From Agapetus fuscipes (taxonomy: Eukaryota > Arthropoda > Insecta > Trichoptera > Glossosomatidae): 64,000 bases of DNA. The notes beneath the pieces are model-generated. The model did not search any database. It had not been told where the DNA came from and worked only from the letters and a program-made list of their open reading frames with translations. The stretch lies in contig OX637353.1 in assembly GCA_951799405.1 (NCBI GenBank), positions 11,718,001-11,782,000 of the forward strand, in the 5' to 3' direction. Every line of letters starts with the position of its first letter. Within the stretch, counting starts at the first letter, position 1. Made by a program: the position numbers and the translations under genes. Positions 1 to 64,000 of the stretch are shown in pieces.

Positions 1-549
1 TTTTCATTGAAAAGCTCTCCTTTCAGGCCTAGTACACTCCGAGTATAAAACATTTAAACCCAACTACCCGTTTTACTAAACACACATAAAAATCAAAACG
101 CTCACTAGATGTGCTGCTTTAATTTCCATATATTTTTGGTGAAATATTTATGTAAAGTTTTGTATTTGAGCCTTGGTGGTTGTATGGGGCGGGGCCTTTG
201 AAAGTGATTTCATGGCTGGTGTATGCAGAGCGCGCTGTGGTCACGCGGGGTACGCATAGAAAGGCCCTGCATGTGAAGATAAATATTTGTGCGAGTTAAG
301 CCGGCGATATGCAAATAACTAGATAACATATTTTTTGATTCATTTTTTTTTCATAAATTCTGAATTCGCTTGTATTGTAGCTATGATGGATGCAACTCCT
401 CAAGGAGGTCAAGACTCACACCGGGTTGTAGCGCTTATGATGATGATGTTCGAAGTCAAAATGACCTTTGTAATCTAGTGGAACTGGTATTCATTTGGAA
501 TATAAACAGTTTGAAACGTTTGTTGTCTTGTGTTTAACGCTCTTTAAAT

Positions 550-790
550 GGTTAATGGAAGGTTGTGAGCTCGATTACCGGCGTAGCACAGAAAAAATCC
601 TTCAGAATTGGCCTTCGCTAGGCAGAACCATTCAATTGCCTTTATCAAAGACCAGTCACTAAAGGTCCATTCAGACTAACAGTCATTGGGTCTCGCTTGA
701 GTATTGGCGCTCTTTGTACCAACAAACAAGCAGAGAGCTCTTAAAGTGTGATCACTCAAAAACATCAAATAATTTATCATGATATTTATT
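550..790 (+). mobile_element. SINE A copy, diverged
   Basis: The sequence carries the SINE A signature order: a tRNA-like head with GGTTGTGAGCTCGATTACC as a decayed B box, then GCACA, a CAAAGACCAGTCAC block, a GGGTCTCGCTTGAG block, CAGAGAGCTCTT and a TGTGATCAC block. The order matches better copies near 5.1, 28.6, 41.2 and 52.2 kb. Promoter boxes are degenerate, so this copy is probably inactive. Confidence 0.6.
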
Positions 791-1089
791 TATATTGATA
801 ATAAAACAACACATACAATGTAAAAAATATATGAGGTGACAAGGTACATAAACTAAGTGTGTGTATTGTTATGATTTGAAACAATGTCCTGTCGCTTGAC
901 TACTCTGTCTACAGAGAGATCTGGTCCCTATGTATAGAAAGATAACGGATGATTCTCGAAACATTGGGAACTGGCACATGCAAGATTTTGCCAGAACATT
1001 CGAGTAAATACTCACACAATCTCGACAAATACAAGTACAATCATACAAGTAACTCATATCTAGATACTTTACAGACCTTATCTTAGCTC

Positions 1090-1770
1090 CTTGACTGAAA
1101 GGTTAGTGTGAGGCTGACCCACCGTGCTGTAAAAATTGGTTCACTTTTGCCGATGCCACCTCGGTTTCAGGGAAAGGCGGCAGGAGTTGCAAGGTTTATG
1201 TTCATGTGAGGTTTTGTTTATTTGTATGCACGCATGCAGAATGTGTAGGCGCGAACCTACATGTGCCTGTCTGTGGGCATGCATTTAATTTGAGCCTAAA
1301 ATCTTAACATATCGATTGCCCAGTTCCACACTGTAATAAATCCGAAATTCACGATTTTGAGTTTTACCTGCTATATTATAAAAGAAGCTCTGTTTTTTCA
1401 ATTCCACACTCAAACAAGTCGATATCGTTATTATTTTTGTCATAGTCTGGATCATTTCACTATGGAATTTTATAAATCTAGCTTTATTTTTAATTCCACA
1501 TTGCAATATCTCGAAATAGTTTTGTATGGAAGTGAAATGAAAAATATTTTTAATTCCATACTACAACATTTCGAAACAAAAAATCATTTTCCTTTGAAAT
1601 GAGTTACAGCGAATACACTAAATTAACGTTGATTCAAATAAGTGTTCTTCTTCCTGGCCTATTCAGATGAAACTTCGACAGGCCATATCTCAAAACAGTG
1701 TATTTTGAAATATTACAGTGTGGAACTGGGTAAACGGTATCTTGCAGCTTAGATTAGGTATAGATTATAG
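1090..1770 (+). mobile_element. RTE-1 3' end, split by a MITE
   Basis: This is the 3' UTR of the RTE-1 LINE: it starts at CCTTGACTGAAAGG and runs through GGCTGACC, GGTTCACTTTTGCC and TTTCAGGGAAAGG to CTTGCAGCTTAGATTAGG. It is interrupted at 1313-1736 by a MITE; the two halves join in the order seen in intact copies. No coding sequence of the LINE remains. Confidence 0.7.
1313..1736. mobile_element. MITE inside an RTE-1 tail
   Basis: The terminal inverted repeats read CG(A/T)TT(G/A)CCCAGTTCC and continue into ACACTGTAATA on both ends. The flanks end in TAT on both sides. The interior holds several loose repeats of AATTCCACA. The intact RTE-1 sequence on either side shows where it inserted. 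No transposase is present and the superfamily is not clear. Confidence 0.6.
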
Positions 1771-2249
1771 ATCACATACAGAACAAAGACACAAACAAAA
1801 AAACAATCACACATTTGCAGAAATATCTATGATTGAGGGCTCCACTAGGGTGACAAAGTATCACAAAACGGCCCTATTTTTGCCTCCCCTATTGGGACAT
1901 GTGCTGTATTGGATCCACGCCCCTGCTGAGCCTACGTTATTCTCACATCCACGAATTAAGCTCGTATGAATGTTTCCGGTAATTTATACTCGTTTTGTTT
2001 CGACGTTGCTGCATAATTGTTCATTTATAAACTGAAATTGCCGAGAAATTCCTCGCAAACTTGTACGCTCTTTTATGTACGTCACACCTCAAAGCCTTGA
2101 AATGTGTAGTTTAATATTAAATATTTAATGGTGCAATTTGAACTTCATAATTTTTGAATAGGCATATTTTTTAGTCATTGAGTCGAAAAAGCTTTGATCT
2201 TTTATTTAAATAATTTTTGACCTAGTTTTTGGGCTTTGTTGCTAAACCC

Positions 2250-3240
2250 AGTATATGCATGTTTTATGGATCTTAAAAAAGCATATGATACAGTGAACCA
2301 CAAAACACTACAAGATGTCATAATGGAGACTAAAAACATGTCAAAAGAGTTTGGTGAAATGTGCAGAGTGTGGAACAACCACCTTTTGTATAAGGTTAAA
2401 TGGGGTGCGGTCACATCTGAAGCCTTCAAAGCAAGAAAGGGACTCAAACAAGGAGGCATATCCTCACCAAGCCTCTTTAATATATACATCGACGCACTGC
2501 ACGAAAGACTGAAGAGTACTCGAGTTGGCTGCTATCTTGGTGGCCAGTTGATAAACTCTATATCATACGCTGACGACATGGTGGTGATGGCCCCGTCTTT
2601 AGCAGGATTACGCAGACTAATAGTGATGTGTGAGGACTTTGCAAAGGAAAAGGATTTGTGCTATAATGAAGAAAAGTGCAAATTAATGGTATTCAGGCCC
2701 AAACACTGGCACTTAACTGTACCCCCATTGTGCATTAATGGCAGAAGTATTAAGAGGGTCCAAGAATTTACATACTTGGGTCATGTCCTTAACGAAAACT
2801 TGGTAGATGATAATGATATAAAACGACAACTTCGTTCGCACTGCAGAAAGGCTAACATGCTGGCACGTCGGTTTGCACAGTGCTCAGCCAAAGTGAAGAA
2901 CAGACTTTTTCTCGTTCTATGCACGCAGCAGTACACCAGTGAGCTGTGGTGCAATTACAAGGCACAACACATGAATGAGATGAGGGTATGTTACAACATG
3001 GGCTACAGAGCATTGCTGCGACTGCGGAAGAGCTGCAGTGCGAGTGAGATGTTTGCGGCGGCTCATCTACCCTCGTGGAGTGGGTTATTGCGAACTCGAA
3101 TGGCTGGGTTCAGAGGGAGAATTGAAAATAGCCACAACTCTCTGATCGCAGCAACCAGAAGTCTGAAATGGGAGTTGGGCATATGGCAGCATTGGGCAAG
3201 GAGTCTAAGGCTTACTCAGCCATCACGTTCTCTAGTGTAA
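2250..3240 (+). pseudogene. reverse transcriptase C-terminal fragment of a LINE
   Basis: About 330 codons remain open. RT motif A (FMDLKKAYDTVNH) is at the very start, motif B (KQGGISSPSLFNIYID) about 70 residues later, and the catalytic YADDM box near 2570-2584. Then follow the thumb region (FTYLGHVLNE) and a C-terminal domain with GLWCNY-like and SCSASEMF motifs. The style resembles CR1/L2/Daphne-type non-LTR elements; I do not assign a clade. There is no native start codon: the frame simply opens at the truncation point, where only a TTG is available. Endonuclease and ORF1 are absent. The frame carries no internal stop, which suggests a fairly young insertion. It is not a host gene. Confidence 0.85.
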
Positions 3241-3621
3241 TATTTTCTGAGGTTGCCTACTTCCATTCATTTCTTTTACGTGCATCAGTATACATGCATT
3301 TTATTTTTATTTTTTTTCTCTTTCTTCTATCTGTTATTGCTTTCATGTTTTTTTTTTTTTTTTTTTTACATGCTTACTTTTTATATTTTTTTGCTTTCTG
3401 GTTTCTTTGTATTTTTGTTAATTTTTTCATGTACCTATGCCTTATTTTTTATATTTTCTCAGATTTATTTTCCTTTCTCTGTTTCATAATTATTTTATTT
3501 TTTCTTTTGTTATTTCTTTATCTCCTCTGTAATAACCTGAAAATTGAATATGGCTAGTCACGTATTGCACTACTCGCGTGACTAGGCCGGAATAAAGCTT
3601 TATTATTATTATTATTATTAT
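2250..3621 (+). mobile_element. 5'-truncated non-LTR retrotransposon
   Basis: The element contains the C-terminal half of a reverse transcriptase ORF, a T-rich 3' UTR and a 3' tail of ATT repeats (3599-3621) after AATAAAGC. It is flanked by a perfect 7-bp duplication TAAACCC (2243-2249 and 3622-3628), so both ends are fixed. The 5' end was lost at integration, upstream of RT motif A. It is therefore a dead-on-arrival LINE copy. Confidence 0.85.
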
Positions 3622-3628
3622 TAAACCC

Positions 3629-4840
3629 TAACAGTGCTATTCACAAAACACGTGATCCATAGCTGGTTTATAGATGATTATTTTGTTTGTATGGAAAATT
3701 CACTGTAGGCTGCGGATGAGTCATGACTTTGCTGATTTAGAATAGCACCGTAAAAATTCAATAGTTATAGAAAAAAAATACAACCCAAAAATGTTACTTA
3801 TTTTATCTTTGTTCTTTGCAATAATACCATTTTTTGAGATGTACAGGAAAAGTTGTTTATTTCAATAGACAATGACCGTGACAGGTCCGAGCAAAGCTTC
3901 GGTCTTAGCTCGGTCACCTAATACTCCATATAGTATTATGTTATGCAAAGGTATATATTTAAAAAAAAACTCCTCTAATTTCACTTCAATAAATAATTAA
4001 AAAAAACTTTTTCATTAAAATGAATTTTCACTTTGTAATTACACGCAGTATAAAAAGTTATATATTCTGTTTTGCCATTTAGGTACTGCCAAAGTTCGGC
4101 TCGGACCCGACACGGCTTAGCGTGAGTCATCCTTAATTCATTTCAAATTGACGACTGAAAAGATTGTCACATTTTTGTTGTTTTTGGAATTTTCTCCGAG
4201 TTTTTTCATAATGTACTAATCACAAAATGATATCTGTTAACTCAAGGTCAAATATATCTTCAAACGGACATGACGGAGCTCTAACCGGCGTTGTTTCAAA
4301 AAGACAATTCGAGTACCACTATCTTGTTTGCTCGACCGTAGACCACTTTCTTTTATAAGTAATCTTTGTATTTTGAAAACTAATTTCTAGAATGAAAATT
4401 TTTGGCTTTGAAATGAACATTGTCTGCTTAACCATTCCCGCCCATAAAAGGAAGCGTAAAAGCTTCATCAGGACATCTGTTTATGTGACTTCTGAAGTAG
4501 TTGGTCCAAGGGTAGGAAGTACGGCTGTCGTCACACAAAGTCTATGGTTGTATTATTAGATGCAAATCGTTTTGAAATCCAAAAATATTTATACTTCTTA
4601 AATCAGGGTTTTGCATGTTGACTCTAGAATCGGTAAGGAAATCCAGAAAAAAATACTAATTAAAAACAAAGAAGTCAGATTGAATTTTAGATTTGGTGGT
4701 TCTCCAGGATCTGTTGCCGTGGTCCGTCGAAGCTGGAGCTTACGTACGTTTTACCCATGTCTAAGTTAGGCTTCTTATGTGTGATGTTTATGGGATGTGA
4801 TGTTTTTGTAAACAAAATGTAAGAACAATTACTTAAATGT
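3629..4840. other. unassigned AT-rich DNA
   Basis: I see no credible gene, RNA or repeat signature in this stretch. Open frames are short and lack any recognisable motif. Confidence 0.5.
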
Positions 4841-4845
4841 CACGC

Positions 4846-4882
4846 TGAAGAAGCCCATTGCACACATGGGTGAAACATACAG
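4846..4882 (+). ncRNA. hammerhead-like core motif, candidate
   Basis: A CTGAAGA core box is followed by an imperfect stem (AGCCCAT / ATGGGT) and then GAAAC. This is the order of the conserved hammerhead boxes around stem II, but stem III and the cleavage site are not convincing. It may be a remnant of a Penelope-like or other retroelement. Confidence 0.25.
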
Positions 4883-5089
4883 AAACTCAGGTTCCAATAG
4901 ACCACGACAATAGATCTTGGAAAATAGATCCAGATTTTTTTGCGATTATGAAAATAATTGGACCAGTCTGTAGTTTTGTGGTGAACGCTACAAGCTCGTT
5001 ATCGGAAAGTTGTAAGTTCAATTCCAAGCAGAGCTCCAAATTTTATAATTTTATATTCAAATTGCTCTTTGTTTAGTTGGATTTAGTTT

Positions 5090-5362
5090 TGACTGTTCCG
5101 TAGTTTACTGGTACCGTTTCGGACTCGTAAATGGAAGGTCGTGGGTTAGTGGGTGGAGCACAAAAAATATAATCTGCTCTTCGTTGGGTTGAAAAATTCA
5201 TATACCTTAACCAAAGACCGGTCACTATAGGTACATCCAGCATTACAGAAACTGGTTCATGATGGAGAATTGGCGCCTTCCATAGCAACGACCAAGCTTG
5301 CAGAGTGCTCTTGGGTTGTAATTCACACAAAAATAGAATTCACCAAATAAATCATCATATCA
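5090..5362 (+). mobile_element. SINE A copy
   Basis: The head reads CCGTAGTTTACTGGTACCG, a tRNA-like A-box region, followed by ATGGAAGGTCGTGGGTTAG in the B-box position. The body follows: GGTTGAAAAATTCATA, CAAAGACCGGTCAC, CAGCATTACAG, CTCTTGGGTTGTAATTCACA and AAATAAATCATCAT. The B box has lost its GGTTCGA core, so the internal promoter is probably dead. Confidence 0.65.
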
Positions 5363-5363
5363 A

Positions 5364-5758
5364 TGGTTAAAAGGAAGAAGCGACATAAAATTAATTGTTC
5401 AGGAGAGCAGTTTAAAGTTTGAGATTGCGGAAAAATGGAAAAACTTTTTCATTTTTATCACATCGTCAAAATCAAAACAGCTCTAAAATTTAGAAAATAA
5501 AGGCATTTATTGACATTCTTATTAATGTGGTTTTACAATATTTTACGACTTTTTTATGTCACAAAAAAGGCCAAAATCTTGTCGGTTACACCAACACCAT
5601 ACTTCAAAAACGCAGTTGTTTTCTTGGGCATAAACAACAACAAAAATCTTTGTACAACTATGGGAGTTAGCGCATTAGAAAGAGCGGAAAATTTTAAGTA
5701 GGATAGCATCCATAACTCATTTTTGACAAAAAAGTCGCTTATTTACTTCCTTTTAACC
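5364..5758. mobile_element. MITE M3
   Basis: The ends are inverted: GGTTAAAAGGAAGAAGCGAC on the left and its near complement, CTTCCTTTTAACC preceded by GTCGCTTATTTA, on the right. A shorter, diverged relative lies at 55490-55765, sharing CAGGAGAGCAGTTTAAAGTT and GGGAGTTAGCG. It has no coding capacity. Confidence 0.6.
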
Positions 5759-6450
5759 GTCGATATTATTATTGGATAATTCACAAACCTTCACCCCAAA
5801 CTCTTTACCAAACATTTGCAATTGGATCTTGCTTAAAAATGGGCACTTTCTATTCTAAAATTTACGAAAATTCTCTTATGATAGCGCGTCGAAAAGTACG
5901 GTCGGGGACTTCACAATTTCATGTAGCCTCCAAAATAAGGTTGCGCGTAGTTTTGGCGCCTGGAAGTTGATGACTCTCTAGAGCCATATATCCGCTTCTA
6001 TTCCGCACAAAACTACACTACTTGCTTAGGCGGCAAACAAGTTAAAATTATATTTAAATTACTTCGGGCTTGCTATGGCAGAAGTGTCAAACGCAATGGA
6101 ATACGTCACGGACCCATTTAACTTAAGCATCAAACTTTCTGCAATGCTAAATATTAAAACGTTTTCATTATTGTGTGCTGTAAGTGTGACGTCTATTATT
6201 GTTACGAACGTAGTAGTTCGCGCAGACGTGAGCCTAGGCACGCTGATTGGTGTGTGATGTCTCATGTATACTGTGGAACAATGCTCTAATAACATCAACT
6301 AAGAAGTATCTACTATGTTCTACAACATTCAAGAATCGTTTCTTTTGTACCTATAAATACGAGCAAAGATCCTGTGGGACAGACAGAGTCACTTGGATCA
6401 TTGTAACGCAAAGATCTGTAAGCAGAGAGTGTAGAACCTATTTTGTGAAA
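5759..6450. other. unassigned DNA
   Basis: Short open frames occur on both strands but none has a recognisable motif. No repeat family of this window was identified here. Confidence 0.4.
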
Positions 6451-6454
6451 AATA

Positions 6455-6985
6455 AATGGACCAAATTTCCGAAATTGCGAATGAATGGAATATCCAGAGT
6501 CATAATAAAAGGAGAGCCTGTATGAAGAAGGTTATGACCAGTGATCTGTGGTTATGACTCTGGAAGAAATTAAAAAAGTATGTAAGGACAGAAAGAAATG
6601 GCGGTTGATCTGTTGTTGGCGGCTAGGGTTTTTAAAATTAGAATTTCTTTTTTGTTAGTTTTTGATGTCTATACATGTTTTAATTTTTTGATATTAAAAA
6701 TGTAATTTGTTGTGTATGTTTCTTGACTCATAGATTAGTATGGGGCTGACCACCCATGCTGTAGAATATGGTTTACTTTGCCAATGTCACCCCTGTTTCA
6801 GGCAAGATCAGGAGAAGTTGCAGGGTGTATGTTCATTTGAGATTCGGGTTTTTATTTTGTAGGATCACATGCGGCATGTTTAAGCGCGAACTTGTACGTT
6901 TCTGTTTGTGAAAATGTATATAATGTGAACCCCTTATGTAACATATATTTTGCAACTTGGATTAGATTAGATTAGAAATCTCAAC
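6455..6985 (+). mobile_element. RTE-1 3' fragment with ORF remnant
   Basis: The first about 170 bp are the end of the RTE-1 coding region, recognisable by CCAGAGTCATAATAAAAGG and AAGAAATGGCGG, the DNA behind the SHNKRRACMKKVMT and DRKKWRLIC motifs. A short duplication of the GTTATGAC segment has disturbed the frame. The 3' UTR follows (CTTGACTCATAGATTAG to GCAACTTGGATTAGATTAG). Truncated and non-functional. Confidence 0.75.
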
Positions 6986-7361
6986 CTCAAGCTTATATTG
7001 TTTTGGTTTTACCATATATTGCCTACCTATAAGGCGTATGTGCACTTTGGCATTATCACTGTTTCTTTTGATAATGGAAAAAAAATGTTTAAACTATACA
7101 AAACATCACGAATTTAATCCTGATTACTTCACAGTATAATAACGTTGCGACACAAATGCCTACAGAGCTTCATTACGACTGCAGAGTGGAGTCGGAACAA
7201 AAAACCGACACCCTGCTACGTGGTCAACGGCGAGAGTGCGAATTATACTAGACACGACTTATATCATTTTGTAAAATATTTACGTGTTCCTACAGAGCCA
7301 GCACTGTCTAAGTAATTAAGTAAAGTTCATTAGTAAAAAGTGAGAGGTGAAATTAATGCTC
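6986..7361. other. unassigned DNA
   Basis: I see no gene or known repeat signature in this stretch. Confidence 0.4.
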
Positions 7362-7618
7362 TAATCTTAATCTAAATCTAAGCTGCAAAGATATGTATCA
7401 TTTGAGATTCATATTAAATGCATTCCCACAAGCTGACATGCATAATTTCGCGCTTACACATGCCGCATGTGGACCTACAATATAAAAAACCCAATCTCAA
7501 ATGAACATAAGCCCTGCAACTCTTGCCGACCTTCTCTGAAGCAGGGGTGACATTGGCAAAGTGAACCATTTTTTACAGTATGGGTGGTCAGTCGCATACC
7601 AACCTATCAGTCAAGGAA
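7362..7618 (-). mobile_element. RTE-1 3' unit
   Basis: A complete 3' unit in reverse: the tail of CTAAATCTAAGCTGC repeats lies at the left and the CCTTGACTGATAGG start (as CTATCAGTCAAGG) at the right. It begins at the same base as many other short copies in the window. Confidence 0.75.
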
Positions 7619-7683
7619 ACTCAACGCGTTAAAATGAAACTCCGTGTTCAGTAAAAAAAATATGAAAAACTTACGGTACGAAT

Positions 7684-7907
7684 CTTAGACATTTTAGTCG
7701 TCCGTTGAGTCCACGCTTTAACAAACTAATGATGCCTGGGATGAAAGTCTAATCCCCACGGTCATGTTTACGTACCGAATTTTGGTAATATATGTATGAA
7801 GCCTAATCAGCTATTCACTTGCGGCCATTTTGGATTGACAGGTCTTCATACAAATGCATCATTAGTTTGTCAAAGCGTGGGCTTAACGGACGACTAAAAT
7901 GTCTAAG
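7684..7907. mobile_element. fold-back MITE with about 50-bp terminal inverted repeats
   Basis: Left arm 7684-7735 (starting CTTAGACATTTTAGTCGTCC) is matched by the reverse complement at 7856-7907 with only a few differences. The roughly 120-bp interior (AAGCCTAATCAGCT, CGGCCATTTTGGATTGACAG) recurs at 37553-37680 without the arms. The flanks show AAT on both sides, a possible 3-bp duplication. No coding capacity. Confidence 0.7.
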
Positions 7908-8084
7908 AATTGCACCGGTAGTGTTTTATTTTTACATTATTAACAATGAAATTGTTTTCATAATCTCAATTTTTTAACTTTTAAAGTGTAATAGGTACAT
8001 CCCTTCTCATAAAAATGAATTTTACTGTGTAAATACACAAACAATTCAAAGTTTAAAAACAGAAAATAATTGAAATGATTTTAT

Positions 8085-8180
8085 TGTTAGCTATGTAAAA
8101 ATTAAGCACAAAGTTTTTCTTCACGAGTTGACTTATTTCCTCGAGCGCCTTCGATGTTATCACAAAATTGTCAAGTTTGT
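8085..8180 (+). repeat. MITE M2 terminal fragment
   Basis: It contains TTTTTCTTCACGAGTTGA, CTTATTTCCTCGAGCGC and GATGTTATCACA. The same block is found at 40670, 47190 (reversed) and in the complete fold-back at 60878-61445. Confidence 0.55.
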
Positions 8181-8378
8181 TGTCTGGCAAATGGAAAACT
8201 GCCGAAATAATTATGAAATCGCGCTATTAGAGAAAGAAGTGTGATGCGAACGATTGGAAAGATAACAAAAAATAGGAAACTGTATGATTGCTGGTACACA
8301 ATGGCATATTGGTACCGACATTGATGTAAGTGAGGCGTGGACAGTTAATGAATGCGAGTTGAGTAAAGTATTGTTGAA

Positions 8379-8605
8379 ATGGCTTACCTGAGAGCAATGA
8401 CTGAAAATACACTGAATGATAGAGTGTGCAATGATTGGGTGATGAACGAGTGTGTAATAAAAGAGAATTTGAGAATGGAAGTCCAAAAAAGCACAATGAG
8501 AAGGTTCGGATATACTGAAAGAATGGATGATGAACGAATAACGAAGAAAGTGTACAGAGGAATTGTCAGAGGAAAGTGTGGAATGGGGAAGACCAAAGAA
8601 GGAAT
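8379..8605 (+). pseudogene. RTE-like ORF C-terminal remnant, diverged
   Basis: The translated segment aligns by eye to the C-terminal region of the RTE-like ORF at 34274-36481: AYLRAMTENTLNDRVCNDW corresponds to DYLRSMIGKKRSDRVRNDF, and MRRFGYTERMDDERITKKVY to LRWFGHLERMSDERLTKKVY. It lacks the RT domain and ends where the GRGRPRKVW motif should be complete. It is a fragment of a retrotransposon, not a gene. Confidence 0.65.
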
Positions 8606-8984
8606 GTATTGTTTGGTTTTATTTGTATTTTTTTTAAATTATTTATTTATTTAACAGGATTTATTTTGCACAATATACGAATACACAGTACTTCTCTAGT
8701 TCTATCGATTTCACGTCACAATGTTTCAGTCGTTCTGGCCCTCCGCACCATTGCGGCTCGTCGTATTATAGGTTCCTACAAAAGAGACGATTCTTGCATG
8801 TTCTAGATTCTTCCATATACTTCTACAATGGATTTTTCGAAACACTTCCAGATTGCTCTGCACACACCATTGTGCCTAGGCGCATGTATCTAAATACATG
8901 TACACACAAACTCATAGTTCGTAGTTAATAGTGTGGACCAAATAAGTGAGATTGCAAAAGAACTGAACCTGTAGAGTGAGAATA

Positions 8985-9120
8985 AGAGAAGAGTATGTAT
9001 GAAGAAAGCGATGAATGTTGGAGAGATGAAAGAGATATGGACGGGGACAAGTGGAGACGCATCTGCGGAGGTCTGGCCGCCTCTAGTGGAATGGCGGCAG
9101 GATACAGTAACAGTAAAATA
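8985..9120 (+). mobile_element. RTE-2 3' end fragment
   Basis: Contains the decayed coding tail (GATGAAAGAGATATGGACGG, then GGAGACGCATCTGCGGAGG) and ends in ACAGTAACAGTAAAA, the simple-repeat tail of this family. A sister copy is at 43440-43580. Confidence 0.6.
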
Positions 9121-9575
9121 TTTTTTCTTACAACTTGTACAAAGCTTGGATGCAATTTAAAGCTTAGGGATGCTTGCAACTCTGGTTAAAGCACTCAACT
9201 ACTGTCTTGTTTACTGAAAACGTGAGAACACCCATTACGGGGACAGAAGCTCGGGTTGAAAAAGATGAAAGCGTAATAATATTACGGAAACGTGGTTGTA
9301 AACACAGGGGAAAAATGCACACCGAGTTTTCTTTGCGACAAGCATCGATAAATAAGAACAAGATGGACTAAGAAAGAAATCCTTAGAGAATTAAGGCAAA
9401 TTTATACAGGGTCAGTAGCTCTGCCCTGCTAATTGTAAATGCAGTAATCGACATTTTGATATGTTCACTTTTTTGCAAAAATGACATCTCCTGGGCTTAA
9501 TATATGTATAAAAACACCTCCCTCTCTGTAATTCAAATCCTCATGTCATAATGTATTGTATGTTAGTTTATATTT

Positions 9576-9620
9576 ACACCTGAAGATGGGAGGTATTGCT
9601 TCTCCCGAAACCGGTAGTGT
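9576..9620 (+). ncRNA. hammerhead-ribozyme-like motif, candidate
   Basis: In order: ACAC, core CTGAAGA (9580-9586), a T, stem GGGAG / CTCCC, core GAAA (9607-9610), minimal stem CCGG, triplet GTA (9614-9616), then GTGT pairing with ACAC. The T between CTGAAGA and the stem would be a bulge. Very short stem III is known for hammerheads of Penelope-like elements. Activity cannot be judged from sequence alone. Confidence 0.35.
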
Positions 9621-9660
9621 TTTTAAAAAATAAAAACTCATGTGAATTGTAACAAAGAAT

Positions 9661-9804
9661 ATTTTAATTAATTAAAATACTTTTTTAACTTTGTTACAAT
9701 TCACTTGAGTTTTATTTTTTAAAAAAAAACTGGTTGTGTTTTTTAAAAAATAAAACTCAAGTGAATTGTAACAAAGTTAAAAAAGTATTTTAATTAATTA
9801 AAAT
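9661..9804. repeat. 144-bp near-perfect palindrome
   Basis: Two arms of about 65 bp, 9661-9725 and 9739-9804, are reverse complements around a short centre (AACTGGTTGTG). A third, direct, shorter version of the arm (TTTTTAAAAAATAAAAACTC) lies just upstream at 9620-9660, which suggests an inverted duplication of a retroelement end. Confidence 0.75.
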
Positions 9805-10065
9805 GTGCTTTCACAAAGTTACTGCCCAAAATCTAAATAAAGAATATTTTATTTTAATCTACCATAATTTCCGTGTTTGTTTTTATTAGAACTATGTGTT
9901 TTATTTGAGAAAAAACGCAGAACTAACACACAGGATCTGCAGCATTCGTTTATCTCCAAACTGTCATTTTGCAAGTACTGCGTTTACAAGACATGTAAAA
10001 TTTTCTCAATGGCTAATACGGTAAACAAGAACTAAGGCAGCGAGTAGTCGAGGATATTTCTTAGG

Positions 10066-10371
10066 GTGCACACACGTTCGCAAAGTCAGTGCGGAAAAAT
10101 GAATTCTCGAAAACAGCAAAAAGTTAAAAAATTATTCATAAAAAATGACATATTTGTGATGATGCAAGAACTAATTGGTATGTTGGAAAAAGAGATATCT
10201 AAACAGAAACGGATTTGGGTAAGAAAATGGATAGATCACAGAGATAAAACTGGAGGTTCTGCTCTGTTGATAACCCAGTTGAGAATTAAAGATCCTGGGG
10301 AATACAAACTGGCTTTGAGAATGACGCCAAAAAACTTTGACGAGTCGCTCAGTTTTCGCGTCATTTTGTGA
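10066..10371 (+). pseudogene. Harbinger-type transposase N-terminal fragment
   Basis: The 101-residue frame contains RIWVRKWIDHRDKTGG followed by a segment ending LALRMTPKNFDESL. This matches the start of PIF/Harbinger nucleases and their host relative HARBI1 (WVRPW..R, then Y..FLRMSPE.FD.LL). The DDE catalytic core that should follow is absent: the frame runs into non-coding DNA with several TGACG/CGTCA motifs and then the right terminal repeat. The ATG at 10099 fits the coding start better than the first possible start. As it stands it can only be a transposase relic or a short DNA-binding-like peptide. The family call is by motif recognition only. Confidence 0.6.
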
Positions 10372-10609
10372 TGCGGTGTGACGCAGCGTGGTCACCGTAC
10401 TTTGTCATTTACATGACGTCAGTTGCGGTGGCGCGGCTGGAAGGGGGAGCGGACTGACGCCGAAAAATATCAAGCGGCAATATTGAAGTCAGTTACTGAC
10501 GCAACAGTTACTGTCGCGGCAGTACTGACTTGAATCAGTTTACAAGATGGCAGTGCTAGGTCAGCACTGACTCGGCAGTGGACTGACGACAGCAGCTACT
10601 GACCCTGTA

Positions 10610-11625
10610 TAAATCTATCTTTCAGAATGCGCTAACCCATCATCCCAAAATCCAAATACAGTCAATCGGTAACCTTCCAACTGTCAACAGGACGTGTGTT
10701 ACCTGATTGAAAACCAATCCAAATAAATGCCAAATTAGATACTTTCTAAACGTGCCAAGATTTTTTTTTTTTTTTTAATGTGGAATAATAATTCACTTTT
10801 TTATATGATTACGTTCATATAATTCATTTGCCATTTGTCGAAATAATTTGCTCACAAAAGTGACAGCTATTTGTAGAGCTAATGATGTTCAAGTATGTAG
10901 GTACTTGCTTTTTCAAGTAAGTACTTGTTTATTCAAGTATGCAACTTCCATGCTCACTGTAATAGATAGATTCGTGAAAATCATCCCGTACTTCATGAGG
11001 TCGGAACATTTTTGAATTCGAAATTTATCAGATATTTTCTACAACACTTGTAACAAATACCGTTGCCATGGTCATTTCATGCGTTTCTATGGTGAATAGA
11101 TTGAATATGGAGTAGAACCACGTTGCTCACATAGAAAATGGCAAAAACGTTTCATATGTCGTGAGCGAGACAGCACTATCAACGATGTATGACGTCAAAT
11201 ACGGTGCATCAAATCGATTGGAACTAAATCACATTCATAACCACTCCATTGAATTACTACCTCCATGGCACCAAGTATACAGCCTTACGTCTAAACTCTC
11301 TGATTGCGTTTCACAAAAGATGTACTGAAACTTAAAGGCTCAGTGGAGGCGCTGTTTTAGTCTTCACGCATTTTTAGTGAAATTCTATCGTTACATTCTG
11401 TACTTGAAGTATTTTTGTCTAGAGAACACGTGACCGGAAAGCTCGGTAGGTACTGTAATTCTTTTTAACAAAGTTCTGAAACATAAAGGGTACATGAAAA
11501 AAACAATCACAAATTAAAAAAAAAAGTTGCTTGATGTGTTGTTGATAAAGTATACGAGGATGATTTGAAAGAATGATTTTATTATTGTGAAAATAAAACT
11601 ACGTTTTAGATATTTTTTTTTAAAA
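10610..11625. other. unassigned DNA
   Basis: No gene or known repeat was recognised. A short repeat of AAGTA(C/T)TTG-like words is near 10890-10945. Confidence 0.4.
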
Positions 11626-11654
11626 AAAATGAATTTTCACTGTGTGAATACACA

Positions 11655-11741
11655 AACACTGCAAAATCTATTTCGATAGTGTTTAAAAATATCGATTCGA
11701 TATACATATATCGATATAATTTTTTAATTTGCCCATCCCTA
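11655..11741. mobile_element. hAT MITE right end fragment
   Basis: It shares TTCGATAGTG, AAATATCGATTCGATATA and the terminus TTTGCCCATCCCTA with the complete hAT-type element at 39365-39795. The left end is missing. Confidence 0.6.
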
Positions 11742-12022
11742 TCTGACACCCTCGCCTCGGTGGGATTCGAACCCGAGCTCACAGCATAGAACCTAGAATG
11801 CAAGCACTCTACCGGACGTCAGACGATAGTTTTTCATATGATATTGTAAAAAAAATCACTTGGCCAATGTCACCCCTGTTCCAGGGTCAGCAAGAGTTTG
11901 CTTATGTCCGTTTGACATTGGGTTTTATGTTGTAAGTCCACATGCGGTATAAGTAAGCTTCTTGCCGCGTCATCCCCGAAGGGTTTCGCATGTGGTGAGT
12001 GGAGCCTATTTATTTTTACAGG
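11742..12022 (-). mobile_element. SINE B copy interrupted by an RTE-1 piece
   Basis: The tRNA-like head lies at 11742-11825 in reverse (B box GGATTCGAACCCGAGC) and the 3' portion at about 11948-12022 in reverse (TTCTTGCCGCGTCATCC, AGCCTATTTATTTTTACAGG). An RTE-1 fragment (GGCCAATGTCACCCCTGTT to CACATGCGG) lies between them at about 11850-11948. Confidence 0.55.
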
Positions 12023-12023
12023 T

Positions 12024-12360
12024 AAAGTCCGGTCGATAGCTCAGGTGGTAGAGTGCTTGCATTCCATGCCGAAAGCTCGGGTTCGAATCCCACCGAGGGT
12101 GTCAGAAATGATTTCCGTTTCGGTGTTTATTTCAAACCCCAAAATAAAATACCGGCAAGGTTTACTCAGCCTTCACAATAAATGAGTACCAGCACTCTCG
12201 GGAGCTGGGAAACCTCCACTTCAACTGAAGTGGTTGGCGTAAGGCCGGCCCCCTAACCTGTAAAAATAATAGGTTCAACTCGCCACATCGACCCCTTCGG
12301 GGATAACGCGGCAAGAAGTTACACTAAATATGTAGCTTAGTTGCGTTTTTTTGCGTTGCG
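12024..12360 (+). mobile_element. SINE B, best full-length copy
   Basis: The head contains an intact tRNA-like A box (TAGCTCAGGTGGTAGAG) and B box (GGTTCGAATCC) 40 bp later. The acceptor stem does not pair and no gene-like context exists, so it is a SINE and not a tRNA gene. The body includes GGCAAGGTTTACTCAGCCTT, TGGGAAACCTCCACTTCAAC, GGCCGGCCCCC, CCCCTTCGGGGATAACG and ends near TGTAGCTTAGTTGCG repeats. The preserved boxes make this the likeliest transcribed copy. Confidence 0.75.
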
Positions 12361-12364
12361 TTGC

Positions 12365-12585
12365 GTTGCAAGGGGCAAGCCTTATGCAATTACTTCAGTT
12401 GAAGTAGGGGTTTCCCAGTTCCCTAAGAGAGTGGTACACATTTCTTGTGAAGAGTGAGTAGGTAAACCTTGCCGGTAATTGATTTTGGCGTTAGAAAAAA
12501 AAAACCGAAACGGGGAATCATTTATGACACTCAGGGTGGGATTCGAACCCGAGCTCAGGGCATTGCTCATGCTCATCCTGTTTGT
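12365..12585 (-). mobile_element. SINE B copy, tail-to-tail with the previous one
   Basis: The same body is seen in reverse (CTTCAGTTGAAGTAGGGG, AAACCTTGCCGGTAATTG) up to a head with B box GGATTCGAACCCGAGC. It faces the + copy with only a GTTGC repeat between, forming an inverted pair. Confidence 0.7.
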
Positions 12586-14655
12586 ATGTGTCAGAATGAC
12601 CCACAGCACATGGACGCTCATACAAAGTTAAATATTTTCTCAAGTGGCGTTACATTTTCCCGTAAAGTAAAAGCAACGGCACGACAAAACATGAACTTCT
12701 ATGCCCTTGGCGTGCCCATAACTTTAAAGTAAAAAGTTCGTTGTAAATGAAGCTATTTTTACTTTATAGCAGTCCGAAGGAACTGTTATACAGTATTGTA
12801 TTCGTCCGAAAAAAAAATTTCGAGGTTTCAACGGAAATGAGTTGTCCTGCACCAGGACATGCAAAAAAACCTAATTTGTCGAACCTGTCCGTCCGTCCGT
12901 CCGTCCGTATGGATGTATGTATGTCCCAGCCGGAACTACTGATCGCAAAGACACCAATTTTTGGATTTAGAGAATTGACTACCACAGATTTTGATGGGCC
13001 GACTGGCATGGCTGCAACTTGAAAATTCAAGATGGCTACCATACAAAAAAAAAAAAAATTGCACTTTTCTCATAAACGGCTCTAACGATTTTCTTTAAGA
13101 TTTCAGTGTGGTCGTTGCTTAAATTGTCACTAAGAAAATTAGTTATGGCAACACTCTTGCCAATCTGCGTCTATGGGTTGCCATATGAAAGAAAAAAACG
13201 ATTGAGATTTTCTTGGAAATGGCTGAGTTGACTAAAAAATAATGTTCTACAATATTACGCGCAATATAAATTTCTACAAAAAACTAAACAACACTTTTAA
13301 AAAAAAAGATTTAAAGTACCGTTTACACGATCTCAAATTTTTTATCGTAAATATTAAAAAAACCCATAAAAAGGCGATTTTTTACAACTTGTTTTAAGTT
13401 CACAAGAAAGAAAATTTTGTATGCTTATTTGCAAAATATTTTTTTTTTCACTATTTGGAGAATTCAAGATGGCTTCCGAACAGCTGAAAATTTCAAATGC
13501 GTTTTTTTAAAAAACGGCTGTAACGATTTTGTTTTAATTTTTTTTAGTATGCAAATTTCTTGATACATTCTTACCAAATTTAGTTATGGCAACATTCTTG
13601 CTAATCGGCGTCTATGAGTTGCCATATGAAAAAAATAAACAATTGTGATGTTCTCAGAAGTGAAAGCGTTCACAAAAAAATAACGTTCTACAATATTATA
13701 TGTACATACCATAAAATTCTATAAAAAAATTAAATAAAAAATTAAAAAAAAAATAACATAAAGGGCCGTTTACAAGATATCAAAAATTGAAATTAAAAGG
13801 CTACAAAAACCCATCAGAACGCCAAAAACTTTTATATTTTTTAACTTTAATAGAAAGAACTCTTTTATCACTATAATTCATAGTGAAACATTTTCCAAAT
13901 TTTAGAAAATTCAAGATGGCTTCCGAACAGCTGAAAGTTTCAAATGAGATTTTCTCAAAAATGGCTCCTACGATTTTCTTTAATTTTTTTAAGTAATCGT
14001 CATTATATTAGTGCTATGTAACAACAATAACCATTGCCTCATAATTTTCTTTGTTTTGGGGGCTGCGATACAAGAGAAAAAAATAATTTAAAATTTCTCG
14101 GCAGAGAAAGGGTTCACTAAAAAATAATGTTGCACAATTGAAAAGCTCTTATATATACCTACATACATTAATCATTACTTTTTTCAAAAAAATATTATAT
14201 AGTATAGCCACCATACAAAGTGACAAATTTCCATACAAAAAATAATTTGAATATTTTTGGTAGCAAAACGTCTAATACCCACAAATAAACCTACATAACA
14301 ATTCGCCCAAACAAGTGCTATGTAACAACAATAACTATTGCCTCATCATATTTTTTGTTTTGGAGGTTGCGATACAAAAGAAAACAATAATTTAATATTT
14401 CTCAGTAATTAATTGAAATATTTTTGGTAGCCAAACGTCTAATACCCATAAATAAACCCATATAACAATTCGCTTAAACAAGTGCTATGTAACAAAAATA
14501 ACCATTGCCTCATAATACTCTTTGTTTTGGGGGTTGCGATACAAGAGAAAACAATAATTTAAAATTACTTGGCAGAGAACGGGTAAACTAAAAAATAAGG
14601 TTCTCCAATTGAAAAGCTCTTATATATAGGTACCTACATATTAAATTAATCATTA

Positions 14656-15005
14656 TCTACATATTATATTATTATTTTATTATCATATTTTTTACTGTTT
14701 AATTGTTTAGAGTTTATTTGTTTTAGATATTTGATTGCATTAATTGCTTGTACTCCTTGACTGATAGGTTGGTATGCGGCTGACCACCCATACTGTAAAA
14801 AAGGGTTCACTTTGCCAATGTCACCCCTGCTTCAGGGAAGGTCGGCAAGAGTTGCAGGGCTTATGTTCATTTGAGATTGGGTTTTTTATATTGTAGGTCC
14901 ACATGCGGCATGTGTAAGCGCGAAATTATGCATGTCTGCTTGTGGGAATGCATTTAATATGAATCTCAAATGATACATATCTTTGCAGCTTAGATTTAGA
15001 TTTAG
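14656..15005 (+). mobile_element. RTE-1 3' fragment inserted in the Helitron-like unit
   Basis: It carries more of the LINE 3' UTR than the short copies (TTTTTACTGTTTAATTG onward) and ends in AGATTTAGATTTAG. The second copy of the host sequence, at 38300-38335, lacks it. The flanks show ATTA at 14652-14655 and 15006-15009, against a single ATTA at 38315-38318. Confidence 0.8.
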
Positions 15006-15494
15006 ATTACTTTTTTCAAAAAAATATTAAAAGGTATAGCCACCATACAAAGTGACAAATTTCCGTACAAAAAAATATTGTAATATTCATGGTACTAAAA
15101 CGCCTAATTTAAATACTAGGCTGCGAGTCTTACAATTTAGTAAGTACACATAATAATCAATCATAACTTTCCAAAATATTAATGAAAAGTATACCCACCA
15201 AACAAAGTGTTAGTTTTGATTCAAACGGGATCAATGATAAAACTGCAAAATAAATATTACTTCAAAAGATTAGCTTCATTACCTACACACAACTAAATGT
15301 TTTGTTATAAAATTGTCTATGACCTAAACATGACCGCATTTTATGCTATAAAGTCATGTGCAGCCACTGTACAATTTTTTTTTTTTTGTAATTGCAAATC
15401 TCGGGTGGCACTCCTTACAGGCACATGTGTAGGGTATAGGCAAATACACTTCAGAATGAATATTTTCTTCTTTTCCTTTAACCATTCTTACAAC

Positions 15495-15685
15495 ATGGAT
15501 GGTCATCGGTCAGGAGCAACAGGGCCAATTATTTGCATCGTGCCTTTTGTATTGCCGGCCCTCTGCTTTTTAATGTTTTACCACACAAGCTGACAGCTGT
15601 GGAGAGTGCAAATGTTTTTAAATCAATATTGAAGACATGTCTGTTCAGAAGGGGCTATGGCTCTGCAGTGCCCTTGCGGTGAACT
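15495..15685 (+). pseudogene. LINE ORF C-terminal fragment carried in the Helitron-like unit
   Basis: One frame reads GPLLFNVLPHKLTAVESANVFK and continues to a TCLFRRGYGSAVPLR end. This resembles the extreme C-terminus of CR1/L2-type LINE polyproteins (W/F N.LP..L......FK..LK..LF). A near-identical fragment occurs at 38800-38990 in copy 2, so it was present before the duplication. Confidence 0.5.
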
Positions 15686-16438
15686 CACAAAACGGCACTA
15701 AAAATATTGTTGTATTAAATATTTTTCCTATCCTGACTTTTCTTTATTAGTTACATGAACCAACTGATGTATTACATTATTCTGACAATGCATTTATTCT
15801 GAAACTGAATAGAATGTGAATGCGATGTACTTCTATGCATACTGTACATATTTAACAATTTGTCTTTTGTGGATTAAAGATATTCGGAACATGAAAAGAA
15901 TTCAATCACCTTTTTATCACAAAATTTATTAAATTATATCTCAAAGCATTCAATTAAATAAAGTATATACTTAATATGGGTAAACAATTATGGCGAAGCC
16001 ATAGGGACCTAGGGGCCGTCCATAAATTACGTCATCGATTTTTGCCGATTTTCGACCCCCCCCCCCCCCCCTTACAATCATCCTATAGTCATTATCTAAT
16101 GACCCCTCCCCCCGCTTGCTGTAATATTGGATGAGCTTAATAATTAATAATGTTATATATCTTACATAATATTATGTATATTTTGTAGAAATTGGTATTT
16201 CCAAGAACGACGTCACTTTTGGTACTCGTACGCACAGAGTAAGGTACTTAGAGACGCCACTCCTGCGTTGAGCATAAGTACCCAAGTATCCATATTGGAC
16301 TATACTAATCTATCCATGGGACAATAGCGACTCTGGCGTAACTAGAGGCCAACTTTACTACGATTCATAGACAATATCATCGTACTATATATACATACAT
16401 AATATTATTATGCCTATATTATTATATTTATATTATTA

Positions 16439-17236
16439 TCTGTGAGTGAAAGTGAGATTAGTTAAGTCCATACAGTGGAAATGGACTACTTAAGAAGTAT
16501 GATTGGAAAAAGACGGAGTGATAGGGTGAGGAATGATTTTGTTAGAGAGGAATGTGGTGTAAGAGAAAGTGTGAAAGTAAAGATTAAAAGAAGTATACTT
16601 CGATGGTTTGGACATTTGGAGAGAATGAATGAGGAAAGAATGACTAAGAAAGTGTATGCTGCAAGAATTGATGGATGTCGTGGAAGAGGAAGACCGAGAA
16701 AGGTATGGATGGACCAAATTTTCGAAATAGCGAGTGAATGGGATATCCAGAGTCATAATAAAAGAAGAGCTTGTATGAAAAAGGTTATGACTCTGGATGA
16801 AATGAAAGAAGTATGCAAGGACAGGAAGAAGTGGCGGCTAATCTGCAATGCTGATTTGTAATGTTGGTTTATTAGTTTGCTACATTTTTTGCATAAGAAA
16901 TTTTTGTCATTTTTTTGTATACTCGTAGATTTATTTTTAAGATTTTGTTGTTTACTTAAATTGTTTTTATTACTCGTATTCCTTGACTTATAGGTTGGTA
17001 TGAGGCTGACCACCAATACTGTAAAAAATGGTTCACTTTGCCAATGTCACCCCTGTTTCAGGGAATGTCGGCAAGAGTTGCAGGGCTCATTTGAGGTTTG
17101 GATTTTATTTGTAAGTACACAATCAGCATTTGTAAGCGCGTACTACACGTGTTTGTTTGTGGGCATACATCTGAGAGCTTTGAATGAACATATCCTTGCA
17201 ACTTAGATTATATAGAGATTATATATCTACTATCGT
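16439..17236 (+). mobile_element. RTE-1 3' portion
   Basis: 5'-truncated RTE-1 LINE with the last about 140 codons of its ORF (16475-16861) and a full 3' UTR ending in GCAACTTAGATTATATAG. It is nested in the 7.5-kb element. Confidence 0.85.
16475..16861 (+). pseudogene. RTE-1 ORF, C-terminal fragment
   Basis: The 128 residues are the C-terminal tail of an RTE-like endonuclease/reverse transcriptase, colinear with the end of the ORF at 34274-36481 and close to identical to it. Visible blocks are DYLRSMIGKRRSDRVRNDF, LRWFGHLERMNEERMTKKVY, GRGRPRKVWMDQIFEIA and DRKKWRLIC. The catalytic RT domain is missing. An in-frame TAA immediately upstream (in the segment corresponding to SEREISKVHTVE) shows the copy is dead. 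It is not a host protein, although such tails are often mis-annotated as one. Confidence 0.85.
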
Positions 17237-18149
17237 ATTATTATTCAAGGTTACCTACCCTGTTCAACAAAATAAAACCATTTTTATAAGTATTTTTAAT
17301 TATTTATTTACGTAAATATTTACAAAACAATATTTTTTCAAAACAAGACAAGACAAACGACAAAACAACATCTTATAAATTAAATATTACTGTAACTTGG
17401 TTTCAGCATTCCTCAATATTGTCTAAATTAAATGCTGAGCATGCAAATTGTAAGGACAAAGATAAAAACTTGAAAATTTTAAGTCGCCACCGAGAAAATA
17501 CCTCTTTTTCATTTTACACAACCATTATTGAGAAATGATAACCTAACACGATGTCAGCACATGAATTCACTTCGACAAAACTGTGTCATCACTCGTCACC
17601 CAGCGGAGTTTTTAGGGAAAAGGCAAATATTTTAGTATTGGTTGCTAATGACGGCAGTCCCAGACAAGGCTGACATATTTTGCTGCCAAGAAAAAAGTTT
17701 CAAATCCAAAAATGTTCGAGAGTCCATGTCACATAACCTCACAATACGTAGCTTCAAAAATGTACATTTCTACGCGAGTGATAACTCATATTTATTATAC
17801 AAGCGGATCAACGAGAAAAATATATGATTCTAATAAAGTTAATAAAGCGTGATTTCATAACACGAATACAAAAAATAAATCACTTAAATAATTCACAGGC
17901 CAACACACATTTTGGTGCCTGCGATTTTTTAACTGTTCCTGAGTAATTTTTGGATGCAGAATGTAAAAAAGTTCTCAGATTTTGTTTTCAGATCAGATCT
18001 AGTTTTTGAGATTTTTAAAAAAATTGTGTATATAATTTACGTTATAACTGTTATAATATATAATATTACTATTGACAGTAAAAAAAAACAAAGACACATG
18101 GATTTAAGTATTTATTGCAAAAACTTAATTTACATAATTACATTAGTCA

Positions 18150-19849
18150 CTAATCACATAAAAAAATTCTTTTATACGATTTTCTAGAATGGAGTTTACT
18201 AGGGCAGTCTCGCTGAAGGCTCCAGCAGTAGTCCGCCATCATGTGGCTATCCCATCGTCCTTGATAACGATCTTCCATAGTTTTATTATCCTGGTGGAAT
18301 CTTTCCCCCTGTTCTTCACTACAATCACCTAAGTTTTCTGGAAAACGATCTAGGTGGCTGTTGAGGTAGTGAACTTTTATACTCATGTTACAGCCGAGAA
18401 TATTTAAATTTGAAAGCATAGTTTCCACTAATTCTACGTAATTCTCTGCTTTATGATTGCCAAGAAATTTTTGTACTACTTGAACAAATGAACTCCAAGC
18501 GTTAGATTCAGTCTCGTTCATTGATGTGGTGAATTGTGGATCTTTAACAAGTTGCCTTATTTGAGGACCATCAAATATACCAGCATTTAGTTTTTCCGTG
18601 CTAATGCCAGGAAATTTACGTGACAAATACCCAAAACAATTTCCATCTCGATTTAAGGCCTTCACAAATTGCTTCATTAGGCCTAGCTTGATATGCAAGG
18701 GCGGAAGTAAGTTTTTTGTCTTGAAACCAAAGGTTCGTTGATCACGTTTTGTATTCCTTGAATCATGACATCTCTTGAAGGCCAATTTTTGTTAACCCAG
18801 TGCTCATTTTTAGCTCTGCTGTCCCAAAGGCACAAAAAACAAGGATATTTTGTATAACCACTCTGCTGTCCAAGGAGGAAGTTAATCATTTTTAAATCAA
18901 CACAAATTGACCACTGATGTTCTTCGTATTTAATTTTTCTCAAAACTAATGCTATTGTTTCATATTCTTCCTTCATGGTAGTAGAATGACCAATAGGAAT
19001 TGAGCCATATTTGTTACCGTTATGTAAAAGAACACATTTCAAACTACGTTTTGAACTGTCAATAAAAAGGCGCCAATCATCTGGAGTGTATTCAGGCAAA
19101 CCCATTTTTTCTAAGAGCCCTTTTATATTGTTACAGAATACCAAGTCATTTTCCTGAGTGAAAAAAGGCAGCAGATCCTTATCTCTTTTACGATAAAATG
19201 TAATATTAGTACCTCGACAAAGTAGATTTTTTTCTTTTAATCTGGATGCAAGTAATTCAGCGGATTCCTTTGAGAGATTCAGGTCTCTTATAAGATCGTT
19301 TAGTTCTTCTTGATTGAAACACTGCGGAGTTGCTAAATCTGCTTCAAAATCGCTGTCGTTTTCTGATTGAATTCTTTTAACTTCGTCAGACGTTGATGTT
19401 TCTGTATCATCTTCTGTCAGTTCGGGTAGACTGCTGAATGATGGAACGGGTATTTCTTCCGAATGCACTACAGGCCTTCTTGCAGAATCTAGATCAGGAT
19501 ATGTCCATTTGTGTCTATTGTTTCTATTTATGCCTTTAATATTAACGAGACAAAAATAGCAGTCGTCATGATGGTTCCGCGGTTCTCTCCAAACCATTGG
19601 TACACCAAACTTTAGGCACTTCCTCTTTCCAGTTGTGCACTGTCGCAAATGTTCAACACATGTTTTACATATGAAATGTGGGGCCCAAGATTTATCTTGA
19701 TCTCCTAAATGAACGCCAAAATAGGCAAGATAAGCTTTTTTCACAAAGTCAGAAATCGTTTTTCTGCTCTCTTTCAAAGTGTATTCACCACACACATAAC
19801 AAAAAACATCGGGATGATTTACACAGGTACGTCTGCTTGTGGATGCCAT
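18150..19849 (-). pseudogene. transposase-like gene with one frameshift
   Basis: Two overlapping minus-strand frames, 19849-18683 (388 aa) and 18785-18150 (211 aa), form one product of about 570 residues broken by a single-base indel in an A6 run (T6 on the plus strand, 18712-18717). The N-terminus has paired cysteines typical of zinc-binding modules (FCYVCGEY, ICKTCVEHLRQC, DCYFCLVNI). A Glu/Asp/Ser-rich linker follows, then a conserved core with DWRLFIDSSKRSLKCVLLHN, SICVDLKMINFLLGQQSGY, CFLCLWDSRA and, after the shift, NLLPPLHIKLGLMKQFVKAL, GERFHQD and MMADYCW. I recognise the family as a multicopy protein of arthropod and other invertebrate genomes without known function. It lies inside a TIR-bounded element, so a transposase role is a reasonable inference, not shown. 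The start ATG follows a non-coding AT-rich stretch. Confidence 0.65.
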
Positions 19850-20415
19850 TGTTTCAGTTTAGTGTCTTGATACTACAAAACGACCAAAATTTACACAAAA
19901 TGATAGCACAACTTTACTTGGGAAAACTCAGTAATATACTAAATCAAGTACAGCCAAGCAGGTAAAGAAGGATCGGGTCATAGGCAATTACAGGTATAAA
20001 AGTAATTAAGAGCATTGTATTGAGTAGTTCCTAGTATAGGAACATTGGGTCAGGGACAATTCCAGGTATCCATTAAGGCGGGCCACTGATGTATGAGAAA
20101 AAAAAAATTACGCTGAATTTTAATTGAAAGTGAAAGTGAGAGTGAAATTATGTTGTTAAATGACGTAATTTTATTGTACAGAAAGTTTCATTACAATCAA
20201 ACGACAACTTTTGTCTCCAAATTGACATTGAAATAACGAGAAATTGAAAAAAAACACAAAAAAAATATTTTTACATACTGACTTTAAACCCGATTTTTTA
20301 ATTTTATTTCTCATGTAAAACAAATGTTTAAGGTGTAAAATAACACATTTGAGAGAAAAAAGTAATTATAGACTTAAACAGAAAGTAAAATTTTGTTATT
20401 GATAACGTAAAAAAT

Positions 20416-20749
20416 CCGTTTTTTTCGAATTTTGGCCTAACACTGCAAGACGTTATTTTAGGTTAAATATTTTTTCTAATGTTGATTTAAAAGAAAAAAC
20501 GTTGCAGAGACTTTTGTGCTGTTCTTCAAAGACATTTTGCTAGTTTTTGTATGATAAACGCAGATGAGATAGATCCATTTGCCCGTTTTTTTCGAATTTT
20601 GGCCTAACACTGCAAGACGTTATTTTAGGTTAAATATTTTTTCTAATGTTGATTTAAAAGAAAAAACGTTGCAGAGACTTTTGTGCTGTTCTTCAAAGAC
20701 ATTTTGCTAGTTTTTGTATGATAAACGCAGATGAGATAGATCCATTTGC
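20416..20749. repeat. perfect 167-bp tandem duplication
   Basis: 20416-20582 and 20583-20749 read the same base for base, starting CCGTTTTTTTCGAATTTTGG. It is not coding. The identity implies a very recent duplication or an assembly artefact. Confidence 0.85.
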
Positions 20750-21483
20750 CCACCGTGTGCTGTGAAAAAAAATGAGATCTCCATCAGATGTCTTTTGAGA
20801 TGTTAGTGGTTCAGATGTATTTTTCTGCCAATTTGTAATACCACAGTAAGTTGCAACAACAAAGTTAATTCATGGAACTTGTAAGAGTCAATTTTCCCAC
20901 CTTGCATGATAAGAATTTTTAGAATCTTACGTGTATCTGCGAGGAGTTCTCTTAGGTGTTTGTGAAGATTCGTAACTTCGCTATCAGCAAGTTTTCTGAA
21001 TGAGCAAAGCAACTATTTTTTCACTTGGCGCAATCAATTATCATTTTAGGTTCTCCTGGTGAATATTTTTAATTTAAATAAACTTCGATAAATGTCGGAA
21101 ACCATCTTTGCAATAGGATGGCACTTACAAATACCATAAATGTAACTGAACATAGTTAAACTGAAAAGTAATCATTATTTTTGAGTATATGTATGTATGA
21201 ACCTTAAGGAGGTTACTGCTAAATAAATAAGACATATTATTATAAATCAAGCTAGAACGTATGCTTGAACAACATTATTTGCCAAATTAATAAGTTTTTT
21301 AAGGGATCCTAAGCTCTATAGCTCGCGGAATTCACCAAGCATAGGATTTTTTTCCTGGAATTTTAGGGCTAAGTTTATGTTTTCTAAGACAAACTTGTAT
21401 AAATATAATTGATCTGTACTTAAATCTCGTGCGAATAAATCAAATGGGTATTAAAAGTTTTTTTGAAAACTAATTAATTTTGT

Positions 21484-21572
21484 AAGCGCGAACTACACTT
21501 GTTGGTTTGTGGACATACATCTGAGAGCTTTAAATGAATATATCCTTGCAACTTAGATTATAGATTATAGAA
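21484..21572 (+). mobile_element. RTE-1 tail fragment
   Basis: Only the last about 90 bp are present, from TGTAAGCGCGAACTACAC to CAACTTAGATTATAGATTA. Confidence 0.7.
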
Positions 21573-22052
21573 TTAAATGTTTCTCATTTGATACCATGCA
21601 GAACTTTTGAAGTTATGAGTGCTGCCACTTTTCCCAAAACTCAATACCTGTAGAAAGTTTTTGACAATGTAGAAACATCCAGTAAGCCTTTTTTGAAAAG
21701 TTGGCAATGCAGCTTTGGAAATGATTCTTGTGAGACTGGCTGTGGAGATATACATACTCAATGATGATGGTGTCGTATGTTATTTTAAGATTTAGGCGTG
21801 TTCTTTTACCATCAATGTATTTTGGTTCGATTATCTAAGCTTTTTTACGTAGATTCTTTTTTCTATAATTTCTTAGTTACTTTATAACGACTATGGCTGT
21901 ACCTATTTCCAAAAATCATTTTCCCTGATGTTTGCTAGTCAGTTAGGAAGCTTCACTCTTGTGCGAACACTCCGCAATCTCTATGAAAGGCGCATTGATT
22001 TATTTCTTTACATTTACAGGACAATAAATGTGAAACAGCACATTATTCATCA

Positions 22053-22316
22053 TCTCCTTGACTTATAGGTTGGTATGCGGCTGACCACCCATGCTGTAAA
22101 AAATGGTTCACTTTGCCAATGTCACCCCTGTTACAGGGAAGGACGGCAAGAGTTGCAGGGTGTATGTCCGTTTGAGATTGGTTTTTATGTTGTAGGCTCA
22201 CATGAGGCAGGTGCAAGCGCGAACTTGTATGTGTCTTGGTTGTGGGAATGCATGTAATGTGAATCTCCAATGTAACATATCTTTGCAACTTAGATTAGAT
22301 TAGATTAGATTAGATT
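22053..22316 (+). mobile_element. RTE-1 3' unit
   Basis: Starts at TCCTTGACTTATAGGTTGG and ends with five ATTAG repeats. The internal motifs GGTTCACTTTGCCAATG and GCAAGAGTTGCAGGG are intact. Confidence 0.85.
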
Positions 22317-23539
22317 CATCACAAGCTTAACAGTCTTGGGTGGGTTTTTTTTAAACAATATCAGTTGTTTTTGGAGATTTTGGCGTTTTTTCGTGATTTT
22401 CAAAACATTTCTTGTCCAGTTGTGCAGTTACATTACTGCATTAAAAGATACATTTCATGACATTTCATGCTTTCTAAAAGAATAAAACAAATTTTACCAG
22501 TCACAGGGCATTGAAATAAGTTTTGTATTCAACTCATAGTGACAACGCGCGGTCACAAATTCTTTGGAAAATAGTGAAATTCGACGCTCTCTCTACCCCT
22601 TCTTCTGCTCATTTAGTGATAAAATAACTTGTTTATTTGTACTATTGGTGCGCATTACTATATTTTATGCACAAAAATATAGAAATTACCATAAAATCTC
22701 AATTCCTTATAGTATTATTAGCCCTCATGAAAAATGATAAAAATGACATTTTTTCGAAACTTTGAGGCCGATTTGGAGACAGATGATTAATACTTTTACG
22801 GAATTTTATTTTACACACGTAATTTAAACTTCATTTGGCAACATATTCTCACTATTAGATGAATATTATCCAAAAAAAAAAAATCGGCCCTCCTTAGTAT
22901 CCATTTGGCTAATTAGATTCTGGGAAATTTCTATTTTTACGATTAAGTACATATTTATCTCTTTATTTGTTGTCCTTTATCAGAAAAAACTATATCATTT
23001 AACCTGTAACGTGTATCTCAAAAACTAGAGCTGATAGAAAAAATCTGGTGGCATTTTTGGAATCAGCACATTAAAAACATCTAAAATCAGATGTTAGATT
23101 TCTGGCACCAAATTTTTTTTTTCATTTTGTTGGCCTGTGTTGACAGAACGAACGGCGTCACGAAAAAAATATCAATTTGTTGAACGGGTGGCCCTACGCC
23201 CAGATCAAACGTTTTAATTATTAATAAAAAAGTTTTTTTTTTGTTTCGAAAAATAAAAAGTAATGTATTATTTTGCTTTAATACATAAAAAGTAGATGTT
23301 TGAAATAAAACATTCATTTTAATATTTTCAAATTTATAAAATAATGTATGTGTTTTTGTAAATCATGTATGATGTGTTTTAACGCGGGGTACTTTCGCAT
23401 TTCTTGTAACTATAATACTCTTTAGGTACCAACTGTCCTATATGACTCAGCCCGGCATGCTCGTACGTCATTTGCCGTCATCCGCAGACCAGACTCCCCC
23501 CCCCCCCTTAATTCGAATGACGTAATATATGGACGGCTC

Positions 23540-23580
23540 CCTAGCAGACAACCGTGCGAGAGCACGGTATGGTTTGCTAG
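23540..23580 (+). mobile_element. Helitron-type 3' terminus, displaced from copy 1
   Basis: A hairpin ACCGTGC-GAGA-GCACGGT (23551-23568) is followed 8 bases later by CTAG (23577-23580), the expected layout of a Helitron 3' end. It belongs with the body ending at 16012. Confidence 0.65.
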
Positions 23581-25756
23581 AGGTGAGTCCAAAATACTGA
23601 AACCGTTTCTTTGCAATCGCTACTTGATTGGTGCAGAAGTAATCGTTACACGATTCTCAAAGAAACGATTCCAGCTAAATCGTTACAAGTAGCCGTCGTG
23701 ACTGCAAACCATTCCGAGTCCAAACGATTCCAAAGTAATCGGAATCGGAATCGTTTATATGCTAATTTCTGTCTGCAAGCACCCGTCGCCGAATGAAGAA
23801 CTCGGCAAACAGTTTTGTAAACAAACAATTGGCTAGCATTTGTAGGTTATCTATTATCTTATTTTATTACTAGCTCTCTTTTATTGTGCTTACGGTCTGA
23901 TAGTCGTAATTGAGGTCAGTATTTTGTGATTGTCTATATTAAAAACTCTCCTGACCGTGGCGCCAAAACTTCTGACATTAAAATAAAATCAAAATATAAA
24001 ACTGTACACAAACTGTGTATTTTTGTCAATAAACCGATGTTTCCCACTACTTTTTACGTTTTTTGTTCAAAATTGCAAGAAAAGGTGATGGATATTTAAA
24101 TGAATTAAAAGAGGTATGTAAAGATAGGAAGAAATGGACACAGCTCTGCAAAGGTTCTGGCCAAACCAAGCGGAATGGTAACCTGAGTTATAGTTACAGT
24201 GAAACCACAGTTTTTATTAAGGGTTTTTTTGCAAAACCTTAATACTTTTACTGAGATCATTATTGGTACCCATATACACTTCAATATATAATTACTGTCA
24301 GAATAAAGAAGCGTCTTTATCTCAATTCTCAAGTACTCCTTGAAGTGACTGCATTAAAAAACGGCGCTATAAAAAATCATCAACTCATCATCATCATCTC
24401 AAATAATAAGTGCTATAACCATTGAGGTTATAACCGAAATAAATTGGAACGAAAGTATGTAATCATTAGTAGCCGAAACCGTTTCTTTTAGTCAGTAGGT
24501 ACACAGAAGTAGCTCCTTGCTGGGGAACCGGATATGCATGAACGGCGGCAAATTAAAATTGGCTGTAGTTTGAAAATATAAATCAGTTATCTCAAAATTA
24601 AAATCATGTGATTATAAAGCCCTTATTATAATGGCGACAAATTTAAAAAAGAGTGAAAACATATTTTGTTTGATGGTTGCTAAGGACCCAAGCTGTAATC
24701 TGTAACAGGAATAAATTCTTTGAAACGTCAGTGCCCGCTCCTCTGATAGCTACGCCGGCAAAAGTAATCATTAGTAGCCGAAACCGTTACTTTAAATCAG
24801 TACACAAAAGTAACTGGAATCGTTGTAACGATTACACCACAGAGTATGTAGGTTTATAGAGGGCGGTCTTAGAACAAAAAAAATGTAACCAAGTAGTATT
24901 ATTTATATATGAAACGATGGGTAGCGCCAGTAACTACCCTACGTGTCTAGACAATACTAAATTATCATCATAATATCATTCTATATTATTACTGTTCTAC
25001 TCAGTTGGCGAAGTAAATAAAAACAATTGAAGATGGTAAAACATATTTTATTTAAAAAAAAAACTTCAAATAGCACAACTTAATTACATTACAACAATTG
25101 ATTATAAATTACATTTATGTTATAAATACATTTTCTTCTTTTTTAATGTGTTATTACTTATTTTTCTATCATAATATATACATTGTGACTTGCTCAATTC
25201 AAATTTAATAATTATGTCCATAATCTGATGTTGAAAAGATATATCACATTTAAGATTTACACTAAATGTATTCCCACAAGAAGACACATTTCACACTTAT
25301 AAAGTACAACTTTTCTAAAAAAAACAGTTCTTCATTTCATACAAAAAGTACAGTCCTTCATTTCATACAAAAAGTACAGTTCACCCAAACTTTTTGTTTT
25401 TTCCAGTAAGTACATTACTAATCGTGAAATAGAAACGAATCCGATTACTTTAACTCCGTATTAAAACAATGAGGTACACAACAACGGCGACTGGACATTG
25501 TAAATTGCCAAATCACAAAATTTAAAGAATTTTCAAAAGGGAAGCGCTCCTTGCGTAGATTGCAAAAACACAAATGGCCGCCACATGGGGACTGGCGGTA
25601 TACCTCGTGACCAGACATGTGACCCAATCGGAGCTCTGATTGGTCGGAGAAACCGTGACTGTGAATAACTACCCAAATAATGTTGCCAGGAACCAAAATA
25701 TGCCCTAAGTTTCCTAGGCATGGATTACACTCAAGTAACGGTTTAGCCCACCTCTA
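23578..25756. mobile_element. hAT-like element without transposase
   Basis: Inverted ends TAGAGGTGAG and CCCACCTCTA, each followed inward by an AAACCGTT(T/A)C-type block. Flanking octamers TGGTTTGC and GACTTTGC agree at five of eight positions, so the duplication is imperfect. Internal repeats of GTAGCCGAAACCGTT occur near 24470 and 24775. An RTE-2 3' fragment is nested at about 24075-24205. No transposase ORF survives. In the paralogous locus at 39350 the site is empty. Confidence 0.5.
24075..24205 (+). mobile_element. RTE-2 3' end fragment
   Basis: The coding tail AATTAAAAGAGGTATGTAAA and AGGAAGAAATGGACACAG matches the copy at 46661-46927, and the end is AGTTATAGTTACAGTG. Confidence 0.6.
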
Positions 25757-26043
25757 GACTTTGCTAGTAGAATATTATATATGTGGCAATATGGGACCCC
25801 CTGTTGGCACAACAGGTCCCTTTCAAGATACTTTGGCTATACACGAACCGAATGTTTATCGATAGTCTCACTATTCAAGTTATATTTTGTGCGCGTTAAT
25901 TAACATATGTGTTTGCCAACAATAAACTGCCATCTAGACGCGCTTTTAAAAATTACAAATAAAGAAAATATTTGTTTGATAGAAGTAAAATTATAAACCA
26001 ACCGAGAGTTTGTTTCTGCAGTAGCAAGCAGCAGCAAAAACGC

Positions 26044-26304
26044 CTACTGTCTCAGTGCTTGTTTGGCTTATCCACCATTTAATTCAAAGATGACCTTTCG
26101 ATGAAATTGACTTGAAAACTCCTTTCTACACAATCTGAGCTGAGAAAAAAACGTAAAACACGATAATGAGAGAGTTTTTAAAAATATTTTTAAAATCGAT
26201 TTCTAGTTTTCATAAGACACATTGGTCCGGTAGGTACACATACAAACATTGCTCATGTGAAATTACATTTGATGGACATAAAACAAACAAGCACTAAAGC
26301 GACG
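26044..26304 (+). mobile_element. MITE M1
   Basis: The inverted ends contain AGTGCTTGTTTGGCTTAT on the left and ATAAAACAAACAAGCACT on the right. The interior has CACAATCTGAGCTGAG and CATAAGACACATTGGTCC, the family signature shared with copies at 29957, 40070, 50180, 56340 and 62215. Confidence 0.7.
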
Positions 26305-26377
26305 TGTTGTGGATTATCTGTGTAAGTGTCTGTATAAGTCTCTAGAAACAAATAGATTTTTTAGTACTTATAGGGAT

Positions 26378-26631
26378 TCCTTGACTTATAGGTTGGTATG
26401 AGGCTGACCACCCATACTGTAAAAAATGGTTCACTTTGCCAATGGCACCCCTGTTTCAGGGAAGGTCGGCAAAAGTTGTGGGGCTTATGTTCATTTGAGG
26501 TTTGGATTTTATTTGTAAGTACGCATTCAGCATTTGTAAGCGCGAACTACACGTGTTGGTTTGTGGGCTTACATCTGAGAGCTTTAAATGAATATAACCT
26601 TGCAACTTAGATTATAGATTATACATTATAG
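26378..26631 (+). mobile_element. RTE-1 3' unit with proven empty site
   Basis: A 254-bp unit from TCCTTGACTTATAGG to GATTATACATTATAG is flanked by ATAGGGAT on both sides (26370-26377; 26632-26639). The duplicated locus has a single ATAGGGAT at 40394-40401 and no insert. This fixes both ends of the mobile unit. Confidence 0.92.
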
Positions 26632-26967
26632 ATAGGGATAATAGTTATTCGAGATCGGTTGAATCGAATTTTCTGGCAAAATCAAGCAAGTAACGCTTAG
26701 TCATGTTTCGAGAACGATCTTTATTCTGAGTATAAAATAAGGACCCAAATTCTCTGTAGCTTTAGAAACATTCTACCAATGTACCTACTGTGCAAGTGTA
26801 AAGTGACTCTGTGTCCGAACCGAATGTGGAATAAATCGTGTAAAATAAATCACCGCAGTTTTAATTTCAAAAAACATAAAAGTTTAAGAGCGCGGTAGGA
26901 AATTTCTCGAAAACACAGTTTTTGACGTTATTTTTTTTCAATAAATATGGACAAATATAAATTTTTG

Positions 26968-27352
26968 ACAACTTTTAAAGTTAGTTAAACATTTCATTTG
27001 CAATATGCATTAAATAATATATGTCTATTAACGCTTTTATTACTTAAAAAATTAAAAATTACGAACACCTTCTTGCGGTAAGTGGAAAACATACAATTTT
27101 TGAATCAGTTTTTCTGTAAATTGGTGGTATTTTGAAATCTGATAAAAAATTACAAATATACTTTATATCCTGTTTTAGTTGGTGGTGTGATTTAAAGTGT
27201 GATTGAGATGAAGAAAACTGAATTACAAAAAAAAAAATCTAGAAGCAAAAACTGACAAAAAAGTGTACATTGTATCTTCGAATAAAATGGTTATTTGTGC
27301 CCAATTATTTTCAAATATTGAACAATATTATCTTGAGCTTAGTTTTAATTTT
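26968..27352. repeat. direct repeat, left member
   Basis: About 380 bp, highly similar to 27883-28268. Shared landmarks are AACATTTCATTTGCAATATG, ACACCTTCTTGCGGTA and CTGAATTACAAAAAA. Non-coding. Confidence 0.8.
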
Positions 27353-27371
27353 TTTCAATTTTTTTTTTTCA

Positions 27372-27524
27372 TAAGATCTTTTTTTACTTTCTTGCTATAG
27401 CTGAAGGCTATAAAGAAAGTATTGATTTGGTGTGAAAATTTGTTTTCGAGGTTTTCACGGAAATGAGTTTTCCTGGTGCAGGACATGCCAAAAAACACTA
27501 TCTTTCAAAAACGTCCGTCTGTTT

Positions 27525-27588
<64 letters not shown>

Positions 27589-27880
27589 GTGTCACTTTCC
27601 AAAGTATAAGACCTAGAGATACCAAATTTTGGCTATATCAACTTTTTTGGACATGTATTAAGTATGAATAACATGGCATTATACCAACTTGAAAATTCAA
27701 GATGGTTGCCATACAAAAAAAACATAAAATTGCACTTTTCTCAAAAACGGCTCCAAGAATTTTTCTTAAATTTTTAGAGTTGCCACTAATTAATTTTTAA
27801 CTTAATAAATTATGTTTGGCAACACTCTTGCTAATCTGTGTCTATGGGCTGCCATATGAAAAAAACAAACGAGTTAGTTA
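27372..27880 (+). mobile_element. Helitron-like 5' fragment
   Basis: Starts near TCTTTTTTTACTTTCTTGC with a short self-complementary region (CTATAGCTGAAGGCTATA) and continues with GGAAATGAGTTTTCCTGGTG, then a GT microsatellite and the GGCAACACTCTTGC block, as in copy 1 at 12750-13200. It is truncated before the 3' part. It lies exactly between two direct repeats. Confidence 0.45.
27527..27591. repeat. GT dinucleotide microsatellite
   Basis: About 27 GT units, followed by ATGTATGTGTG. The valine/cysteine-repeat reading frame through it is not a gene. Confidence 0.95.
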
Positions 27881-27882
27881 GT

Positions 27883-28268
27883 TAGTAACTTTTAGAGTTA
27901 GTTAAACATTTCATTTGCAATATGCATTAAATAATATATGTCTATAAACGCTTTTATTACTTGAAAAATTAAAAATTACGAACACCTTCTTGCGGTATGT
28001 GGAAAACATACAATTTTTGAACCAGTTTTTCTGTAAATTGGTGGTATTTTGAAATCTGATAAAAAATTACAAATATACTTTATATCCAGTTTTAGTTGGT
28101 GGTGTGATTTAAAGTGTGATTGAGATGAACAAAACTGAATTACAAAAAATAAATCTAGAAGCAAAAACTGACAAAAAAGTGTTCATTGTATCTTCGAATA
28201 AAATGGTTATTTGTGCCCAATTATTTTCAAATATTGAACAATACAATCTTGAGCTTAGTTTTATTAAT
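27883..28268. repeat. direct repeat, right member
   Basis: Second copy of the 26968-27352 sequence, with a few substitutions and small indels. Confidence 0.8.
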
Positions 28269-28620
28269 ATTTTACAAATGGCTTTTATATGCATGCTTCG
28301 CGGCGTAAATCCGTAGACGGGCTCCGACGCCCACAGAGCTGCTCCTGCTCCACTTTTTTTTTTTAGCTAAAACTCTCTCATCAAAAAACTTTTGATTCGT
28401 CCGTAAGTGATATGCAACATTTTCGAAGCGAGTACATTTTACGATTTTCCATGTTACATTTTTACAAAAATATTATTTTTTGCAATCAACAATTTCTTAA
28501 TAATACATTCCTTGACTTATAGGTTGGTATGAAGCTGACCACCCATACTGTACAAAGATGGTTCACTTTGCCAATGTCACTCCTGCTTCTGGGAAGGTCG
28601 GCAAAAGTTGCAGGGCTTAT

Positions 28621-29053
28621 ATTAATAATAATATTAGGATGATTTATTTGGTGAGCGCTGTTTTTGTGTGTATCACACCTCAAGAGCCCTCTGCGAGCTT
28701 GGTCGTCGCTGTAGAAAGCGCCAATTCTCAAGCAAGACCCAGTTGTTGTAAGGTTGGATGGACCTTTCAGTGACCGGTCTTTGGTAAAGGTTTATGAATT
28801 TTTCAACTCAGCGAAGAGCACATTCGAAATATAAATGGTATATTTTTTTTGTGCTCCGCCAGGATCCGAATCCACAACCTTCCATTTACGAGTCCGAAGT
28901 GTTGCCACTGGACTACAGACCGGTCCAAGATGCCAACGACACGCGGTGTACCTGAACGGTCACCCATCCAAGTACTATCCGCGCCCAATGTTGCTTAACT
29001 TCGGTGATCTATGGGAACCGGTGCTTTCAACATGGTAACGTCGTTGACAATGT
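28621..29053 (-). mobile_element. composite SINE: 5S-derived head, tRNA-like head, SINE A body
   Basis: Read on the minus strand, a 5S rRNA-derived segment (29048-28932) is followed at once by the SINE A tRNA-like head (about 28927-28850; TAGTCCAGTGGCAACACTTC, then GGTTGTGGATTCGGATCC), the SINE A body and a 3' tail of ATT repeats (ATATTATTATTAAT). Other SINE A copies in the window begin at the tRNA-like head and lack the 5S part. Confidence 0.75.
28932..29048 (-). pseudogene. 5S rRNA-derived sequence
   Basis: On the minus strand the 117 bases follow 5S rRNA: GTCAACGAC start, ACCATGTTGAAAGCACCGGT, GATCACCGAAGTTAAGCA, GGGCGCGG.TAGTACTTGG, ATGGGTGACC and a GTCGTTGGC end. The internal control region (AGTTAAGC to GATGGGTGACC) is well kept. 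Several substitutions at otherwise conserved positions, and the attachment to a SINE, argue against a working 5S gene. Confidence 0.85.
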
Positions 29054-29494
29054 GTTCTTATTATGTTCAATTTATGTTCAACTTCTATGTGTGTGCTTGT
29101 GGGAATGCATTTAATATGAATCTGAAATGATATATATCTTTGCAACTTTAATTTAGATTAAGACTTTGATACTAAACTTAGAAATTTATCATTACTATTT
29201 TAGAAATAATCGGTCGACATTCTTCATCCTACGGATCTTACGCAAAAAAAAAATATATTCATCAAGAAAGCGAAATTGCGAGAAAGGAAATGCAATTTTA
29301 CAGTATGTGAAAAACTAAATATTAACTAAGAAATACTGCGTGTATGCACTATATTGACCACTATTTTCAGAAAATTCCTTGGAACCTTCACATATCCATA
29401 ACATATGTAGTTACGCTTACGAGTAACTAAAAACTTGTTTTTTTTTTATTTACATGTTTTTCAAAGTTCTAATGAATTAATATAGTGGAAATAC

Positions 29495-29665
29495 ACAAAC
29501 CATTACCAAGACCCGTCACCAAAGTTCATCCAGCCCTATAGCAACTTGGTCTTGATTGAGAATCGACGCTTTCTTTAGCGTCAACCAAGCTCGCTGAGGG
29601 CTCTTGGGGTGTGATTTACACAAAAACAGCGCTCGCAAAAATCATCCTGATATTATTATTACTAA
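29495..29665 (+). mobile_element. SINE A 3' part
   Basis: Contains CCAAGACCCGTCACCAAAG, ATCCAGCCCTATAGCAACT, CTGAGGGCTCTTGGGGTGTG and a tail of GATATTATTATTA. The tRNA-like head is missing. Confidence 0.7.
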
Positions 29666-29956
29666 AAATATAATTTGCGAAACTATTATTTTTTTGATAA
29701 AATAAACCTAAGGAAGTTCATAGAAGTTTCATCTTTTATTCACATCTCAGTCTACCCATACAATCAAATACATTTTTAGTATCGCTCTTTTCTCTTTAGA
29801 AATATGAAATATTTGTGGTGTTATTTATACAAGGATTGAAAAGGTTGAGTCTATCTGCATCGCATAAACAACGACTGACCTGAAGCTAGCGACGTAGCTA
29901 TTCATGAGTAATAACATAGAGGAGCGGGAACTAACCTGCTGATTTGATACATATTT

Positions 29957-30204
29957 CGCTCCCCCAGTTATTGTTTGCCCTATAGACCAATTTTGTCAAA
30001 TATGACTTTTTAATGTCTTAAGAATCAAATTCTACACAATCTGAGCTAAAAAAAAGGTAAAATTCGATAACGTGAGAGTTGTTTTAAATATTTTTGAAAT
30101 CAATTTCTTGTTTTCATAAGACACATTGGTCCAGTACACATGCAAACATTGCTCATGTAAAATTAGCTTAATGGTCTATACGGCAAACAAGAACTAAGGC
30201 AGCG
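29957..30204 (+). mobile_element. MITE M1
   Basis: Terminal inverted repeats of about 30 bp: left CAGTTATTGTTTGCCCTATA-GACCA, right TGGTCTAT-ACGGCAAACAAGAACTA. The interior has CACAATCTGAGCTA and ACACATTGGTCCAGTAC. Confidence 0.75.
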
Positions 30205-30563
30205 ACATGCTACCACTTGCGTTTCTCTCCTGTCACACGTTGCAGTGGTTATAATGAAATGAGTGATAAAGTTAAAATATGTATATACAACTTGAAAATA
30301 TGAAATATTGACACGAATTTTGGTGATCACAATATTTATAACGTGTGTTATCTGTCAACTCTAGTTACTTCCGGTCTAGTCGGCAGCCGTTATTTGAAAT
30401 GGTACCAACATTCAAGATTTTTTTTTCGTTGTGCCGAGTTTTTTGTACACATGGAAATGCAACTGTGAAGTTCTTTGTTATTTTTATTACTAATGACCAT
30501 TTTCGTAAGTAAGTCTACTTTCGTAAGTAGCTTTGTGCCAAAATTGTTAAATTAGAAATAGTT

Positions 30564-31268
30564 GTGGAGGGCCAGGACTTACAAACTGGCCACTTAAAGG
30601 GGCAGCAGCCCAAAAAGTACAACGAAGTGGCTGCTACTAAACCATCGCAACAGATGCAGCAGCCTCAACAACAGAAGCAGCCGCAGCAGCAACAGAAGCA
30701 GCCGCAGCACCAACAGAAGCAGCCGCAGCAGCAACAGAAGCTGCCGCAGCAGCAACAGAAGCAGCCGCAGCAGCAACAGAAGCAGCCGCAGCAGCAACAG
30801 AAGCAGCTGCAGCAGCAACAGAAGCAGCCACAGCAGCAACAGAAGCAGCTACTGCAAAAGCGACCACCTCAATCGTCGCAACAGAAGCTGCCTCTGCAAC
30901 GACAGCCCCAACAGCAACAGTTGAAGCCCCAGGAACCAAACCCGTGGAATATACAGGGGCCAAGGCGCCCACGTAGGCAGACCAAGTTGCAAGGAACCGC
31001 CTCCAGTAGCAAGCATACGGCGGTAACCAGGAGGCGGACGCTTCATGCCTGGAGGTTCGCCAAGGACACTTCTCCCCATCAAGTGGAAGACTACATAAAA
31101 GAAGCCACCAAAGTGGAGGCAATTGTGGAAATTCTTCTAAATAAAGGGGACTATGCGTCATTTAAAATTAGTTTGCCAGAGGACGGATGGGACCGAGTGT
31201 TCAACCCGGTCATGTGGCCAAAGGGCGTGTATATCGCCAAATTCTACCACAGTAAAGATGGCCTTTAG
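30564..31268 (+). CDS. LINE ORF1 protein, 5'-truncated, Gln-rich
   Basis: ORF1 proteins of this class bind LINE RNA as chaperones. The first half is a Gln/Pro/Lys repeat encoded by about nine imperfect 21-bp units (roughly 30655-30850). The second half is basic (GPRRPRRQTK) and ends in a compact domain with LHAWRFAKDTSPHQVEDYI, YASFKISLPEDGWDRVFNP and WPKGVYIAKFY, matching the RRM-like C-terminal domain seen in ORF1 of CR1-type elements. No CCHC knuckle is visible. The frame opens on GTG; no convincing ATG start is present, so the N-terminus is probably lost. The stop overlaps the ORF2 start by 11 bases, an arrangement common in LINEs that reinitiate translation. Confidence 0.7.
   Translation: MEGQDLQTGHLKGQQPKKYNEVAATKPSQQMQQPQQQKQPQQQQKQPQHQQKQPQQQQKLPQQQQKQPQQQQKQPQQQQKQLQQQQKQPQQQQKQLLQKRPPQSSQQKLPLQRQPQQQQLKPQEPNPWNIQGPRRPRRQTKLQGTASSSKHTAVTRRRTLHAWRFAKDTSPHQVEDYIKEATKVEAIVEILLNKGDYASFKISLPEDGWDRVFNPVMWPKGVYIAKFYHSKDGL
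30655..30850. repeat. 21-bp coding minisatellite
   Basis: Tandem units of about CAGCAGCAACAGAAGCAGCC encode QQQKQPQ. Units vary by single bases (CAC, CTG variants). The opposite strand gives a long Leu-rich frame that is only a shadow. Confidence 0.9.
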
Positions 31269-33906
31269 TGCGATATACCAGATTGTGAGAGGTCTGAATA
31301 CAAAGGTAGATGACTTTCAAACCAATATCTACCTTCAAAACTCAGACATAGTTGCCCTCACAGAAACCTGGTTGAATACCTCTGTACTATCATCTGAGCT
31401 ATTCGACAATCGGTACACAGTGCATAGGCGTGACCGCGGCAATCGGGGAGGCGGTGTTTGCCTTGCAGTCAGAAATGAGCTGGTGTCAAAAAGGATGCCT
31501 GACCTGGAAACGGACGGAGAGCACTTGTGGATTAAGATTGTAAAAAATCATTCCCCCATCTACGTGTGCGTCGTCTACTTTCAGTGTCAGGGAGGAGAGG
31601 AGGAAAGAACTCTCTTTTATGAATATATGGAGAGGAATGCTCGGGTACTAGGGAACCGCAGTGTTATGATACTGGGGGACTTTAACATGAATAGCGTTAG
31701 CGGTTCTGCTCTCCTCGCGTATTCCTGCTTCCTTGAAAGCAACCTCCTCACCCGATCCAACACTATTCCAAACGGCCACGCCGGCATCCTAGATTTCGTA
31801 CTGACGAATGAGAGGATGTCGTGTGCAGTGGATCGATGTTTGGAGCCGTTGGTAACTGAGGACAGCTACCACCCCACACTCTCAATTACGGCAAAGGTCC
31901 GAGGTACGCTTCTGCGCTGTGCACACACACAGGTACGAGCTAGGGACGCTGATGTATGTGTCGGTGAGAGCAGCAATGCATTGCACTCATACATACAAAG
32001 GTGGCCGTCCTCTGACAATAATATTAATTATAAATACTTGGATGTAATTAGAGTTAATGATATTTTAAGGAATTTTGATTTTAATGACTTGTATAATTTT
32101 GTAAATCCTGACTGTGCACTGGAATATATTTATAATGTTTTATTTAAGATTATTTGTCTCTGTGCACCTAAAAAGAGAACTAATTATCAAGGTAGGACTT
32201 ACCCAGCTTGGTTTACTCGTGATATTATAGACAATATCAAATGCAAGCAGCGACTTCATGAGAAATATTATAAAAACCGAACTACTTATAATTACGGTGA
32301 ATTCTCAAAAAAGCGCGCGCAGCTCAAAACTGATATTAAGAGTGCTCGGAGGTCCTACCTTGATAAAATTCAGTCCGGGATCGGAAGTGATTCTAGGGAA
32401 TTTTGGAAATATGTTAAATCATTAAGGAAAGATGGTAACTCAATCCCTACACTGATGGATGAAGACCTTATTACTACAGATCCTCAATCAGTGTGTGAAA
32501 GGTTTTCAGAATATTTTCAATCCGTTTACAGCTCTCGAATCCCTGAATTAGATGTGGAATCTACTCTCAAAAAATTGCCAATATCTAATTCCAATAATAT
32601 TAGCATTGACCTGTTCACATTGGATGAGGTACAATCTTGCTTAGTTGGCATAAATCCTAACAAAGCAGCAGGTCCAGATAATATTCCACCAAAAGTCATT
32701 TTGGCTATTGCAAAATCCATCGCAAAACCATTGACATTTATTTTCAATCTATGTATGAAAAGATGCACATTTCCGCAAATTTGGAAACTCACCAAAGTCA
32801 TCCCCATACATAAATCTGATTCTAAGACAGATGTTCATAACTATAGACCAATCTCTATACTATCAACATTTGCTAAAATATTTGAAAGTTTGATTCATAA
32901 GAATCTACTAGAAAATATTAAATCTCGTATCACCATACATCAACATGGCTTCCTGCCGAAGAGATCTACTGTCTCTAATCTTCTTATTATGAGTACAGAC
33001 GTAGCTTCTAATCTGGATTCTCAGCTCCAGACAGATGTAGTGTATACCGTTTTTTCGAAAGCATTTGATCAGGTAGATCATGATATCCTTCTTGAAAAAA
33101 TGCATGTTCTTGGGTTTTCTAAATCCCTCTTATTTTTCTTTGCCTCCTATTTGAGGAACAGGCAACAGTACGTCGAGTTAAATGGCTTTACCTCTAATAC
33201 CTTTCAGCCATTTTCCGGCGTTCCTCAAGGATCAAATCTGGGTCCATTGGCCTTTATTATATTCATTAATGATATAGTAGATATCATTAAGTACAGCTCT
33301 TGTCTTCTTTATGCAGACGATTTGAAGGTTTACACGAAAGTCGTAGATATTCACGACTGCATAAATCTGCAAGATGATTTAGATGCATTAGCAGCTTGGG
33401 CTGAGAAAAACAAGCTCTTCTGTAACTCAAAGAAATGTGTCTCAATGTCGTTCACTAAATCTTTCAGACCCATCTTGCATGAGTACAGTATTGGTGGGCA
33501 ATTACTGTCTCGTGTGAAATCAATGCGGGATCTGGGAGTTGTGTTTGATCCTGGACTGAAGTTCTCTGATCATATAACGCAGCTGATGACTAAGTGCTAC
33601 CAGCTGCTGGGATTAGTAATCAGAGTGAGCAAACAACTCACTAAGCCCAGAGCGATGGTTGACGTCTTCAGCTGCGTTATCCGATCTAAATTGGAGTACG
33701 CTGTCGAGGTTTGGACTCCATACCAGCGGAAGTACATAGATATGATAGAACAAGTCCAAAAAAAGTTTCTCAGGTATCTCCTCATGAGGCGGTGTGGAAG
33801 TTATCCACAATTCATGCATCATGAGGAGCTACTTCGGGAGACTGGATTTAGAAGCCTGGAAACGAGGCGCAACAGGTCCCTTATGGTGCTCACTCATAAG
33901 GTCATC
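31258..33906 (+). pseudogene. LINE ORF2: endonuclease and reverse transcriptase, interrupted
   Basis: I take the start at ATG 31258, in the ORF1/ORF2 overlap, rather than the upstream in-frame ATG at 31153, which lies within ORF1. The APE-type endonuclease has VALTETWL, ILGDFNMNS and the terminal YHPTLSI motif. After a linker the RT domain shows NKAAGPDNIPP, YRPISILSTFAKIFE, motif A, GVPQGSNLGPLAF and YADDLKVY (33310-33321). In motif A the first catalytic Asp is Val (GTT at 33049-33051; YTVFSKAFDQVDHD), which should abolish polymerisation. The C-terminal domain runs to THKVI, where the RTE-1 insertion breaks the frame. The listed open frame beyond 33906 is inserted sequence. The last 78 codons are at 36524-36760. 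Confidence 0.85.
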
Positions 33907-36518
33907 TATAATATAATCTATAATCTAAGTTGCAAGGATATATTCATTTAAAGCTCTCAGATGTATGCCCACAAACCAACAAGTGTAGTTCGCGCTTACA
34001 AATGCTGAATGTGTACTTACAAATAAAATCCAAACCTCAAATGAACATAAGCCCCACAACTTTTGCCGACCTTCCCTGAAACAGGGGTGACATTGGCAAA
34101 GTGAACCATTTTTTACAGTATGGGTGGTCAGCCTCATACCAACCTATAAGTCAAGGAATATGAATAATAAATTACATTTAAATATAAAAAAGAACAAAAC
34201 CTTACAAAGAAATCTATACAAAAAAAGTCAAAAATTTCCTATGCAAAAAATGTAGCAAATGAATACACCAACATTAGAAATCAACATTGCAGATTAGCCG
34301 CCACTTCTTCCTGTCCTTGCATACTTCTTTCATTTCATCCAGAGTCATAACCTTTTTCATACAAGTCCTCCTTTTATTATGACTCTGTATATCCCAGTCA
34401 TTCGCTATTTCAGAGATTTGATCCTTCCATACTTTTCTCGGTCTTCCTCTACCACGACATCCATCTATTCTAGCAACATATACTTTCTTCGTCAATCTTT
34501 CATCACTCATTCTCTCCAAATGCCCGAACCATCTTAACATACTTCTTTTAATCTTCACTTTCACACTTTCCCTTACACCACATTCTTCTCTTACAAAATC
34601 ATTCCTCACCCTGTCACTTCGTTTTTTCCCAATCATGCTTCTTAGATAGTCCATTTCTACTGTATGGACTTTACTAATTTCCCTTTCACTCACCGTCCAG
34701 GCTTCACTTCCATACATCAAGGTTGGCACTAGTATACCACCGTGCACCGCCAATCTAACATTTTTTGAGAGATTTTGGTTCCTGGCGATGCAAGCGGTCG
34801 CACCCAGTACACACCTGCCTTTCATTATTCTGCTTTCAAATTCACCGGCCATTCTTCCATCTTTTTCAAACTTACTTCCCAAATATACAAACTCATTTAC
34901 GACATCAACATTCATTCCATTAATTTTAAATTCATAATTCATATTTTCATCATCTCTTTCAAAAATCAAAATTTTCGTCTTTCTTGCATTCAACTTCAAA
35001 TTATTACCTTTCAAAGCTTCGTTCAATCTAGAGAGCATCATTTGCAATTCCACTGCTGAATCAGATACAAGGACTGCATCATCCGCATACAGTAGAACGC
35101 TTACTTTGCTCTCTCCTATCATTAATCCACAATCATCAAGTCTAGCATCTCGAACACACTTGTCCATGACTATGTTAAATAGCCATGGGCTCATCACACA
35201 TCCTTGCCTTACACCCTTAAAAACTTCAAACCATTCACTATACTCACCATCAATACGAATGCAAGCCATACTATTCTCATAGTTCGCATGCACCGCATTG
35301 AGTAGAGCTCCATTCACTCCGTATGCTTTCAAAACATCCCACAACATACCTCTGTCCACTGAGTCAAAAGCCTTTTCCAGATCCACAAAGGCCGTGAATA
35401 GTTTCCCCCTCACCGACAATTGTTTTTCAACAATTTGTCGTAGAGTGAAAATCTGATCAACACAGCCTCTACCGGCCATAAAGCCGGACTGTATATCGGA
35501 AACCCTTTTGCTAGTAGTCAGAATCACATTTTTTATAATCACCTTACAGAAGACTTTTCCTGGTATACTGAGTAGACTGATTGGTCTGAAGTTCTGACAG
35601 TCTTTTTTGTCCCCTTTACCTTTGTAAATGGGAACAATGAAGACTGCCTTCCTCCAATCCATCGGTACCACTCCTGCATTCACACAAAGCTTACATAATT
35701 CAAACATCCAATCTATCACACATTCACCTCCTGCTTTCAACATTTCACCATTTATACCATCAAACCCAGCAGACTTCCCATTCTTCAGACGTGAAATAGA
35801 CACCTGCATTTCTTCTTTCAAAATCTTCAATTCATTCTCTTCATCTGTCTGTTCATAAATTCTTCTTTCACCCTGGCCAAAAATTTCTTGAAAATAGTTC
35901 TTCCATCTCTTGCATACTTCTTCATTCTCCCATACCATCTCACCGGCAGCACTTTTGACTCCCGGAGTGGTCAATGCAGAAGATTTATTTCTATCCGCAT
36001 TGATCCACCTCCAAAATTCCTTCTTACTGTCGGTGAAACTTTTGTTAATCCTTTCATCAATCTTTCTTTGTTCATTCATCTTGCTTTCATAAATTATAGT
36101 CTTTGCCATTCTCTTAGCTATCTTATATTCGTCTTCTAGCTTTCTATCATTTCTATCATTCAGCCAATTTTCATAACACTTTTTCTTAACTTTCACATCT
36201 TCTTTCACTCTATCATTCCACCAGGCATCTCCTTTCAATTTTCCACCTTTCGTTACCCCACATACTTTTTTAGCACATTCAATCATTCCTTCCTTCAGAT
36301 CTTTCCACATGCTTTCAATATCTTTTCCACACACATTCTTCTCAAGTTCATTTACACTTAAAATTTTGTGGAGCTCTGATACATACTTCTCTTTCACATT
36401 TTCTTCATTCAGCCTTTCTACTTTTATTCTAGTCATTCTTACTTGCTTCTTGCGTTTCTTCTTTCTTACTTCACCAAGCATTATTTTAGCACATAAGAGA
36501 TAGTGATCACTGCCTATT
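33907..36518 (-). mobile_element. RTE-1 LINE, longest copy
   Basis: On the minus strand: a stub of the endonuclease (36518-36482, with GSDHYLLCAK), the RT ORF, and the 3' UTR ending at 33907 in AACTTAGATTATAGATTA repeats. TCATC flanks both ends (33902-33906; 36519-36523). It is 5'-truncated inside the endonuclease. It is the reference for the many short RTE-1 pieces in the window. Confidence 0.88.
34274..36511 (-). CDS. RTE-like endonuclease stub plus reverse transcriptase, 5'-truncated
   Basis: The frame is open for at least 745 codons without an internal stop. The first ATG is at 36481, but reading continues upstream to the endonuclease C-terminal motif GSDHYLL (36514-36494), so the ATG is not the true start. 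Then come a basic linker, the RT fingers (LKNGKSAGFDGINGEML, FRPISLLSIPGKVFCKV), motif A FVDLEKAFDSVD, motif B GVRQGCVMSPWLFN, motif C LLYADDAVLV (about 35080-35098), and the C-terminal domain with VHTVEMDYLRSM, RWFGHLERM, GRGRPRKVW and DRKKWRLIC. All catalytic RT residues look intact, but without the endonuclease body the copy cannot mobilise itself normally. Clade assignment (RTE-like) is from motif style. Confidence 0.85.
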   Translation of the reverse strand, partial: SDHYLLCAKIMLGEVRKKKRKKQVRMTRIKVERLNEENVKEKYVSELHKILSVNELEKNVCGKDIESMWKDLKEGMIECAKKVCGVTKGGKLKGDAWWNDRVKEDVKVKKKCYENWLNDRNDRKLEDEYKIAKRMAKTIIYESKMNEQRKIDERINKSFTDSKKEFWRWINADRNKSSALTTPGVKSAAGEMVWENEEVCKRWKNYFQEIFGQGERRIYEQTDEENELKILKEEMQVSISRLKNGKSAGFDGINGEMLKAGGECVIDWMFELCKLCVNAGVVPMDWRKAVFIVPIYKGKGDKKDCQNFRPISLLSIPGKVFCKVIIKNVILTTSKRVSDIQSGFMAGRGCVDQIFTLRQIVEKQLSVRGKLFTAFVDLEKAFDSVDRGMLWDVLKAYGVNGALLNAVHANYENSMACIRIDGEYSEWFEVFKGVRQGCVMSPWLFNIVMDKCVRDARLDDCGLMIGESKVSVLLYADDAVLVSDSAVELQMMLSRLNEALKGNNLKLNARKTKILIFERDDENMNYEFKINGMNVDVVNEFVYLGSKFEKDGRMAGEFESRIMKGRCVLGATACIARNQNLSKNVRLAVHGGILVPTLMYGSEAWTVSEREISKVHTVEMDYLRSMIGKKRSDRVRNDFVREECGVRESVKVKIKRSMLRWFGHLERMSDERLTKKVYVARIDGCRGRGRPRKVWKDQISEIANDWDIQSHNKRRTCMKKVMTLDEMKEVCKDRKKWRLICNVDF

Positions 36519-36523
36519 TCATC

Positions 36524-36760
36524 AACGGCTTAATTGACAGTCCCACCCTGTTAGAGGGCTACAGGTTGTATGTGCCTGACGACTACACCCGAGGGCGAGG
36601 ACATGATCTATTTCATGTACCGAAAAGCCGTACTGATGTCGTGGCACAACACCCTGTGACTCGGAGTATAAAGCTCTTAAATAAGTCTAATATAGACATT
36701 TTTGAGTGTAATTTATTAACATTTAAAAATCTTGCAATAGAGTTCCTCCCAGCGTGTTGA
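36524..36760 (+). pseudogene. LINE ORF2, last 78 codons after the insertion
   Basis: Begins NGLIDSPTLLEGYRLYVPDD and ends in a stop at 36758-36760. Removing the insert and one TCATC restores the same frame as 33904-33906. The motif (NGLIDSP.LL, then VP..TR) is the usual C-terminal end of CR1/Jockey-type LINEs. Confidence 0.85.
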
Positions 36761-36875
36761 TAGCTGTGAGGGTGCACTGTAATAAGGGTGACCTGTTGTG
36801 CACAATTAAAAAAAAAAAAAAAAAAAAATGTATACCTACATACATTAATCATTACTTTTTTCAAAAATAGTTATT

Positions 36876-37008
36876 TATGCCACTGCCAAGTAATGATAGT
36901 CTTTTTAACACGAGTGCTAGTTTGTGCCATGAGGCGCAGCCGAATGGCACAATAGAAAGCACGAGTGTTACAAAGACTAATTACGTGCAGTGGCATACAA
37001 TACTTTTT
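36876..37008. repeat. imperfect palindrome of about 60-bp arms
   Basis: TTATGCCACTGC, AGTCTTTTTAACACGAGTGC and TTTGTGCCAT on the left are answered by ATGGCACAATA, GCACGAGTGTTACAAAGACT and GCAGTGGCATA on the right, around a GAGGCGCAGCC centre. It lies at the left side of a block (36869-38027) that is absent from the paralogous site at 14187. Confidence 0.7.
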
Positions 37009-37131
37009 CTACGACCATGAGAGAATTAACAAAATAGTGAATAATAGTCATTATAATGTACTCGTCCATTTGAAGTAATTAAAACCTTACCTTTGTCAAA
37101 ACGTGTGATTTATCATTCCCTTCGATTATCT

Positions 37132-37352
37132 AATCTAACCTAAGTTGTAAAAATAAATTATATTTAGGTTTCATATTGAATTCATGCCCACAAGCCGACA
37201 CATATGTATAAGGTCGCGCTTTTACATCCTGCATATAAGCTTAAACATTCAAACCCAAAACTCAAATAAACATATGCCCTGCAGTTGTATTGGCAGGTGA
37301 ACCAAATTTGTACAGCATAGGTGATCAACCTCATACTCACCTATTAACCAAG
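37132..37352 (-). mobile_element. RTE-1 3' unit, diverged
   Basis: Reverse copy from ATCTAATCTAACCTAAGTTG to CCTATTAACCAAG. It has lost the GTCACCCCTG segment. It is one of the older copies. Confidence 0.6.
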
Positions 37353-37552
37353 TAACTTTTTGAGTTTGTTTATTTTTTGCGGTGAAATTTTTTGTATTGT
37401 TTTCCTTTCAAGCCTTTTATTTTCCATTGAAAAAAGGAAAGCTTTATTTGGAGCAATCCGATAAATAAATTCGATAAATTTTAGCACTATTAACAATTTT
37501 TATTTGACTGTACACATAAAATATACTTATTTATTTTCATCTGAACAGGGCT

Positions 37553-37680
37553 GAAAGTCTCATCACCACGGTAATTCCTACCTACCGAATATCACTAATA
37601 TTGTATGAAGCCTAATCAGCTGATCGCTTGCGGCCATCTTGGATTGACAGGTCTTCATACCCCCATACAAGGTTGACATT
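37553..37680. repeat. MITE interior, related to 7735-7855
   Basis: Shares AAGCCTAATCAGCTGAT, CTTGCGGCCATCTTGG and GATTGACAGGTCTTCATAC with the fold-back MITE at 7684-7907, without the terminal arms. Confidence 0.6.
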
Positions 37681-37763
37681 TGAAATTAAAAAATGGTTCC
37701 AATTCTGACAATGCGCATGCGCACATGTTCATTTTAACACGGTTACCGGTTGCATAATGTAAC

Positions 37764-37935
37764 ATTAATAATAATAATAATAATAAACTTTATTGTACAA
37801 CACAAATAAATTACATTAAAATTATAAAACAAAAGAGACATATGTACAATGGGCGGTCTTATCGCACATGGCGATATCTTACAGACAACCTTAGGATGGA
37901 CAAGATCTTGTTTTCTCTTATGCAACAACTCTCTT
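37764..37935 (-). mobile_element. LINE 3' end with ATT-repeat tail
   Basis: On the minus strand AATAAAGTTTATTATT begins the ATT tail after TTGTGTTGTAC, as in the 3' ends of LINEs such as 3585-3621. The flanks are inverted (GGTTGCATAATGTAAC at 37748 and GTTAACATTATGCAAC at 37940), so it sits in the centre of a short palindrome. Confidence 0.5.
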
Positions 37936-38027
37936 ATGCTTGTTAACATTATGCAACGGGTGTAGAAATGTATGGCATTGTGATTGCGTTAGCCGTTTTG
38001 TAATTAGTAAATTACCAAATGGGAGTA

Positions 38028-39354
38028 GAAAAAATATTTTATAGTATAGCCACCATACAAAGTGACAAATTTCCATACAAAAAATAATTTGAATATTTTT
38101 TTAGCAAAACGTCTAATACCCATAAATAAACCCATAATACAATTCGCACAAGTGCTATGTAACAACATTAACCATTGCCTCATAATACTCTTTGTTTTGG
38201 GGGTTGCGATACAAGAGAAAACAATAATTTAAAATTACTTGGCAGAGAACGGGTAAACTAAAAAATAATGTTCTTCAACTGAAAAGCTCTAATATATACC
38301 TACATAAATTAATCATTACTTTTTTTAAAAAAAAATATTATAAGGTATAGCCACCATACAAAGTGACAAATTTCCGTACAAAAAAATATTGTTATATTCA
38401 TGGTACTAAAACGCCTAATTTAAATACTAGGCAGCGAGTCTTAAAATTTAGTAAGTATACATAATAATCAATCATAACTTTCCAAAATATTAATGAAAAG
38501 TATACCCACCAAACAACGTGTTAGTTTTGATACAAACGGGATCAATGATAATACTGCAAAATAAATATTACTTCAAAAGATTAGCTTCATTACTTACACA
38601 CAACTAAATGTTTTGTTATCAAATTGACTATGACCTAAACATGACCGTATTTTATGCTATAAAGTCATGTGCAGCCACTGTACATTTTTTTTTTTTGTAA
38701 TTGCATATCTCGGGTGGCACTCCTTACAGGCACGTGTGTAGGGTATATATGCAAATACACTTCAGAATGAATATTTTCTTCTATTCCTTTAACCATTCTT
38801 ACAACATGGATGGTCATCGGTCAGGAGCAACACGGCCAATTATTTGCATCGTGCCTTTTGTATTGCCGGCCCTCTACTTTTTAATGTTTTACCACACGAG
38901 CTGACAGCTGTAGAGAGTGCAAATGTTTTTGAATCAATATTGAAGACATGTCTGTTCAGGAAGGGCTATGGCTCTGCAGTGCCCTTGCGGTGAACTCACA
39001 AAACGGCACTAAAAATATTGTTTTATTAATTATTATTACTATCCTGACTTTTCTTTATTAGTAACATGAACCAACTGATGTATTACATTATTCTGACAAT
39101 GCATTTATTCTGGAACTGAAAAGAATGTGAATGCGATGTACTTCTATGCATACCGTACATATTTAACAATTTGTCTTTCGTGGATTAAAGATATTCGGAA
39201 CATAAAAAGAATTAAATCACCTTTTTATCACAATTTTTTTTAAATTATATCTTAAAGCATTCAATGAAATAAAGTATATAATATGGGCAAACAATTATGG
39301 CGAAGCCATAGGCCCTAGCAGCCAACCGTGCGAGAGCACGGTATGGTCTGCTAG
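38028..39354 (+). mobile_element. Helitron-like element, copy 2, with intact 3' terminus
   Basis: Near-identical to 14190-16012 minus the RTE-1 insertion. Ends with hairpin ACCGTGC-GAGA-GCACGGT (39325-39342), ATGGTCTG and CTAG (39351-39354) followed by T, the canonical Helitron 3' layout. It has no coding capacity of its own; the LINE C-terminal fragment at 38800-38990 is passenger DNA. Confidence 0.65.
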
Positions 39355-39364
39355 TATAATAATA

Positions 39365-39795
39365 TAGGGATGGGCGAAATATATCGATATATCAAAAGTA
39401 CCGATCTTTTTTTTGAAAAATATCGATATTTCTCTCGATATTAGAAATATCGATTAATCGATATATTTTTTTTCAAGTATCAAAATCGTATCAAAAACGA
39501 TTTTTTTTTCAAATGTGACTGCTCCCAACACTTTATAGGAGGATGTGTTTGGAAGCCAACATTTTTACGTAGCAAATCGCAAGTATCCCTCCCCCCGTCG
39601 ACAGACTTTTTGGCCAAAAATTGAAAAATTTTGAGACCTTACCGTCAGCGACCGATATTTTTTCTTTGAAAATTTCGATATTTGTTTTCATCGATATATC
39701 GAAATATCGATATTTTTTCCTCGATATATTTCGATAGTGCTTAAAAATATCGATTCGATATATATCGATATTTTTTTCTCATTTGCCCATCCCTA
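39365..39795. mobile_element. hAT-type MITE with perfect 8-bp duplication
   Basis: 431 bp with ends TAGGGATGGGC and GCCCATCCCTA (right side TTTGCCCATCCCTA), flanked by TAATAATA at 39357-39364 and 39796-39803. The subterminal regions are packed with ATCGATAT words. No ORF. The paralogous locus at 25765 lacks it. The 8-bp duplication and TAGGG terminus indicate hAT. Confidence 0.88.
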
Positions 39796-39803
39796 TAATA
39801 ATA

Positions 39804-40645
39804 TATGGTATATGGGACCCCTGTTAGCACAACAGGTCCCTTTCAAGATACGTTCGTAGAAAATAAAACCACCGGTTATCACACGACAGTCTCACTATTC
39901 AAGTTATATTTTGTGCGCGTTAATTAACATATGTGTTTGCCAACAATAAACTGCCATCTAGCGGCGCTTTTAAAAATTACAAATAAAGAAAATATTTGTT
40001 TGATAGAAGTTAAATAAAAAAGCAACCGAGAGTTTTTTTCTGCAGTAGCAAGCAGTATAAAAAACACCTACTGTCTCAGTGCTTGTTTGGCTTATCCACC
40101 ATTTAATTCAAAGATGACCTTTCGATATAATTGACTTGAAAACTCCTTTCTACACAATCTGAGCTGAGAAAAAAACGTAAAACACGATAATGAGAGAGTT
40201 TTTAAAAATATTTTTAAAATCGATTTCTAGTTTTCATAAGACACATTGGTCCGGTAGGTACACATACAAACATTGCTCATGTGAAATTACATTTGATGGA
40301 CATAAAACAAACAAGCACTAAAGCGACGTGTTGTGGATTATCTGTGTAAGTGTCTGTATAAGTCTCTAGAAACAAATAGATTTTTTAGTACTTATAGGGA
40401 TAATAGTTATTAGAGATCGGTTGAATCGAATTTTCTGGCAAAATCAAGCAAGTAACGCTTAGTCATGTTTCGAGAACGATCTTTATTCTGAGTATAAAAT
40501 AAGGACCCAAACTCTCTGTAGCTTTAGAAACATTCTACCAATGTACCTACTGTGCAAGTGTAAAGTGACTCTGTGTCCGAACCGAATGTGGAATAAATCG
40601 TGTAAAATAAATCACCGCAGTTTTAATTTAAAAAAACATTTAAAA
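39804..40645. repeat. segmental duplication, right part of copy 2
   Basis: Matches 25770-26873 without the RTE-1 insertion. Contains an M1 MITE at about 40070-40328 and the GGGACC...GGTCCC hairpin at 39813-39840. Similarity ends shortly after AAAAGTTTAAG. Confidence 0.8.
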
Positions 40646-40669
40646 GTTTAAGGTGGATTGACATTGTGA

Positions 40670-40775
40670 AGATTAATTATAAATAAAAATTAAACACAAA
40701 GATTTTCTTCACGAGTTTATTTATTCCCTCGAGCGCTTACGACGTTATCACATCATTATCAAGAGGACGAGTTGT
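40670..40775 (+). repeat. MITE M2 terminal fragment
   Basis: Contains TTTTCTTCACGAGTT, TATTCCCTCGAGCGC and GACGTTATCACATCATTATC. Confidence 0.55.
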
Positions 40776-40789
40776 CCTTTGTTACATTA

Positions 40790-41405
40790 CTCTTAGTAGA
40801 GATTAAACCTTAGCCCTCTGGCATGGTACCCACACAAGCATTATACCAACTGAACTATCGACTGGAATCCGTTCGAATATTTATTTTAAAAGTTTTTTTT
40901 AAGTCCACAACCCAACGCACGCAACTAAGCTACACATATAGTATAACTTCTTGCCTGCGTTATCCCCGAAGGGGTCGCATGTGACGATTCGGGACCTATT
41001 TATTTTTACGGGTAAGGGGGCCGGCCTCAAACCAACCACTTTCAGTTGAAGTGGGGGTTTTCCAGTTCCCGGGGCGGCTGGTTCTCATTTCTTGTCAAGG
41101 CTGAAAAACCTTGAGATCGAATCCTTGCTCTCGGTATGGAATGCAAGCATTCCACCAATTAAGCTATCAACCTTTTTACGAGCTTGGTCGTCGTCGCTAC
41201 AAAGCGCCAATTCTCAAGCAAGTCCCAGTTGCTGTAAGGCTGGATGGACCTTTGGTGACCGGTTATTGGTAAAGGTTTATGAATTTTTCAACCCAACAAA
41301 GAGCAAATTTGAAAATATAAATTGTCTATTTTTTGTGCTCCGCCGGGATTCGAACCTACAACCTTCCGTTCAGAGTCCGTAATGTTACAACTGAACTACG
41401 GACCG
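40790..41405 (-). mobile_element. SINE B and SINE A fused array
   Basis: In reverse: a SINE A head with B box GGGATTCGAACCTACAACC and A-box region (41335-41405), SINE A body (41180-41335), then a SINE B head (41100-41175; GAATGCAAGCATTCC anticodon-arm region) and SINE B body to 40925, and another SINE B head at 40795-40870. The A/B junction (TTTTTACGAGCTTGGTC) is the same as at 52175-52190. Confidence 0.7.
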
Positions 41406-41479
41406 GTCGAACAACAGATTAATTTCTTTTTTTTTTGTTTGTTTTCCAAATAAGAAAAACACATTTCACTATGACATTA

Positions 41480-42431
41480 TCTAAATCTAAATCTAAGCTG
41501 CAAAGATATGTATCATTTGAGATTCATATTAAATGCATTCCCACAAGCAGACACGCATAACTTCGCGCTTACACATGCCGCATGTGGACCTACAATATAA
41601 AAAACCCAATCTCAAATGAACATAAGCCCTGCAACTCTTGCCGACCTTCCCTGAAGCAAGGGGGACATTGGCAAAGTGTACCATTTTTTACAGTATGGGT
41701 GGTCAGCCGCATACCAACCTATCAGTCAAGGAATACAAGCAATTAATACATTCAAATATATAAAACAAATAAACTCTAAACAATTAAACAGTAAAAATAA
41801 AAATAAAACTACAAAACATATTTAAAAAAAAAAAAAAAATATTAAAAGCCTCAGCTTTAACCGTCAGCATTACAGATTAACCGCCATTTCTTTCGATCCT
41901 TGCATACTTATTTCATTTCATCCAGAGTCATAACCTTTTTCATACAAGCTCTCCTTTTATTATGACTCTGGATATCCCATTCATTCGCTATTTCGAAAAT
42001 TTGGTCCATCCATACCTTTCTCGGTCTTCCTCTTCCACGACATCCATCAATTCTCGCAGCATATACTTTCTTCGTTAGTCTTTTCTCATTCATTCTCTCC
42101 AAATATCCAAACCATCTAAGTATACTTCTTTTAATCTTTACTTTCACACTTTCTTTTACACCACATTCCTCTCTAACAAAATTATTCCTCACCCTATCAC
42201 TCCGTCTTTTTCCAATCATACTTCTTAAGTAGTCCATTTCTACTGTATGGACTTATCTCACTTTCACTCACCGTCGAGGCTTCACTTCTATACATCAGAG
42301 TGGGCACTAGTATACCACCGTGCACCGCCAGTCGAACATTTTTTTGAAAGATTCTGGTTCTTGGCGATGCTAGCGGTAGCACCCAGTACGCACCTGCCTT
42401 TCATTATTCTTCTTTCAAATTCACCGGTCAT
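41480..42431 (-). mobile_element. RTE-1 3' portion with broken ORF
   Basis: 3' UTR 41480-41860, ORF tail 42237-41885 (WFGYLERMNEKRLTKKVY, GRGRPRKVWMDQIFEIA) and further upstream coding sequence to 42431 in another frame. A frameshift lies near 42245, in the SEREISKVHTVEMD segment. It is truncated upstream where a second RTE-1 tail abuts it. Confidence 0.85.
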
Positions 42432-42697
42432 TATAATCTATAATATCTTTAATCTAAGTAGCAAAGGTATATTAACATTTAAAAGTCATATCAAATGCAT
42501 GCCCAAACACAAACACGTGTAGTTCGCTTTTACAAATATGCTGAATGTGTGTTTTCAAATTAAAATCCATACCTCAAATGAACATAAGCCCTGAAACTTT
42601 TACCAACCTTTCCTGACACAGTAGTCACATTGGCAAAGTGAACCATTTTTTAGAGTACGAGTGGTCAGCCTTATACCAACCTATAAGTCAAGGAATT
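42432..42697 (-). mobile_element. RTE-1 3' unit
   Basis: Tail AATCTATAATATCTTTAATC at left and CTATAAGTCAAGGAATTC at right. It directly abuts the previous copy head to tail. Confidence 0.75.
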
Positions 42698-43025
42698 CTG
42701 TTTTTCAAATAAAAAAAAAACACATTCTCCCCATGACGTTTCGCGGTAAACTCCATGGAAATTCTTGTTTTTCGCTGCCGGATAGTTTGGTCTGTAATTT
42801 CCTCTCTCATCGGAGGTCGGACCTCTCATTGTGCTCGCCAAAGCCCACTTCTGTTGACCACTTAGCCATGATTACATACCGATAAGTTGGCTCGGGTTCG
42901 TCACCTGTGATTGCCTCCTAATTGACACTCCTGCGATGGACATTAGAAACCGTTTGACAGACCATATTGTTAATATTTAGGTAGTAGGTACGCGTCATGA
43001 TTCAGATATTAATTGGGGTAATGTG
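42698..43025. other. unassigned DNA
   Basis: No gene or known repeat was recognised here. Confidence 0.4.
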
Positions 43026-43027
43026 AA

Positions 43028-43438
43028 TTTCCTTGTTGGTATGAGGCTTACCATCTATACTGTAAAAATGGTTCAAATGTCATCCGTGTTTCAGGAAAGG
43101 TCGGCTAAAGTTGCAGGGTTTATGTGCATTTGAGATTTGGTTTTAATTGTTATGTACACATACAGCATTTCAAGTCCTTGAGTTCCTTGACTTATAGGTT
43201 GGTATACGGCTGACCACCCATGTTATAAACAAAGGTTCACTTTGCTAATGTCACCCCTGTTTCAGGGAAGATCGGCAAAAGTTGCAGGATGTTAAGGTTT
43301 TTTGTAGTTTGGATTTAAATTTGTAACTACGCATGCAGGATTTGTAAGCGCAAACTTAAACGTGCCTGTGAGTGGGTATGCATTAAATATGAATTTCAAA
43401 TGTTAAAATATATTTTTGCAACTAGGATTATAGATAAA
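43028..43438 (+). mobile_element. two RTE-1 3' units in tandem
   Basis: The first unit (43028-43182) stops at ACATACAGCATTTCAAG, and the second (43188-43438) starts with TTCCTTGACTTATAGGTTGG and runs to CAACTAGGATTATAGAT. The first lacks its 3' tail, so the second has probably inserted into it or replaced it. Confidence 0.7.
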
Positions 43439-43439
43439 G

Positions 43440-43580
43440 AGAAGAGTATGTATTAGGAAAGTGATGAATGTTAAAGAGATGAAAGAGATGTCCAAGGACA
43501 GAAAAAAGTAAAGACGCATCTGCGGAGGTACCGGCCACCCCTAGTGGAACGGTGACAGAATACAGTAACAGTAAATTAAC
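43440..43580 (+). mobile_element. RTE-2 3' end fragment
   Basis: Close relative of 8985-9120 (AAGTGATGAATGTTAAAGAG, GCATCTGCGGAGGTACCGGC) ending ATACAGTAACAGTAAATT. Confidence 0.6.
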
Positions 43581-43599
43581 GAAATCATCTAGCGAGTAG

Positions 43600-43785
43600 A
43601 CTAAAAATTACTCAGCCTTCACAAAACATGATTATCAGCAGCACTCGAAGGGACCCACAACTTTAACTAAAATGGTGAGCGTTAGGTCAGTCTCCTTACC
43701 TGTACACATAAATAAATTTCCCTTGACGTCTGCAGGTGAGAAGTTACACTTTATATAAAGCTTAGTGGCGTAGCGTTTTTTATGG
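43600..43785 (+). mobile_element. SINE B 3' part
   Basis: Contains TTACTCAGCCTTCACAA, GGTGAGCGTTAGGTCAG, CCTTACCTGTACACATAAAT and GAAGTTACACTTTATATAA. The tRNA-like head is missing. Confidence 0.6.
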
Positions 43786-43789
43786 TACG

Positions 43790-44830
43790 ACAGCAGGGGT
43801 AATCATTTCCCGCACTGAAAAATATGCGATCGCGAAAGTAGTTTGAAAGTAATATTTTTGCATCTTCTACCACGATTTATTTTCAACTCTGTTGCAAAGT
43901 GGAAATTATTTATCAGTCTTGCGAGTTTCCAAAGTGTTTGGTTCGATTCCCTGTCTGTACTCCAAGTAGATACAAAACTTTTCAAATGTATATTTAAAAA
44001 TAAAACACTCTCTAGAGGTGCTGTATAAGTATACGTACATTTTGTCGTCAACTCAATGGTTGAGTTTATATATGAGACTTTATACTTTTTGTACTGAAAT
44101 GCGAAGCACGCAATCTCTAACCACTGCACCACGGAGCTATAAGTATACGGTTCGCTTGTTTTTCCTTTATGGAAAGTAATAAAATGTTTGTTTACTTCTT
44201 TAATTCAAACGTAAATATGTATGAAGGAAAATTAATAAGTTTTGTTGGAACGTAAAATATGAGGAGCATAGAATCAAAAACGGCTTTCTGGGGTTTGTTT
44301 TTGGATATGAATTTACTATTGTTATGGTTGCGAATGTATTATTTTGTGTCTGTGTGAGTCTCTAGATAAAATAATTACTTTTTTATTTGTTCGAGATTGT
44401 GTGAGTGCTTACTCGAATATTCTAAGTAGAATGTTTTAGGGAAATCTCGCATGTGCCAGTTCTCTATATTTCGTGAATGAACTTTGTTCTCACCTATAAG
44501 TAGAGACCGAGATGCTTTGTAGCCAGACTAGTATCTAAGTCGTCAAGCTATACAGTTCAAAAGCGACTCTGTGTACGAACTGTATGTCAACAGTATCCGT
44601 ATTGGAATATCATAAAATTATTATTTGATTCGTCGTGATATTCGGGATCTACATAGGAACCATCCCACAAGGAGTGCCACTCGAGGTATGCTTTTAGCTT
44701 CAGCAACATCAAACCATTTATTTTAGAGTCAAGAACACGTTTCTGACTTAAAGGTTCTTGTTTTGTCGTGCCGTTGCTTGCAACTTCATGGAAAGGCCGT
44801 CCACAAAGTGTTAAAAATAAACTTGGTTTT
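43790..44830. other. mostly unassigned DNA
   Basis: No gene recognised. Two weak tRNA-like remnants are visible (GGTTCGATTCCC near 43939, and AACCACTGCACCACGGAGCT near 44118 in reverse), both probably SINE relics. Confidence 0.4.
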
Positions 44831-44834
44831 AATC

Positions 44835-45370
44835 CAGTCGATAGCACAGTTGATATAACGCTTCCGTTTCATGCCAGAGGGCCAGAGGGCTCGATCCCCA
44901 ATAAAGGGTGACTGAAACAATACACCGTTTCTAAAATTATTTTAAGCTTAAAATTAAACTATTGTTAAGGTTTGCTCAGCCTTCAAATAAAAAATTGAAC
45001 CAGCCCTCTCGAAAGCTGAGAAATCCCCACATCAAAAAAAACGGCGTGAGGTCGTCCCCCTTACCTGTAAAAACAAAAAGATTCCACTCACCACATAAGT
45101 GTCCTTAGAAGAAAATTCGGCAAGTAGTTGACTTATAGGTTGGTATGATAATGGTTCACTTTGCCAATGTCACCCCTGTTTCAGGAAAGGTCAGCAAGAG
45201 TTGCAGCGTGTATGTCCATGTAATATTCGGGTTTTTATATGGTAGGACCATGTTTAAGCGCGAACATGTGCATGTCTGTTTGTGAGAGTGCTGTAATGTG
45301 AATCTGTAACGTTTTGCAACTTAGATTAGATAAGATTAGTTACACTATATGTGTAGCTGAGTACAAAAAG
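44835..45370 (+). mobile_element. SINE B copy split by an RTE-1 3' unit
   Basis: Head at 44835 (CAGTCGATAGCACAGTTG, B box GGCTCGATCCCC), body to GAAAATTCGGCAAG at 45125, interrupted by RTE-1, then AGTTACACTATATGTGTAGC at 45339-45360. TAGTT is found on both sides of the insert. Confidence 0.75.
45126..45338 (+). mobile_element. RTE-1 3' unit inside SINE B
   Basis: Runs from GACTTATAGGTTGGTATG (missing the first CCTT) to TTAGATTAGATAAGATT, with a deletion of the GAGGCTGACC segment. Confidence 0.75.
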
Positions 45371-45914
45371 TACAGTATCATTTCAGTACATTTAGTGATC
45401 AAAACCATTAATAAAAACACAACAACGCATATTCCATATCACACAATTGGTTTTGATTTCAGTGGAGTATTTAGTATCGGTAAATAACTCAGTGGCGTAT
45501 CACAGCGACATTACAAATACAAAGTTTTATCAGCGCTGTCTGTCCCCCTCTCTCTGTTTAACTCTACGCCCCTGATAACGAATGTTTTTGGAGCTAGTGA
45601 TGCGCAGAAAGTGATTTTTCCGAATACTCGAATCGCGAATATTCGTTGAAGTTATCGGTCAAAGATACTAATATTCAAAAGGTTTTCTTGAACTCACCAT
45701 TCATCAATTATGAGAAACTGAATATAATAGTCTAGTGGTAACACTTCTGACTTAAAAATGGAAGGTTGTGGGTTCGATTCTCGGCCTGGTTCCTACATAT
45801 AATATGTATAACAGTAATTATAAGAATGAATCACAAACGCATACATTAAACATTGTGTAAAAGACCTGTTATGGACTACTACCGATGTTGACCGGTTCGT
45901 AGGTTAGTGGTTAG

Positions 45915-46175
45915 CGCTTCTCTAATCTAATCTAATCTAAGTTGCAAAGATATGTTACATTGGAGATTCGCATAACATGCATTCTCACAACCAGACACAT
46001 ACAAGTTCGCGCTTGCACATGCCTCATGTGAACTTTCAACATAAAAACCAAATCTCAAATGGACATACACCCTGCAACTCTTGCCGTCCTTCCCTGAGAC
46101 AGGGGTGACATTGGCAAAGTGAACCATTTTTACAGCATGGGTGCTCAGCCGCATACCAACCTATAAGTCAAGGAA
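45915..46175 (-). mobile_element. RTE-1 3' unit
   Basis: Tail of TCTAATCTAATCTAATC at left and CCTATAAGTCAAGG at right. It follows a truncated tRNA-like SINE head at 45880-45914 (GGTTCGTAGGTTAGTGG). Confidence 0.8.
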
Positions 46176-46194
46176 CATACACGACAAATTACAT

Positions 46195-46485
46195 TTTATA
46201 CATCACTCGTCGGGGTTATAGCCGCGGGGGCCAAGAGGGCTGATCTTTCTAGCGTGTTTCGAATGGAACAACGTTGGTTCGATCCCCGCTTGGGTCACTT
46301 GACTTTAACTTTGACCCTGGTTCAACAGATGTTATTGGGTAATTATTATTTAATAATTCATTAATAATAAACAATAATGAATTATTAAATGATGATATTA
46401 ATACCTGTTTCTGGCCAGGCAGAATAGATTGGTGTATTGCATTCCTCTTCACAAATCTATTTAAAAAAAAAAAAAAAAAAAAAAA
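46195..46485 (+). mobile_element. SINE C copy
   Basis: Head with A-box-like GGCCAAGAGGGCTGA and B box GGTTCGATCCC, body with GACCCTGGTTCAACAGATG, AATAATTCATTAATAATAAA and CTGGCCAGGCAGAATAG, and a run of A at 46460-46482. Two other copies (47285-47575; 50915-51125) share the whole order. Confidence 0.7.
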
Positions 46486-46494
46486 TATCTATGG

Positions 46495-47035
46495 ACGAGC
46501 GTTTCGGACTCGTAAAAGGAGGACTTCTGTGACATCCCTACGGAGCACACAAAATATATCATTTATACTTTCAAATATGTTCTTCACTGGGTTGAAAAAG
46601 TCATATGCCTTTACCAAAGACTGGTCACCAAAGGTTCATCCACTCTTACAGCAACTGAGTATGAATGATGATGGACTGACAAAGTACAAAGAAAGTGTGA
46701 AAGGAAAAAGAGGGAAGGGACGACAGAGAAAAGTATGGAGTGATCAGATTGAGGAGATTGTGAAAGAATGGGATATACAAAGTGAGCGTAAAAGAAGAAA
46801 ATGCATGAAAAAGGTGATGGATATGAATGAATTGAAAGAGGTATGTAAGGATAGGAAAAAATGGAGGCAACTCTGCAGAGGCTCTGGCCACCCCTAGCGG
46901 AATGGCGACAGAGTTACAGTTACAGTTACAGAGTCTTGCTGGAGAATCAGCTCTTTCTATGGCATCTAAACTCGCAGAGGGCCCTTGACATGTGATTCAC
47001 ATCAAAACAGCGCTCACCAAGTGAATCTTATTTTT
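46495..47035 (+). mobile_element. SINE A copy split by RTE-2
   Basis: Head at 46495 (GTTTCGGACTCGTAAAAGG), body to CAACTGAGT at 46660, RTE-2 insert, then CTTGCTGGAGAATC to CAGCGCTCACCAAG. GAGT occurs at both junctions. Confidence 0.75.
46661..46927 (+). mobile_element. RTE-2 3' end, best copy
   Basis: Encodes the C-terminal tail of a second RTE-like ORF: GRQRKVWSDQIEEIVKEWDI, CMKKVMDMNELKEVCKDRKK and LCRGSGHP before the stop. The 3' end is three GTTACA repeats directly after the stop, a short 3' UTR typical of RTE elements. It lacks the RT domain. Confidence 0.8.
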
Positions 47036-47039
47036 ATAA

Positions 47040-47110
47040 TAAGGGCGTCTTTTTCACTGAGTATAAAGTCGCTATGCTAACGTTGAAAATACCGAGCCTA
47101 GCAAGCATAA
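47040..47110 (+). repeat. half of the Harbinger-type MITE at 51801
   Basis: Shares TATAAAGTCGCTATGCTAAC and GTTGAAAATACCGAGCCTAG with the right half of that MITE. Confidence 0.55.
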
Positions 47111-47184
47111 AAGGGAAAACATAATATCCCTTCCCTCACCTCCCCCAAGAATTTCTCCGGAAGCCAAAATTGTAATTTTATATT

Positions 47185-47275
47185 TGTTACTCGTCTAATG
47201 ATATGATAACATCAAAAGCGCTTGAGGAAATAAATCAACTCGTGAAGAAAATTTTGTGTTTTATTTTTACATTAT
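47185..47275 (-). repeat. MITE M2 terminal fragment
   Basis: Contains GATAACATCAAAAGCGC, GAGGAAATAAATCAACTCGT and GAAGAAAATTTTGTGTTTTA. Confidence 0.55.
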
Positions 47276-47284
47276 TAATTTAAA

Positions 47285-47575
47285 ATTAATGTCGGTGGGT
47301 TGTCAAGTGGGCTGAACTTTCTAGCGAGTTTGGAATAGAACAAAGTTGGTTCGATCCCCGCCTGGGTCATTTGACCATAACTTCGACCCTGGTTCAACAG
47401 ATGTTATTGGGTAATAATTTTTTAATAATCATTCATTTAAATAAACATGAATTATTAATTGATGATAGTACTACCTGTTTAGGCTGTTTCTGGCCAGGCA
47501 GAATAGGTTGGTGTATTGCATTCCTCATCACAAATCTATTATTTTATTTAAAAATTATTTTATTTAAAAAAAAAT
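47285..47575 (+). mobile_element. SINE C copy
   Basis: Same order as 46195-46485; B box GGTTCGATCCC is intact at about 47350, and the end TTCCTCATCACAAATCTATT precedes an A-rich tail. Confidence 0.7.
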
Positions 47576-47579
47576 GTGA

Positions 47580-48020
47580 GTACACAAACCTTTACACTTT
47601 TAATTCTTATTAAATTGGACCTAGTAAAATCATAACAATATCAACAAATAAAAAAAATCTGAATGTCGAATAGTTGCCGAATATTCGTGTCATCACTAAC
47701 TCACATATTTACTGCCACTTGGTTGCCCTGCAAGCGTGATCAATGGCTCACAAAATATTCCCTACTAAATATTGAATACGCTTTTTGGATGCACCGAACC
47801 AAAACAGAGGGCTTAATCTGTGTTTAGTTTTCACATTGTGAAGTGTTAGTCTATCCAGCGATTGGAAATTTAGTTCCCGTTAATGTATTCAATATGCAAA
47901 TCATTTGCAAAAACTGATTAGTAAAAAGGTTATTTTGAATAGTCGGAAAATTAGCTATTCATGTTTTTTTTTACGTGTAATCTAAGTTAGATAGATAAAT
48001 AAACATATAAATATACCCAT
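47580..48020. other. unassigned DNA
   Basis: No gene or known repeat was recognised. Confidence 0.4.
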
Positions 48021-48024
48021 GAAC

Positions 48025-48412
48025 AGACATGTGTATGTTTGCGGTTAAAAATGCTGCATGTGTATTTACAAATAAATATAAATAATTACAAAATTTGTAT
48101 AGCGCCTTTTATGACAGTGTGTCACTACAAAGGCGCTTGTCCATATGATTGGACGAAGAGGTTAGTCTTGAGACTTCTTTTAAATAGTCTCTTCGAATCC
48201 AGTTCCCTCAGTGAGGCGGGAATAGCATTCCAAGTCATTGGAGCGGCCGCCTTGAATGCCCTGTCTCCAAAAAACAGTGCTGGGTCTTCTTGCAGGGATG
48301 TCCAGGCAGCTGGAACTTTTGCCAACCTTCCCTGAAACAGGGGTGACATTTGCAATGTGAACACTATTTTACAGTTTGGGTGGTCAGCCTCATTACAACC
48401 TATAAGTCAAGG
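48025..48412 (-). mobile_element. RTE-1 3' unit split by a LINE fragment
   Basis: Left part (48025-48078) carries the 3' end, right part (48317-48412) the beginning with CCTTCCCTGAAACAGGGGTG and CCTATAAGTCAAGG. A minus-strand LINE fragment lies between. Confidence 0.65.
48080..48316 (-). pseudogene. CR1/L2-type LINE ORF C-terminus and 3' end
   Basis: The minus frame reads FFGDRAFKAAAPMTWNAIPA, then SLRELDSKRLFKRSLKTNLF and a stop after SYGQAPL. This is the conserved C-terminal end of CR1/L2/Rex-type LINE polyproteins (FG.RAF..AAP..WN.LP). After the stop the 3' UTR is short and ends GCGCTATACAAATTTTGTAA plus an AT-rich tail, also typical of L2-type 3' ends. Everything upstream is missing. It inserted into an RTE-1 unit. 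Confidence 0.75.
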
Positions 48413-48883
48413 ATCCAACCTATAAGTCAAAACGAAAAATAAGAAGGGAAAATGTTTTATTAGAAGAAAAATACTTTTTTGTATCGACGTGCCGCTGGCC
48501 TCTTAGCCAGCTTTTTTAGGAGTTTGTACTTAATAATAGTGTGTAAGAAAGAACCGAAAATTCCTTGTTCTACAAAATATAGTTTTTATTCAATTCGAAG
48601 TACATAGGATTTGATATACCTGCGTACTTGAATCGTCAAAGAAATTCCCTAGAGAGGAAGATACTTAAGTATCTTAACTTTACGTTAAACTCAAGCGTTT
48701 TATCAAAAATGTATAATATAAGCTAAAATAGCAAATAGAAGCATTGTTTTAGTTTTGATAGTTTTTCGGTAGACGCTATGGTTCAGTTAAAACGTAAAGC
48801 GTAAAAACTACGGTTATAGTTCTGAGTGTGTGCGAAGAATTCTAAGGAACATCTTGAATAATTAATTTACTAAGTAGATTTTT

Positions 48884-49830
48884 TTTTATTTTTATTTTAT
48901 TTATTTTATTAACGGACATAATAGTCCAATTACATAATTATATGAAAAAGTAATTACAGAAAATGACAAAGAAAATAATATAATACAAGAATTAATATTA
49001 CAATAGCATAGTCAAATAAATACTTATACTTTCCTCAGCAAAACAAAGCTCTACGGAATTCAGATAGGCTCATGCCGCATAAATCTAGATGAGAGGAAGA
49101 ATTTAAAAGACGACACATTCTGTTAATAGGAGAATAGTATCCTAAATTTGAAGTGTGAAAGTTGAGAGAGACCATTTCAGTTATTCTAAATCTTCGAGTT
49201 GGAACATTTAATTTGATACATTGTAAAAGATAAGGTGAGTCGAAAATACTATTAATGATTTTATAAATACATATGAGTTGAGCATGTTGTCGGCGTGTTA
49301 CTAAAGATGAAATGCCTAGGGTGATCTCTATGTCTTTATAGTCATACTCATCTCTACTTAGACCCAGTTTCCAAGCAACTCGTCTTAGAAAGCGATGCTG
49401 TACTGATTCAAGACGGTCAATGTGGGTAGCATAGAATGGAGACCAGATAACACTGGCATACTCAAGGTGTGGGCGAACCAATGAACAGTAAAGGATTTTT
49501 AAAGTTTGTACATTATTGAAATCAGAAGTGATTCTAAGGATGAAACCTAGAATCTTAAGTGACTTATTAACAATATTATCAATGTGTTCGCGAAAGGAAA
49601 GTTTGATATCCAATGTTAAGCCAAGGTCCTTAATAAGTGTGACCGTTGCCAGGTCAACACAATTTAGTTTGTAGACAAAATTTACAGGTTTTTTTGTTTT
49701 ATAAAAGGACATAATTTTACATTTATCGATATTCAGCTCCATGCAGTTGGCCTTGCACCAATCATTGAATGAATCAATATCTGATTGAAACAGAGAGCAA
49801 TCATTGAAGGTCTTGGCGAGACCTCAGAGT
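48884..49830 (-). mobile_element. 5'-truncated LINE, RT C-terminal end
   Basis: Coding region from 49830 to 49035, then a 3' UTR and an A/T-rich tail of AATAAAATAAAATAAAAATA at about 48915-48884. The truncation at about 49822-49830 lies after the RT catalytic core. Confidence 0.8.
49035..49829 (-). pseudogene. LINE reverse transcriptase, thumb and C-terminal domain only
   Basis: The open frame extends upstream of the first ATG (49742) to about 49829, where FQSDIDSFNDWCKANCMELN is the end of the RT palm region. Then come LNIDKCKIMSFYKTKKP, IKDLGLTLDIKLSFREHID, the LEYASVIWSPFYATHIDRLE block and RFLRRVAWKL, all standard for the post-YADD part of Jockey/CR1-type LINE ORF2. The catalytic YADD motif is upstream of the truncation and missing. 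The ORF ends EFRRALFC. No internal stop is present, so the insertion is not very old. Confidence 0.8.
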
Positions 49831-50227
49831 CAAAACGCTTTCAAAATCGCTGTGAAAATACTTCATCGGGATTTTGAGAAATTATTTAATATTTGTTTTT
49901 AAGGGAATCCGTTTTGAAATAAACAAAATGTTAACAATAACAAAAATGAGGTGAGTCTAAAATAATAAACAAGGTTTGCGATTTACAGAAAAAAGGGTTG
50001 TCTGTATTTTACACATATTTAAAAAAATACCCAGTTTTGGGAAAACAAAATATTAGAATTTCCTAAGGAATCGGCGCATTTAAAACAGTGGGAAAAATGT
50101 GATTTCACTTGGCCAGAGTTTAATATCTTACCATCATCGTTTTGACGCTGTCGTCATTTTGATAGAGCCATTTCGTCTCCCCCCGTGCTTGATTGTCTAA
50201 TGTCCATTAGAGGTAATTTTACATGAG

Positions 50228-51368
50228 TAGGGACTGGAAAGTAGTGGTGTTATTTTTTAAGAAATTCGCGTTATTTTTTTGTGAAATTCGCGTTATTTTT
50301 GATCAAAAACAGGGAAATTCGCGTTATTTTTCATGATAAACGGGGAGATTCGGTGTAATTTTTAGGGTGGATTAGATCAAAATAAAGGTTTATATAATTG
50401 CTAAACAAAATATAATACTAATATTTACAATTTATTATGTAAACAACAATATGTACCTTCAAAAACAATGAATAAACAACATCTGAATCAATACGAGTAT
50501 CTGCAACCGAAGATGGTGGAAGTACCCACCGAAAACGTTTTTGCAATAAAAAATACTCAAGTGGTACAAAACAATGTTTTTTAATTTTAGTTTCTTAATT
50601 TTTTTTTATATTTTTTTAAATAATCCTTTTTTTTACAAAAAACCATTGATTGAAAAAAGTATTAATATTTCAATGACACTCCGAATACCCTGCAAATATC
50701 CTTTTAAAATATTTAATTTTTGTGCATTTAGTCTCTAGATGAGGGTTATCTCATTATTCAAGGGATGTTGGCTTTTATGAAAGGTTCAAGTTGTGCTCTT
50801 GGCTAATCCAGCATCAGCTTCACTCCTTGAAGTATTTTCCTTCATTGATGTCACGATTCAAGTCTGCTTGGATGATCCAGGACAGTTTTGCTTATCATTA
50901 TTTTTGTTAATAAAATAGATTTGTGAATAGGAATGCAATTCACCAACCTACTCTGCCTGGCCAGATACAGGTATTAATATCATTAATTAATAATTCGTAA
51001 TTGTTTATTTTAATGAATTATTCATTTTTAATTATCCAATTACATCTGTTGAACCAGGGTCAAATTTATGGTCAAATGGTGGGGATCGAACCCCACGTCT
51101 AGCGTTCTAGCGTGTTTGAAAACGTTGAAAGAGACCAATTTTCCTGTGATTTGCAACTTGCAAAGGGTTTTCGCAGGATTTTTTTCTTTCCCACAAAATC
51201 GTTGCGTTGTAAAAGCGACACATGACAACTTTTTCGCATAATTTCTACCAAAAGTACGAAAATTCGTGATATTTGCGTAAAACCTGAAATTTCGCGTTAT
51301 TCGCGTAAAAACATCAAAATTCGTGAATAAATTCGTTTTATCGCGATCGCGAAATTTTCCAGTCCCTA
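50228..51368. mobile_element. hAT-type element, non-autonomous
   Basis: 1141 bp with ends TAGGGACTGGAAA and TTTTCCAGTCCCTA, flanked by a perfect 8-bp duplication TACATGAG (50220-50227; 51369-51376). Both subterminal regions carry repeated AATTCGCGTTATTTTT-type words. It contains a SINE C copy (50915-51125) and no transposase. Confidence 0.9.
50915..51125 (-). mobile_element. SINE C copy
   Basis: Reverse copy: AATAGATTTGTGAATAGG, CTGCCTGGCCAGATACAGG, GTTGAACCAGGGTC and B box GGGATCGAACCCC. Nested inside the hAT element. Confidence 0.7.
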
Positions 51369-51800
51369 TACATGAGCAATGTTTGCTTGTGTACAGGACC
51401 AATGCGTCTTAAGAAAACTGGAAATTGATTTATAAAATATTTAAAACAATTCTCACACTATCGTGTTCTACGTTTTTTTCTTTAGCTCAGATTTTGTAGA
51501 ATGTGATTTTTAAGAGGACTTCATTGAAAGGTCATCTTTGAAGCAAAACAATCACTGGGGTGACGTCCTGTTTTGAGACTCTTTTAATGCATAGACTACC
51601 ATCGATCGCATTAATTGAACAAATGTATGAAAACTAAATCATTCTCTCGAGGTTCTGTCGCATATGCAATACGTTTTCGATAAACGCGATGCAGTAGAGT
51701 TCATGCAAATGATATATACTCGTATTTCAGATGCTGTAGAATATGAAAAAAATACCCATAAAAAAATAATAGTATCGGTTCTTCTAATAAACGCCACTAA

Positions 51801-51928
51801 GGCCCAGTAGTTTCATCGTTAGCATATGTGACTTTAAACTGATAAAAAAAACTACCCACTCGATTGACATTAGTGCGTCCTTTTCATGCTGTATAAAGTC
51901 GCTATGCTAACGATGAAACTACCGGGCC
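51801..51928. mobile_element. 128-bp Harbinger-type MITE
   Basis: Inverted ends of about 38 bp: GGCCCAGTAGTTTCATCGTT on the left against AACGATGAAACTACCGGGCC on the right. TAA flanks both ends (51798-51800; 51929-51931), as expected for PIF/Harbinger. Confidence 0.8.
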
Positions 51929-51929
51929 T

Positions 51930-52410
51930 AAGCTACACATATATTGTAACTTCTTGCCTGCGTTATCCCCAAAGGGGTCGCATGTATTCACACCTATTTA
52001 TTTTTACGGGTAAAGGGGCCGGCCTCACACCTACCATTTTCGGTTGAAGTGGGAGTTTCCCAGCTCTCGGAGGACTGGTTCTCATTTCTTGTGAAGGCTG
52101 AGTAAACCTTGAGATCGAACCATTGCTCTCGCCTTGGAATGCAAGCATTCTACCAATTGAGCTATCGATCTTTTTACGAGCTTGGTCATCGTCGCTACAA
52201 AGCGCCAATTCTCAAGCAAGACCCAGTTGCTGTAAAGCTGGATGGACCTTTGGTGACCGGTCATTGGTGAAGGTTTATGAATTTTTCAGCCCAGCGAAGA
52301 GCAAATTGGAAAATATAAATGTCATATTTTTAGTGCTCCGCCGGGATTCGAACCCACAACCTTCCATTCAGAGTCCGAAGTGTTACCACTGAACTACGGA
52401 CCGGTAATCC
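51930..52410 (-). mobile_element. SINE B and SINE A fused unit
   Basis: In reverse: SINE A head (52330-52410; B box GGGATTCGAACCCACAACC, anticodon-arm GAGTCCGAAGTG, A box TTACCACTGAACTACGG), SINE A body, then SINE B head (52105-52175; TCTACCAATTGAGCTATCG) and body to AGCTACACATATATTGTAAC. Same arrangement as 40925-41405. Confidence 0.75.
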
Positions 52411-53120
52411 ATTTCGTTTTTAATTTACTGTGTGTGACGTGACATAGCTGAGAGATATTTTAAATGTGCCGAATCAATTCGACCGCTCCAAGGAATACAG
52501 CACTAAGTCAAAAAAGATAATTTTGCAGGAAAACCAATTGAATGTTATTTATTCTATGGAGAACAATGCATAAACTTTTTTTTACATTAATTTATTAACG
52601 AATTTAAAAGAGATAGAGACACGGCCGTCATCTTGGAATGAAGATAATGATTTGTTACCTTCAGAAATGGAAATGAGTCAAAAACCTCAATTTCGGAGTT
52701 ACTGCCTTCTTCCTTGGAGCAGTCGAACTGTATTCGAATCTAAGCTCTGGTAAGTATATGAACAATATGTGTGTATGCAGGTGACAAAGCTATGGTTTCT
52801 GGTTTACGGCAACTCTTCCAGCAGAGTCAGGTGCGGCTTGTCTAGATGACATTTTAATTCGCAAGCTGGCGCTTCAGTCGAAATAAAATTACAAGTTGCA
52901 AAATTTGGCGAATCAGTTACAACACTGGCAAAAACTTTTCCCTCTGCATCCAATCTCATATAAGTACGTGCATTTGAACATTTAGACTATAACAGAAGCG
53001 TGTGTGCCGTAGAGGCAAAAACAGGCAAGGAATGCAAAAGATTAGTGATAAATTACTTTGTTTTATATGTTTTTTACAATGTAGGTATGGTATAAAAGAG
53101 CGAAATTTATAAAAAAAAAT
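52411..53120. other. unassigned DNA
   Basis: No gene or known repeat was recognised. Confidence 0.4.
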
Positions 53121-53124
53121 CACG

Positions 53125-53345
53125 CGTGTCTTCTTCTCCTGTTTCAATCCTAGGATTGGTTTGCAGCAATATCTTTAACTCTTCTTCTCCATTCTTCTCT
53201 GTCTTGTGCGGCTCTTTTTAGGTCTGCATATTATGCTGAGCAGCGCACGTCCACCAGCAGGTCCTCCAGGTACTCTTGGCGTGGGCGTCCCCTAGAGTTG
53301 GTCCCCTCGGTCATCCCCTCCATTATGGCATGCAAGAGACCAGGC
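53125..53345 (-). pseudogene. LINE ORF C-terminal tail, third RTE-like family
   Basis: The minus strand encodes a segment with NSRGRPRQEYLEDLLVDVRC, an in-frame stop, then YADLKRAAQDREEWRR and VKDIAANQS. The layout (GRPR, then D+..W+) is the C-terminal tail of RTE-like reverse transcriptases, with sequence distinct from RTE-1 and RTE-2. Internal stop and absence of the RT domain make it a relic. Confidence 0.6.
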
Positions 53346-53351
53346 GTGTAA

Positions 53352-53618
53352 CTAACTATCTTTAATCTAAGTTTCAAAAATATATATTACAGTTGAAATT
53401 ATATTAAATGCATTTCATATTAAATAAGCAAACACGTATAAGTTCGCGTTTACACATGCCGCATGTGCAGTTATAACATAAAAAAAAACAATCTCATATG
53501 CACATGAGCCCTGCAACTCTTACCGACCTTCCCTGAAACAGGGGTGAAATTGGCAAAGTGAAGCATTTTTTAAGAGTATGGGTGGTCAGCCTCATACCAA
53601 CCTATGTATAAGTCAAGG
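53352..53618 (-). mobile_element. RTE-1 3' unit
   Basis: Reverse copy: CTTTAATCTAAGTTTC tail, GTTCGCGTTTACACATGCCG, CCTTCCCTGAAACAGGGG and a GTATAAGTCAAGG end. Confidence 0.75.
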
Positions 53619-54214
53619 CATTACTGGTGAATTACTGGTTAAGATTGAATGCACGTTTGTACCAGGTCTTTGAAAATTCGTTTTTTTTCATGTTTTTTTT
53701 TTAATTACGCAGGTTATCGAACCGACAACCTTCTATCGCGAGTCCGTAGCTTTAACAACTAGATTATGGTCAATACGAATTACGAACGAAATTTTTTATT
53801 TTTTCTGTTTCAAGTGCTCAAAATCCCGTTCCGCATGTATGTGTCAGAGAGAACCGCAGCACACACAAAGCCGTACTTTAAAATGGCAAATTTATTATTA
53901 AACTGCATGTAAATTGGGACATTAAAAAATAACATGAATGGTAAAAAAATATAAGTTTCGCATTTAACCGTACATGGTACATAAACAACCCGCCTGTCGA
54001 CAGCGTGTTGGTACCATAATAAAATACCATACATTACCGGCCATTGCTTTTTTGACTGCCATTTTTTTTTATTTCGGTGTAAAAATTGGTCGGCGAGAAT
54101 TTATAATGTGTAGGTCACCCCAGTTTTTGTGCTTTATTGTGTGAATTTTATTATTTGTTTTTTTAAATTGCGTTTTTTTGCAATCGAGAACCCACGCATA
54201 TTTTTTTAGAGTGC

Positions 54215-54425
54215 AATCATTACCGCGTGATCTCACCGCAAGAGCCCTCTGCAAGCTTGAAAGAGAGCTATAGAAAGCGCCAATTCTCAAGAAAGACTTA
54301 GTTGCTGTAAGGTTGGATGGACCTTTGGTGACTAAATATAAATGGTATATTTTTTTTGCTGGGATTTGAATCCACAACCTTCCGTGTATGAGTCTGAAGC
54401 GTTACCACCAGACTACGGACCGCTC
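54215..54425 (-). mobile_element. SINE A copy
   Basis: Reverse copy: CAAGAGCCCTCTGCAAGCTT, CGCCAATTCTCAAGAAAGAC, GGTTGGATGGACCTTTGGTG and head with GGGATTTGAATCCACAACC and TTACCACCAGACTACGGACC. Confidence 0.7.
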
Positions 54426-55154
54426 AATGTCTTATCTTATCAACATCAAACTTAACAAGATTTACTTGGAGAGAAATATACAAGTTTCCTGAAAATTTGG
54501 TCAAAATCGGATGTGCGCTTTAGGCAGGTATCGTGAGATATTTTTTTGGATATTTTATGTAGAAAACAAAACAAATTGTGAAAAAAAAATGTTATTCACT
54601 CGACATCAAACTTCACACGAAGCATTCTGAAAATATTTTACATATTTTCTGAAAAAATTAGCAGTTTAGGAGTCTATAGGGAAAATCTAATCATTAATCT
54701 TGTATATTATATAATATTTCTTGTTATAGGTACATCAAGTATTCCGAGGGCTCTTGAGGTGTGATTCACACAAAAGCAGCACTTCCCACATAAACCATCT
54801 TAAAATTTTGCACTTACTAATTGTTTAAGGGGGTAGAAATCAATGTGAAAACTTGACACTTTAAAAAAAATTTTTTTTTGAAAGAACAATACATGAAAAA
54901 CAAGAACAAAAAATGCAGCGTTATTTTTTTCAACCTGGAAGCAAAATTCACCAAAAACAAAACGCTCCATAAGAAATGTCAAATGTTTCAATATGAAATA
55001 CGGTATCTGGCAAACGTTATTCTGATCTTGTCAATCAATACTCGAAGTTTAATGTAATATGTTAAAACTCAAGCGCTGCGTTTTATACAAAAAAATCAAG
55101 TCTTTTGAAAAAGCGGCTCTAGCGAGTCTTATCTTCTTTGTCTTGTTTTAGATC

Positions 55155-55375
55155 AATAATCTGTTACGCCACTAGGCTGTACATATAGTGTAACTTCTTG
55201 CCATGTTTTCCCAGAAGGGTTTGCTTGTGGCGAGTAAAACCTATTTACTTTTAAAGGTAAGGGGGCTGGTCCAACGCCAATCACTGCAGTTGACTTAGGG
55301 AATTCCCAGCTTTAGTCCGTTCTTGTGAAGGCTGAGTAAATCTTGCCGGTATTTTATTTTGGTAAAATGTTACTT
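55155..55375 (-). mobile_element. SINE B 3' part
   Basis: Reverse copy: GCCACTAGGCTGTACATATA, TTCTTGCCATGTTTTCC, ACCTATTTACTTTTAAAGG and GTGAAGGCTGAGTAAATC. Head missing. Confidence 0.6.
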
Positions 55376-55489
55376 CTACAATTTTTCAAATCAGTGAATC
55401 AGCACTTATTCAGCTTAACCTTTTAGGTGGCGATATGTCAGAATCGACCTGAAGCGATCTTGAAGATTTGGACTTTGCTATCTGTGAGC

Positions 55490-55765
55490 AACGAAACGGT
55501 TAAAAGGCAGTAGGACATAAACGACTTAAATTAACTTGTTCAGGAGAGCAGTTTAAAGTTTGAAATTGCAAAAAAATGGCATAACTTTTTATTTTTTATC
55601 ATATGCCATAAACCATACTTCGAATACGCAGTTGATTTCTTGGGCATAAACAACACAAAAACCATCGTAAAGCAATGGGAGTTAGCGGATTAGAAAGAGC
55701 GGAAAATTTCAAGTAAGCACCTACATAGGATATCATTCATAACTCATTTATGACCAAAATATCAC
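55490..55765. mobile_element. MITE M3, partial
   Basis: Left end CGGTTAAAAGGCAGTAGG, body TCAGGAGAGCAGTTTAAAGT and GGGAGTTAGCGGATTAGAAA as in 5364-5758. The right terminal repeat is not recognisable. Confidence 0.55.
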
Positions 55766-56224
55766 TTTATTCATCCATATTGTTTTATATTGCGAGTGTT
55801 TGAAACATAAACGCTATGGTTGAGTAAATACGTTAACTTTTATACTTCGGGTACGGCAACCATGAAGGATGGGTGGTATAGTGATTGGCCACTTTCAAAA
55901 AGGACACGTTTGCTATCCGGCCAGCGGAGCAAGTATCGGCACGTTCGCTTTTGCCGCCAGAATGTCTATCACGGGGTGGCATTGTAATCGCGACAGCTTT
56001 CCGACATCCAAACAAATGACATGAAGCGATAAAATCTATGAATACAACGACATTATTATACTAACACTTTATGCTTCGTAATGTTAGTATAAAAAATATT
56101 TTTACTACAAGTTGGATAAAATTAATTTGTTATTTTTTTGCTATCCAGATAAAACGAAAAAATAGTGCCAGTGATTTTAAAAAAGAGTGTTGCAAGGGCT
56201 GTGTAGAAAAATGTTTGAAATCAA

Positions 56225-56338
56225 TATAAATATTAACATGCAGCATTTGTAAGTGCAAACGTACACGCGTCTGTTTGTGGGCATGCATTTAATATGAATT
56301 TTAAATGTGAACATTTCTTTGCATCCTGGATCTAGATA
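56225..56338 (+). mobile_element. RTE-1 tail fragment
   Basis: From AACATGCAGCATTTGTAAG to TTGCATCCTGGATCTAGATA, the last about 110 bp of the unit. Confidence 0.6.
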
Positions 56339-56609
56339 GTTCGTCCCCTTAGTGATAGTTTGTCTTAAGCCCATCAAAGGTAATTTCACATGAGCAATGC
56401 TTTTATCTCTACTGGAATAATATGTCTGATGAAATCTGGAAATTGATTTTTAAAATATGTAAAACAACTTTCACATTGTCATGTTTTGCGTTCTCTTCTT
56501 AGTTCAATATTTTGAGCATATCAAAAGAATGAATGATCGTAGACTGTCAAAGTACAGAGGAAGTATGAAAGGAAAAAGAGGTAAGGAATGTCCGAGAAAA
56601 GTAGTGTAG

Positions 56610-56935
56610 TGTTCTTGGGGTTCTAATGTTTTAAAATTTAGAATGATGGTCTTCTTAATTGAAACAGCCAAAAATTATTTATTTTAGTTCACAATTTATT
56701 TTACACAATTTCACTTGAATGGTTGACTGTCACTGAGTTGGTCTGTAATGGCCAAGAGTATTTGGAGACTAAGCTACTTTCAAGCAAATCTCGCCTTATA
56801 TAGCTACTACAATCAGAACATTCTGGGCATAGATTCGTCTGGAAACATCTGTCATATTCTACAAGGTTCCTAATACTTATACTACTTAATACTTATATCA
56901 TATTTGCTTACTCTATGTACTTAATAAGTGTCACA
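56610..56935 (-). mobile_element. solo LTR, candidate
   Basis: 326 bp starting TGTTCTTGGGG and ending GTGTCACA. On the minus strand it holds a TATATAAGG box and downstream AATAAAT. It interrupts RTE-2 cleanly. No target duplication could be found, so the LTR call is tentative. Confidence 0.4.
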
Positions 56936-56967
56936 ATCACATTGAGGAGATTGTGAAAGAATGGTAT

Positions 56968-57421
56968 TGTTACGTTTTACCTGGGTTCTTTTAATTAAAA
57001 CACAAGTTTAACACAAGTTAGCCATACAGTTTATTTACACAGACTTTCTTACAATAGATTTATTTTTAACAGACTTATTCTAACAGATTTATTTTAACAC
57101 ACTTCTTTATTTCGTACAGATTACATTTATTTTACACCTTATTGGTCGCCCTGGCAACTAGATACTCCTCTGTGTGAGTGCTTCGAAGACTGACTCGCTT
57201 CAGCCCATTGTCGCCCTTCTTATAGCGGAACCTAGGGGCCATTCCAGCCTGCCCTAGAAACTTCCACTACCACAGTTGTATAGACGATTCTGGACATATT
57301 TATTTCATGAAGAGTCCATTTCCTACCTACATACACACCTTACAATTACAATCGTCTGGGCCAGAACATTCTCTCAAAACACACGTACACCAATAAACAT
57401 CTACCAGTGTATTTCGTTACA
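56968..57421 (-). repeat. 3' LTR
   Basis: Same length and apparently same sequence as 59871-60324. The polypurine tract abuts it at 57422. Confidence 0.92.
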
Positions 57422-57434
57422 TTATCCCCCCCTT

Positions 57435-57459
57435 AGACTGTTCCGCCGCGGAACAGTCT
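57435..57459. repeat. perfect 25-bp hairpin next to the polypurine tract
   Basis: Two 12-bp arms (AGACTGTTCCGC and its complement) around a single C. It lies between the ORF stop and the polypurine tract. Confidence 0.9.
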
Positions 57460-57464
57460 TTTCT

Positions 57465-59420
57465 TTAAGAAGGTACGGGCAGTTTGACCCACAGTTGCAT
57501 CCAGTGGTCAGGAAAAATGACGTTCCACGGAATTTTCCCCTTAGGGTTTTGCCCGTCATTGCTGGCTGGTGTGGGGGGGGGGTGCTTTCCTCTTAGCGGC
57601 CGGCATGGGCGCCTTTCCTTGGCTGGGGGCACCGCTTTGCGTCCCCGGGCGGCCACCGCTCCTAGGCCCCGCTTGCTCGCCGGCGTCAAAGGATCAGAAT
57701 CCTTGGTCGTCGGAGCCGCTCTCCTGCTCGGAAGCGAAGTTCTCACTCTCGCTCTCGTCCTCTGACTCGCTGGGTTGCTTCCTGCCGCGCCATGCTTGGG
57801 TCGTCCCTTCTGCTTGCTCTGCTTGGCTGAGCCCCTGCGGGCGGGGGCGCGGCGCCTACGGGAGGGGTGCTTTCCTCTTGGCGGCCGGCATGGGCGCCTT
57901 TCCTTGGTTGGGGGCGCCGCCTTGCGTCCCCGGTCAGCCACCGCTTCTCGGCTCCGCTTGCTCGCCGGCTCCTGCGTCAAAGGATCAGAATCCTTGGTTG
58001 TCGGAGCCGCTCTCCTGCTCGGAAGCGGAGTTTTCACTCTTGCTCTCGTCCTCTGACTCGCTGAGTGGCTTCCTGCCGCGCCATGCTTGGGTCGTCCCTT
58101 CTGCTTGCTCTGCTTGGCTGAGCCCCTGCGGGCGGGGGCGCGGCGCCTGCGGGAGAGAGCGCCCCCCTCCCCCACTGACGGGTCAAAGTCAGAGTCCGCC
58201 TCCTGTCCGGAGCCACTCGGGTTGTACGAGCCATCTGAATCCCCTAATTCATCCCTGCTGACTTTGGGTCCCCGCACTTTGGTTTCCGGATCTGTTTCAT
58301 ACTCCTCGTTAGAGTAACCTCTCTTGACAATAGCAGCAGCGGACCTTCTGGGCCTGCCTCCCGTGGCCTCGCCGCGGTCAGTCACCGGCCTCTCCTTCAT
58401 CAGCCCCCTGGCGTGCGAGGAGACCTGCTTTGGCAGCAGCAGGAAGCCCACCACCCTGCTGGCCAGCTCCGTGGGCGCGCCCCTCTTGTCCAAGCCCAGC
58501 TTCTCGCACAGCGTCCGCAGCTGCTTGGGCTCCAGCTTCTGCACCTCCTCCAGCTTGGCCTTGTGCTCAGGCGTGTCCTTCTCAAACTCGTAGCCCTTGA
58601 ACTTCTTTTTGTTGCGCTTGATGAGGTTCGTGCGGCACAATTGATTGTACCGGAACTTGAGGTCCTCCATCTTGAACCTGGAGATGGCCACCTCCACGTC
58701 GGGGATGTGGTCGATGGGGATGCCCCGGCCCGCGGGCACGGGCACCGGCGGCTCCACGGCCTTCTTCTTCTTGGGAGCCTCCTCCACGGCCTCCTCCGCC
58801 TTCTTCTTGGGCGCGGGCTTCTTCTTCACACTGTTGGCCTTCTTGGCCTTGCCCTTCTTGTCCTTGGCGTCCTCATCCTCCTCCTTGGCGTCCGTCTCCT
58901 CCTTCGCATCCTTCTCAGCCTTCACCTCGGCCGAGTCACTCTTGCCGTTTTCAGCCGACTTGACATCATCTTTGTCATCTTTGCTGTCAGCTGCGTCCTC
59001 AGCCTTGAGCTGGCCGTTGTTTTTGGCCTTCAGGTCTCCCTTCCCCAACTTCTGAGACGACTCATCCTCAGTTGACATATCGGCCTTTTTGTCATCCTGA
59101 TTATCACTTAATTTTACACTATCAGTGTCCACCGACATTTTTAAGGCTAGGTTTTTAGCCCTCTCCTCCTTCCAACCAGCTAGGTCTTCCCTCAAGCTCT
59201 TGAAGTTGGCAGCCATCTTTGTTTTAAACTCTTCCACGGCTCGGTCGCGGTCCCCTCCAGACGCCATGACAAAATATGCCGGGTCTTCGCCTGACTGTTC
59301 CAAGGCCTCCATGAGGCGTGCCTGTAAGGCCGCCTTCCCTCCTGAGGTCTCCAGGTCCCTCTCTAGAAGCTCATTCTTAAGCTCATAGGCTTTGAGGTCC
59401 TTGATGTTCACCTTAGCCAT
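57465..59420 (-). CDS. SAP- and DEK-domain chromatin protein captured in an LTR element
   Basis: 651 residues, intronless, ATG preceded by an A-rich context and a non-coding leader. Residues about 6-42 form a SAP motif (DLKAYELKNELLERDLETSG), a DNA-binding helix pair found both in chromatin proteins and at the N-terminus of some arthropod gag proteins. Residues about 95-230 are a Lys/Glu/Asp-rich linker with basic clusters (KKKPAPKKKAEE). Residues about 233-333 match the DEK conserved domain: AISRFKMEDLKFRYNQL, KRNKKKFKGYEFEKDTPEH, LRTLCEKLGLDKRGAPTELA, then VVGFLLLPK. Residues about 334-420 are Ser/Asp-rich (RPRRSAAAIVKRGYS). Residues about 422-613 are two copies of a 95-97-residue Arg/Lys/Pro/Ser-rich unit (RRRRAPARRGSAKQSKQKG). 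The DEK C-terminal domain is absent. It would be expected in the nucleus on DNA. The coding region is clearly GC-richer than its surroundings. Whether the N-terminal SAP is from gag or from the host gene is open. Confidence 0.85.
   Translation of the reverse strand: MAKVNIKDLKAYELKNELLERDLETSGGKAALQARLMEALEQSGEDPAYFVMASGGDRDRAVEEFKTKMAANFKSLREDLAGWKEERAKNLALKMSVDTDSVKLSDNQDDKKADMSTEDESSQKLGKGDLKAKNNGQLKAEDAADSKDDKDDVKSAENGKSDSAEVKAEKDAKEETDAKEEDEDAKDKKGKAKKANSVKKKPAPKKKAEEAVEEAPKKKKAVEPPVPVPAGRGIPIDHIPDVEVAISRFKMEDLKFRYNQLCRTNLIKRNKKKFKGYEFEKDTPEHKAKLEEVQKLEPKQLRTLCEKLGLDKRGAPTELASRVVGFLLLPKQVSSHARGLMKERPVTDRGEATGGRPRRSAAAIVKRGYSNEEYETDPETKVRGPKVSRDELGDSDGSYNPSGSGQEADSDFDPSVGEGGALSRRRRAPARRGSAKQSKQKGRPKHGAAGSHSASQRTRARVKTPLPSRRAAPTTKDSDPLTQEPASKRSREAVADRGRKAAPPTKERRPCRPPRGKHPSRRRRAPARRGSAKQSKQKGRPKHGAAGSNPASQRTRARVRTSLPSRRAAPTTKDSDPLTPASKRGLGAVAARGRKAVPPAKERRPCRPLRGKHPPPTPASNDGQNPKGKIPWNVIFPDHWMQLWVKLPVPS
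57582..58157 (-). repeat. tandem duplication inside the DEK-like ORF
   Basis: Units 57582-57866 (285 bp) and 57867-58157 are highly similar and in frame. They differ by scattered substitutions and a 6-bp indel (CTCCTG). Each ends at a GGGAGGG/GGGAGAG segment. Confidence 0.9.
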
Positions 59421-59851
59421 TTTTTATTTTAACAAACTTCAAAACAAAAATATTTGCAAATTTATTTAATACGGGTTATGAGTTTTATATATAAAGTTAT
59501 TTTAAATACGTACTTTAGCAAAATAATAATTTATCTAATTATACTGACGGTAGGTAGGTACCGCCTTTTAATATTTATTTTTAAATTTCAAATAATAATA
59601 TTAGATAATGATTATTTACTTTGCTTCGTCATCGGCTAATGAGTATTTACAAACACTAACGCAATATTATTAACACGTTATCTATCCACACTTCAATCAA
59701 ATTTTTAGCGGGTAACCACACGATCGTTTTTAATTCAAGTTTAATCAGTTTTATTTAAAACTTTTTTTTTTTATTCATCAGTTTTTATTATGTTGTCCAC
59801 ATATATTTTTCAAAAGTCTCAAGCACAGTTTTTACTTGGTACTTGGTTTTA

Positions 59852-59869
59852 AACTTCACACCGACACCA
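59852..59869 (-). other. primer-binding-site candidate
   Basis: One base inside the 5' LTR. The plus strand reads CTTCACACCGACACCA, which would be the 3' end of a tRNA including CCA. I cannot assign the tRNA. Confidence 0.55.
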
Positions 59870-59870
59870 T

Positions 59871-60324
59871 TGTTACGTTTTACCTGGGTTCTTTTAATTA
59901 AAACACAAGTTTAACACAAGTTAGCCATACAGTTTATTTACACAGACTTTCTTACAATAGATTTATTTTTAACAGACTTATTCTAACAGATTTATTTTAA
60001 CACACTTCTTTATTTCGTACAGATTACATTTATTTTACACCTTATTGGTCGCCCTGGCAACTAGATACTCCTCTGTGTGAGTGCTTCGAAGACTGACTCG
60101 CTTCAGCCCATTGTCGCCCTTCTTATAGCGGAACCTAGGGGCCATTCCAGCCTGCCCTAGAAACTTCCACTACCACAGTTGTATAGACGATTCTGGACAT
60201 ATTTATTTCATGAAGAGTCCATTTCCTACCTACATACACACCTTACAATTACAATCGTCTGGGCCAGAACATTCTCTCAAAACACACGTACACCAATAAA
60301 CATCTACCAGTGTATTTCGTTACA
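59871..60324 (-). promoter_or_regulatory. 5' LTR with TATA box
   Basis: In element orientation GCTATAAG (60129-60122) is a TATA-box candidate followed by a GC-richer segment. AATAAA-type signals lie further down the LTR (GAAATAAAG, AAAATAAAT), so U3-R-U5 order is plausible. Confidence 0.75.
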
Positions 60325-60536
60325 GTATATACAGAGTGAATGTATGTAAAAGAAGAAAACGCATGAAAATGGCGATGTATTTGAATTGAAAGATGTATGT
60401 AAGAAAATATGAAGAAATGGAGGCAGCTCTGCAGAGGCTCTGGCCACCCCTAGCGGAACGATGACAGAGTAACAGTTACTGTCAGATTGTGTAGAATTTG
60501 ATTCTGAAGAAAATTTCACTGAAATATCATGTTTGA

Positions 60537-60780
60537 TCTAATCTAATCCAAGTTTCAAAGATATGTTACATTGGAGATTCACATTACATGCATTTTCACA
60601 ACCAGACACGTACAAGTTCGCGCTTGCACATGCCTCATGTGAGCCTACAACATATAAACCAAATCTCAAATGGACATACACCCTGTAACTCTTGCCGTCC
60701 TTCCCCGAAACAGGGGTGACATTGGCAAAGTGAACCATTTTTACAGCATGGGTGGTCAGCCGCATACCAACCTATAATCA
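60537..60780 (-). mobile_element. RTE-1 3' unit
   Basis: Reverse copy from GATCTAATCTAATCCAAG to CATACCAACCTATAA. It is inserted in the same M1 MITE as the neighbouring RTE-2. Confidence 0.75.
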
Positions 60781-60877
60781 AATCGAAGAATCAAATGGCA
60801 ATTGTGCCAAACAAGCACTGGGGGGCAAAAAATATTGGGGATTGAACTCAAGCCCTCATTCATTTGAAAAATAATAT

Positions 60878-61445
60878 GAAATAAAATTATACATAGTTTT
60901 TCTTAACGAGTTGATTTACTTCTCGAGCTCTTCCGATATTTTCCCAACATTATCAAGAGAAAAACTAAAATCTAAGATGTCAGCATTGCTCAGAGAGTTT
61001 TTGGGGGCGGAGCTATGGTGGGGTGAGGGGGGAGTTTTTCACCAAACAAAGGCTTACCCTAATCTAATCTAATTTAATCTAAGCTGCAAGGATATATATC
61101 ATTTAAGATTTATATAAAATGCATTCTCACCTACAGGCACATGTAGGTTCGCGCCTACACATTCTGCATGTGTGCATACAAATAAGCAAAACCTCACATA
61201 ACATAAACCTTGCAACTCATGCCGCCGTTCCCTGAACCGGGGTGGTATTGGCAAAAGTGAACCGATTTTTACAGCACGGGTGGTCAGCCTCATACCAACC
61301 TATCAGTCAAGGAACTCCGCCCCCAAAAACTCTCTGATCAATGCTGTAATCTTAGATTTTAGTTTCTCTCTTGATAATGGTGTGAAAACATGGAAAACGC
61401 TAGAGAAATAAATCTACTCGTGAAAAAAAACTGTATTTATTTTGT
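60878..61445. mobile_element. MITE M2, complete fold-back, split by RTE-1
   Basis: Arms of about 125 bp: left 60890-61012 (TTTTTCTTAACGAGTTGATT to TTTTTGGGGGCGGAGC), right 61313-61435 (CTCCGCCCCCAAAAACTCTC to CTACTCGTGAAAAAAAAC). They are reverse complements with some mismatches. An RTE-1 3' unit (about 61060-61316) lies in the centre. Single arms of the same family occur at 8085, 40670 and 47185. Confidence 0.75.
61060..61316 (-). mobile_element. RTE-1 3' unit, subfamily with GCGCCTACACATTCTGC
   Basis: Reverse copy from CTAATCTAATCTAATTTAAT to CCTATCAGTCAAGG. It shares diagnostic bases (AATAAGCAAAACCTCACAT) with the copy at 1090, so the two form a subfamily. Confidence 0.75.
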
Positions 61446-61449
61446 GCGT

Positions 61450-61935
61450 TATTTAATTTGAATATTGTTATTGGTTTCTGGCAATCTTTTCGAGCGATCA
61501 TCGCTACAAGCGCTCAAATCGCTTAATTATATTAGCGACACCTGCCATTAATAAGGTATCGCAGCTGTCACATCTGGGTGTCGGTGCTCCTGCACTGAGG
61601 ACACTTGTCATGACGTCATCTTCCTAGGGCGCGCTTTGTGTCGGCTCCAGTGGGCATGTTTCCTTTGTGCGCCACAATGCCATTCGTCTTGAAGACGCAC
61701 GTACGCCGGAGCAATGTTGTGCCAACCTACTCTGAGGGAAATATAGTGTGTATTGTATCCATGCCAGGAAGGGGCTGTGCAATAAACACGTTGAAATTTT
61801 TGGTTTTGATGTGATTTGGAGTGACGTTTTCAAAATTATAAATTGCAACTTCAAGAGTTGATATTTTAAGCAAAAATTTATAGTTGATTATTAGAATTAT
61901 TTTTATTATAGGTGGACCATGTTTAATAAATATTT
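61450..61935. other. unassigned DNA
   Basis: No gene or known repeat was recognised; one short GC-richer segment is at 61590-61760. Confidence 0.4.
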
Positions 61936-61939
61936 CATA

Positions 61940-62215
61940 TACTGTAAAAAAAAATGGTTCACTTTGCTAATGTTACCGCTGTTTCAGGGAAAGTCGGCAA
62001 GAGTTGCAGGGCTTATATACATTTGAAATTGGGTTTTTATGTTGTATGCCCACATATGGTGGCTATATGTGGTGAACTATGGTGGCCCATCACGCTTATA
62101 CATGCCCACTTAGGCATGTGTAAGCTTGAACGTAATTCGTGTCTGGGTGTAGGATTGCCCTTGATATGAATCTGAAATGTAATATATCTTTGAAACTTAG
62201 ATCATAGATTTTAGA
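61940..62215 (+). mobile_element. RTE-1 3' unit, 5'-shortened
   Basis: Begins at CTGTAAAAAAAAATGGTTC and ends AACTTAGATCATAGATTTTAG, with a short local repeat of the CACATATGGTGGC segment. Confidence 0.7.
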
Positions 62216-62400
62216 TAACCTTCGAATGATACTGTCTTAAGAATCACATGCCACACAATCTGAGAAAAATAAATACACGATACGGCGAGAGCTGTTTTTA
62301 CTATTTTCAGAATCAATTTATAGCATTCATAAGTCACATTGGTTCAGTACAAATACAAACATTACTGACAAGAAGAAGACAAGACAAACAACTACGTAGA
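62215..62400 (+). mobile_element. MITE M1 fragment
   Basis: Contains CTTAAGAATCACATGCCACA, CACAATCTGAGAAAAAT and AAGTCACATTGGTTCAGTAC. Terminal repeats are not both recognisable. Confidence 0.6.
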
Positions 62401-63080
62401 CTACGATGAAATAGCGCTGAAAAAAGTTGACTGAAAAAAAATCCGAATTTAAATTGATTGATCGATTTCTTTCGTAGCAGTTAAAAACAAATCCGTGTAA
62501 GGCATGCTTACAAGCTGCTATCCACTCTAGACGTCTCCTCCCTCCTCTTCACTCCTCATCCCCCTCCCCCACCCCTTCATCCCCTAGGTAGACGAGTAGG
62601 CTGCTTTGTCTGTCGTGACGTCACGCAGCCATTTATAATCCCTGATGATCCCGCCTGATGGAACCTAATTGTTGACTCGGCAATAAATAACACCAAGATT
62701 TGATTACCCTGTGACAAATTGTACAGGGTTGGTTACCAGGTACCTCAGGCAATGTGTCTTAGGCCTCATTGTGTGACTCCTTCAATCCCCTATCAGGCAT
62801 CATCATGAGATCCACTGCACTATCTTAGCCTTGGCTGAATCCAGGATTCTAGCCTGTCCATCGCTTTTGCTCTCCAGCTACTACCTTGCGCTTGTTTGGC
62901 TTTTGTACCATTTGATTCAAGGATAACCGACTTAGGAAAAAGTGAAGCATAGAGGGTCACTTTTATTACAGCCTTAATGGAAGAAAACAATTGGATTACC
63001 GAATAAGAAATCAGTTGTACAACTTCACACAAGAACAAATATTACAAATCAATCAATGATAATAATTATTTTTATGTTTC
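62401..63080. other. unassigned DNA
   Basis: No gene recognised. A C-rich segment (62525-62590) is present. Confidence 0.4.
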
Positions 63081-63084
63081 GATG

Positions 63085-63275
63085 ATGAATTCGGTTAGCA
63101 CTGTTTTTGTGTGAATCACACGTCAGAGCTGTAAACTGCGTCAAGCTGCGTCCAGCTGCGTCAAGCAAGACCCACTGTACTGTAAGGAAGGAGGCATATT
63201 TTGTAACCAGTCTTTAGTAAAGCCTTATAAATATTTCAACCCAGTGAAGAGCATTTAGAGTACTTCGGAAAATAC
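63085..63275 (-). mobile_element. SINE A copy, headless
   Basis: Reverse copy: AGCACTGTTTTTGTGTGAAT, CAAGCAAGACCCACTGTACT and AATATTTCAACCCAGTGAAG. A small tandem repeat CTGCGTC(A/C)AG lies at 63137-63166. Confidence 0.6.
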
Positions 63276-63384
63276 TAGCACCATGAATGATGGCAAAAAC
63301 TGAAGAAAAAACAAAACGAAGAGATACACAATACCTATGAGACTCCCAGACTCTCTGTACACGCTAAATAAAACAAATTAAGAT

Positions 63385-63612
63385 AGGCCGGACATGTGCA
63401 GAGAATGCCGTCTTCACGGGCACCAAAAAGGATCTTTGAGGAACATCCTGGTGGGAAAAGAAAAATTAGCAGACCTAGGCTGAGACGGGAGGATAAGGTG
63501 ATGAAGGACGCAAACCAACAACTGCAGGTGACAGACTGGAAGCCGCAGCGGTAGACAGGAGGAGTTGAAGGCGAAGGCTGATGGAGGCCAAGGGGAGATA
63601 TAAACTGTAGGG
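63385..63612 (+). pseudogene. LINE-type ORF C-terminal tail
   Basis: One frame reads AGHVQRMPSSRAPKRIFEEH, then GGKRKISRPRLRREDKVMKD and a stop soon after WKPQR. The sequence resembles the GH.RM...R.P+R.F tail found at the C-terminus of many endonuclease/RT LINE proteins of arthropods. The final part is only readable after a frameshift. A relic. Confidence 0.6.
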
Positions 63613-63619
63613 CCATTGA

Positions 63620-63752
63620 AGAAGTCTAAATCTAAATCTAAGTTGCAAAGATATGTATCATTTGAGGTTCATATTAAATGCATTCCCACAAGCAGACACG
63701 CATAATTTTTTGCTCACACATGCCGCATGTGGACCTACAATATAAAAATCCA
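63620..63752 (-). mobile_element. RTE-1 3' tail, truncated
   Basis: Reverse copy from GTCTAAATCTAAATCTAAG to GTGGACCTACAATATAAAAA. It abuts a plus-strand RTE-1 head to head. Confidence 0.75.
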
Positions 63753-64000
63753 GAGTCATAATAAAAGGAGAGCTTGTATGTAAAAGGTTATGACTCTGGA
63801 TGAAATGAAAGAAGTATGTAAGGACCGGAAGAAATGGCGGCTGATCTGTAATGTAGCCGGCTAAGGCCAATAATATATTTTTATTTTTATAGATGTTTTG
63901 TAGATTGTATAATTTTTGTTTGTATAACTGGATGTAATTGATTGCTTGTATTCCTTGTCTTATAGGTTGGTATGAGGCTGACCACCCATGCTGTAAAAAA
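63750..64000 (+). mobile_element. RTE-1 3' portion, continues past the window
   Basis: Starts in the ORF tail (CCAGAGTCATAATAAAAGG, GGAAGAAATGGCGGCTGATC) and runs into the 3' UTR (ATTCCTTGTCTTATAGG, GGCTGACCACCC). The A-run at 63996 is within the unit, not its end. Confidence 0.8.

Follow-up and report, generated by a model that had tools for sequence, protein, structure and literature searches.

A 64,000-nucleotide stretch of Agapetus fuscipes DNA (the window) contains a 3357-bp non-autonomous LTR retrotransposon, coded on the minus strand at positions 56968..60324, in which the only long open reading frame is derived mainly from the chromatin gene DEK. Most likely, this element represents an apparently very young, high-copy LTR family that acquired an intronless DEK frame from a spliced transcript and has been moved in trans. 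The evidence comes from the architecture of the window element, the distribution of its copies across the genome, the pattern of changes among those copies, and comparison with host DEK exons.

Architecture and coding content of the element

The element is bounded by a 5′ LTR (59871..60324) and a 3′ LTR (56968..57421), both on the minus strand, which are identical over 454 of 454 bp and have TG...CA ends. It is flanked by the target-site duplication GTAT on the left (56964..56967) and right (60325..60328). A primer-binding-site candidate, ATGGTGTCGGTGTGAAG (59854..59870, minus strand), adjoins the 5′ LTR, and a similar sequence is present at the equivalent position in the 10 copies compared. 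The polypurine tract AAGGGGGGG (57426..57434, minus strand) lies directly inside the 3′ LTR. These features confirm the LTR pair, target duplication and polypurine tract reported in the preliminary description.

An untranslated leader (59421..59870, minus strand), which differs between copies by many frame-breaking indels, precedes a single ORF of 651 residues (57465..59420, minus strand). Residues 1–94 (59139..59420, minus strand) carry a SAP motif and a predicted helix, and are possibly a gag N-terminus. Residues 95–435 (58116..59138, minus strand) are DEK-derived, extending from the first methionine of DEK through its SAP core. The basic tail contains two tandem units of 291 bp, or 97 codons (57575..58155, minus strand); this unit is doubled in the window element and single in other copies, for example L072.

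A Pfam scan of the ORF returned SAP (residues 6–41) as the sole family above the cut-off, and no gag, protease, reverse transcriptase or integrase family was listed at E<=1, in agreement with the earlier claim that such families are lacking. The relationship to DEK is apparent from other comparisons. The ORF matches PDB chains named Protein DEK with an E-value of 6.6e-12, and its residues 229–420 are 56–61% identical to six DEK proteins, five of them from named Lepidoptera, that were retrieved by a word-based search. The DEK part comprises the N-terminal stretch and the pseudo-SAP/SAP core, both shared with Protein DEK. The element ORF is unlike Protein DEK in having an additional N-terminal SAP motif, no DEK_C domain detectable by the Pfam scan, and a partly duplicated tail in another frame. 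The original designation as a SAP plus DEK-domain protein therefore holds for the SAP motif and the DEK core and fails for the Pfam DEK_C domain.

The predicted structure of the ORF has a mean pLDDT of 44.5, with the best values in the SAP-core stretch at approximately residues 281–330 (block means 70–85). According to PMC12263440, K124, K125, K158 and R168 are DNA contacts of human DEK; in the PDB-chain alignment, the corresponding positions are all basic in the element. The same paper reports that DEK without its C-terminal domain retains nucleosome binding, perhaps in a somewhat weaker form (PMC12263440).

Distribution of the family across the genome

The paired-LTR survey covered 43 loci, 40 of which have two full LTRs; the three single-LTR loci (L011, L012, L020) were excluded. 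The search for other LTR-flanked copies proposed in the preliminary description thus yielded 39 more with the same paired-LTR layout as the window element. Paired copies are 2.1–4.5 kb in length and bear the DEK ORF or its remnants. The LTRs are without any difference in 36 of the 40 copies, and an exact 4-bp target duplication is found in 37. An ORF of 554–668 residues is likewise present in 37 of the 40, a set that was chosen by ORF similarity and is hence biased towards intact frames.

Searching with the DEK core identified at least 149 further places besides the host exon among the best 150 of 302 candidates. The matched 54-residue piece is free of stop codons at all 149 places, which have open frames of 204–684 residues (500 or more in 135). 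In addition, 30 LTR loci were fetched from the best 40 of 1088 candidates, and DEK sequence lies at most 1.5 kb away in 29 of them; the remaining locus, L044, is the second LTR of the DEK-bearing copy L071. All 30 fetched LTR matches belong to DEK-bearing elements. The LTR family with DEK apparently has well over a hundred genomic copies and is very young.

The family has been mobile in the past, as its many near-identical copies are dispersed. No helper element was found among the LTR matches read, in which DEK copies fill the scored places, and no pol-bearing copy was found among the copies read, all of which are too short to hold pol. Given this lack of space, mobilization would have depended on the proteins of a relative or another element.

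Apparent maintenance of the reading frame

Indels were compared in 36 copies. In the LTRs and leader, 30 of 36 events break the frame and six are multiples of three, whereas all four events in the initial 1.8 kb of the ORF are multiples of three and none breaks the frame. The difference is suggestive of selection for the protein. The two events in the final part of the ORF both break the frame, altering only the tail and producing alternative tails. In-frame changes among the copies include the 291-bp duplication, small indels, and a 4-residue deletion that is missing from two more host-like copies.

The strongest alternative is that DEK is a neutral passenger, captured by accident, and that the open frames reflect recent spread alone. 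The identity of the LTR pairs in 36 of 40 copies leaves little time for decay, and codon tests among 37 copies with few changes yielded no evidence that the DEK part is under purifying selection: pN/pS in its two segments is close to 1, at 0.85 and 1.37, or at 1.11 and 0.55 when counted by distinct variants. The frame-breaking events in the last ORF part are as this alternative would have it. Likewise, the usual ORF start or frame is missing from three copies (L028, L071, L073) whose LTRs are identical, so that broken-frame copies may move too; in L071 and L073, the ORF is truncated or interrupted. The genome’s own DEK may also be divergent, its core exon on contig C11 sharing just 67% identity with DEK of Scirpophaga, so that much of the divergence of the element may predate capture; in that case there was possibly little change afterwards. 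The amount of such change matters for the outcome of a neutral-decay simulation, which modelled substitutions only and is conditional on the post-capture change assumed: the frame was kept in 5 of 500 runs at 30% core change and in 90 of 500 at 10%. Against a passenger stand the contrast in frame-breaking indels between the LTRs with leader and the first 1.8 kb, and the survival of the frame through the 291-bp duplication, the small in-frame indels and the 4-residue deletion. We consider this alternative possible, though doubtful.

Origin of the coding sequence

Alignment of the ORF with lepidopteran DEK begins at residue 95, which matches the first methionine, and reaches the DNA-binding SAP core. 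Residues 1–94 are absent from the DEK proteins examined, and a long helix is predicted at residues 58–97 with low confidence. With its extra SAP motif, this segment is possibly the N-terminus of gag, fused in front of DEK. Alternatively, the whole ORF, including the N-terminal SAP motif, may come from a single cellular DEK paralogue. SAP motifs are common among chromatin proteins, and no relative of residues 1–98, from gag or otherwise, was found among 197 candidates. However, three lepidopteran DEK proteins (P0004–P0006) begin at the methionine that matches residue 95, and the additional N-terminus lies directly behind the leader, where gag usually starts. A paralogue is therefore an improbable source of the entire frame.

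The preliminary description attributed the DEK part to capture from a host gene. This attribution is supported by the alignment between the element and DEK, which extends without interruption from the start codon to the SAP core. Because it shows no intron breaks from the first methionine of DEK onwards, the alignment also gives good support to a spliced DEK transcript as the captured sequence. An intron-containing host DEK gene had been suggested as a target for searching, and exons were found on contig C11: a DEK_C exon flanked by AG and GT splice signals (C11:946574-946729) and, on the same strand approximately 6.8 kb away, a DEK core exon (C11:953533-953694). Splice signals were read at the DEK_C exon only; the two exons probably form one intron-containing host gene, located off the window contig. 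DEK is hence intronless inside the LTRs and divided into separate exons at 946.6 and 953.5 kb of C11. These exons also exclude the possibility, raised earlier, that the ORF is the sole DEK copy in the genome. DEK_C matches occur at three places in the genome, all outside the element; two of them (C1:1336652 and C9:6431727) were rejected as host DEK, given that the flanking residues are not those of DEK.

DEK could instead have been captured in another species, with the element arriving by horizontal transfer. In favour of such a transfer, the element core is equidistant (60–62%) from five lepidopteran DEK proteins that are themselves 80–88% alike. Yet the relatives retrieved by the word-based search are DEK proteins of lepidopteran type, and the host-like copies without the 4-residue deletion suggest that the element has resided and evolved locally. 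A foreign origin is unlikely. That the LTR pair and DEK are chance neighbours, left by two unrelated insertions or an assembly duplication, is refuted by 40 like-built copies on many contigs, each paired copy having two full LTRs and 37 of them exact target duplications of their own.

Proposed mechanism

Under the preferred reading of a captured DEK transcript, reverse transcriptase would have switched templates from the RNA of a parent element to DEK mRNA, with DEK ending up in frame after a short N-terminal segment, perhaps that of gag. The long open frame, mainly DEK, would now occupy the position of gag and pol. The LTRs, leader and polypurine tract would keep the RNA replicable, with gag-pol supplied by a helper, another LTR element. 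The frame appears to be kept by selection, so that its product would act for the element. Even without DEK_C, this product is predicted to bind nucleosomal linker DNA, and most plausibly it would tie the RNA or cDNA complex of the element to chromatin or alter chromatin where it is expressed. This functional step is the weakest part of the explanation.

In its most specific form, the proposal is that the stolen nucleosome-binding DEK fusion serves as an accessory factor, and that the frame persists because the element that encodes it spreads more as a result. The fusion might tether the element RNA or the integration complex to nucleosomes, or might open or close chromatin for the element. We offer this as a tentative idea and regard it as rather unlikely.

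Comparison with known systems

LTR elements are known to capture host genes; a DEK-based family with many copies and a preserved frame appears to be a new form of such capture. To our knowledge, the cases described so far concern retroviruses, elements of plants, and retrocopies that occur singly. No DEK-bearing retrotransposon or related capture was found among the titles and abstract beginnings listed by literature searches.

Transducing retroviruses carry gag-onc fusions, are replication-defective and need a helper. The DEK element resembles them in having a cellular gene in frame behind a viral N-terminus, here a putative one, and differs in being a resident genomic family with no sign of env or infection. 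TRIM elements and LARDs are non-autonomous LTR elements without coding capacity. These elements, including PbTRIM of a harvester ant, are similarly small, non-autonomous and moved in trans, whereas the DEK element keeps a frame of approximately 550–670 residues in 37 of 40 copies.

The Bs1 retroelement of maize, according to PMC13317346, transduced segments of three host genes and holds a chimeric gene. The two elements are alike in carrying host coding sequence in a chimeric gene within an LTR element. Unlike Bs1, which is a plant element with other donor genes, none of them full length (PMC13317346), the DEK element holds one chromatin gene from its own start codon and belongs to a high-copy, apparently very recent family. 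For LTR-mediated retrocopies in metazoans, template switching was proposed by Tan and coworkers, as cited in PMC5408686. A switch involving the RNA of an LTR element and a cellular mRNA would yield a copy flanked by LTRs and potentially able to transpose once more (PMC5408686). Those cases are described there as retrocopies, whereas the DEK chimera forms a family at well over 100 places with mostly open frames.

Implications

As most LTR pairs read are identical, the capture, the spread and the selection on the cargo are open to study near the event. In such genomes, many loci could be annotated as protein DEK despite being mobile DNA. If the fusion works on chromatin, the family would let one ask, in a natural setting, whether carrying a nucleosome-binding protein can benefit a mobile element.

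Structure of the element and neighbouring open frames

The element spans 3357 bp (56968-60324) and its coding strand is the minus strand. No difference separates its two 454-bp LTRs (59871-60324 and 56968-57421), and the target duplication GTAT is found at both outer ends. On the minus strand, the internal region has a primer-site candidate next to the 5' LTR and a G-rich polypurine tract next to the 3' LTR. This upholds the retrotransposon frame proposed in the preliminary description. The long ORF (57465-59420, minus strand) encodes 651 aa; the remaining longer frames listed across the element overlap it, either in a shifted frame or on the opposite strand. Adjoining the element, 60692-62000 contains inverted repeats with 129-nt arms (84% complementary) and 51-nt arms (88%). 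By eye, similar sequence also occurs beside the host DEK_C exon (locus L077).

The ORF listing contains other frames elsewhere in the window. A 936-aa plus-strand frame (31141-33951), preceded by position by a glutamine-rich frame (30531-31268, plus strand), presumably resembles a LINE endonuclease/reverse transcriptase. We take the 751-aa frame at 34274-36529 (minus strand) to resemble another non-LTR reverse transcriptase. Two overlapping minus-strand frames of 391 and 213 aa (18150-19858) may represent a single cysteine-rich protein with a frameshift.

DEK homology of the ORF product

Residues 165-347 of the product match PDB chains of Protein DEK (E 6.6e-12), and residues 229-420 match the DEKs of Scirpophaga, Eumeta, Pieris, Phthorimaea, Danaus and one nameless entry with 56-61% identity. 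The DEKs of Pieris, Phthorimaea and Danaus begin with MSGDTDKAKISDNQDEDKK, and the product aligns to this sequence from residue 95 onward (MSVDTDSVKLSDNQDDKK). A single tblastn alignment runs from this residue through the core with no intron-type break. Beyond the core, the ORF departs from the DEK frame; tblastn found likeness to the acidic C-terminal half of DEK in another frame, a weaker match of low complexity. A 291-bp unit is present twice in the ORF. The product had been described as a SAP plus DEK-domain protein: the SAP motif and the match to the DEK N-terminus and core stand, but DEK_C, the C-terminal domain, is absent.

Residues 1-94 comprise the SAP motif and a long helix predicted with low confidence. 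No DEK read has a corresponding segment, and a protein search found no relative. Because this segment is placed directly behind the leader, it may derive from gag.

A host DEK gene is present on another contig

A search of the genome for the DEK_C family gave three places (4 candidates). One (C11:946574-946729) reads as DEK: it is identical to Eumeta DEK at 51/51 residues, with AG as acceptor and GTAAGT as donor at its ends. The second of two short lepidopteran DEK core pieces used as queries matches C11:953533-953694 best, on the same strand and about 6.8 kb upstream. The genome therefore carries an intron-split DEK gene, as the preliminary description had suggested looking for; the two exons probably belong to one gene. 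Against the Scirpophaga piece, the core exon has 67% identity. In the same 54-residue comparison, four named lepidopteran DEKs plus an unnamed entry reach 41-47 identities and the element 34. As the identity of the core exon falls below the lepidopteran DEKs and near that of the element, the local DEK may itself be divergent.

The element belongs to a large and apparently recent family

When the inner 1.6 kb of the element was searched against the genome (618 Mb, 148 contigs), the best 40 of 1351 candidates were 98-100% identical. These 40, including the window copy, and three other LTR-paired places were processed with one script. Two full LTRs were present in 40 of the 43 loci, confirming that further copies flanked by the same LTRs exist; L011, L012 and L020, with one LTR each by the criterion applied, were left out of the copy set. 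The LTR pair shows no difference in 36 of the 40 copies. L002, L008 and L010 have one substitution each, and L025 has one substitution and 16 gapped columns. The 4-bp duplication is exact in 37 copies (exceptions L004, L010, L014), and in 31 of these it is ATAT, ATAC or GTAT. In 37 of the 40 copies, all selected through likeness to the ORF, a common start codon opens a frame of 554-668 aa (exceptions L028, L071, L073).

Copies with paired LTRs measure 2.1-4.5 kb. The longest, L071 (C33:12235600-12240200), is interrupted in the first hundred bases of its ORF by an insert of about 1.6 kb that has no open frame above 107 aa on the coding strand. Since its LTRs are identical despite the insertion, this copy may have moved together with its insert or gained it very recently. 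The 2.1-kb L073 (C21:12525360-12527520) has lost residues 1-94 together with the beginning of the DEK part and most of the leader, yet retains identical LTRs and the target duplication.

DEK-like places were counted with the two core pieces; these counts are lower bounds, with LTRs checked at a minority of places. The best 150 of 303 candidates for the first piece contain no stop within it and lie in open frames of 209-684 aa. The best 150 of 302 for the second comprise one host exon and 149 other places. These 149 likewise read through the piece without a stop; their open frames measure 204-684 aa, with 135 reaching at least 500 aa (hand count). In a search with the LTR, 30 loci from the best 40 of 1088 candidates were fetched with 1.5 kb either side. 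DEK lies within 1.5 kb at 29, and the 30th, L044, belongs to the DEK-carrying L071 as its second LTR. This set comprises the LTRs closest to the query and would not include a helper whose LTR has diverged.

Reading frame and codon changes among copies

Indels were compared among 36 copies, leaving out L071, L073, L025 and L028. Of 36 distinct indel events in the 5' LTR plus leader (904 bp), 30 have lengths not divisible by three. All four events in the first 1.8 kb of the ORF are multiples of three, two being placements of the 291-bp unit. In the last, mostly still coding stretch of the ORF, neither of two events is a multiple of three; such one-base differences near the ORF end account for the family's alternative C-terminal tails, ...PVPS and ...LRGG (57465-57750 in the window; L001-L040). 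Two copies, on contigs C1 and C20, have the element's derived core residues without its in-frame 4-residue deletion.

Codon counts do not show selection on the DEK part, where pN/pS, from few changes, is 0.85 and 1.37 when taken as pairwise means and 1.11 and 0.55 when distinct variants are counted. Silent diversity in the N-terminal part is about 5-7 times that of the DEK part, and the leader is likewise diverse among copies. Recombination of RNA templates between lineages would give this diversity of N-terminal part and leader.

Predicted DNA binding and mobilization

Residues of human DEK that contact DNA are identified in PMC12263440, and were placed by eye on the alignment with the PDB chains. 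At K124, K125, K158 and R168 the element has K, R, R and K, and at R116, K144 and R153 it has Q, A and E; lepidopteran DEKs have Q, A, and D or E at the latter positions. Owing to the 4-residue deletion, the R107-K111 stretch can be placed in more than one way. The same source reports that loss of the C-terminal domain leaves nucleosome binding by DEK in place, if perhaps somewhat weaker, and that a histone-binding region (residues 52-68) matters.

In a literature search covering open-licence papers, none of the titles and abstract openings listed describes DEK inside a retrotransposon; the closest system in kind is Bs1 of maize (PMC13317346). As outlined in PMC5408686, cellular mRNA may be packaged by LTR elements, and template switching may then produce LTR-flanked chimeras that are mobile again. 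The element is compatible with this route. As it shows no enzymes of its own, it would be mobilized in trans.
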